DNA of 38,654 nucleotides from Campylobacterales bacterium. GTDB taxonomy: Bacteria; Campylobacterota; Campylobacteria; Campylobacterales; Sulfurimonadaceae. A program made the position numbers and the translations under genes. Below are positions 1 to 38,654 of the stretch, piece by piece (position 1 is the first letter of the stretch; each line of letters opens with the position of its first letter). The stretch is from the NCBI GenBank assembly GCA_024280035.1, contig JAJRQV010000015.1:1-38654 (forward strand), read 5' to 3'. Under the pieces are notes generated by a model, which worked only from the letters and a program-made list of their open reading frames with translations, was not told where the DNA came from and ran no database searches.

Positions 1-2
1 AA

Positions 3-3000
3 GAGTATAAGTCTGTACTGTATGGACAAGATAAAAAACTTTCACATTTTGCATTTTTTAGAGCCAATACTGAATATGAGCAGATTTCTAAAACACTCTC
101 TAATGTTTTTATTAACTCTAAGCTTGACTCGGGTTCGATTACAAAATCATTAGTCTCGAGTATTAGCGGTTTTGAAGCTATTGATTTAAATCAGATGCGC
201 CGTAATATTTCAGATTTTAGAGTTCAGTATGATGATATTAGCTCTTTTGAAAAAAATGCTTCTGTTATTAATGAAGTAGTCGAACGTTTAGGTGTATATG
301 AGGAGCAGACACAAGAACTCCATGATATCGCCTCATCCTTAGGTGCAAATACAAAAGATGCTGATAATGAACTGAATCTTTTAAAAGAAAAGACTTTAGC
401 TTTTACAAATGAACTCTCAACCTTAGAAATTAATCATGAAAAAAGAAAACAATTAGAAAGTATACAACATGATAAGGACTTAAAGGAACAAGGTGGCTTA
501 GAACGTGATATTAAAGAGGCTGAGTCAAAACAAAATGAGTATGAAAAGTTAAACATTAAACAGAAGCTAGAACTCTGGGAGAAAAAACCTCTACTTGAAG
601 ATGAACTTCTTGCCCTTGAATCACAACTTTCTAAGCTTTTGGATTCACAAGGTTCTTTAAGTGAACGTTTTGAAAAAATGCGTGAACATGAGTTAAAAAG
701 TTTTCATGATAAAGAGCAAAAACTTCGTTCAGATATTACTACGATTGAGCAAAAGTTTAATCATGCTAATGCTGAGTTTTTACAAGAAAAAGAGCTTCAA
801 ATTAGTACATATAGACACGAAGCAGATCTTCAGATGGAAAAACTATCAGTCTTGGTTTTTAAGGCTAAAGAAGAGAGTCTTTCTGCCTTGTCTGATGAAA
901 AGATTATTCATAATAGAAGTTTTGATAAAGAAAAAATTGAACAGGTTAAGAATGAACACTATAATGCCGTTCGTAGTTTTGAATCAGAACAGGTAAAACT
1001 TCAACTTTTACAGTCTGAGGTACAAAAGGTTGCTGAACAGATTTTTTCAGCAGAACAGTCTAAAAGTTATGCCATACAAAACTTGAGTATTAAACATGAA
1101 CAACAGAGCGAATCGCTAAGGCTTCAGATACACGAGCTTACAAAAAGAAAAAACCTTAATTCGACTTCACTTTTAGGATATATGAAAGAGAATAATTTTG
1201 AAAACAGTGTGCTTCTTTCGGCATTATTAAAAGATGAAGTTCTTTATGCTGAAAATTTAAATCCTTCTTTAAGTCAGGGAGATGGGACATTTTTAGGTTT
1301 AACGCTAGACACGAGTATTTTAGATCTTGATGCTTATGAAGAGAGTGCGCTTTCTCTGTCTTTAAGTGCAAGCCAAGAACGTCTTAAACGAATAAATGCC
1401 GACGCCTTAGTTGAAAAAGAAGAACTCGAAGGTGAGACAAAAAATTCTATTAATGCCTTAAGACGTGAACAAGGACGTATTAATACCTTAATTGATGAAT
1501 CTTTACGTAGACTTCCTACCTTAGAAAAAGAGAGTCTACTCTTAGCTGAGAAACTTCAAAGTCTTCAAAATCTTGCGGCTAAGAAAAAAGATGAAGAATT
1601 AAGTTTAGCAAGAATAACTAAGGATGAAAAAGAGAAGAGATATAAAGAACTTTTAGCCCAAGAACAGAGGCTAAAAACTGATCTTTCCCAAGAGTTGCAA
1701 AACTTACAAAATGATTTAAAGCGTAAACAAGAGTCTTTAATTGAAGATAAGACAGCCTTGGTTAATGCCAAAAATGAAGAACTTCTAAATATTAAAATAT
1801 TGTGTGATAAAAGCTTTGAAAAAATAAAAGAAGAAGAAGACGAGACCTTAGTTAAAGGAGGGGTAGATTCTATACTGCTTAAAAAGTATCAAGATAATAT
1901 AAAAGATAAAGAGAATGAACTTCAAAAAATTAAATCTTTTTCTGAACTGATTAATGAATATAAGATAGATCAAAAACGTATATTTTCTTCAGTAGGTCTA
2001 AAAACAAAAGCTCTTTCGAACTTATCTAAAAAAATACAAACAGAAGAAAAAGCTTTTCAACAGAGTGTAGAAAAGTATGAGTCTGATAAAGAAGAACTCT
2101 CTAAAAATAGAGATTTATTTTTAGGTAAACTTACAAAACTCCAAAAAGATTTGAAAGAGTATTTACACTTTAAAGAGACTCGTCTTTACCTTGAACTGAT
2201 TGAATATATTGAAAATACCCAACGTGAACCAAGCCAAGAGAGTCTATCAGAGATGATAAATAGACTAAGAGATCTTGGTTTTGAACATGCCAGTTCTAAA
2301 GATAAATTGCGTAAAAAACTAAACCGTGCCTTTTCTTCTTTAAGTTTACATAATATTTTTAATCTTTATGCTCCAGCCTCAGACTCAGATAAGGCAATTT
2401 TAGCTTCAGCGCATGGGCTTAAAACCTTTGTTCTCGAAGATAAAATACAGACCTATAAAGAGCAGGTGGCTAAAGAGTTTACGATGACACTGCGGCATCT
2501 TAGCTCAGAAGTAGGTGAACTTTTAAAAGCTGAGGGTGATATCTCTAAAACTGTTTCACGTATTAATAAGACCCTACAAGACCTTCAAGGTATTAAGGTG
2601 ATACGTGGGATAGAACTTCGTTATAAAGAGTCTGATAACCTTTTATTGAATGTTCTTAAAGCTATAGGTGTTCTTGTTGAAGAGAATCCTTATGGAAACG
2701 AGATAAATCTTTTCTCAGCAGAAACAAATGAACATTTTAATAAAAAAGCACTTAAGCACTTAGAAGAGTTAAGTCTGCATCTAAATGAAGAAAAGTCAGA
2801 TACTTTAAGTTTAGATGAGAGTTTTGTACTTGAGTTTAGAGCTATTGAAAATGGAAATGATACGGGTTTTGTGGCTTCGCTTGATGGTATTGGTTCAAAT
2901 GGTACAGATGTTATGGTTAAGGCAATGGTTAATATTGCTATGCTCTCTTTAGCCAGAAAACAGTCATCTAAACAAGATGCTTCTGTCTATTTTCACTGTA

Positions 3001-3191
3001 TCTTAGATGAGGTTGGCATCCTCTCACCCGCGTATTTAAAAGAGTTAATTGCTTATGCTAATAATAAAAAAATACGTTTTGTAAATGGTGCTCCTGACGA
3101 AAAACTTGTTTCTACGTATAAACGCTTATATATGCTCTCAACCAATACTAAACATCAAACTATAGTTAGAAAACTGGTCTCTCAATCATGA
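3..3191 (+). CDS. SMC/Rad50-like coiled-coil ATPase (JetC/MksF-like), N-terminus outside window
   Basis: The reading frame is open from the first complete codon at position 3, so the gene begins left of the window; an ATG at 195 is only an internal methionine. About 1060 residues are visible. Most are Glu/Lys/Leu-rich heptads typical of SMC arms, with a likely hinge or break near the middle. The last ~150 residues form the C-terminal half of an ABC ATPase head: a Gly/Ser/Asn-rich signature-like stretch (GSNGTD followed by a hydrophobic helix), then a Walker B-like FHCILDE about 60 residues from the end, followed by a short strand and an Ala-Pro-Asp turn. The Walker A end is not visible. It overlaps the downstream Toprim gene by four bases (ATGA), implying coupled translation. 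A DUF3584-type family is my best guess. A Wadjet or MksBEFG SMC subunit acting on plasmid DNA is an inference from the neighbour; a Rad50/SbcC-like repair role is the alternative. Confidence 0.75.
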   Translation, partial: EYKSVLYGQDKKLSHFAFFRANTEYEQISKTLSNVFINSKLDSGSITKSLVSSISGFEAIDLNQMRRNISDFRVQYDDISSFEKNASVINEVVERLGVYEEQTQELHDIASSLGANTKDADNELNLLKEKTLAFTNELSTLEINHEKRKQLESIQHDKDLKEQGGLERDIKEAESKQNEYEKLNIKQKLELWEKKPLLEDELLALESQLSKLLDSQGSLSERFEKMREHELKSFHDKEQKLRSDITTIEQKFNHANAEFLQEKELQISTYRHEADLQMEKLSVLVFKAKEESLSALSDEKIIHNRSFDKEKIEQVKNEHYNAVRSFESEQVKLQLLQSEVQKVAEQIFSAEQSKSYAIQNLSIKHEQQSESLRLQIHELTKRKNLNSTSLLGYMKENNFENSVLLSALLKDEVLYAENLNPSLSQGDGTFLGLTLDTSILDLDAYEESALSLSLSASQERLKRINADALVEKEELEGETKNSINALRREQGRINTLIDESLRRLPTLEKESLLLAEKLQSLQNLAAKKKDEELSLARITKDEKEKRYKELLAQEQRLKTDLSQELQNLQNDLKRKQESLIEDKTALVNAKNEELLNIKILCDKSFEKIKEEEDETLVKGGVDSILLKKYQDNIKDKENELQKIKSFSELINEYKIDQKRIFSSVGLKTKALSNLSKKIQTEEKAFQQSVEKYESDKEELSKNRDLFLGKLTKLQKDLKEYLHFKETRLYLELIEYIENTQREPSQESLSEMINRLRDLGFEHASSKDKLRKKLNRAFSSLSLHNIFNLYAPASDSDKAILASAHGLKTFVLEDKIQTYKEQVAKEFTMTLRHLSSEVGELLKAEGDISKTVSRINKTLQDLQGIKVIRGIELRYKESDNLLLNVLKAIGVLVEENPYGNEINLFSAETNEHFNKKALKHLEELSLHLNEEKSDTLSLDESFVLEFRAIENGNDTGFVASLDGIGSNGTDVMVKAMVNIAMLSLARKQSSKQDASVYFHCILDEVGILSPAYLKELIAYANNKKIRFVNGAPDEKLVSTYKRLYMLSTNTKHQTIVRKLVSQS

Positions 3192-4045
3192 AACTTACTC
3201 TTTCATTAGCCAAAAAGATATCCAAACTAGTGGAAGAAAAGAGTCTTAATAATAGTGAATTTAAAAATACTAAGGTCTTAAAAGAGCTTATAGATTATGG
3301 CATTATTCATTTACAAGTTAAGGGGCAAAAAACTAAAATATTACTTCTGTCTCTTTCTAAGCTTGAACTTTATCTATATCAGGTATATGGCATTGAAAGT
3401 TTAGACAATTTCATAAATGAAGCGCTTAATCCACTTAAATCACGAGCCGGTATATCTCAGGTGAGTTCAGATACAAAAAACTTCCATACAGAGGTTCAAG
3501 CAGGAATGTATTTGGCCTCATATGAAGCCATAAATATTGATATCAATGGGACAAATTATCTTTTAAATACGCCTTATATGAGTACATTTTTTCTTCATAA
3601 AAATGCAAAACTGAAACTGCATAAAGATATTTTAGTAGTAGGCGTAGAGAATTTTGAAAACCTTAGTTCAATTTCTAAGCAGGCTTATCTTTTTAAGGAT
3701 TCAAGAAAAAAGGTTTTTATCTATAGAAATAAATATTTACGAGAGTTTCTTTCAAGTTGTTTTAATGATTATCTTCATTTTGGAGACTTTGACTTAGCGG
3801 GGGTAAATATTTATTTGAATGAGATTGTTCCAAGACTGCCGCATGAAAGGCATAACTTTTTTCTTCCTAATAATATTTCTGAGCTTTTAGACAAAGCTAA
3901 TGCTCAAGACTACTTTTTACATTTAAAAAGGTTTCCAAACTTAAAGGCAAAAGCACCTTATTTAAAGGACTTTATTGCACTTTTACATCAAAAAAAACGT
4001 TCTTTACATCAAGAGTTTTTAATTAATAAGAGCTTTAATCTTTAA
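3188..4045 (+). CDS. Toprim-domain protein resembling Wadjet nuclease JetD / MksG
   Basis: This is a 285-aa protein. Its N-terminal third is helical and could be a winged-helix DNA-binding region. The C-terminal half carries a Toprim-like metal site: a hydrophobic strand ending in VGVEN (E154), then HFGDFDLAG (D200 and D202) about 45 residues later. This E...DxD layout, with an N after the E and an aliphatic-Gly after the DxD, is that of JetD and of topoisomerase VI A/Spo11 Toprim folds. In Wadjet the Toprim subunit cleaves circular DNA that the SMC motor has extruded. The ATGA overlap with the upstream SMC-like gene supports a two-protein complex. It ends by overlapping the convergent PAS gene by 11 bp. 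The family assignment is from motif and context only; an OLD-type or unrelated Toprim nuclease remains possible. Confidence 0.62.
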   Translation: MKLTLSLAKKISKLVEEKSLNNSEFKNTKVLKELIDYGIIHLQVKGQKTKILLLSLSKLELYLYQVYGIESLDNFINEALNPLKSRAGISQVSSDTKNFHTEVQAGMYLASYEAINIDINGTNYLLNTPYMSTFFLHKNAKLKLHKDILVVGVENFENLSSISKQAYLFKDSRKKVFIYRNKYLREFLSSCFNDYLHFGDFDLAGVNIYLNEIVPRLPHERHNFFLPNNISELLDKANAQDYFLHLKRFPNLKAKAPYLKDFIALLHQKKRSLHQEFLINKSFNL

Positions 4046-5070
4046 GCTGTTGAACAACAATAATATAAAGTTTTGAGCTGTTCTTTTTACCACTTAAGAG
4101 ACGAACATCTATCTTAATGGTAAAACTTTTATATTTGGTTTTATGCTTCACTTTATAGGTCATCTCTTTGATAATTTTAATGTACTCTTGTATACTTTTA
4201 AAACCAATGTTTTTTTGAAAAAGTTTAATGTCATCAAAATAAAGATTTTCATCTTCTTTAAGTTTAAACATCTTCATAAAGCGTGGGTTCATAGTGGTAA
4301 ACTTACCCTTAGCATTCATATATGCAATACCAAAAGGGAAATAATCAAAACCTACTTGAATACTATTTAGCCTCTTTTTGAGATGCGTATTCTCTTCAGT
4401 GAATTTACTAATATCACTTCCTACTGCAATCACATAGGTCTCTTCGTGCCAATGAACCTTTGTGACATTCCAGTTGATTCTATGTGTAATTTTATCTGTT
4501 CCTTTTAAGGAGGTAATAAAATGTTCTTGATGGTTTTCATGGGTATAAACATGTTTAAGATAGTGTTTCAGAGTCTCTCTATTTCCAGGAATGAAATTTT
4601 CAAAAAAAGTCTTTGCCTTCAATTTTTGACTTTTGCATGCCTACTAAATTACTAAAACACGCATTCGTCTCTACTATTTCACCCTTAGGATTAAGGACAA
4701 CAATAAGACTATCATAGATACCGTGTAAGTTATGAAAAGGAAGGCAGTCAAAAAGGTTAGGCAGAGGAACTTCTATAAAAATTATAAAAATATTTTTTTC
4801 TGTCTCTTCAAAATTTATAGTATATAAGTTATCAAAAATCTCATAATGGTAAAGGGTATAGGTTGTTTTTCCTGAGGCATGAGATTGATACTGTGTAATA
4901 AGTTTTTTTATAGATGCAGAAAATTCTTCTTCATGAGATTCTTGTGCAAGGAGCTCTTGCATGGTCGTATTATTATACTGAATAGACCAGCTTACTCCCT
5001 CTTTTTTTAAAAGAAGCATAGGATCACTTGATGTTGTGATAAAGGTGGATAAATGTTCAGAATTTTGCAT
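4035..5070 (-). pseudogene. PAS-domain protein, frameshifted in a homopolymer
   Basis: Two overlapping reading frames, 4600-5070 and 4035-4622, join into one 344-aa protein if one base is removed from the A7 run at 4602-4608 (T7 on the coding strand). The restored sequence reads continuously across the join as EGKDFFENFIP, a normal PAS-fold segment after a G(M/Y)xxxxIxGK-like motif. There seem to be at least two PAS modules (about residues 120-220 and 225-340) separated by a short coiled-coil. No kinase, GGDEF or methyl-accepting domain follows, so it is a stand-alone sensor or adaptor of unknown ligand. No clear Shine-Dalgarno precedes the ATG at 5070. The shift may be a sequencing error, a real mutation or a slippage-prone on/off tract. 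Confidence 0.72.
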
Positions 5071-5097
5071 ATAATAATTCTTATTTAAAGTTAAATA

Positions 5098-5808
5098 TTA
5101 CTGTATATTCGTGTACACCGCTTGAACATCATCATCTTCATCCAGTTTATCTAAGATGATACGAACATCTTCCATCTGTTCATCACTTAAAGAAATCGGT
5201 GTGTTGGGCATGTACTCTAAGGTAGCCTTTGTCATCTCTACCTTAAGTTCTTCAAGTTTGCTGTTCATATTTCCAAAATCAGCATAATCGGTATGCACGA
5301 TACACTCTGCATCTTCTTCTTCTAACTCTTCAAGACCCGCATCAATAAGTTCCATCTCTAGCTCTTCAACATCTCCACCTTCAGGTAGTTTAAATTCAAA
5401 GATAGCCTTTCGTGTAAACATAAAGTCAAGCGCACCTTTATTTAACATCTCACCTGAATTTTTATTAACAGGATTTTTAACATTAGCAACAGTACGGGTA
5501 TTGTTATCCGTAAGACATTCAATTATGAACATAGAACCATGAGGACCCTTACCTTCAAAGATAACATCCATCATATCTTTGGCATCTTTACCTGTGGCAC
5601 GTTTAATTGCCGCAGTAATATTGTCTTTTGGCATATTTTCCGCTTTAGCATTTAAAATTGCTGTACGAAGTTTTGGATTCATCTCAGGTTCGCTACCTCC
5701 TTCTTTTGCTGCTTTTTCAATAGCTTTTGCCAGTTTTGGAAATACTCTTGACATATTCCCCCAGCGTTTTTCTTTGGCTGCTTTTCTATATTCGAAGGCT
5801 CTACCCAT
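5098..5808 (-). CDS. yebC: YebC/PmpR family protein
   Basis: This 236-aa protein matches the YebC/TACO1 family across its length. It has the invariant [16 protein letters not shown]-type start, a [13 protein letters not shown] helix, [16 protein letters not shown], and an acidic C-terminal domain. Family members were described as DNA-binding regulators, and more recently as factors that help ribosomes through proline-rich or difficult sequences. The start at 5808 is chosen over an in-frame ATG at 5823 because the family begins at MGRAF and a GAGG ribosome-binding site lies about 9 bases upstream, inside the longer alternative. It is probably transcribed from its own promoter at 5860-5865. Confidence 0.95.
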
Positions 5809-5859
5809 AAAATGTATCCTCAATTTAATTTATTACCTAATCTGGTAATGATTGAGGGT

Positions 5860-5865
5860 ATTATA
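5860..5865 (-). promoter_or_regulatory. -10 box for yebC, with a leader dyad at 5832-5849
   Basis: The minus strand reads TATAAT about 50 bases upstream of the yebC ATG. The leader between them holds a 6-bp inverted repeat, ATTACC and GGTAAT, separated by 6 bases (5832-5849). The dyad could be a small hairpin or a protein site. No -35 match is evident, which is usual for the main sigma factor in Campylobacterota. Confidence 0.45.
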
Positions 5866-5952
5866 GCTATTGTAAAATATTAAGAAAATAAATTTAATCA
5901 ATATATGGGATATATTTGATAAAATTGCGTATATTAATGACATAGGTAAAAA

Positions 5953-6900
5953 ATGAGCACACTTTCTTTTGATGAAACACTGTATGTTCTTGCGCCATTA
6001 GCAGGATACACAGACCTTCCTTTTCGCAGCGTTGTAAAAAAATTCGGAGCTGATTTAACAGTTTCGGAGATGATTAGTTCAAATGCCTTAGTGCATAAAT
6101 CAGAAAAAACATTTAAAATGCTTGAAAAAAATCCTATTGAGAATCCTTATTCTGTTCAGATTGCTGGTTCAGACATAAACATAATTAAAGATGCTGTTGA
6201 GTTTTTAAATACACAAGAAGGTATTGATGTAATTGACTTAAACTGTGGTTGCCCTGTTCCTAAAGTGGTGGGTGGAGGTTCGGGCTCATCCCTACTTAAA
6301 GACTTAGATTTAATGGGACGTCTAATTGAAACCATTAAAAAAACCTCTAACAAGGAGTACACCTCTGTAAAAATTCGTTTAGGTTTTTCAGAAAACAATC
6401 ATGTTGAAATTGCAAAAATTGTTCAAGATGCTGGAGCAGACTTTATTGCGGTACATGGGCGTACACGAGCAGGGCGCTTTAAGTCTGAAGTAGATTATGA
6501 TGCTATAGCTGAAGTCAAACAGTCTCTTAAAATCCCTGTAATTGCTAATGGTGACATTACAACGTATGAAAAAGCACAATGGGTGAAAGAACATACTCAA
6601 GCTGATGGGATTATGATTGGTCGTGGCGCAATTGGTCAGCCTTGGATTTTTCACCAACTAAAGACAGGGGAACAAAATGTTTCTCTTGAACTTAAAAAAG
6701 AGATTGTTCTTGAACATTATGACAAAATGGTTGAATTTTATGGGGCACATGGTGTTCCTATGTTTAGAAAACATATTCATACCTACTGTAAAGGTTTAAA
6801 AGGTGCTTCAGCCCTTAGAAATGGTGTTAATAGTATTTCTGATATTGTAGAGTTTAGAAAGGTATTAGAAGACTTTTATAATACTACAAGTGAGGCTTAA
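5953..6900 (+). CDS. dusB: tRNA-dihydrouridine synthase
   Basis: This 315-aa FMN-dependent TIM-barrel enzyme reduces specific uridines in tRNA. Visible hallmarks are LAPLAGYTDLPFR at the N-terminus, the catalytic-cysteine segment DLNCGCPVPKVV followed by GGGSGSSLL, the phosphate-binding VHGRTRAGRF, IANGDI, and GIMIGRGAIGQPW. Length and motifs fit the bacterial DusB group, the usual Dus of Campylobacterota. Its stop overlaps the convergent gene at 6897 by four bases, within a perfect palindrome. Confidence 0.93.
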   Translation: MSTLSFDETLYVLAPLAGYTDLPFRSVVKKFGADLTVSEMISSNALVHKSEKTFKMLEKNPIENPYSVQIAGSDINIIKDAVEFLNTQEGIDVIDLNCGCPVPKVVGGGSGSSLLKDLDLMGRLIETIKKTSNKEYTSVKIRLGFSENNHVEIAKIVQDAGADFIAVHGRTRAGRFKSEVDYDAIAEVKQSLKIPVIANGDITTYEKAQWVKEHTQADGIMIGRGAIGQPWIFHQLKTGEQNVSLELKKEIVLEHYDKMVEFYGAHGVPMFRKHIHTYCKGLKGASALRNGVNSISDIVEFRKVLEDFYNTTSEA

Positions 6901-6905
6901 GCCTC
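6892..6905. repeat. 14-bp perfect palindrome at convergent stop codons
   Basis: GAGGCTTAAGCCTC is its own reverse complement and contains both stop codons of the converging genes (TAA at 6898-6900 on plus, 6897-6899 on minus). In RNA it could fold as a 5-bp stem with a TTAA loop. There is no long U-tract, so it would be at most a weak bidirectional terminator. Confidence 0.5.
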
Positions 6906-7946
6906 TTCTTCTAGAAACCTTTTTAACATACTGAGGGCACCTTTAGATTTATTCTCATACCAATCTTTAGCAGAAATTCCTCCTGCGGCTTGATAATGGT
7001 ACATGGCATGGTCTCTTTGCCCTTCTAAAATAGTCTGCATAATAGCCGTAAGATGTTCTTTACCCTCAATTTTTCCCATATGGGTATTAAAAATACGTCT
7101 TTGTTCAATCTCTGTAAACTCTTCTAGCTGAGAAAAAAAGTCAATAACACCGGCTAGAAACATATAATAAACCTGCATTTTTTTCTTATTGTCTTTATAA
7201 GGTGTGATGTCAATTTGTTTAAGTACAGCCTTATGGTATTCAGAAATATGGGCATAAGTGATATCATACATCTGAGACTTATATTTCACGCTTTCTTGAG
7301 GTGCTTTTTGGTCTTTTACTTTTTTAGAATCGGTGCTTTTTCGTAAAAAAACAAAGGCAAGACCAATAATTAAGAGGATAAAAGCGATAAGCATATAGAT
7401 TAAAGAAGAAGATTCTTTTTCTTCTTTAATGGGTGCTTTTTTAACAATTGGTATGCTAAGAACAACAGGTTCAGGAACACTCACTTGCTCGACTACAATG
7501 GGTTCAGGAATGACAGGTTCTGGTTCAGGTTTAGGGGCTTCTTCTTTAACTTTAACCTTAGGACGTGGTTTTTTAACCGGTTTTTTATCATACCTTTGAT
7601 TCATCTCTTTAAAATATAATGTTGCCTCTTTATTTCCATGTTTAGACGCACGACGAAGCCATTTATAGGCATTCATCTTTTTACGCTCAACCCCAAGCCC
7701 CTTCATGTACATCATTCCAATATTGTATTCAGCTCTTGCATCACCTTTATTAGCGATTTTTTGGTAAATACGAAAAGCCTCATCATAATGTTTTTTTATG
7801 GCTGCTTCATAAGCAAGGGAGTGGTACTCATAATTCATAAATGAGGTAGTGTCGTCTGCTTTAAGTAAAAACGAGTTAGCCTTGTCTGCGTTAAGAGGAG
7901 AGAGGCTTAATAAGAGAATGAAAAGAGATAAAATTATTTTGTTCAT
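6897..7946 (-). CDS. Sel1-repeat protein with one membrane segment and an unknown cytoplasmic domain
   Basis: This 349-aa protein has an N-terminal signal peptide (residues 1-20, ending near LNA). It continues with one or two Sel1/TPR-type repeats (about residues 40-120, including AEYNIGMMYMKGLGV and YKWLRRASKHGNKEA), a Lys/Pro/Glu-rich linker and a strong transmembrane helix near residues 182-200. After a basic stop-transfer stretch, the last ~140 residues form a helical domain I do not recognise. The Sel1 part should face the periplasm and the unknown domain the cytoplasm. Sel1 proteins usually serve as scaffolds; a signalling or envelope role here is a guess. An AAAGAAG site precedes the ATG. 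Confidence 0.75.
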   Translation of the reverse strand: MNKIILSLFILLLSLSPLNADKANSFLLKADDTTSFMNYEYHSLAYEAAIKKHYDEAFRIYQKIANKGDARAEYNIGMMYMKGLGVERKKMNAYKWLRRASKHGNKEATLYFKEMNQRYDKKPVKKPRPKVKVKEEAPKPEPEPVIPEPIVVEQVSVPEPVVLSIPIVKKAPIKEEKESSSLIYMLIAFILLIIGLAFVFLRKSTDSKKVKDQKAPQESVKYKSQMYDITYAHISEYHKAVLKQIDITPYKDNKKKMQVYYMFLAGVIDFFSQLEEFTEIEQRRIFNTHMGKIEGKEHLTAIMQTILEGQRDHAMYHYQAAGGISAKDWYENKSKGALSMLKRFLEEEA

Positions 7947-7997
7947 AAAACTTCTTTAAAATATATTGTTTTTTATTATACACAATTTTGTGTGTGA

Positions 7998-8528
7998 TTA
8001 CAATTTTTGTAAATTTGGGGGAACAAAATGATCTTTTTCATAATTATCAAACTTGTTTTGTTTGTGCATTTTGAGTGCAAAATCACGAACCCCCGAACGC
8101 TCTTTTTGAAACTCCATTAAAGGTACACCCATACCGCATGATGTCTCTACGGCATAAATATTAAATTTAAAAATTTGTCGAATACCATTCATGTCGGCAC
8201 TAAAGTGTTGGCTAATTTTTTCAAAATTTTTACTCGCTTTAGAAACAACTTCACCCTTACAAAAACAGCGTAAAATTTTAGGTGCTTTTTCAAAGGCATT
8301 AAAAAGTAGTGTTATCTGCCCATCTTCGTTAATATCTCTGGCAGTACGGTTTCCACTACCTAAATAATCAATCATATATAAAGTACTTTTATCTTTTACA
8401 TAAATGGATTCATAACCCCGTGGCGAGAGGTTTACCTCATGATGTGAACATGAAGCGATGTAAAAGAGTTTTTGTTCTTGAATGAAGCTTATGTCGGCTT
8501 TATTAAGACTTTTATATTGTTTTCCCAC
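7998..8528 (-). CDS. pyridoxamine 5'-phosphate oxidase-like flavin-binding protein
   Basis: This 176-aa protein has the split-barrel fold signature of PNPOx-like proteins: an N-terminal FYIASCSHHEVNLSPRG segment, then YLGSGNRTARDINEDGQITLLF, which corresponds to the FMN-contacting GNRT(A/I) region of the family. The C-terminal part (VETSCGMGVPLMEF) is found in a subgroup often annotated as general stress or flavin-nucleotide-binding proteins rather than true PdxH. The substrate is unknown. The start is a GTG with GAGG eight bases upstream. Confidence 0.82.
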   Translation of the reverse strand: MGKQYKSLNKADISFIQEQKLFYIASCSHHEVNLSPRGYESIYVKDKSTLYMIDYLGSGNRTARDINEDGQITLLFNAFEKAPKILRCFCKGEVVSKASKNFEKISQHFSADMNGIRQIFKFNIYAVETSCGMGVPLMEFQKERSGVRDFALKMHKQNKFDNYEKDHFVPPNLQKL

Positions 8529-8548
8529 TTTTAAATCCTCTGGTCTGA

Positions 8549-8554
8549 TATAAT
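8549..8554 (+). promoter_or_regulatory. -10 box for the symporter gene
   Basis: TATAAT lies 28 bases before the ATG at 8583, placing the transcript start near 8561, followed by an AGGA ribosome-binding site. It lies in the short divergent region shared with the PNPOx-like gene. Confidence 0.45.
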
Positions 8555-8582
8555 ATCTGTAAATTATACACTAGGAATGTAA

Positions 8583-9832
8583 ATGCTGCATAAAATTAGA
8601 AAATATACGACAACAAATACCTTAGTTATACTGGGCATTGTTTTGGGGTTACTTTTTGGATCCTTTTTACCTGAACTGGCTTTAAAACAAGAAGTGATAG
8701 GTCAAATGTTTATTAGTTTTTTAAAGATGTTAGTAGTCCCCTTAGTGTTTTCTAGTATTTATGTAGCGATTCTTGGTTTAGGAAACTTAAATGATTTAAA
8801 AACGATTGGTTTAAAAACAATAGGCCTTTATATGTTAACGACAGCGCTTGCCGTGCTCTTAGCTATTATAGCAATGAACCTTTTTCCTATAGGTGAGGTG
8901 GTCTCTGTAGATGGATTAGAGTATGAAAAGGCAAAAAACATAGCAGAGTTTTCTATTAAAGCAATGATTTTAAGTTTTATTCCTACGAATATCTTTAACT
9001 CATTAACCCAAGGTTCAATGATGCAAGTTATTGTTTTTTCTATTATGTTTGCTATCGCTTCTTTACACTTAAAAGAGCACAGACAAGAGCTGATGTTAGA
9101 CTTTTTCACAGGAGTAACTAATACTATGTTAAAAATGGCAGAATGGATTATTTACTTACGCCTATAGGAGTATTTAGTCTTATCTCTTATGTTATTGCTG
9201 AGCAAGGAATTGATGTTATTTTAGGTTTATGGAAACATATGTTAATGGTGGTAGTTGTGATTCTTATTCATGGTATTGTAACCTTACCTATGCTCTTAGC
9301 CTTATTAGGACATACAAATCCTTATACTTACTTAAGTGCTATTAGAGAAGCACCCATTATGGCATTTTCTACGGCTTCTTCAGCAGCAACCCTACCAGTA
9401 TCAATGCGTATTGCAGAAGATGAGGGTGGTGTTGATGAAAAAAATGCCGCCTTTGTTCTTCCTCTTGGTGCAACTGTTTCTATGGATGGTACAGCTGCGT
9501 ATCTAAGTGTTGCTGTTTTATATATTGCACACTTAGCCGGTGTTCAGATGGGTTTAGGTGAACAGCTTCTGTTAGGTGTAACTATTGTTGCTCTTAGTGT
9601 GGGTGTTGCCGCACTTCCTTCTGCTTCTTTAGTAATGATGGTCGTTATTTTACATCAGGTGGGGCTTCCTGTTGAGTATATCGCTTTAGTAGTGGCAGTA
9701 GATAGAATCTTAGATATGTGCCGTACCTCTTTAAATGTTACTTCTGATCTTGTGGTTTTAAAAATTGTAGATCAGATGGTTAAACGTAAGGAAGTAATAA
9801 ATCCCATGTCAGCTGATGTCAAACTCTCTTAA
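8583..9832 (+). pseudogene. dicarboxylate/amino-acid:cation symporter (DAACS), frameshifted
   Basis: Two frames, 8583-9167 and 9143-9832, make one 416-aa transporter if one base is restored near 9156-9160. The expected protein reads EWIIYLTPIGVFSLI through the join. Hallmarks of the GltP/DctA family are the N-terminal FISFLKMLVVPLVFSS, the first hairpin FSTASSAATLPVS, GATVSMDGTA, the second hairpin LPSASLVMM, and the substrate-binding segment DRILDMCRTSLNVTSD. It would import glutamate, aspartate or C4-dicarboxylates with Na+ or H+. Both halves are otherwise intact, so the loss is recent or a sequencing artefact. Its last codons overlap the next gene. Confidence 0.85.
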
Positions 9833-10901
9833 AAATCTTTATAATCAAGATTACATATCTCTTCTTTCTTCTACTCTTAATCAGGTAGAAAAAAGTTTTA
9901 TTCCTGAAGCTTTTATACGTTTAGTTTTTGATGACTTATGGAGTCAGCGTGAACTTAAACAAAGAATGCATCATATTGCTTACTGTTTACATGAATCGCT
10001 TAATTTTTCTTATTCTCATGTTATCTTTATCTTAGAAAAGGTTTTTTTTAAGATGAACAGTGCGTATGCCTTAGAAAATATGATTTTTCAAGATTATGTA
10101 CAGATTTATGGTTTAGACTCCTTTGCTATTTCCATGTCTGCCTTAGAAAAATTCACGCAAGGTTCAAGTTCAGAGTTTGCCATCCGTGCCTTTTTAATAT
10201 CATATGAAGAACAGACCTTAGAAATTATGCGGGCATGGACACAAAGCCCAAATGAAGATGTTCGGCGTCTTGCCTCAGAAGGATGTAGACCAAGATTACC
10301 TTGGGCAGTTGCCTTGAAAAGGTTTAAATCAGACCCGACTAAGGTTTTAGAAATTCTTGAACTGCTTAAAAATGATAACTCAGCTTATGTAAAAAAGTCA
10401 GTAGCAAATTCTCTTAATGATATATCTAAAGACCACCCTCAAAGAGTTAAAGAGTTGGCAAGAAGATGGTTAAAAGAAGATGAAAAAAAATACTCTTTAT
10501 TGAAGCATGGATGTAGAACCCTTTTAAAAGCAGGAGATAAAGAGACCTTAGGCTTGTTTGGTTTTAAATCTATACAAGAGCTGCATTTAAAAAACTTTTA
10601 CTACACCTCGGTGGTAAAAAAAGGAGAAGAACTCTTTTTTAATTTTGAGCTCTTTAGTACAAAAAAGTGTTTAGGAAAATTACGTATTGAATTTGCCATC
10701 GAGTTTGTTCGTTTACGGTCTCGTTTTTCAAAAAAGGTTTTTAAAATTGCTGAGGGTGATTTTTTGAGTTCAACAAAGAAGGTTTGTAAAGTGTACTCAT
10801 TTAAAAAGATTTCAACACGTCAGTATTATAAGGGAAAACATAAATTATTTATCATTGTTAATGGAGAGACCCTACATGAGGTAGGGTTTGAGTTAAATTA
10901 A
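9816..10901 (+). CDS. DNA alkylation repair protein, AlkD-like HEAT-repeat glycosylase
   Basis: The 361-aa product carries the AlkD-family core: RRLASEGCRPRLPWA, then a repeat with LKNDNSAYVKKSVANSLNDISKDHP and a closing HGCRTLLKAGD. AlkD proteins are HEAT-like solenoids that remove bulky or cationic alkylated bases such as 3- and 7-methylpurines. The C-terminal ~110 residues after LFGF are a beta-rich extension also seen in longer family members. The start overlaps the end of the symporter by 17 bases, so translation may be coupled. The gene ends by overlapping the converging fliO-like gene by 9 bp. Confidence 0.88.
   Translation: MSNSLKNLYNQDYISLLSSTLNQVEKSFIPEAFIRLVFDDLWSQRELKQRMHHIAYCLHESLNFSYSHVIFILEKVFFKMNSAYALENMIFQDYVQIYGLDSFAISMSALEKFTQGSSSEFAIRAFLISYEEQTLEIMRAWTQSPNEDVRRLASEGCRPRLPWAVALKRFKSDPTKVLEILELLKNDNSAYVKKSVANSLNDISKDHPQRVKELARRWLKEDEKKYSLLKHGCRTLLKAGDKETLGLFGFKSIQELHLKNFYYTSVVKKGEELFFNFELFSTKKCLGKLRIEFAIEFVRLRSRFSKKVFKIAEGDFLSSTKKVCKVYSFKKISTRQYYKGKHKLFIIVNGETLHEVGFELN
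10869..10887 (+). terminator. weak hairpin inside the 3' end of the AlkD-like gene
   Basis: ACCCTAC and GTAGGGT form a perfect 7-bp stem around a 5-base loop, 14 bases before the stop codon. Only a short T stretch follows, so it is a possible but weak terminator or an mRNA 3'-end stabiliser for the plus-strand transcript. Confidence 0.3.
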
Positions 10902-10904
10902 CTC
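10890..10904. repeat. 15-bp palindrome at convergent stop codons
   Basis: GAGTTAA and TTAACTC flank a single central A. The repeat includes the stops of both converging genes (plus TAA at 10899-10901, minus stop at 10893-10895). It parallels the palindrome at 6892-6905. Confidence 0.45.
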
Positions 10905-11735
10905 GCGAATGCTGTTTGAGGCCTTTTGTTTATACGATTGTAGGGGTTCGACTTCTGCAGGATCGAGTTGTAAGTATGAATCTAGTTCTGTTCTATTATC
11001 ATCTAAAATTTTATCAAATTCACTTTGCGTAGAGACAGGTTTACCATCAATGAACTTATCAAGAAGAACATTTGATGTTCCTAAAAGAACCAAATAACTC
11101 TGTCCTTCAAAATCCAGCATAGCCACACGATTTTTGGGATCAAGTGGTTTTTGAAAACGTACCGAAATCCCTTCTTTTTTAGGGGTGTTTTTAAATAACC
11201 ATTTGCTCTTAGATTGAGAAGAAGAACCCATTTTTTTCTTTAACCAGAGCATCAGAATAATTCCAAAAATTAAAATAGCAATAACAATGAAATAGGCATT
11301 ATTGAACTTATTATCTCCTCGTGTTGGAAGTGAAGATGCTGTGCTTGAATTTGTCTGTTGTGTTGCAGTTGATTGTACTGATTCTGCCTTAGAAAAACGT
11401 AAGCGCAGACCATAAGCATCACTGGTTTTAGATGCACTCATTTCTACCCCAGGTGCGGTTTGTAAAATTATTTCAGTATGTGAATTAATAGGGGTAATCG
11501 TCATTTTACGTAGATATGATGTTCTAAGTGTTTTGATTTTAGGGCTCTCTATAGAAGCACCTTGTAGCTTTAAAATAATATTTCCACTTTTCTTTATCTG
11601 AGAAAGCTTGCCTTCATAGGTGGTGTCAAAGGTAAGCATAATATCAACATGTTGGGTACGTTCATACACATTATATGAAAGGATCTTTGAGCCAAATAGA
11701 AAAAAAGGCAAGAGCAGCAAAAATAGTAATCTCAT
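10893..11735 (-). CDS. fliO: FliO-like flagellar biosynthesis protein with periplasmic AMIN-like domain
   Basis: This 280-aa protein has a signal peptide (residues 1-16), a periplasmic beta-rich domain of about 100 residues resembling AMIN domains, a Ser/Thr-rich linker and a transmembrane helix near residues 147-165. The cytoplasmic segment contains VRFQKPLDPKNRVAMLDFEGQSYLVLLGTSNVLLDKF, the pattern of FliO (a hydrophobic strand, then G-x-S/T-N near the membrane). FliO assists FliP assembly in the flagellar export gate. Long FliO proteins with an N-terminal periplasmic domain are known in Campylobacterota. Its ATG overlaps the fliN stop by four bases, supporting the flagellar assignment. Confidence 0.7.
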   Translation of the reverse strand: MRLLFLLLLPFFLFGSKILSYNVYERTQHVDIMLTFDTTYEGKLSQIKKSGNIILKLQGASIESPKIKTLRTSYLRKMTITPINSHTEIILQTAPGVEMSASKTSDAYGLRLRFSKAESVQSTATQQTNSSTASSLPTRGDNKFNNAYFIVIAILIFGIILMLWLKKKMGSSSQSKSKWLFKNTPKKEGISVRFQKPLDPKNRVAMLDFEGQSYLVLLGTSNVLLDKFIDGKPVSTQSEFDKILDDNRTELDSYLQLDPAEVEPLQSYKQKASNSIRELI

Positions 11736-12064
11736 ATGTTCTCTTTTGAAAGGTAGTAAATAACCGCAGTAGAGTCGAGTACTTCGTTAATACGAATAGC
11801 AAGGTTTTTTTCATAAACCATAACCTCACCTTTTCCAATAATACGGTTGTTAACATAGGCTTCAACACTCTCACCAGCAGGTTTGCTAAGATCAATTACA
11901 GAGCCTTTTTGAAGGGCTGAAATCTCTTTAATACTTAATGATGTTTGTCCAAGATCTGCGATAAAGTCAACTTCCATATCTAAAAGCCCCTCATAATTCA
12001 TCCATGATAACTCTTCTAACTCTTCATCATTTAGTTCAAGTGAATCAAGGCTATTTTCTTTCAT
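11732..12064 (-). CDS. fliN: flagellar motor switch protein FliN
   Basis: This 110-aa protein has the FliN/SpoA C-terminal domain: MEVDFIADLGQTSLSIKEI, GSVIDLSKPAGESVEAYVNNRIIGKGEV and AIRINEV. FliN forms the lower ring of the flagellar C-ring and docks export cargo. The ATG at 12064 has only a poor, too-close ribosome-binding site. In frame, 30 bases upstream, an ATC at 12092-12094 sits at ideal spacing from AAAGGA overlapping the cheX stop, and translating from it would add IEEEQSLQEQ. The real N-terminus is therefore uncertain. It lies between cheX and fliO in one operon. Confidence 0.87.
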   Translation of the reverse strand: MKENSLDSLELNDEELEELSWMNYEGLLDMEVDFIADLGQTSLSIKEISALQKGSVIDLSKPAGESVEAYVNNRIIGKGEVMVYEKNLAIRINEVLDSTAVIYYLSKENI

Positions 12065-12098
12065 CTGCTCTTGAAGGCTTTGTTCTTCTTCGATGGTT

Positions 12099-12521
12099 TT
12101 ATCCTTTTATAGCGATAACAAGACCCTCTTTTGCTGTTTGTAAGATTGAATATTCACTGCATTCACAGCAGTTAAAGTCTTCAATTCTTTCAAACTTAGG
12201 TGTTGTTATCATAAAATGTTCTTTTTCAGCCTCTTCAGCTAAAACTTTGGCGCTTCCTACAATCATATTTGTAGACTCAAGTGCCATATCAATCATGGTC
12301 TGTTCATCAGCATCATCTTCCATCAGGTAAACAGAAACAATCTCTTTAACAAGTTTTTCATTATACCCAAGATAGATACACTTCACTTCCCCGTCATCCA
12401 TCTTCACGTCTATAGAAGCAACAACTGTTCTCATTTGAGACAGAGTGTCTGTTTTTTTAGTTGAAAGTTCAATCTGATTATGTAAAAAATTTTCGGCAGC
12501 TTCGATGATAATTGAAATCAT
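12099..12521 (-). CDS. cheX: CheX-type CheY-P phosphatase
   Basis: This 140-aa protein fits the CheC/CheX/FliY phosphatase family, with the catalytic motif ESTNMIVGSAK (E and N spaced as in CheX) on one helix and a CheX-like beta-alpha arrangement before and after it. It would dephosphorylate CheY or another response regulator, resetting motor switching. Placement directly upstream of fliN ties it to the switch complex. A CxxxC-like cluster (NCCECSEYS) near residues 117-123 is unusual for the family and could be redox- or metal-sensitive. The ATG has AGGA six bases upstream. Confidence 0.78.
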   Translation of the reverse strand: MISIIIEAAENFLHNQIELSTKKTDTLSQMRTVVASIDVKMDDGEVKCIYLGYNEKLVKEIVSVYLMEDDADEQTMIDMALESTNMIVGSAKVLAEEAEKEHFMITTPKFERIEDFNCCECSEYSILQTAKEGLVIAIKG

Positions 12522-12558
12522 AAGTGTTCCTAAAATAAATTTAGTTGTATGTTCGTTT

Positions 12559-12564
12559 ATTATA
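12559..12564 (-). promoter_or_regulatory. -10 box for the cheX-fliN-fliO operon
   Basis: The minus strand reads TATAAT about 37 bases upstream of the cheX ATG. No sigma-54 (GG-N10-GC) or sigma-28 match was seen in the region, so the operon looks driven by the main sigma factor. Confidence 0.45.
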
Positions 12565-12715
12565 GGTAAATCTAATTAAGTGAAGTTTAATAATCTATGC
12601 TAGGGCAGAGGAATTTTATTTTACTGCTGAATTAATACATTAATTTGTCATTTTAATGGCTATGTTAGTGCAATAAGAGTACAATTTCGGTCTTAATTTT
12701 TATATAGGATATATT

Positions 12716-13462
12716 ATAGAAACTTTATTAATTTTAGAACTGCTTGTTATTGGGACTGGTGTAGGAATGCTTTCGGGTTTTTTTGGCATTGGTGGGGGAA
12801 CGATTTTAGTGCCTATTTTGCTCTTTTTAGGGTATGACATTAAAGTAGCTATTGGAATTTCTGTTGTTCAGATGGTATTTAGCTCAATCTTTGGCTCATA
12901 TTTAAACTTTAAAAAAGGCACACTAAAGTTTGATACCGTCCTTGCAATAGGGCTTGGTGGATTTTTAGGGGCACTTTTAAGCGGTAAGGTTGTTTCGTAT
13001 CTCTCTTCTTCTAGTTTAGAATATATATTTTTAGGTTTTGTAGTCGTTGCCTTAGCTCGTATGGCTTATAAACCGGCTATTTATAAAGAAGCACGTTGTG
13101 TTTCACCTCTTGTTCTTTTTATAATTGGAATGTTTATTGGGGTCTTTTCTATCTCTATTGGTGTGGGTGGTTCTATTCTTTTAGTACCAATACTGGTAGG
13201 TTTTTTACATTTTGAACTTAAAAAAGCTATTTCAGCAGGGCTATTTTTTGTTATTTTCTCCTCAGTTTCAGGCTTAATTAGTCTCTCCATAACGGGGCAT
13301 ATTGAGTACCTTGATGGAATTGTTATTGGTTTAGCCTCTTTATTAGGTGTTTATATCGGTATTCAAATCAACCATAAAACTTCAAATATACTGCAAAAAC
13401 GACTCTTGATTTTATTTTATGTTTTAGTTTTAATTTATCTTATTATAAGGGTCTTCTCGTGA
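12716..13462 (+). CDS. TauE/SafE (TSUP) family sulfite/anion exporter, apparent ATA start
   Basis: This polytopic membrane protein has the TSUP signature twice, [19 protein letters not shown] near the N-terminus and [19 protein letters not shown] in the second half, with about eight helices. TSUP members export sulfite, sulfoacetate or other sulfur anions, or take up small acids. The first in-frame ATG (12767) would cut away half of the first helix. Upstream codons give [16 protein letters not shown], the expected first helix, and the codon before it is ATA at 12716 with AGGA six bases upstream. There is no in-frame ATG, GTG or TTG in that stretch. The listed start is inferred. The last codon overlaps uvrA as GTGA. 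Confidence 0.83.
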
Positions 13463-16281
13463 GTAAAATTATTATTACAGGTGCGCGTGAAAATAACCTA
13501 AAAAATATTTCTTTAGAAATTCCAAAAAACAAGCTAATTGTATGTACAGGTCTAAGTGGTAGTGGGAAGTCAACATTGGCTTTTGACACCCTTTATGCAG
13601 AAGGTCAACGTCGTTATATAGAGTCTTTATCTTCGTATGCACGACAGTTCTTAGATAAGATTGGAAAACCTGAGGTTGATAAGATTGAGGGCTTAACACC
13701 GGCTATTGCAATTGATCAAAAAACAACTTCAAAAAACCCACGTTCAACAGTAGGCACGATTACAGAAATTTATGATTATCTTCGTCTTTTGTTTGCACGC
13801 GTAGGGGAACAGCATTGTCATATCTGTAAAAAACCTATTTCACAGATGAATGCAAGTGACATTATTGAACAAGTTTCTAAACTTCCATTAGGTTCAAAAG
13901 TTATTATATTAGCCCCGCTTATACGTGAAAAAAAGGGAACGTTTTCAGACCTTTTAGAATCACTTACAGCAAAAGGATATGTACGTGCAATGATTGATGG
14001 TGTGATGGTGCGTTTAGATGAAGAAATAGAACTATCAAAGACTAAAAAACATACGATAAAAGTAGTGATTGACCGTATTGTTATGAAAGAAGATAATAAA
14101 GAACGTATTGCCCAAGATGTTGAAAAAGCCTTAAAACAGTCTTATGGAGAGCTTGAAATTGAGGTTCTTAATTATGAAGAGGTGGGACTTCCTGAAAAGA
14201 TGATTCATTACTCAGAACATTTAGCCTGTCATGACTGTAAGGTGAGTTTTGAACCTCTTGAACCGCTTTCATTCTCTTTTAATTCACCTAAGGGTGCATG
14301 TACAGAGTGTGATGGTTTGGGTATTCGTTATGCACTTGATCATGAAAAAATTATTGATGCAGATTTAAGCATTGAAAAGGGTGCGGTTAAGATTGTTTAT
14401 GGTTTTAATAAAGGATATTATTTTACCTTTTTAAAAGGTTTTTGTGCTCATGAGAAAATCTCTGTTACCAAGGCTTTTTCAGAACTTGAAGAGTATCAGA
14501 AAAAAGCCATCTTACACGGCAGTATTGATGAAGTTCCTTTTGAATGTAAAGGTCATCCTATTAAACGTGTTTGGCCAGGAATTACAAAAATTGCTTATGA
14601 TATGTTTAAAGATGAGAAAGAACTTCAAGACTATATGAGTGAAAAGACCTGTTCAAAATGTGATGGAAACCGTCTGCGTCAAGAGTCTTTAGCGGTTGAT
14701 GTAGCGGGTAAAAAAATCTTTGATCTGATTTTAATGCCTATTGAAGATTCGTATGCTTTTTTTAAAGAGCGTAAAAACTTTTCACACTTTACTAAACAAA
14801 ATAGCATGATTTCAGAGCCTATTTTAAATGAGATTCAAGAGCGTCTTTTCTTTCTTTACGATGTTGGTCTAGGGTATATTTCACTTTCACGAGATGCCCG
14901 TTCTATTTCAGGTGGAGAAGCCCAAAGAATTCGTATTGCATCTCAAATTGGCTCAGGTTTAACAGGAGTTATGTATGTTCTTGATGAGCCTAGTATTGGG
15001 CTACATGAAAGAGACACCTTAAAACTTATTCGTACCCTTCGTTCTTTACAAGAAAAGGGAAATACCGTTATTGTTGTTGAACATGACAAAGAGACCATTG
15101 AAAATGCAGACTATATTGTAGATATTGGTCCTGGAGCTGGAAAATATGGTGGTGAAGTAGTTTTTGCTGGAACATTAAAGCAGATGACCAAGGCAAAAAC
15201 ACTTACGGCTGATTATCTTTATGGACGTAAGATGATTGAGTATTTTTACCGTCGCCCTCAAGAAGATTGGATTGAAATTAAAAATGTAACCCTTAATAAT
15301 ATAGTTGATGTTTCGGTGAAAATTCCTCTGCATAACCTTGTTTGTGTTTCAGGCGTAAGTGGTTCAGGTAAGTCTTCACTGATTTTACAAACCCTTCTGC
15401 CTGTGGCAAGAGAGCTTTTAAATCATGCCCGTAAGGTTAAAAAGATTAAGGGTGTTGAGATCGATGGTTTAGAACAACTTGATAAGGTTATTTTTTTAGA
15501 TCAGAGTCCTATTGGACGTACACCGCGTTCTAATCCTGCAACCTATACCGGTATGATGGATGAACTTAGAATTCTTTTTTCTAAGACAAAAGAGGCTCAA
15601 ATTCGTGGATACAGTGCTTCTCGTTTCTCTTTTAATGTAAAAGGTGGGCGTTGTGAGAAGTGTCAGGGTGAGGGTGATATTAAGATTGAGATGCACTTCT
15701 TACCGGATATTATGGTTAAGTGTGATTCTTGTCATGGACAGCGTTATAATCCTCAGTCTTTAGAGATTGAGTATAAGGGTAAAACGATTTCTGATGTGCT
15801 TAATATGAGTGTTTCTGAAGCCTTAGAATTCTTTACAGCCATTCCTAAAATTAAGGCAAAACTGCAAACTTTAAATGATGTTGGTTTGGGTTATATTAGT
15901 CTGGGGCAAAATGCAGTAACCCTTTCAGGTGGAGAAGCTCAACGTATTAAACTCTCTAAGGAGTTAAGTCGTAAAGATACTGGAAAAACACTGTATATCT
16001 TAGATGAACCTACGACAGGGCTGCATTTTGAAGATGTAAATCGCCTAACGAAGGTATTGCATCATTTTGTTGATTTGGGCAACTCTGTTCTTGTGATTGA
16101 ACACAATTTAGACATGATTAAGAATGCTGATTATGTGATTGATATGGGACCTGAAGGTGGGGCTAAAGGAGGGCGTATTGTAGGTGTGGGAACACCTGAA
16201 GAGATTGCTGATAATCATGAAAAAATGGGATCATATACAGGTAAATTCTTGAAAAAAGAGTTGGCTTTACATAAAAAATAA
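13459..16281 (+). CDS. uvrA: excinuclease ABC subunit A
   Basis: The 940-aa product is full length for UvrA, the damage-recognition ATPase of nucleotide excision repair. It contains two ABC ATPase modules: Walker A at residues 31-39 (GLSGSGKST) and a second GVSGSGKSS near 635, signature motifs [15 protein letters not shown] and [16 protein letters not shown], and Walker [14 protein letters not shown] and [13 protein letters not shown]. Zinc-binding cysteine pairs are present, including CEKCQGEGD...CDSCHG. The start is GTG with AAGGG upstream, overlapping the stop of the TauE/SafE gene, so the two are translationally coupled. Confidence 0.97.
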
Positions 16282-16331
16282 AGAAGTAGTGGTACAATAA
16301 GTAAAATAAATCAATTTCAAGGTCAATATTT

Positions 16332-17159
16332 ATGAAATCATCTCTTGTCGATAGTATTAAATCGCTTCCTGCACTTCCTAAAACAATTGTAGAAATGCAG
16401 CAAGTTTGTGCAGACCCAGAAGCAGCTATTAATGATCTAGTAAAGGTTGTTGATAAAGATCCTATGATTGTTGCTAACTTACTTAAAGCGGCAAATTCAC
16501 CTCTATACTGTTTTGGTAAAGAGATTAAAAGTGTTGCTCAGGCTGTATCTCTATTTGGTATGAGTATGACACGTTCAATTGCTATTGGTAACTCAGTGAG
16601 AAAACTTCTTAATGTTGATATGGAGCCATATGGTGTAAGTTCTGAAAGGTTTGCAGATATCTCTAATCAACAAGCTATTTTAATGCATAATTGGTACTCA
16701 AAAATTGATAGAAAAAAGATGGAAGACCTTTTTTTAGCCTGTTTTATTCAGGAAACAGGTAAGATTATTATCGCTTCTGATATTATTAAAGAAGATTTAC
16801 TTTATAACTTCAAGTCAGAAATTGAAACAACAAATAATATTCCTCAGGTTGAATTCTCGTATGTTGAAGAGACGACAGCTACCGTTACTGCGGCTATTTT
16901 TGAGCATTGGAAGTTTGACCCTACCTTTGTAGAGATGATTCATTTTTCAGATACCTATAAAAAAGCACCTGAAGAGATTAAAGAATATGCAACAGCTCTT
17001 AATATTGTAAAAACTATTGTTCCTGTAAATGCACCCTTTTCAGACCAGTCTATTACCTTTGGTTTAAGAAAAGCAGCTGATGCAGGCTATGACCATGAGA
17101 TGTTAGAAGATGTGGTAGATGCTGTTATGGATCAACTAGGTATCGTAGCCGAGTATTAA
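16332..17159 (+). CDS. HDOD-domain signalling protein
   Basis: This 275-aa protein is an HDOD domain: LPALPKTIVEMQQVCADP at the start, DPMIVANLLKAANSPLY and an IKSVAQAVSLFGMSMTRSIAIG segment. HDOD proteins are HD-related regulatory folds, usually lacking a full metal site, that act in signalling and cell-cycle or chemotaxis contexts. No second output domain is present. It has its own leader with an AAGG site before the ATG, and is followed after four bases by the rhodanese gene. Confidence 0.87.
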   Translation: MKSSLVDSIKSLPALPKTIVEMQQVCADPEAAINDLVKVVDKDPMIVANLLKAANSPLYCFGKEIKSVAQAVSLFGMSMTRSIAIGNSVRKLLNVDMEPYGVSSERFADISNQQAILMHNWYSKIDRKKMEDLFLACFIQETGKIIIASDIIKEDLLYNFKSEIETTNNIPQVEFSYVEETTATVTAAIFEHWKFDPTFVEMIHFSDTYKKAPEEIKEYATALNIVKTIVPVNAPFSDQSITFGLRKAADAGYDHEMLEDVVDAVMDQLGIVAEY

Positions 17160-17163
17160 ACAG

Positions 17164-17624
17164 ATGAAGTATATATTTTCCATTTTACTTAGTTTTTCTT
17201 TTTTGACTTCTGCCTTTGCTTATGATGAGGCACTGGCAGCTAAAATGGATAAAATATTTTCAAAGGTGACGCAAAAAAATATCATTAAATCAAAATTAAT
17301 GATAGACAATAAAGAGCTTTTTAAGATCTTGCGTGAAAAAAAGAAGTTCGTTTTTTTAGATATTAGAACTGAGGCTGAAATGGCAATTTTAGGTCTTAAA
17401 ACGGACAACACCTTAGAAATCCCACTGGAACATCTTTTTGAAAAAAAGAACTTAGACCGACTTCCTAAAGATGAATTGATTGTGCTTATTTGTCACTCAG
17501 GTTCACGTGAGAAAAGGCGATTATGAGTCTTAAAATATTAGGTTTTAAAAACATTCGTCTGATGAAGGGGGGAATAGTAGCTTTAGCCCAAGGGAACACG
17601 GCTAAAAATGCTCCCTTAAAATAA
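17164..17624 (+). pseudogene. exported rhodanese-like protein, frameshifted
   Basis: A signal peptide (residues 1-19, ending in AFA) precedes a rhodanese domain with FLDIRTEAEM, the active-site loop CHSGSR and, in another frame after the break, ILGFKNIRLMKGGIVALAQ. The frame shifts near 17511-17517 (AAAAGG). Adding one base there restores a 153-aa protein whose tail matches the normal rhodanese end. As read, translation stops at 17526, just after the catalytic loop. Periplasmic rhodaneses move sulfane sulfur and are common in sulfur-oxidising Campylobacterota. It follows the HDOD gene closely. Confidence 0.8.
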
Positions 17625-17659
17625 CTTCTAATCTACCTTGATTTGTAGAGAAGGTCTCT

Positions 17660-18913
17660 TTAAGAGTAAATATAATCTATTCCTGTCTTTTTACAATAAG
17701 ACGAGACCATATCTCTTTCCATATCTGCATTGGTTGCATACTCATAACCAAAGCACTTTTTCCATAAGCTATGGTCTTCCATACATAAATAGAAATAAAC
17801 CTTATTATGCCAAGCCTTGAAACTCTCATATGCATGTTTAAACATCTCTTCTTTAATCTCTAATGGATATGAGGCTTTTCCTGCTGCATTGTCAAAGGGC
17901 ATTTGTAAAATTTTAGAGTTAAAGTTTCTTTGTCTAAGTTTATTAATAACAGGTTTTATAAAGGTAAGCGTTCCCATAGAAATGAGTGAGACTTCTTTAG
18001 CTTTAAAGGTGTTAATAAGTTCATCATACACCTCTTTATATTCTTGTAAATAGTTATCATACTGAACAATAGGATGAAAATGAAAACCTACAATAACGCC
18101 CTTATCTGCTAAGGCTCTGGCTGAACGGATACGTTTTTCTAAAGAAGCTGCTAAATGTTCTTCATTTTCTATAATGGTGCTGGTATTAAGTGACCAGGTG
18201 CAGATGATGTTTTTTGGAACATCATTTTCAAGAAAGTATTTAATATTATCTGATTTGGTTTTAAACTCTAAAATAACATTTTTATTTTGCCTTGCAAAGT
18301 TAAAAAGAGCGTCTAAAACACCCTCTTTATTTCCCCACATTAAAGAGTCTGAAGATTGTCCTGTACCGATATGATAAGTTCGATTAGGGTCAAGTTTTAG
18401 GCTTTTGAGTTTATCTTTAAAGCCCGAATCAAAGGTGATTTTTTCTTCTTTATAAAAAGATTGAATCGTACAGTAAGAGCAGTCAAAACCACAGCTCTCA
18501 ACGGCATCTAAGGTCATAAGATTACAACACCGTGTTTCTTCACTTGCTACTGGGCACATGCCTAAACCAAAACCCTCTTTTTCTTTGGTGGTAAAAGAGA
18601 ATTTCTGCTCCGACCTTAAGATAGAAGGATTAAAATCCTTATAAGACTTTGGTCTGTTTTTAACCTCATTATATATCTTTGTAATGCGCTGTAAAATTAC
18701 TTTAGCATGCGTATGGTCTTGCCAAACTTCAATGATGTTTTTTTCACCCCACATCTCAAAATCATTCGCCATTTCAATAATAAGACGAAGTTGTTGATAA
18801 GAAAATTTATGGGCATAGGCTTTTGTTTCAATAAAAGCTTGTTGCTCAGGTTTGAGTTTAGCGAAATAGGTGGATTTAATAGAGGTTTCAAATTTATCTT
18901 TATATGTATTCAT
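17660..18913 (-). CDS. SPL-family radical SAM protein (spore photoproduct lyase-like)
   Basis: This 417-aa protein has a radical-SAM cluster motif CGFDCSYC (C141, C145, C148) preceded by a Cys-rich MCPVASEETRCCN segment. The architecture is that of SPL-family proteins found in non-sporulating bacteria. The SAM-contacting strand THIGTGQSSDSL-like region and WSLNTSTIIENEE fit the spore photoproduct lyase fold. True SPL reverses a thymine dimer; in non-spore-formers the substrate is unknown. The ATG at 18911-18913 is chosen because the family-like region begins there. It has no Shine-Dalgarno, and a TATAAT box ends seven bases upstream. A TTG at 18946 would lie upstream of that promoter. Confidence 0.82.
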   Translation of the reverse strand: MNTYKDKFETSIKSTYFAKLKPEQQAFIETKAYAHKFSYQQLRLIIEMANDFEMWGEKNIIEVWQDHTHAKVILQRITKIYNEVKNRPKSYKDFNPSILRSEQKFSFTTKEKEGFGLGMCPVASEETRCCNLMTLDAVESCGFDCSYCTIQSFYKEEKITFDSGFKDKLKSLKLDPNRTYHIGTGQSSDSLMWGNKEGVLDALFNFARQNKNVILEFKTKSDNIKYFLENDVPKNIICTWSLNTSTIIENEEHLAASLEKRIRSARALADKGVIVGFHFHPIVQYDNYLQEYKEVYDELINTFKAKEVSLISMGTLTFIKPVINKLRQRNFNSKILQMPFDNAAGKASYPLEIKEEMFKHAYESFKAWHNKVYFYLCMEDHSLWKKCFGYEYATNADMERDMVSSYCKKTGIDYIYS

Positions 18914-18920
18914 AAATGCA

Positions 18921-18926
18921 ATTATA
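18921..18926 (-). promoter_or_regulatory. -10 box predicting a leaderless SPL-family transcript
   Basis: TATAAT on the minus strand is separated from the ATG by only seven bases, so transcription would start at or next to the start codon. A TTGACA lies upstream at 18941-18946, but the 14-base spacing is too short for a standard promoter. Confidence 0.5.
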
Positions 18927-19021
18927 ACCAACTTGTTATATGTCAAGATTATTGAATCACAAAAGAGAGTAAAATACTCCTAATTAGATTACATGCAAAA
19001 TAAATGAATAGGAATGTCCAT

Positions 19022-19378
19022 ATGAATTTTCAAGAATTACAACTCCCCGAAGGTGCAGTAAAAGTGGGTTCAACACCTAATATGACAGAAGAGACAGTGG
19101 TTAAAGGTATCTTAAAAAATCATTTAGGTCCTAAGGGTAAGTTTGGGCTTGTTGTTGTGGAAGAGGGCGCACTGCAATATGTTTGGGAAGATGACCAAGA
19201 TAATGTTTTAGATGCCGACAAAGACCATCCTATTGTGATTGAACCTGAGCGTTTTCATCATGTGAAAATCACTGGTTCTGTTGTGTTTAGAGTGGAGTTT
19301 TATAAGGTAGTTAAAAATGAGGCAGAAGCCAAAGAAGGGGATAGACCCGGAGAGGTGTTTTGTGAGTGTATGGGATAA
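19022..19378 (+). CDS. DUF1971 / YeaR-TehB-like small protein
   Basis: This 118-aa protein resembles the DUF1971 family: LPEGAVKVGSTPNMTEETVVKGIL at the start, then GLVVVEEGALQYVWED and IEPERFHHVKITG. These are small cupin-like folds related to the N-terminal part of TehB and to E. coli YeaR, which is linked to nitrate/nitrite and nitrosative stress. The ATG at 19022 is preferred over 19004, because AGGA sits eight bases before 19022, inside the longer version. The C-terminal FCECMG adds two cysteines. Confidence 0.78.
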   Translation: MNFQELQLPEGAVKVGSTPNMTEETVVKGILKNHLGPKGKFGLVVVEEGALQYVWEDDQDNVLDADKDHPIVIEPERFHHVKITGSVVFRVEFYKVVKNEAEAKEGDRPGEVFCECMG

Positions 19379-19461
19379 TTTGTATTAAAATCTCAGCATG
19401 ATTAACGAGTGAAGGTCTTGAAAATAAACTTTTTAATACCTCTTCAGAACATAATAATAGG

Positions 19462-19467
19462 TATAAT
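19462..19467 (+). promoter_or_regulatory. -10 box for the 66-aa gene
   Basis: TATAAT lies 32 bases before the ATG at 19500 and is followed by a TTGGAG ribosome-binding site, giving a conventional short leader. Confidence 0.45.
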
Positions 19468-19499
19468 CTCTTTTATATATTTTATTGGAGATATTTTAA

Positions 19500-19700
19500 A
19501 TGTTTAAAGTCAGTCTAGAAAAAGAGTGTTCATGTTTTAAAGCTTCCAATTTTAAAGCAACTCAAAGTTTTGAAACAGAAGCTGAAGCTTTAGAAGTGGC
19601 TTATAAAATGGCAAAAGAGATGACACAAGGCTTTTGTAAAGAACACGGGTTTTCTGTGATAAAACAGGACAATACCTTTTTAATCATTTTAATGTCTTAA
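19500..19700 (+). CDS. small cysteine-containing protein of unknown function
   Basis: The 66-aa product is not one I can name. It has its own promoter and ribosome-binding site (TTGGAG, about ten bases before the ATG). The composition is gene-like, with a KECSCF motif (C10, C12), a central helix rich in Glu/Ala and a third cysteine near FCKEHGF. The CxC and third Cys/His could bind a metal, but this is only suggestive. The predicted beta-alpha-beta arrangement would fit a small cytoplasmic fold. It ends in a four-base TTAA overlap with the converging metallopeptidase gene. Confidence 0.6.
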   Translation: MFKVSLEKECSCFKASNFKATQSFETEAEALEVAYKMAKEMTQGFCKEHGFSVIKQDNTFLIILMS

Positions 19701-20197
19701 TAAAGTTTGCCTTTTAAGTCTATATGAGTCAGATAGAGCCTGAGGTCAAACTCGAGTTGATGATAGCTACTTTCCATATGTTCACACATCTTATAAAATG
19801 CCTTATTATGCTCTTTTTCTTTAAAATGAGTTAACTCATGCACTACAATCATACGTAAAAACTCCTCAGGCATGTTTTTGAATATAGGGGCTACGCGAAT
19901 CTCATTTTTTGCCTTCAATTTTGTGCCTTGAACACGAGAAACAAAACGGTGAGTACCTAAGGCGTTAAGGGTCTGTACCTTTCCATCATACAAAGCCTTA
20001 GATAAGGGTGCCGACTTCTTCATATGTTCATCTTTATAGGCACTAATGTAAGTAAAAAGTGCCTTATCTGTTTTAATATTATGGGTGTGGGGATACTTTT
20101 TTAATAGGTGCTCAGCCAGTTTGTCTTTTTGAATTAAGGTGTGAACCTGTGCTTGTATATCTGAAGAGTAGTGGTGTAGGTATTTGAGTGTTTTCAT
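19697..20197 (-). CDS. YgjP-like (DUF45/M48-related) metallopeptidase
   Basis: This 166-aa protein has a zinc-peptidase motif HELTH (residues 120-124) with a further His at 130 in KEKEHNKAFY, as in the YgjP/DUF45 group, where the H-E-x-x-H plus later H bind zinc. The preceding IRVAPIFKNMPEEFLRMIVV is the usual strand-helix before the motif. Physiological substrates of this family are poorly known. Its ATG overlaps the upstream stop by one base (TAATG), so it is coupled to the periplasmic-binding-protein gene. Confidence 0.8.
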   Translation of the reverse strand: MKTLKYLHHYSSDIQAQVHTLIQKDKLAEHLLKKYPHTHNIKTDKALFTYISAYKDEHMKKSAPLSKALYDGKVQTLNALGTHRFVSRVQGTKLKAKNEIRVAPIFKNMPEEFLRMIVVHELTHFKEKEHNKAFYKMCEHMESSYHQLEFDLRLYLTHIDLKGKLY

Positions 20198-20889
20198 TAA
20201 TGTATAATTTTACTTAGATAATTATTTTTGATGTATTGCATCTCACCACTGTCTTTCATCTTTTGTAAGATGGGTGTGATAAGGGGAATGAGATGGGCAT
20301 TTTTTTTATGTACAAAATGATAAAGTACCTCACTCTCTAAGACATCACCTACTTGAGTGATTTCCATATGAAAGGCTTGTTTACAGATATAAAGACCTTG
20401 ATGACGAGGTCCTACTACTATCTCCGTCTTGTCTTCATGTAAAAGTTCAAAGGCGATATAACAGTCATCTACCAATCTTCTTTTCATATCCCTTGTACTT
20501 TTTTCAATATACTCAATGCCTTCAACAATAATAAAGTCATGCCCCTGTAAATCTTTCCATTCATGGATTTTTAAGTTCTTGTTTTTGCTAAAAGCGACGG
20601 CTTGAGAGGGAACAATCTCTACAGGCACTTTAATAAGATTAGGAAAATCTTCTGTTATTCCGCTGTAACGGGCAAATTCACCATCTGTTTTACCTTGATT
20701 GGCTTGATGGATAGATTGCTTAAAAAGCATAAACCTTGGTTTTACCTTTATACCCAATTGGGCATAGGCTTTAATAATAATCTTTGAGGCAATTTTTTGA
20801 TTAATATTATCTTGAGCACCACTAAAGGTGTAGGTCTGAGCCTGTACAAGAAGAGGAATTAAAAGAAGAAGTTTAAAGACTGTTTTCAT
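20197..20889 (-). CDS. periplasmic substrate-binding-like protein (SBP_bac_3 type), copy 1
   Basis: The 230-aa protein has a signal peptide (1-17, ending VQA) and a two-lobed ligand-binding fold like the family-3 amino-acid binding proteins, with TDGEFARYSGITEDFPNLIKVPV and a late LIPLITPILQKMKDSGEM helix. No permease or ATPase is nearby. It may therefore be a stand-alone sensor or periplasmic binder rather than an ABC component, and its ligand is unknown. It is the intact paralogue of the gene at 22792-23483; both share TYxFSG, KxxIKAYA, IKVKP, TDGE and LYHFVHKK-type segments. There is no Shine-Dalgarno, and TATAAT ends six bases before the ATG. Confidence 0.78.
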   Translation of the reverse strand: MKTVFKLLLLIPLLVQAQTYTFSGAQDNINQKIASKIIIKAYAQLGIKVKPRFMLFKQSIHQANQGKTDGEFARYSGITEDFPNLIKVPVEIVPSQAVAFSKNKNLKIHEWKDLQGHDFIIVEGIEYIEKSTRDMKRRLVDDCYIAFELLHEDKTEIVVGPRHQGLYICKQAFHMEITQVGDVLESEVLYHFVHKKNAHLIPLITPILQKMKDSGEMQYIKNNYLSKIIH

Positions 20890-20895
20890 GCGTTA

Positions 20896-20901
20896 ATTAT
20901 A
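20896..20901 (-). promoter_or_regulatory. -10 box predicting a leaderless binding-protein transcript
   Basis: TATAAT on the minus strand ends six bases upstream of the ATG at 20887-20889, with no ribosome-binding site between. The mRNA would begin about at the start codon. Confidence 0.5.
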
Positions 20902-21002
20902 TCACTTTAATGATTTTTTCTGAATAAGTGGAGTGAACTAGAGGATTAATTTAATTTTTTATAAGCTTGACCAATATCATCTAAGTGGGGCACAATTCTT
21001 TG

Positions 21003-21008
21003 TATAAT
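21003..21008 (+). promoter_or_regulatory. -10 box for the nitrite/sulfite reductase gene
   Basis: TATAAT lies 31 bases upstream of the ATG at 21040. The predicted leader is about 24 bases and carries a weak GTGG site. The region is divergent from the binding-protein promoter at 20896-20901. Confidence 0.5.
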
Positions 21009-21039
21009 CGCGTATAAATCTTTTCAAAAAAGTGGTGTT

Positions 21040-22788
21040 ATGAATAAAGAAAAACTTAACAGACGTGAACGCTATAAGGCAGAACTCTCGCCTTATGAGT
21101 ATCTTAAAGAACTTGATACCGTTGATTTTGACTCTATTGGAGAAGGAGATAGGTTTTATCTTCAAGATTGTGGAATTTATACTTCTGAAATTGATGAAGA
21201 CCTTTTTGCCTTACGTCTTCGTTTTAATGCGGGAAGAATAAGCCCTCAGCAACTCCGTCTTATTGCAAAAATTGTAAAAGAAAACGATTTAGAAATTGTT
21301 TTAACTGCACGTGCACAGATGCAACTGCATGGTTTTGAATCAGATAATATTTATGCGGTATGGAAAGAGTTAAATGAAAATGGTATTTCTACCTGGCAAA
21401 CCTTTGGTGATAATGTTAGAAATATTGTAGCAGATGTGTATGATGGTGTGGGTAAATATGCTGAAATAGAAGTCTATCCTTATATCCAACAGATGCAAGA
21501 GTATATCTTAAATAAACCGCGTTTTGTAGGGCTTTTACCTCGACGTATCTCTATAGGAATTAGTGGAAACTCTGCAAATGTAAGTTCATTTTTTGCTAAT
21601 GATATGTATATGGCATTAGCTGAAAAAGATGGGATTAAAGGTTTTAATGTTTATATAGGTGGAAAAAATACAGAAATTGCTCAAGATGCAGATATATTTT
21701 TAAAACCTGAAGAGATAGTTAAGTTTTTTATTGCTTTTGTAGAGAGTTTTCATCAGCATGGTTATCGTGGTTCTCGTGCAAAAACACGTGTGTTTCATTG
21801 GATTGAACATAATGGAATGGAAGCTATTAAGAGCTGTATTAAAGAAGAATATAAGGCTGACTTTGTCAGTGCAGGTAAACTCATTTTACAAAAGGTTCAT
21901 TTTAATCAGACAGAAAGTTTAGCTGATGGAAGTTATGCTTACTGTTATCATACTGACTTTGCTCGTATTAGTGCGGATGAGTTTAATGAGATTGCGGAAA
22001 TCGCCTTAGAAAATAAGGCTGAGATTCGTTTGGGCATTGACCATCATATTTATTTAATAGGTCTAAACAGGGCGGAACTCTCTTTTCAGGCGCAACGTGA
22101 AACCTCTACAGTATCTTCATGTGTAGGAAGTGAATATTGTCCTTTCTCTTACTGGAGCATTAAAGATGAGACGGCTTACCTTCCTTTAGATAAAATTAAT
22201 GAACATAATATTCATGTCGGTTTTTCGGGTTGTCTTAAGGGATGTGGTAAACATCAACATGCAGATATTGGAATTGTAGGGCTTAAAACGAGTCTGTATG
22301 GAAGTTCTGAAAAAGCAGCACGTATTTTTATTGGGGGTGAGCACTCTTATGGAAAAGCAGTTGCTAAACAGCTCTTCTTTTTAATCCCCTTAGATGAGTT
22401 AGATAAGTTTTTACGTCTGATTATTACAGAGTATGAAGAGAGTGAGTTTAATGATTTTGAATCTTTCTCAAAAGCAGTACTTAATGAGTACAGTGCAGAC
22501 TTTTTAGCCTTATGGTTCTTAGCCAAATATGATAAAACGATAAAAACAAACATTCCCGTAAAGGCTTGTCTTAAAGATAGACAAAAACAGTTTGTTTATG
22601 AGAAAAATTTATTAATTAAACATTTTGATGATAGAGAGTTTTCTAAAAATATAGATGAGAAACTTTCTACAGGTGTGAGCATGATTACAAAACGACTGTT
22701 TAAAGATAAGCAGACTGAAGATAAGTCAGCATCACATTTTGCTTTCTCTTCATCTAAGTCTGCAACCATTCCTGGAGCAGTACGTTAA
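21040..22788 (+). CDS. ferredoxin-type nitrite/sulfite reductase (siroheme)
   Basis: This 582-aa protein is in the siroheme-[4Fe-4S] reductase family (NirA/CysI-like) with duplicated ferredoxin-like halves. Cluster ligands are visible as CVGSEYC (C361, C367) and SGCLKGCGKH (C398, C402), the Cx5C...Cx3C pattern. The two N-terminal halves contain FALRLRFNAGRISPQQLRLIAK and RAQMQLHGFE, which bind siroheme. It reduces nitrite to ammonium or sulfite to sulfide using ferredoxin; sequence alone does not settle which. The C-terminal ~170 residues beyond the usual catalytic end form an added helical region. It stands alone, flanked by two paralogous binding-protein genes. Confidence 0.88.
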   Translation: MNKEKLNRRERYKAELSPYEYLKELDTVDFDSIGEGDRFYLQDCGIYTSEIDEDLFALRLRFNAGRISPQQLRLIAKIVKENDLEIVLTARAQMQLHGFESDNIYAVWKELNENGISTWQTFGDNVRNIVADVYDGVGKYAEIEVYPYIQQMQEYILNKPRFVGLLPRRISIGISGNSANVSSFFANDMYMALAEKDGIKGFNVYIGGKNTEIAQDADIFLKPEEIVKFFIAFVESFHQHGYRGSRAKTRVFHWIEHNGMEAIKSCIKEEYKADFVSAGKLILQKVHFNQTESLADGSYAYCYHTDFARISADEFNEIAEIALENKAEIRLGIDHHIYLIGLNRAELSFQAQRETSTVSSCVGSEYCPFSYWSIKDETAYLPLDKINEHNIHVGFSGCLKGCGKHQHADIGIVGLKTSLYGSSEKAARIFIGGEHSYGKAVAKQLFFLIPLDELDKFLRLIITEYEESEFNDFESFSKAVLNEYSADFLALWFLAKYDKTIKTNIPVKACLKDRQKQFVYEKNLLIKHFDDREFSKNIDEKLSTGVSMITKRLFKDKQTEDKSASHFAFSSSKSATIPGAVR

Positions 22789-22791
22789 TTT

Positions 22792-23483
22792 TTACTGAGT
22801 GACACCTCGTAAAAAGGCATTGTTCATATATTTAATTTCTCCACTGTCTTGCATTTTTTGTAAAATAGGGGTGATAATAGGGATAAGGTGAGCATTTTTT
22901 TATGAACAAAATGGTACAAGTCCTGTTTTTCTAAAACCTCACTAATGGGTTTAATATTTTTAAACTCTTTTTTCAAAATCATACGAATAGCTGTTTTTTT
23001 AGGAATAACAATGATGTCTGTTGAACCATCTTCTAATTTACTAAAGGCTTGTTGAATTGAAGTAGCATAACTTTTATGCATCATTTTTGTAGCATTTTCA
23101 ATAAATTTAGCCCCTTTAATAATAGTGAAATTCTTCCCCCTTAAGTCATACCAATGATGAATAAAAATAGTATTTGTCTTACTAAATGCCATAGCTTCAA
23201 CGCGGGTAATAGATACAGGTACACGTTTAAGATTAGGATAAAGTTTTGTAATGTTTTTAATACGTGCGAGTTCACCATCTGTAACTCCTGCATTAGAGCC
23301 TTGTAAAGACTCTTCAAAAGAGCTAAAAAGGGGTTTTACCTTAATATTGGCACGGGCATAGGCTTTGATTAAAATTTTTGAGGCTGTCATTTGAACAACA
23401 TTATTTTTTCCGCCTGAGAAAACATAAGTGTGCGCAGACAAAGGAAGTAAAAATAAGAAAATAGATAAGAACATGATTTTCAT
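22792..23483 (-). pseudogene. periplasmic substrate-binding-like protein, copy 2, frameshifted
   Basis: This is a paralogue of the gene at 20197-20889, with a signal peptide and the same TDGE-x-AR and LYHFVHKK segments. A run of seven T at 22895-22901 (eight in the intact paralogue at the same place) shifts the frame after VHKK. Restoring one base gives a 230-aa product, identical in length to copy 1, ending NAHLIPIITPILQKMQDSGEIKYMNNAFLRGVTQ. The shift replaces the last ~35 residues. The ATG at 23481-23483 is chosen for its signal peptide; TATACT lies six bases upstream and there is no Shine-Dalgarno. It converges on the reductase gene with three bases between the stops. Confidence 0.8.
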
Positions 23484-23489
23484 ACAATG

Positions 23490-23495
23490 AGTATA
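23490..23495 (-). promoter_or_regulatory. -10-like box (TATACT) predicting a leaderless transcript
   Basis: The minus strand reads TATACT six bases upstream of the ATG at 23481-23483, matching the layout upstream of the intact paralogue at 20896-20901 despite different surrounding bases. Confidence 0.4.
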
Positions 23496-23603
23496 ACTAG
23501 ATTTGAACAAAGTTTACAAGGATACAAGAATAAATCTACTTTTTTAACAAAACTTTAGGGCATGAGAAACTATACTAAGAAAAATTTTTTAAGGATGTCT
23601 CCT

Positions 23604-26303
23604 TTGTCTAAAACAATTACAATTATTGATACTTTTGGTTTTCTTTTTCGTAGTTTCTATGCCCTTCCTCCTCTTAGCAATAAAGAGGGTTTTCCTACCG
23701 GTTTGTTAACAGGTTTTACAAACTTTATTTCAAGTATTGAAAAAGACCATAATACAGACTATATTGTTTTTGCTCTTGATTTGAAGGGACCTACTTTTAG
23801 AAATGAGATTGATCCGGAGTATAAGGCAAACCGACAGCCTCCTCCTGAAGAGTTAATTCAACAGTTACCTATTGCTATTTCTTGGGTAGAACAGATGGGT
23901 TTTGCGAGTGTTTCTAAACAAGGGTATGAGGCAGATGACATGATTGCTTCTGTAGCAAAAATGGCAAAAGAACAGGGAATGAATGTACGTATTGTTTCGC
24001 ATGATAAAGATCTGTATCAGATGATTGATGATGGTAAAATTATTGTTGTTGATGCCATTAAGCGTAAAAGTATTGATGAGGCTGCCTGTATTGAAAAATA
24101 TGGAATTAGACCTAACCAGTTTACTGATTACCAATCTCTACTTGGAGACTCTGCCGATAATGTTCCTGGTGTGAAGGGTGTAGGTAAGGTGACGGCTCAA
24201 AAACTTCTTAGTCAATATGAGACACTTCAGGGTATTTATGACAATATTGATGAGGTTAAACCTGCAGGACTGCAGAACAAACTTCGTACCTTTGAAGCCG
24301 ATGCTTGGCGATCTCAAAAGTTAGTAACCTTAGTAGATGATATTTTTGATGAATTAGACTTTAGTAACTTTAAACTCCCTCAAGAAAATCCTTTTTTAAG
24401 TATTGTTGAGGACTTACATAAGTATGAGTTAAATGGCATACTGCGTCAGCTTAAGGCTAAGGGTATGATAAAAGATATTCAAGCAAAGACCCAAAAAACT
24501 GTACAGGCTCCACAAGAAAACTTTGATTACCAGCTTCTTGATACAGAGGAAAAACTTTTAAAAGTCATTAAGAGTATTCCAAAAGAGAGTATTGTAGCCT
24601 TAGATACGGAGACTACAGGATTAGACTCTTTTAATGATACCTTAGTCGGTTTCTCTTTTGCTTTTGAAGAAACAAGTGCGTATTATGTTCCTTTAACACA
24701 CTTTTATTTAGGTGTAGGAGAACAGGTAAGTAAAGAGGTGGGTGTACGCGCCTTAAGAGAACTGCTTGATTTTAAAATAGTTGGGCATAACCTGAAGTTT
24801 GATTTAAAATTTATCTGCCCTTATTTAGGGATTAAATCTTATAATGTTTTTGCAGATACTATGATTTTAGCGTGGTTAGTGAATTCTGAAAAACCTGTTG
24901 GTTTAGACAAACTTTCAGAACTCTATTTTAATCACACCATGATTAGTTTTAAAGACACAGTAAAAAAGGGAGAGACCTTCTCTTCAGTTGCCTTAGAAGA
25001 GGCGGTAAATTATGCAGCAGAAGATGCCCTTATTACTCTTAACCTTTATTATAGACTTCTGAAACAGCTTGATAACCAAGGCGCGAGTTATCTTATCCAA
25101 GAGGCTAAAGACGTTGAATTTCCTTTTATAACAACCCTTATTGACATGGAAAATGAAGGAATAGAAGTTGATACCAATTTCTTAGAGAATTTTAAGTCTG
25201 AAACAGAGGTTCTTTTGGATGAGCTACGGCAGAAAATTTACACCTTAGCTGGTGGTGAATTTAATATTAACTCAACTAAACAACTGGGCGTTATTTTATT
25301 TGAAACCTTAGACCTTCCTGTAGGGAAAAAGACAAAAACAGGTTATTCAACGGATGAAAAGGTGCTTAACTCTTTATTTGACAAACATGAGATTATTCCT
25401 GCACTTTTAAATTATAGGGAAGTTTTTAAGCTCTATTCTACCTATATTACACCTCTTCTTGAATTGGGCTTAGCCAATGAAGACAGACATATTCATACCT
25501 CATTTTTACAAACAGGAACAGCAACAGGACGCCTAAGTTCTAAAAACCCTAATCTTCAAAATATTCCGGTACGTTCGCCTATGGGAGCAAAGATTCGTCA
25601 AGCCTTTGTGGCTTCAAAAGGGAAAAAACTGATTGGCATAGATTATTCTCAAATTGAGTTACGACTTCTGGCACACTTCTCTTTAGATGCAACCCTTTTA
25701 GATGCTTTTGCGCATGAGAAAGATATTCATCGTCACACAGCAGTTGCTATTTTTGGTGAAGAAGAAGCAGATGCTAAACGAGCCATTGCTAAAACGGTTA
25801 ATTTTGGGCTTTTATATGGAATGGGACCTAAAAAACTTTCTGTAGATATCGGGGTGAGTACAAAAGAGGCAAAAGAGATTATTGAAGCTTATTTTGAGAA
25901 CTTTCCAACCGTAAAAACCTTTTTACGTTCTATTGCAGACTCTGCACGAGAGATAGGATATGTTGAAACGCTTCTGAAACGTCGTCGTTATTTTAATTTT
26001 GAGTCAGCTCCACCTATGATGAAAGCTGCGTATGAACGTGAATCTGTTAATACCGTTTTTCAAGGTTCAGCAGCTGATTTAATTAAACTTTCAATGAATA
26101 AGATTGCAGCTCTAATTAAAAAAGAACATCTGAATGCAAAAATCTTACTGCAAATACATGATGAACTTATTTTTGAAGTTAATGAGACTGAGGCTGAAAT
26201 TTTAGCAGAAAAATTTAAAGAGATTATGGAAGGTATTTTTGAACTCAAAGTACCGCTTCGATCTTCGGTAAATATTGGTTATTCGTGGGCTGAATTAAAA
26301 TAG
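23604..26303 (+). CDS. polA: DNA polymerase I
   Basis: The 899-aa product has all three PolA domains. The N-terminal 5'-3' exonuclease/flap domain has DTFGFLFRSFYALPPL and GDSADNVPGVKGVGKVTA. The 3'-5' exonuclease keeps its acidic residues (ALDTETTGLDS, VGHNLKFDLKF, YAAEDALITLN). The polymerase has motif A GIDYSQIELRLLAH, motif B KRAIAKTVNFGLLYGMG and motif C LQIHDELIFEV. Proofreading therefore appears intact. The start is placed at TTG 23604 because AAGGA lies eight bases before it and the protein family begins near SKTITIIDTFGF. An ATG at 23595 sits directly on that ribosome-binding site, and one at 23562 would add 14 atypical residues. Confidence 0.95.
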   Translation: MSKTITIIDTFGFLFRSFYALPPLSNKEGFPTGLLTGFTNFISSIEKDHNTDYIVFALDLKGPTFRNEIDPEYKANRQPPPEELIQQLPIAISWVEQMGFASVSKQGYEADDMIASVAKMAKEQGMNVRIVSHDKDLYQMIDDGKIIVVDAIKRKSIDEAACIEKYGIRPNQFTDYQSLLGDSADNVPGVKGVGKVTAQKLLSQYETLQGIYDNIDEVKPAGLQNKLRTFEADAWRSQKLVTLVDDIFDELDFSNFKLPQENPFLSIVEDLHKYELNGILRQLKAKGMIKDIQAKTQKTVQAPQENFDYQLLDTEEKLLKVIKSIPKESIVALDTETTGLDSFNDTLVGFSFAFEETSAYYVPLTHFYLGVGEQVSKEVGVRALRELLDFKIVGHNLKFDLKFICPYLGIKSYNVFADTMILAWLVNSEKPVGLDKLSELYFNHTMISFKDTVKKGETFSSVALEEAVNYAAEDALITLNLYYRLLKQLDNQGASYLIQEAKDVEFPFITTLIDMENEGIEVDTNFLENFKSETEVLLDELRQKIYTLAGGEFNINSTKQLGVILFETLDLPVGKKTKTGYSTDEKVLNSLFDKHEIIPALLNYREVFKLYSTYITPLLELGLANEDRHIHTSFLQTGTATGRLSSKNPNLQNIPVRSPMGAKIRQAFVASKGKKLIGIDYSQIELRLLAHFSLDATLLDAFAHEKDIHRHTAVAIFGEEEADAKRAIAKTVNFGLLYGMGPKKLSVDIGVSTKEAKEIIEAYFENFPTVKTFLRSIADSAREIGYVETLLKRRRYFNFESAPPMMKAAYERESVNTVFQGSAADLIKLSMNKIAALIKKEHLNAKILLQIHDELIFEVNETEAEILAEKFKEIMEGIFELKVPLRSSVNIGYSWAELK

Positions 26304-26486
26304 TAAGCTTAAAATAAATCCTTTAAACATATGATAGATGCTTGAATTTTTTATGTACTATTAAAGAAAATAGTAGTGTGTATGAAAGTAATACTACATT
26401 AGGGTAGGCATTGTTAGTGGATTAAACTTACTTTATATTAACCTTTTAACGCTAGAATACAAAATAATAAAATCAAGGTCATATAT
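26304..26486. other. 183-bp intergenic region with nested hairpins upstream of ccsBA
   Basis: This stretch between polA and ccsBA holds no open frame of note. A 7-bp stem TACTATT/AATAGTA with a 6-base loop lies at 26356-26375. A second stem GTAGT/ACTAC (26373-26377 with 26393-26397) shares bases with it, so the two would compete. A weak -10-like TAGAAT and an AAGG site lead into ccsBA. Attenuation is possible, but I see no known riboswitch class. Confidence 0.35.
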
Positions 26487-29400
26487 ATGAAAAATCTTTT
26501 TAACTTTATCTCGTCCATGAAACTTACAGCAACTCTTTTAACTGTTTTTGCTATTTCTATTGCAATCGCAACCTTTATTGAAAGTGATTTTAGTACACAA
26601 ACTGCTCAAGCAGAAGTATACAGTGCTTTATGGTTTCAAGTTTTATTAGGAATTTTAGGTATTAACCTTTTATCTTCAATGATTAAACACTCTATGTTTA
26701 AGATTAAAAAATGGAATATTGTTCTTTTTCATACCTCATTTTTAGTAATTTTATTGGGTGCCTCAGTAACACATTTTTTTGGTTATGAAGGAAACATGCG
26801 TATTCGTGAGGGTGAAACTGAAAATCGTATCACTTCACGTGAGACCTATATTCATGCAAAATTTGAAAAAGCAGGGGTAAAAAGTACCTGTAAAAAACGG
26901 GTTCTACTTTCAGAAATTTCTGAAAATCATTTTGATGAAAACATTCTTGTTAATGGGGAAACTGTAGAGGTTAAACTTCTTGAATATATTCCTAATGCAG
27001 TGACTGAATTTATAGAAGATAAAGAAAAAGGTGTGACTACTCTTCAGATGATGATGACGGTAGGAGATGGAACAAAACAGTTTAAACTAAAAGAGGGTGA
27101 ATCTATTGAAGCTGATGATTTCTTTCTTAATTTTGGTTCTGATCTTAAACAAAGTACTAAGCCTGTTGTAAATATCTCTTATGTAGATGGTCATTTACGT
27201 ATGTCACATAATATGAACTTTAAAACCTTAGATATGGGTACACGTAGTTCAGGTGAAACAAATGCAAGTGAATCAAGTGATCTCAATACACGTATGCTTT
27301 ATCAATCACCAGGAACCAATTTTGTTGTACGTAAAATTTATCCATATGCTTATGAGAAATTAATCTCTAAAAAGGTTAAGGGTTCTCGTAATCGTATACA
27401 AGACGCTATTCGTATGCAAGTAAGTTATAATGGGGAAACGAAAGAGACTACCTTGATGGGAATGTCAGGTGCCATTGGTATGGGAAAAGTTCTTCACTTT
27501 AAAGGAATGGATATTGAGCTTGCTTATGGAGCAGTTATAAAAACCATTCCTTTCTCTTTAGAATTAGTTGATTTTGAACTTGAACGATATCCAGGTTCGA
27601 TTAGCCCTGCCTCATATGCTTCTGAAGTTATTTTACATGATAAAGAAGAGGGAATTGATATGCCTTATCGTATCTATATGAATCATATCTTAGAACATAG
27701 AAATTTTCGTTTTTTCCAGTCTTCATATGATAAAGATGAAAAAGGAACCTTATTATCTGTAAATAATGACCCTGGAACACTCCCTACTTATATTGGTTAT
27801 ATGATGCTTGGTTTTGGTCTATTTGCTGGTTTTTTTACTCCTAATGGACGTTTTAGAAAACTTATGAATAAAGGGCGTAAACTTGCACAAACCCGTGAAT
27901 CTCTCTCTGCCCTTGTTCTAGGTGTAGCCCTTTTGGTTGGAGCACAAACAGCTAAGGCTGAAGAGATTAATCCTGTTATTAAGCAGATTACCGCCTTTGA
28001 TAAAGATCATGCAACAAAGTTTGCACGTCTTATTTCTCAAGACAGTACAGGTAGAATGAAACCATTAGATACCTTAAATGTAGAAATTATTAATAAGGTT
28101 CATGGGGGTACTATTGCGGGAATGACTTATGATCAGATGATTCTTGGAATGATGGTTCGTCCTGAGGCATGGAGAGAGATCAGTCTTATTAAAACAAAAA
28201 ATAAAGAGATTAATAAACTCTTAGGAATTGATGAAAAAAGTAAATATGCATCATTTTCTCAATTTTTAGAAGTTCCAGAAGAGCTGAGTGGTTATAAAAT
28301 TGGAAAGATGGTAGAAGAAGCAGCACAAAAAGCACCATCAGAACGTAATCAGTTAGATAAAGATCTTCTTAAAGTTGATGAACGTTTTAATATTGTCTAT
28401 ATGGTATTTTCAGGTTCAGTATTTAAAATTTTTCCTAAACCTGCAGACGAAGGAAATAAATGGTTTGCAACGATTGAAGCCCTTCAAACATTTAAAGAAG
28501 CCAATGCTGTTAAAGTACGTGAGGTAGCTGTTGAGTACTTTACAAGTGTGGATAAGGCTCTGCAAACAGGAGATTGGACACGTGCAAATGCTGCTATTGA
28601 TAAAATTGCTGAATATCAGAAGTTTTATGGTGCAGATGTTTACCCAAGTGAAGCTAAAATTAATGCTGAGATTTTTTATAATAAATATAATATTTTTGAA
28701 AAGTTAATGCCTTATTATCTACTAATGGGACTTATTTTACTTATTTTGAGTTTTGTAAATATTGTAAAACCAAAGTTTAAACTAGGTTTTTTCTCAAAAA
28801 CAGCAACAGTTCTTTTAATTATCTTTTTTATTCTTCATACAGTAGGTTTAATTACTCGTTGGTATGTTTCTGGGCATGCACCGTGGTCAGATGGCTATGA
28901 GTCAATGATTTATATCGCTTGGGCAACGGTTCTTGCTGGGTTTATTTTCTCTAGGAACTCACCTATTACCTTAGCGGCAACGGGAATTTTATCAGGGCTT
29001 ATTCTTTTTGTTGCTCACCTAAACTGGATGGATCCTCAAGTAACGAATCTTGCACCTGTACTTAAATCATACTGGTTATCTATTCATGTTTCTATGATTA
29101 CTGCCTCATATGGTTTCTTAGCATTGGGAGCACTTTTAGGTTTTATTTCTTTAATCCTTTTTGCACTTAGAAATAAAAATAATGAAAAACATATTAATCT
29201 TTCTATTTTAGAATTAAATACTATTAACGAGATGAGCCTTATTGTTGGTCTTGCTCTGCTTACCTTTGGTAACTTCTTAGGTGGTGTTTGGGCAAATGAA
29301 TCATGGGGACGTTACTGGGGTTGGGATCCAAAAGAGACATGGGCATTAGTAAGTATTTTGTTTTATGCGGTAGTGATTCACTTACGATTTATTAAAGCAA

Positions 29401-29618
29401 TTTACACACCATTCTTATTTGCTGTAATTTCATTAATGAGTTTTTCTTCAATTATTATGACCTATTTTGGAGTCAATTATTATCTTGCAGGTATGCACTC
29501 TTATGCTAAAGGTGATCCGGTTCCTATCCCTGATTTTGTACCTGTAAGTTATGCCATTATTTTTGTATTAATATTAATTGCAGCAAGAAATCGAAAAATT
29601 GACAAGATAACTCAATAG
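26487..29618 (+). CDS. ccsBA: cytochrome c biogenesis protein CcsBA (ResB-ResC fusion, System II)
   Basis: The 1043-aa membrane protein joins a ResB/CcsB half (N-terminal helices, then a large periplasmic domain from about residue 95 to 430) to a ResC/CcsA half. The CcsA half has the haem-handling WGRYWGWDPKETWAL (WWD) motif around residue 940 and conserved His in its helices. Such fusions are typical of Helicobacter and other Campylobacterota. It exports haem and ligates it to CxxCH motifs of periplasmic c-type cytochromes. A periplasmic stretch (residues ~490-740) links the halves. The start has AAGG eight bases upstream of ATG. Confidence 0.95.
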   Translation: MKNLFNFISSMKLTATLLTVFAISIAIATFIESDFSTQTAQAEVYSALWFQVLLGILGINLLSSMIKHSMFKIKKWNIVLFHTSFLVILLGASVTHFFGYEGNMRIREGETENRITSRETYIHAKFEKAGVKSTCKKRVLLSEISENHFDENILVNGETVEVKLLEYIPNAVTEFIEDKEKGVTTLQMMMTVGDGTKQFKLKEGESIEADDFFLNFGSDLKQSTKPVVNISYVDGHLRMSHNMNFKTLDMGTRSSGETNASESSDLNTRMLYQSPGTNFVVRKIYPYAYEKLISKKVKGSRNRIQDAIRMQVSYNGETKETTLMGMSGAIGMGKVLHFKGMDIELAYGAVIKTIPFSLELVDFELERYPGSISPASYASEVILHDKEEGIDMPYRIYMNHILEHRNFRFFQSSYDKDEKGTLLSVNNDPGTLPTYIGYMMLGFGLFAGFFTPNGRFRKLMNKGRKLAQTRESLSALVLGVALLVGAQTAKAEEINPVIKQITAFDKDHATKFARLISQDSTGRMKPLDTLNVEIINKVHGGTIAGMTYDQMILGMMVRPEAWREISLIKTKNKEINKLLGIDEKSKYASFSQFLEVPEELSGYKIGKMVEEAAQKAPSERNQLDKDLLKVDERFNIVYMVFSGSVFKIFPKPADEGNKWFATIEALQTFKEANAVKVREVAVEYFTSVDKALQTGDWTRANAAIDKIAEYQKFYGADVYPSEAKINAEIFYNKYNIFEKLMPYYLLMGLILLILSFVNIVKPKFKLGFFSKTATVLLIIFFILHTVGLITRWYVSGHAPWSDGYESMIYIAWATVLAGFIFSRNSPITLAATGILSGLILFVAHLNWMDPQVTNLAPVLKSYWLSIHVSMITASYGFLALGALLGFISLILFALRNKNNEKHINLSILELNTINEMSLIVGLALLTFGNFLGGVWANESWGRYWGWDPKETWALVSILFYAVVIHLRFIKAIYTPFLFAVISLMSFSSIIMTYFGVNYYLAGMHSYAKGDPVPIPDFVPVSYAIIFVLILIAARNRKIDKITQ

Positions 29619-29630
29619 TGGAACAGAATT

Positions 29631-29665
29631 TGTTTATCCTTTCTTAATAGACTTAAGGATAAACA
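29631..29665 (+). promoter_or_regulatory. 11-bp inverted repeat enclosing the ribosome-binding site of the 115-aa gene
   Basis: TGTTTATCCTT (29631-29641) and AAGGATAAACA (29655-29665) are perfect reverse complements around a 13-base loop. The right arm is the Shine-Dalgarno (AAGGA) of the ATG at 29667. The hairpin would hide it, or the dyad may be a protein-binding site. There is no U-tract, so it is not a standard terminator for ccsBA. Confidence 0.6.
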
Positions 29666-29666
29666 T

Positions 29667-30014
29667 ATGAATCAATCAGCAGATGAAATCTATGAAAACA
29701 TCTCTAAACTTGTTTTCAAAGGTACTGATGGGCTCTTTTCTAATGCCATATTAGAAGTTGAACTCCACAGTCTTGCTATGAAACTCTCTGGTGGTTATTA
29801 CAGTACTCACTCCAATAAAACCCTTCCTTTTAGCTTTTTAAAAGAACACAAAAAAGAGTTATTAAAAGAGCTTCGAAAGCTCCAAAATCTTATGCCTAAT
29901 GAACCCTGGAATATGCTCACATATACATTAGATGCCAGTGGTGGGCATTATGCTGACTTCCAATGGAGTGAATCTTTAGCACTTGATATAGAAGAGGTTT
30001 GTGCCGTTCTTTAA
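29667..30014 (+). CDS. hypothetical protein, 115 aa
   Basis: I do not recognise this protein. It is acidic at its ends and soluble, with a helical N-terminal half and a C-terminal segment WNMLTYTLDASGGHYADFQWSE. That segment loosely recalls small bacterial immunity-type folds (YezG/DUF600), but I would not assign it. AAGGA lies seven bases before the ATG, in the right arm of a perfect 11-bp inverted repeat. It follows ccsBA closely, yet its strong leader dyad suggests separate control. Confidence 0.6.
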   Translation: MNQSADEIYENISKLVFKGTDGLFSNAILEVELHSLAMKLSGGYYSTHSNKTLPFSFLKEHKKELLKELRKLQNLMPNEPWNMLTYTLDASGGHYADFQWSESLALDIEEVCAVL

Positions 30015-30079
30015 AAATTACATTTCTTAAATAATCTAACTATAGATGTTTTTTTATGTTTAAAATAATTGTATGGTGC

Positions 30080-30112
30080 TATGATAATTATTAACTACTA
30101 GCTATAAAGGAG
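30080..30112 (+). promoter_or_regulatory. promoter and ribosome-binding site for the CetB-like gene
   Basis: A TATGAT -10-like box at 30080-30085 is followed by AAGGAG at 30107-30112, six bases before the ATG at 30119. The leader is conventional. Confidence 0.4.
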
Positions 30113-30118
30113 TTTCTT

Positions 30119-30682
30119 ATGATAGCACCAACACTTGTTAATGAGATGATTTTACTTAATCCAAAAAAATACATTGTTTCTAAAACAAATAAACAAGGAT
30201 TTATTGAATATGGGAATGATTATTTTGTTGAAGTTTCGGGGTATACTGAGGCAGAATTAATAGGTCAACCCCACAGTATTATTCGTCATCCAGATATGCC
30301 AAAACTTATTTTTAAAATGATGTGGGAAAGAGTGCTTAAAGGAGAGAGTATTTTTGCTGTGGTTAAAAACCTTGCGAAAGATGGGCGGTATTATTGGGTA
30401 ATTACAGAGTTTGAAACACAATTTGATTCGGTTACGAATGAGATTGTCTCTATTACAGCATTTAGAAAGGCAGCAACAGAAGATATCTTAGCAGAAATCG
30501 GACTTTTATATAAAAAACTTCATGATATTGAACTTATCAGTGGTGTTGAAGGTTCAGAAAAATATTTTAAAGGTTTTTTAGAAGAAAAGGGTGTGACTTA
30601 TGATGAGTATATTGATAAGATAATTGGTAATAGAGGTGTATTTAAACTCTTTTTTAAGGCAATGAAAAAGATGTTTTCATGA
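30119..30682 (+). CDS. PAS-domain energy-taxis-like protein (CetB/Aer-type)
   Basis: The 187-aa protein is a single PAS domain of the Aer/CetB type, marked by YGNDYFVEVSGYTEAELIGQPHSIIRHPDMPKLIFKMMW and GRYYWVI, with a short helical tail. In Campylobacter the FAD-binding CetB partners a membrane receptor, CetA, for redox (energy) taxis. No membrane receptor lies beside it here, so a partner elsewhere is likely. The cofactor cannot be confirmed from sequence. Confidence 0.8.
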   Translation: MIAPTLVNEMILLNPKKYIVSKTNKQGFIEYGNDYFVEVSGYTEAELIGQPHSIIRHPDMPKLIFKMMWERVLKGESIFAVVKNLAKDGRYYWVITEFETQFDSVTNEIVSITAFRKAATEDILAEIGLLYKKLHDIELISGVEGSEKYFKGFLEEKGVTYDEYIDKIIGNRGVFKLFFKAMKKMFS

Positions 30683-30710
30683 TTTTAAAGTAAACTAACA
30701 TATTAACATG

Positions 30711-30733
30711 CTAGTATAAGCCACTTATACTAG
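30711..30733. promoter_or_regulatory. 10-bp perfect inverted repeat overlapping a likely -10 box
   Basis: CTAGTATAAG and CTTATACTAG flank a 3-base centre. The left arm contains TATAAG, a plausible -10, and the right arm ends inside the AGGAG ribosome-binding site of the gene at 30742. This looks like an operator for a dimeric regulator; a translation-blocking hairpin is the alternative. Confidence 0.6.
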
Positions 30734-30741
30734 GAGATCTT

Positions 30742-31581
30742 ATGAAACAAGTTATTTTAGCAAGTTTATTACTCGTACTCAACTTAAGTGCATTTTCACT
30801 TTTTGGAAATAGTGAACAAGAACTCAAAAAAGTTGATTATATGAATGAATTAAAAAACCTTATTGTTGCCACACAAAAAACACGGGGTTTAACAAACAAT
30901 TATATGAATGGAAATGTTGTGGCTATGCTTCTTGTTCATTCTGAACGAAAAGAGATGAAAAAATCTCTACATGCATTAAAAAAGTTTTCAGATCTTGATA
31001 ATTCTACGCTTATTTTAGAGCCCAAGCTGCTTAAACTTAATAAAATAGCATTTAAGCAAGACTCGCATAAAAGTTTTTCACAATATACGGCATTAATAGC
31101 AAAAATGCTAGTCATTGGGGATGCCTTTGTTCTTAATAAGATGAAAAACAATAGCGACTTAGCTAAAAATGCTTCGCGTATGATGATGAATAATATTCTT
31201 CCTTTTACTGAAAATATAGGTAAAATCAGGGGACTGGGCTCAGGAATAGTAGCACGTACTTATTCTACCAAAGCAGAAGATAAACAACTTCAAGGTTTTG
31301 TGAACGCAGTAGAGCACTTAAATGAAAAAGAGGCTCCAAATATGAAGGTGCTTGCCTTTAAATACCCTCAGTTTTATTCTAAGAATATTCCTGATAAGAT
31401 TGAATATGTTTCTAAAGATACACGAAAATTTATAGCACTTACACAGCAAAAAGTTATTGCGCAAAAAGATATTAAACTCAATACGAATATGTATTTTAAT
31501 CAAGGAACAGATCTTATCTCTAAGGCATTAGAACTTTTTGATGCGAATGCAAATGCGATGAAAAAAGAGATACAAAATTAA
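30742..31581 (+). CDS. periplasmic protein with NIT-like (nitrate/nitrite-sensing) helical domain
   Basis: This 279-aa protein has a signal peptide (1-18). The rest is alpha-helical, with LKNLIVATQKTRGLTNNYMNG, a pattern (TQK-x-RG-x-T) seen at the start of NIT-type sensing domains, and GKIRGLGSGI later. NIT domains sit in receptors and sense nitrate or nitrite; here the module is alone and secreted to the periplasm, with no transmembrane signalling part. The identification is tentative. It probably co-operates with the PAS or nitronate-monooxygenase-like neighbours, but that is only proximity. It is preceded by a 10-bp dyad. Confidence 0.6.
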   Translation: MKQVILASLLLVLNLSAFSLFGNSEQELKKVDYMNELKNLIVATQKTRGLTNNYMNGNVVAMLLVHSERKEMKKSLHALKKFSDLDNSTLILEPKLLKLNKIAFKQDSHKSFSQYTALIAKMLVIGDAFVLNKMKNNSDLAKNASRMMMNNILPFTENIGKIRGLGSGIVARTYSTKAEDKQLQGFVNAVEHLNEKEAPNMKVLAFKYPQFYSKNIPDKIEYVSKDTRKFIALTQQKVIAQKDIKLNTNMYFNQGTDLISKALELFDANANAMKKEIQN

Positions 31582-32488
31582 TACTTTTCTTAAAGATAGT
31601 GGGGTTAAATATCCTATTATTGGTGGACCTATGTATCCCTGTTCAAACCCAGAATTAGTAGCTTCTATTAGTGAATCGGGGGGTCTTGGAATTATTCAGC
31701 CAATCTCTTTAACTTATGTGTATGGATATGATTTTCGTGAAGGTATTCAATATATAAAAAGTCTCACTTCAAAACCTATTGGCATGAATATCTTAATTGA
31801 AAACAGTTCTTCTGCTTACCTTAATAAGATGCAAGAATGGACAGATATCGCCTTAGAAGAGGGGATAATGTTTTTTATTAGCTCTTTAGGAAAACCTGAT
31901 TGGGTTGTGAAAAAAGTTCATGCTAAGGGCGGAAAAGTTTATCATGATGTAACGGAATTAAAATGGGCAAAAATTGCTAAGGATGCAAATGTAGATGGTC
32001 TTATTTGTGTAAACTCATCTGCAGGGGGACATGCGGGTGACTTAGAAGCCAGACAACTATTTTTAGATTTAAAAGACTTCTCTTTACCTCTTGTATGTGC
32101 AGGTGGGGTAGGGAGTAAAGAGAGTTTTGATAAGATGCTTAAACTTGGTTTTGATGCGGTACAGATGGGAACACGTTTTATTGCAAGTGACGAGTGCAAG
32201 GTTCCTTTATCGTATAAAAAAGCTATTGTAAACGCAAACAAAGGTGATATTGTTTACTCCTTGAATTTAACAGGTGTAAAAGTAAGTTTAATTAATACAC
32301 CCTATGTTCAAAAACTTGGGCTTGTACCTAATACTTTTATTTTATGGATGCTTTCTAAAGCCTCACTCAAGCATCTTGTTAGATTTTTTTATATGTTGCG
32401 TTCATTAATACGTCTAAAAGCCACAGTAAAAGAAGATAAAGATAAGTTTTTTCAAGCAGGAAAAGTGTTGAAGGTATTAAAAGTATAA
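31577..32488 (+). CDS. nitronate monooxygenase-like FMN protein, apparent ATT start
   Basis: This TIM-barrel flavoprotein resembles the nitronate monooxygenase/2-nitropropane dioxygenase family: VKYPIIGGPMYPCSNPEL at the N-terminus, ESGGLGIIQPIS, GLICVNSSAGGHAGDLEAR, LPLVCAGGVGSKESFDKML and VQMGTRFIASDEC. The first ATG (31631) would remove the conserved N-terminal NTFLKDSGVKYPIIGGP. The frame reaches back to ATT at 31577 with GAGA about seven bases upstream, and there is no ATG, GTG or TTG in between. The ATT overlaps the previous stop (31579-31581). A G at 31579 would make an ATG and extend the upstream gene by four codons. Substrate unknown. Confidence 0.82.
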   Translation: MNTFLKDSGVKYPIIGGPMYPCSNPELVASISESGGLGIIQPISLTYVYGYDFREGIQYIKSLTSKPIGMNILIENSSSAYLNKMQEWTDIALEEGIMFFISSLGKPDWVVKKVHAKGGKVYHDVTELKWAKIAKDANVDGLICVNSSAGGHAGDLEARQLFLDLKDFSLPLVCAGGVGSKESFDKMLKLGFDAVQMGTRFIASDECKVPLSYKKAIVNANKGDIVYSLNLTGVKVSLINTPYVQKLGLVPNTFILWMLSKASLKHLVRFFYMLRSLIRLKATVKEDKDKFFQAGKVLKVLKV

Positions 32489-32502
32489 AGCCTGTAAGGC
32501 TT
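32488..32502. terminator. small hairpin between convergent genes
   Basis: AAGCCT-GTA-AGGCTT forms a 6-bp stem immediately after the stop of the nitronate monooxygenase-like gene, followed by an A/T-rich stretch. It is a weak bidirectional terminator candidate before the CheV stop. Confidence 0.4.
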
Positions 32503-32522
32503 ATTATTAAAGAGTTTTGTGC

Positions 32523-33476
32523 TTAAGCTAAGTTCTCTTTGTCATGCATTACCTTAATAACTAGAGGTAAAACATTATGACTCTTTGTTTTATCAATAAA
32601 GTCATCTGCTCCTAAGGTTTGTGCCTCACGTTTATTATTTTCACCTGTCATTGATGAGTTAATAATAATAGGAATATTTCTTGTTTCAGGATTTTCTTTA
32701 AGTAGTTTTGTCACCGTAAAACCTGACATTTCAGGCATTTCTATGTCAGTAATAATAGCAGGAATAACACTCTTATCAGGGAGTGCTAAAATATAATCCA
32801 TAAGAAGTTTACCATTATTAAAAATACGATGATTAACATTAGCATTAGATAAAATTGCATGTAAATGTTTTTGTGCAACCCTGGAGTCTTCTGCAATTAA
32901 AATCTCACCATTAAGTAGTTTCTGTGGCATATTAAGGTCTTTAATGTTTTCTGGAGACTCATGTACATCCACCATTGCTGAAGGGATAACCTCAGAAAGA
33001 AGTTGCTCAAAGTCTAAAACCATACAGATACTTCCATCTTCAAGACGAGTATCATTCACTACCTTTGCTTGATCATTTGCATTATAAGAGTCAGGTGCAT
33101 GCATATCTGACCAGTTCTTTTTAATGACGCGATGTGCTTCCATAATACGAAGCCCAATAATAACACCATTAAAATCACAAATAAGTAGACGTGAACGTGA
33201 TATATCTTCTTTTGGTATAGCATGCCCTATCCACAAAGGAAGGTTTAAAATAGGAATCTGAACACCACGAAGTACAATAGTACCTTCTAGAAGATGGTGT
33301 GTTGAAGGGATTTGTGTCAAGAAATGATTTTTAGCCTCAACAACTTCACGCGTTTTAAAAACATTAATGGCATAATAAGCACTTTGCGCAGCATCCGTTA
33401 CCTTAAAAACAAGAAGTTGTACCTCATTGTTTTTAGCAAGTTGTGTAGCACCATCAACCTGGTCTATTAGTGACAT
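32523..33476 (-). CDS. cheV: chemotaxis protein CheV
   Basis: The 317-aa protein has a CheW-like coupling domain (about residues 15-165, with FKTREVVE and RGVQIPILNLPLWIG) followed by a receiver domain (190-315) with acidic pair E196-D197, phosphoacceptor D244 in IITDIEMPEMSG, a T/S at about 275 and a K in the DKTK region. CheV couples chemoreceptors to CheA and adjusts gain by phosphorylation. Campylobacterota often carry several CheV copies. A strong GAGGGGG ribosome-binding site precedes the ATG. Confidence 0.92.
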   Translation of the reverse strand: MSLIDQVDGATQLAKNNEVQLLVFKVTDAAQSAYYAINVFKTREVVEAKNHFLTQIPSTHHLLEGTIVLRGVQIPILNLPLWIGHAIPKEDISRSRLLICDFNGVIIGLRIMEAHRVIKKNWSDMHAPDSYNANDQAKVVNDTRLEDGSICMVLDFEQLLSEVIPSAMVDVHESPENIKDLNMPQKLLNGEILIAEDSRVAQKHLHAILSNANVNHRIFNNGKLLMDYILALPDKSVIPAIITDIEMPEMSGFTVTKLLKENPETRNIPIIINSSMTGENNKREAQTLGADDFIDKTKSHNVLPLVIKVMHDKENLA

Positions 33477-33503
33477 ATTTTCCCCCTCTATCTATATCAA
33501 ATA

Positions 33504-33509
33504 ATTATA
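33504..33509 (-). promoter_or_regulatory. -10 box for cheV
   Basis: TATAAT on the minus strand lies about 27 bases upstream of the cheV ATG, with GAGGGGG (33482-33488) five bases before the start codon. Confidence 0.5.
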
Positions 33510-33569
33510 TCATAGAAATAAGAAAGTTTATGATTTTAATTTATAGTTTTGTGAAACAAGTAATTAAGG

Positions 33570-33575
33570 TATAAT
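33570..33575 (+). promoter_or_regulatory. -10 box predicting a leaderless transcript for the membrane-fusion-like gene
   Basis: TATAAT ends six bases before the ATG at 33582. The only Shine-Dalgarno-like AAGG lies upstream of it and would not be in the mRNA if the -10 is used. Confidence 0.45.
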
Positions 33576-33581
33576 TCGAGC

Positions 33582-34373
33582 ATGAAAAACATGATATTAC
33601 TTATTATTTTAGCACTGGCTTTGTCTGCTAATGAATATTATTCAAAAGCTGAACCCTACCGTCTTTACACACTACAGTCAAATGTCTCAGGCTTAGTAAT
33701 CAAAGCAGATGAAAACCTTGAAGGTAAAAAGCTTTCAGATGTTAGTTTTATTATTATTGATGATGAATTAGACCAAAAAGAGTTGCTTTATTTAAAAGAA
33801 AAAAAAGTAAGTTATGAGAAATCTTTAGAGCTTAATATTGAAATGAATGATAATTATTTAATGATGATTGAAAAAAAGAACGTGAATTATGAGCGAATTA
33901 AAGATCTTCCTATTAAATCAAGTGTAGAAAAAGATAAGGAGTTTTTTGATCTTTCAAATACTCAAAATCAACAACTCTCAACACTTGAAAAGATTGAAAC
34001 AATTCGTACAACCTTGAGTGATACAATATTTAGAATTGCCCAACTCCAACGAAGCATAAAAGATAAATATATTAAGGCTAAAAACTTAGTTTTATACACC
34101 TTAGATGTAAGAAAAGGGCAGGTAGTAGCACCAGGTATGAACTTAGCCGTTGTTGCTGATGTGAGTAAGGCTAAACTTACTATTTTTCTTAATAATGATG
34201 AGATTGATGAGATTTATAAAAAAACTATCTTTTTAAATGGTGAAAAAACAGAATATAAGATTGATAAGATCTGGCCTTTAAGTGACAGTGAACATATTTC
34301 TGCTTATAAAACAGAGATTTTAATCAAATCTCCAAAGCAGTTTTCAAAACTGTATAAGATAGAGTTTAAATAG
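33582..34373 (+). CDS. periplasmic membrane-fusion-like protein (HlyD/RND adaptor-like)
   Basis: This 263-aa exported protein has a signal peptide (1-16) and a lipoyl-like half-motif, YTLQSNVSGLVIKADENLEGKKL. A central helical hairpin (about residues 65-150, heptad-like) follows, and then the second lipoyl half, YTLDVRKGQVVAPGMNLAVVADVSKAKL. That order matches membrane-fusion adaptors of efflux systems, but it is short. The usual C-terminal membrane-proximal domain is reduced. It leads an operon with argD and tolC, while no inner-membrane pump gene is present in the window. Confidence 0.65.
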   Translation: MKNMILLIILALALSANEYYSKAEPYRLYTLQSNVSGLVIKADENLEGKKLSDVSFIIIDDELDQKELLYLKEKKVSYEKSLELNIEMNDNYLMMIEKKNVNYERIKDLPIKSSVEKDKEFFDLSNTQNQQLSTLEKIETIRTTLSDTIFRIAQLQRSIKDKYIKAKNLVLYTLDVRKGQVVAPGMNLAVVADVSKAKLTIFLNNDEIDEIYKKTIFLNGEKTEYKIDKIWPLSDSEHISAYKTEILIKSPKQFSKLYKIEFK

Positions 34374-34394
34374 ACAATAAAGGATACAATTAAA

Positions 34395-35573
34395 ATGTTA
34401 CAAGACTTAGAAAAACAGTATATTTTACCTACTTATGGGCGTAACTATACAAATTTTAAAAGTGGAAAAAATGCAACTTTAATAGACAGTGATGTACAAA
34501 CATTTATTGATTTTACCTCAGGTATTGGTGTGGTTAGCGTCGGTCATGCTAATGAAAAAGTAGCACAAGCCATTTGTGAACAGGTCAATAATATAACACA
34601 TATTTCAAACTTGTATGTTATTGAACCTCAGGTAAAATGTGCTGAAAGTATTGTAAAGCAAAGTACATTTAAAATGCAATGTTTTTTTGCAAATTCTGGT
34701 GCTGAAGCTAATGAGGGTGCTATTAAAATTGCACGTAAATATGGTGAAATTAATGGTGAAATAAAACGTTATAAGGTGATTACCTTAGATCAATCCTTTC
34801 ATGGACGTACCATTACTGCATTAAAGGCAACGGGTCAAGAAGCGATGCATAACTATTTTGGTCCTTTTCCTGATGGTTTCTCTTATGCAAATACTATTGA
34901 TGATATTGAAGGTATGCTGGATGAACATACAGTAGCCGTTATGATAGAATTAGTACAAGGGGAGGGTGGTGTACAACCTCTTGATAAACAAAAGGTTCAA
35001 GCCCTTGCCAAATTGCTTAAAAGTAAAGATGTCTTACTTATGGTAGATGAAGTTCAAACAGGTGTTTATCGTACAGGTGAGTTTTTAGCTTCGAATGTTT
35101 ATGAAATTGAACCTGATGTAATTACCTTGGCTAAAGGTCTTGGTGGAGGAGTTCCTATTGGTGTCGTTATGACCTCAATAGAAAATGCCTTAGTCGCAGG
35201 TGAACATGGTGCTACCTTTGGTGGAAACTACCTCTCCACAGCAGCTTCTAATGCCGTACTGAATATTTTACAAGAGAGTAAAAATAGTGGTGACTTAGAT
35301 AGAACCTTTATTAAGTTTGAGACTAAACTTGAAGTGCTTTTTAAAAAGTTTCCTAATCTTTTTACCTCTTCAGTAGGTTTTGGAATGATGCGTGGATTAC
35401 GGGTAAAAGATGCGGATACCTTAGCTAATATTATTAAGTCAGCTCATGAGCAGAAGGTTTTAGTACTTAAAGCAGGGCGAAATACTCTGCGTTTTTTACC
35501 ACCATTAACCATTAGTGATGAAGAGATAAACGAAGGGTTTAAACGACTTGATGCAGCGCTTAGTTCTTTGTAG
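34395..35573 (+). CDS. argD: acetylornithine aminotransferase
   Basis: This 392-aa PLP enzyme is of the class-III aminotransferase fold. Visible sites are FFANSGAEANEGAIKIAR (phosphate-binding), FHGRTITALKATGQ, VDEVQTG (D218, which holds the pyridine nitrogen) and TLAKGLGGGVPIG with the Schiff-base lysine K247. It converts N-acetylglutamate semialdehyde to N-acetylornithine in arginine synthesis, often also acting on succinyldiaminopimelate. It is the third enzyme of a usual arg set, but no other arg gene lies nearby. The stop overlaps the tolC start by about 20 bases. Confidence 0.93.
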   Translation: MLQDLEKQYILPTYGRNYTNFKSGKNATLIDSDVQTFIDFTSGIGVVSVGHANEKVAQAICEQVNNITHISNLYVIEPQVKCAESIVKQSTFKMQCFFANSGAEANEGAIKIARKYGEINGEIKRYKVITLDQSFHGRTITALKATGQEAMHNYFGPFPDGFSYANTIDDIEGMLDEHTVAVMIELVQGEGGVQPLDKQKVQALAKLLKSKDVLLMVDEVQTGVYRTGEFLASNVYEIEPDVITLAKGLGGGVPIGVVMTSIENALVAGEHGATFGGNYLSTAASNAVLNILQESKNSGDLDRTFIKFETKLEVLFKKFPNLFTSSVGFGMMRGLRVKDADTLANIIKSAHEQKVLVLKAGRNTLRFLPPLTISDEEINEGFKRLDAALSSL

Positions 35574-36771
35574 TTTAGCCCTTACAACACTCTTATCAGC
35601 ACAAGGTCTTGATGCCTACATTTCAGGACTAAAACATAAAGAGTTCTCTTATGATGAAGATAAGGCTCTTGTCGAGAAAAATAAGCTTAGAGACTCGTGG
35701 ATACAACCCCTTCAACTGCGATATAGCATCTCTAAGTCTAACCCTTATAATGAACAAGGTTCACAAACACAAAAAACACAAAATGCAGCGATTGTGATGG
35801 ACCAACCTATTTTTAAAAGTGGGGGAATTTATTATGGAATTAAATTTGCACAGGCTTCTTATAAGTATAATCAATACAGTATTGAAGTGTCACGTAGAAA
35901 ACTGATAAAAGAGGCTGTTGAACTTCTTATGCAGATTAAACAAAGTGATTTAAACATTCAAAAACAAGAACTTCAAATTGATAATTCTCGCATAAATCTA
36001 GAGCAGAAAAAAGAGCAGTATCTTAATGGTCAGCTTGATTCTGGTTTTTTAAATAATGCTATTATTGAGAAAAATGTGGTAACACAGGTTCTGTTTGATC
36101 TTCAAACGAATAAAGAACGTCTTATCTCTAAATTTGAAGCTATTAGTGATATGGATTATACCGAAGCAAATATCCCTCAGCTAAAGTTGATTTCTTCAGA
36201 TAAATTCTTACAAAACAATATTGATATTAAACAGATTCAAAGCCAAAGTAAACGTGAGCAATATAATAAAAATGTAACGGTAGCTAAATATTTACCAACA
36301 CTAAGTTTTACTGCCTCCTATAATTGGGATAAACTAGAAAACCCCTCTTTTGCAGGTACAAATGTGCCTAGTCCTCCTGAAACAAAATATTATAATTATG
36401 GGTTAAAAGCAAGTATGCCTTTAGATTGGAACACCTTTAGAGATATAGAGTCAAGCCGAGTAGAGTATCTTAAGTCTTTAGTTTTAGTAGATGATAAAAA
36501 GAGGGAATTAAGAGCCTTATATGAACAGGTCACACAAAACCTTAAAAATTTTAAGAAAAAGATAGAACTTTCTGATGAGAATAAAGTATTATATTCAACA
36601 CTTCTTTCATAAACACAAATACTTTTTGATGCGGGGTATAAAACCTTATATGATGTGCAAAACTTAAAAAACTCGGTAGATATTCAAGAATTAGATAAGC
36701 AGATTTTTGAAATAGATAAGCAGTTAGAACTCTTAAATTTATATGAAAAGTTAATTAATAATGAAGTTTAG
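35551..36771 (+). pseudogene. TolC-family outer-membrane protein, interrupted by an in-frame TAA
   Basis: A signal peptide and long coiled-coil helices (LMQIKQSDLNIQKQELQIDN, LEQKKEQYLNGQL) with a beta-rich middle segment TLSFTASYNWDKLENPSF mark an outer-membrane efflux protein. The frame is intact except for TAA at 36610-36612, after which it continues in frame (LFDAGYKTLYDVQNLKNSVDIQ, the typical last helix) to 36771, for 406 residues. One base change, e.g. to AAA or GAA, repairs it. As read, the product lacks the last ~53 residues, most of the final helix. Translation starts inside the end of argD, and its stop overlaps midA by 11 bases. Confidence 0.8.
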
Positions 36772-37756
36772 TACATATATGACTGAGTGGCTCTATGGTG
36801 AGTATGGATATTATTCAAATTATAAAGAAATTGGTAAAAAGGGTGACTTTTATACTTCGGTATCAGCATCAAAGTTTTTTGGTGGAACTATTGCCAAACA
36901 TATTATTAAACTAATAGATGAAGGTTTTTTAGAAAAAAACACAACAATTTGTGAAATAGGTGCGCATAAGGGTTATTTACTCGCAGATATTGTTCAGTTT
37001 ATTTACACATTAAAACCAGAACTTTTAGAAACACTTTCTTTTACTATTGTTGAACGGTTTGATTTTTTACAAATTGAGCAGACACAATATTTTCAAGAGT
37101 CTTTTGGGGGTGTTGTGAAACTTTCTCATGTGAACTCTTTAAAAGAGTTAAACCTTTATTCTGCTTTTTTTATTGCTAATGAGATTTTTGATGCCTTTAG
37201 TTGTGAACTTATTTATCAGGATAAAATCGGAACTTATGAAGAGGGTAAAATAGTTTTTAACGAAGAAAACAGTTGGGTCAAAGAGAAAGCAAAAAAATAT
37301 CATAAAGACAAGGGAGAGATTACTCTTGGATATGAAGAATTTGCCTTAGAGATGGCAGGTGCGGCAAAAACTTTTGAGTTTATGACTTATGATTATGGTG
37401 AGATGCAAGCCCGTCCTGATTTTTCAATACGCGTCTATAAATAGCATCAAGTTTTTCCTTTGTTTGATGATGAGATTAAACTTGACGAGGTATTTGCATC
37501 AAGTGATATTACTTATGATGTCTGTTTTGAACATCTTAAAGATGCTTATGAAGAAGCAGGTATACAAATGATTGCTTATAAGACACAGGCTGTGGCAATG
37601 ATAGATATGGGCTTATTAGAGCTATTAGAGATGCTTAAAACACAAGCAGGTGATAAGGCGTATGAATATGAGTTAGAACGTGCAAAACAGCTTATTATGC
37701 CCTCATTTTTAGGGGAAAGATTTAAGATGATTGTATTTAGACAAGAACATAAATAG
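36761..37756 (+). pseudogene. MidA/NDUFAF7-type SAM-dependent methyltransferase, interrupted by an in-frame TAG
   Basis: The family is DUF185, whose mitochondrial member NDUFAF7 dimethylates an arginine of respiratory complex I. Visible are GDFYTSVSASKFFG, the SAM-binding ICEIGAHKGYLLADIV and FFIANEIFDAF. The frame continues past a TAG at 37442-37444 (after FSIRVYK) as HQVFPLFDDEIKL, the rest of the domain, ending at 37756 (331 residues in all). One base change repairs it. As read, the product stops after residue 227, losing the C-terminal substrate part. Adjacent genes are tolC (overlap) and thiS. Confidence 0.78.
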
Positions 37757-37765
37757 GAAAAGAAG

Positions 37766-37966
37766 ATGAAAATTATAGTTAATGGTGAAAATAAAGAGTA
37801 TGCAGACAAGACAACCTTGCAAGAGGTCTTAAATAATTTAGGTCTGAGTGATAAGGTTATGGCAGCAGCTGTAAATATGAATATTGTTAAACAAGAGTCT
37901 TGGAAGGCTCATGTTTTATCTGATGGCGATAAGCTTGAGTTATTAGATTTTGTCGGAGGCGGTTGA
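37766..37966 (+). CDS. thiS: sulfur carrier protein ThiS
   Basis: This 66-aa ubiquitin-like protein ends in GGG, providing the C-terminal Gly-Gly tail that is thiocarboxylated to carry sulfur for thiazole synthesis in thiamine formation. The start MKIIVNGENKEY and the LLDFVGGG ending fit the family. No thiG, thiF or thiH is in the window, so its partners lie elsewhere. It begins ten bases after the midA stop, with AGGAAAAG before the ATG, and probably belongs to that operon. Confidence 0.88.
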   Translation: MKIIVNGENKEYADKTTLQEVLNNLGLSDKVMAAAVNMNIVKQESWKAHVLSDGDKLELLDFVGGG

Positions 37967-37979
37967 TTTTTTATAGAAT

Positions 37980-38327
37980 TTAATTTTGTATGGCAACGAC
38001 AGCTACAGCATAATCTCCATCATGGGTGATTGAAACAGACATACTTTTGATTTTGTAGTTATCAAGAAGCTCTTGCGATAAGCTTATCTGAGGGGCACCT
38101 CGAGCTGTTTTTGAAAGTTTAATGTCATGAAAACTACACTCTTTTCCAATTCCTGTACCTAAGGCTTTTGAACAGGCTTCTTTAGCTGCCCAAAAACCTG
38201 CAGCAGTTTTAGAATTTTTAATAAGTTGCATCTCATCTGGGGATAAAAATCGTTGAAGAAACTTGTCACCGAAACGCTCAATAGAGCATTTCATACGTTC
38301 AAGTTTGATCAGGTCTATTCCTATCAT
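37980..38327 (-). CDS. acpS: holo-[acyl-carrier-protein] synthase
   Basis: The 115-aa protein has the AcpS signature: IGIDLIKLERM with the Mg-binding Asp near the start, FLSPDEMQLI, the FWAAKEACSKALGTGIG motif with its conserved Glu/Lys, and VSITHDGDYAVAVV at the end. It attaches 4'-phosphopantetheine from CoA to acyl carrier protein. It is immediately downstream of fliL on the minus strand (stop and start adjacent), an arrangement also seen in Campylobacter. Confidence 0.94.
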   Translation of the reverse strand: MIGIDLIKLERMKCSIERFGDKFLQRFLSPDEMQLIKNSKTAAGFWAAKEACSKALGTGIGKECSFHDIKLSKTARGAPQISLSQELLDNYKIKSMSVSITHDGDYAVAVVAIQN

Positions 38328-38654
38328 TTATTGAACTACAAACTCCGTAAAGTAAACATTACGAATATTTCCATCTCTAAGACGTAAATTTAATTGATTA
38401 ACAATCTGTTCTTTGAGTTTATCCTTACCCTTAGCAGTAGAAATCTCTTCTAATGTTTTAGAAGAGAGCAGACGGATAACAACATCACGTATAACTGCTG
38501 TTTTACTCTCAAGTTCAGCCGCTAACTCTTCTACATCAAGTTCTAAGTTCATCTGAACTTTTAAGTAACGACGACCATTATCACTGAGGAGGTTTACGGT
38601 AAAGGTGTCCAAAGGAAACATCGGTCCAACTTCCATTGCATCCATAAGTTTTGC
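38328..38654 (-). CDS. fliL: flagellar basal-body-associated protein FliL, N-terminus outside window
   Basis: The visible 108 residues are the periplasmic domain of FliL: GPMFPLDTFTVNLLSDNGRRYLKVQMNLEL, DVVIRLLSSKTLEEIST, and LNLRLRDGNIRNVYFTEFVVQ at the end, the usual FliL tail. The frame stays open to the window edge (38654), so the signal/membrane helix lies beyond it, and the internal ATG at 38645 is not the start. FliL surrounds the stator and boosts motor torque. acpS follows directly. Confidence 0.9.
   Translation of the reverse strand, partial: AKLMDAMEVGPMFPLDTFTVNLLSDNGRRYLKVQMNLELDVEELAAELESKTAVIRDVVIRLLSSKTLEEISTAKGKDKLKEQIVNQLNLRLRDGNIRNVYFTEFVVQ

What the first reader, a model, noticed from the sequence alone, without database searches (positions are those of the whole stretch)
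1..4045. Wadjet/MksBEFG-like SMC plus Toprim pair, apparently divergent
Seen: a >1060-aa coiled-coil protein with an SMC-type C-terminal head, overlapping by ATGA a 285-aa protein with E154...D200xD202. Known: in Wadjet and MksBEFG systems an SMC-type motor with kleisin and KITE partners extrudes circular plasmid DNA, and a Toprim subunit (JetD/MksG) cuts it. Inferred: this is the C-D end of such a system, with the kleisin- and KITE-like genes just left of the window. The signature loop (GSNGTD instead of SGGQ) and the small size of the Toprim protein suggest a divergent branch.
Basis: partly seen in the sequence, partly recalled or inferred. Interest (0 to 1): 0.72.

Follow-up and report, generated by a model that had tools for sequence, protein, structure and literature searches.

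The report
Compact Mks-type anti-plasmid SMC operon
The left end of the window is the second half of a four-gene bacterial machine that probably reels in circular DNA such as plasmids and cuts it; it belongs to a widespread but unannotated branch of the Mks/Wadjet family that uses a shortened cutting enzyme, and in this assembly one of its genes carries a premature stop.

Summary
The window opens inside an SMC gene. A second contig of the same genome ends with 141 bp identical to window 1-141, which restores the operon: putative kleisin (401 aa), KITE (Pfam MksE), SMC (about 1210 aa) and a 285-aa protein G. G matches DUF7281. Its relatives match JetD_C, and all 24 relatives aligned keep the Toprim residues E154, D200xD202 and the JetD Q275-E276 pair. 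The intact operon recurs in genomes of the window's order, Bacteroidia genomes and Bacteroidota plasmids, annotated as hypothetical where annotated. Every full-length short G checked lies beside an Mks operon. The SMC head aligns better with E. coli MukB than with type I JetC, and G is about 100 aa shorter than JetD: an MksBEF-type variant, not type I Wadjet. The odd signature loop (GSNGTD) is normal for this clade. G has been lost repeatedly while MksBEF was kept. Here mksE carries an in-frame TGA that no relative has; two neighbouring genes are frameshifted, so sequence error is possible. Best explanation: circular DNA is extruded, then cut. Structure prediction was inconclusive, the kleisin is named by position only, and nothing was tested experimentally.

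The parts
1..3191 (+). SMC subunit (MksB/MukB-like), 3' part; the gene starts about 440 bp left of the window on contig C89 (about 1209-1216 aa in all)
   Evidence: 141-bp exact overlap with C89; DUF3584; Walker A, signature and Walker B aligned with relatives
1176..1310 (+). conserved globular stretch between the two coiled-coil arms, probable hinge
   Evidence: coordinates; conserved pattern in the SMC alignment consensus; the hinge role is inferred
2892..2909 (+). ABC signature loop GSNGTD
   Evidence: G-S-x-G-T-[DS] in all clade-1 relatives aligned
3000..3017 (+). Walker B ILDEVG with catalytic glutamate
3188..4045 (+). short JetD/MksG-type Toprim nuclease subunit (DUF7281), 285 aa
3647..3649 (+). 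E154, Toprim metal-site glutamate
   Evidence: invariant in 24 of 24 short G proteins and in canonical JetD
3785..3793 (+). D200-x-D202, Toprim DxD
   Evidence: invariant in 24 of 24 and in canonical JetD
4010..4015 (+). Q275-E276, end of the JetD E-Q-E motif; the first E is H274 here

Best explanation
A four-gene MksBEF-type SMC operon with a compact nuclease subunit. The SMC (MukB-like heads, about 1210 aa), a kleisin and the KITE MksE form a DNA loop-extruding motor. The fourth protein, a short JetD/MksG-type Toprim nuclease (small N-terminal winged-helix-like region plus C-terminal Toprim), cuts the DNA when the motor has run round a small closed circle. The expected effect is removal of plasmids or other circular invaders, while the chromosome and linear DNA are spared. 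Shown here: operon structure, family relationships, conserved catalytic residues, purifying selection, strict co-occurrence of G with Mks operons. Inferred from Wadjet/MksBEFG work: extrusion, circle recognition, cleavage. In this particular genome the system is probably impaired if the TGA in mksE is real.
For: The contig join restores kleisin-KITE-SMC-G. MksE matches PF21980 with 91.5 bits across the stop and 126 bits in the intact Flavobacteriaceae relative. SMC matches DUF3584 (197-213 bits in relatives); its C-terminal head aligns with E. coli MukB over 200 columns (3.6e-7). G: DUF7281 above cut-off; close and intermediate relatives exceed the JetD_C cut-off (36.4, 35.5 and 22.5 against 22); 5 of 12 clade-1 short G proteins match JetD_C and 9 of 12 match a PADLOC JetD1 model; profile comparison of 24 short G with canonical JetD gives 6.4e-5 with E, DxD and QE in register, against 0.06-0.2 for negative controls; catalytic residues invariant in 24 of 24. 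Every full-length short G checked lies in or beside an Mks operon. C. glutamicum MksG, with the same Toprim site, is a plasmid-cutting nuclease (PMC10123090), and its MksBEFG lowers plasmid level without affecting chromosome folding (PMC7083940). The order shows no ScpB above cut-off in 150 genomes, and MksE-type genes in only 21 of 150, so most members live without either: accessory rather than essential.
Against: No experiment. The window's own G does not itself match JetD_C or any PADLOC model; the link is through relatives. Structure prediction was weak (pLDDT 62 and 34) and Foldseek gave no significant match. The kleisin is named by position and size only: no match to MukF, JetA or PDB. 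Conserved genomic neighbourhood within the genus also suits a housekeeping role. In this assembly mksE has an in-frame TGA.
Confidence: 0.68

Rival explanations
1. Chromosome condensin: MksBEF organises the chromosome here and G is a topology- or repair-related helper rather than a defence nuclease.
For: No ScpB above cut-off in 150 genomes of the order; the operon keeps parts of one neighbourhood within the genus; 5 of 6 genus members have it; in family f16 all six MksE-positive genomes sampled carry the SMC operon, four of them without a recognised G in the stretch fetched; operons without G keep intact MksBEF (L076, L078). P. aeruginosa MksBEF acts on the chromosome (review PMC10586767).
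Against: Only 14% of sampled genomes of the order have any MksE-type gene, so it is dispensable; G is kept in most clade-1 operons with an intact nuclease site under purifying selection; copies on plasmids and a decayed operon (L061) look like accessory defence genes.
Confidence: 0.2
2. Pseudogene or non-functional remnant in this genome, because mksE is cut at codon 107 by TGA.
For: In-frame TGA in mksE on contig C89, absent from all relatives aligned.
Against: Only one lesion in the four genes; homology continues across it, with similar dN before and after the stop. Two other genes in the same window are frameshifted, one at a poly-T run, so assembly or sequencing error is plausible.
Confidence: 0.3
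3. A Rad50/SbcCD-like DNA-end-processing pair instead of an SMC-kleisin-KITE machine.
For: Long coiled coil with ABC heads resembles Rad50/SbcC in general architecture.
Against: MksE lies upstream, no SbcD there; DUF3584/MukB-like heads; SbcC-like and SbcD-like genes occur as separate genes after G in L102.
Confidence: 0.02

Closest known systems
MksBEFG (C. glutamicum; Pfam MksE, JetD_C)
   Same: SMC, kleisin, KITE and a Toprim nuclease; same gene order F-E-B-G; metal-site E and D conserved
   Different: G is 285 aa and lacks the long N-terminal part (DUF3322); it matches DUF7281 rather than passing JetD_C
Wadjet type I (JetABCD)
   Same: four-subunit SMC plus JetD logic; E, DxD and QE motifs shared
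   Different: JetC has an SGGQ signature and profile distance is large; G is about 100 aa shorter; PADLOC JetC and JetD models do not recognise the window's proteins
MksBEF (P. aeruginosa) and MukBEF (E. coli)
   Same: MukB-like SMC heads (3.6e-7 over 200 columns) and an MksE KITE
   Different: those have no nuclease gene; here G is present in most operons
DUF7281 (PF23947)
   Same: direct family match of G
   Different: the Pfam entry has no assigned function; the search for DUF3584 or DUF7281 returned no paper mentioning DUF7281

Membership tests
MksBEF/MukBEF-type SMC complex | SMC with N-terminal Walker A and C-terminal signature, Walker B and coiled coil | tested here: met
   the head aligns with MukB
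MksBEF/MukBEF-type SMC complex | KITE subunit of the MksE family in the same operon | tested here: met
   PF21980 91.5 bits, but interrupted by TGA here; intact in relatives
MksBEF/MukBEF-type SMC complex | kleisin gene directly before the KITE gene | tested here: inconclusive
   a conserved 401-aa gene is there and resembles the same-position genes of clade 2 (1.5e-9), but no match to MukF, JetA, Pfam or PDB
MksBEFG / Wadjet | fourth subunit homologous to JetD/MksG with Toprim E and DxD | tested here: met
   for the window's own G only through intermediates
MksBEFG / Wadjet | Toprim fold of G | tested here: inconclusive
   AlphaFold2 with two sequences, pLDDT 62; no significant Foldseek match
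Wadjet type I | JetD with DUF3322 N-terminal domain, about 390 aa | tested here: not met
   285 aa, no DUF3322
Wadjet type I | recognised by PADLOC JetA/B/C/D models | tested here: not met
   no Jet match for the window's SMC part or G, nor for the kleisin-position protein
Wadjet / MksBEFG | restriction of circular plasmids | not testable with these tools
   needs a transformation or plasmid-stability assay

The most novel reading that the evidence does not exclude
A distinct, so far unnamed branch of SMC-based plasmid immunity, spread over the window's order and Bacteroidota, in which a MukB-like extruder works with a stripped-down Toprim nuclease; repeated independent loss of that nuclease shows how defence complexes turn into nuclease-free MksBEF condensins.
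Probability: 0.35. Interest if true: 0.65.

Novelty: new variant of a known kind. Interest (0 to 1): 0.45.

Why it matters
The window's proteins are missed by PADLOC and relatives are annotated as hypothetical where annotated, so SMC-based plasmid defence is probably undercounted in Bacteroidota and in the window's order. The short nuclease would be a minimal JetD for structural work. Closely related operons with and without the nuclease (L077 and L076 in one genus) allow a direct test of the proposal that MksBEF condensins arise from defence systems by nuclease loss.

Tried and rejected
Structure prediction of G with a two-sequence alignment, both ways round: pLDDT 62 and 34, no significant fold match, although Topo VI-A and winged-helix proteins are among the top weak hits. 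PDB sequence searches with short-G, kleisin and KITE profiles: no relevant match; the JetD/MksG hits are circular, because that profile contained canonical JetD. Direct profile comparison of clade-1 G with 3-4 JetD sequences: not convincing (0.016, 0.075 and 0.0076). Viral contigs and phage records: no relatives of G. SbcCD reading: rejected (MksE upstream). Chimeric contig join: considered because the two flanks match different genus members, but identity to relatives shows no break at the junction and both sides are nearest to the same relatives.

Full report
Observation. The window is the whole of contig C18 of a 2.5-Mb, 107-contig assembly. Contig C89 ends with 141 bases identical to window 1-141. 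Joining them restores the SMC start (Walker A GGNGAGKTT) and shows two upstream genes on the same strand: 401 aa (L003:12448-13653) and a KITE gene starting at L003:13640. SMC identity to relatives of the same genus runs smoothly over the junction, so the join looks sound, although reads were not available.

Upstream genes. The KITE gene matches Pfam MksE (62.7 bits for the first 106 aa; 91.5 bits when the match runs through the in-frame TGA). Four same-genus relatives carry an uninterrupted mksE. dN per site is similar before and after the stop, so the stop is recent or an error; two other genes of the window, a PAS-type gene and a sodium:dicarboxylate symporter, are frameshifted, the first at a poly-T run. 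The 401-aa gene sits where the kleisin sits in mksFEB operons, is conserved in all clade-1 operons and is related to the same-position genes of a second clade (1.5e-9), but has no match to MukF, JetA, Pfam or PDB; 'kleisin' is therefore inferred.

SMC. DUF3584 family. The signature is G-S-x-G-T-[DS] in clade 1 and S-S-[TS]-G-G-[SN] in clade 2, against SGGQ in canonical JetC of the same order and STGEAIGTGMS in E. coli MukB. The C-terminal head aligns with MukB over 200 columns (3.6e-7), clearly better than with canonical JetC (0.018). So the motor is MksB/MukB-like.

G protein. DUF7281, 31.9 bits. Clade-2 relatives L039 and L041 score 36.4 and 35.5 bits with JetD_C, and clade-1 L032 22.5, against a cut-off of 22; 5 of 12 clade-1 members match JetD_C and 9 of 12 match a PADLOC JetD1 model, but the window's own G matches neither. 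A profile of nine short G proteins finds a canonical JetD (L043) at 4.7e-6 among the session's reading frames. Twenty-four short G proteins against canonical JetD: 6.4e-5, with E, DxD and QE in register, against 0.06-0.2 for unrelated controls. K97, E154, N155, D200, D202, Q275 and E276 are invariant in 24 of 24. The first glutamate of the JetD E-Q-E motif is histidine in this genus. C. glutamicum MksG needs the matching metal-site residues E236 and D279 for cleavage (PMC10123090). AlphaFold2 with two sequences was too weak to settle the fold.

Distribution. The same four genes occur in a Flavobacteriaceae MAG (L030), Bacteroidia genomes (L100-L104), two Phocaeicola massiliensis and two Persicobacter plasmids (L062-L065; in L062 the KITE frame was masked by an antisense frame in my listing and not checked further), and genomes of the window's own order and genus (L031, L032, L074, L075, L077, L080, L081). 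In most clade-1 operons the SMC and G frames overlap or nearly touch. Short G occurs in 10 of 150 genomes of the order and 9 of 247 Bacteroidia, some of these hits being fragments; every full-length one checked lies beside an Mks operon, once a decayed one. No relatives were found in phage records or viral contigs. G is absent from L076, nested within the genus, and from L078, as well as several clade-2 operons, while MksBEF stays intact: repeated nuclease loss. The order name is not shown by the tools; from the gene content I take it to be Campylobacterales (own knowledge).

Mechanism. By analogy with Wadjet/MksBEFG (PMC10586767; PMC10123090; PMC7083940), the SMC-kleisin-KITE motor would extrude DNA and, on meeting itself on a small circle, release G to cut. 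This is inference. The main rival, a chromosome condensin, is weakened because only 21 of 150 genomes of the order have an MksE-type gene and none has ScpB above cut-off, so most members do without both.

Verdict. A real, complete-by-homology MksBEF-plus-nuclease operon of a compact, unannotated branch: a new variant of a known kind. Whether it works in this genome depends on whether the mksE stop is real.

Noticed in passing
window 4035-5070 (-): Two overlapping reading frames of one PAS-type gene, broken by a frameshift at a poly-T run.
   Followed up: partly
window 8583-9832 (+): Sodium:dicarboxylate symporter gene split into two frames by a frameshift.
   Followed up: partly
L003:13958-13960: In-frame TGA ending the mksE frame after 106 codons, absent from all relatives aligned; real mutation or sequence error cannot be told without reads.
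   Followed up: partly
L102 (G459) after G: A metallophosphatase (SbcD-like) gene and an SbcC-like gene directly follow the nuclease gene; a WYL regulator gene precedes the operon in L100, and L102 has a gene at the same place whose first residues are identical.
   Followed up: no
L061 (G081): Decayed operon: short G, kleisin and KITE intact, SMC reduced to a 195-aa fragment.
   Followed up: no
L076 and L080 (G167): One genome carries two Mks operons, one without G (a PIN-like gene follows) and one with G.
   Followed up: no
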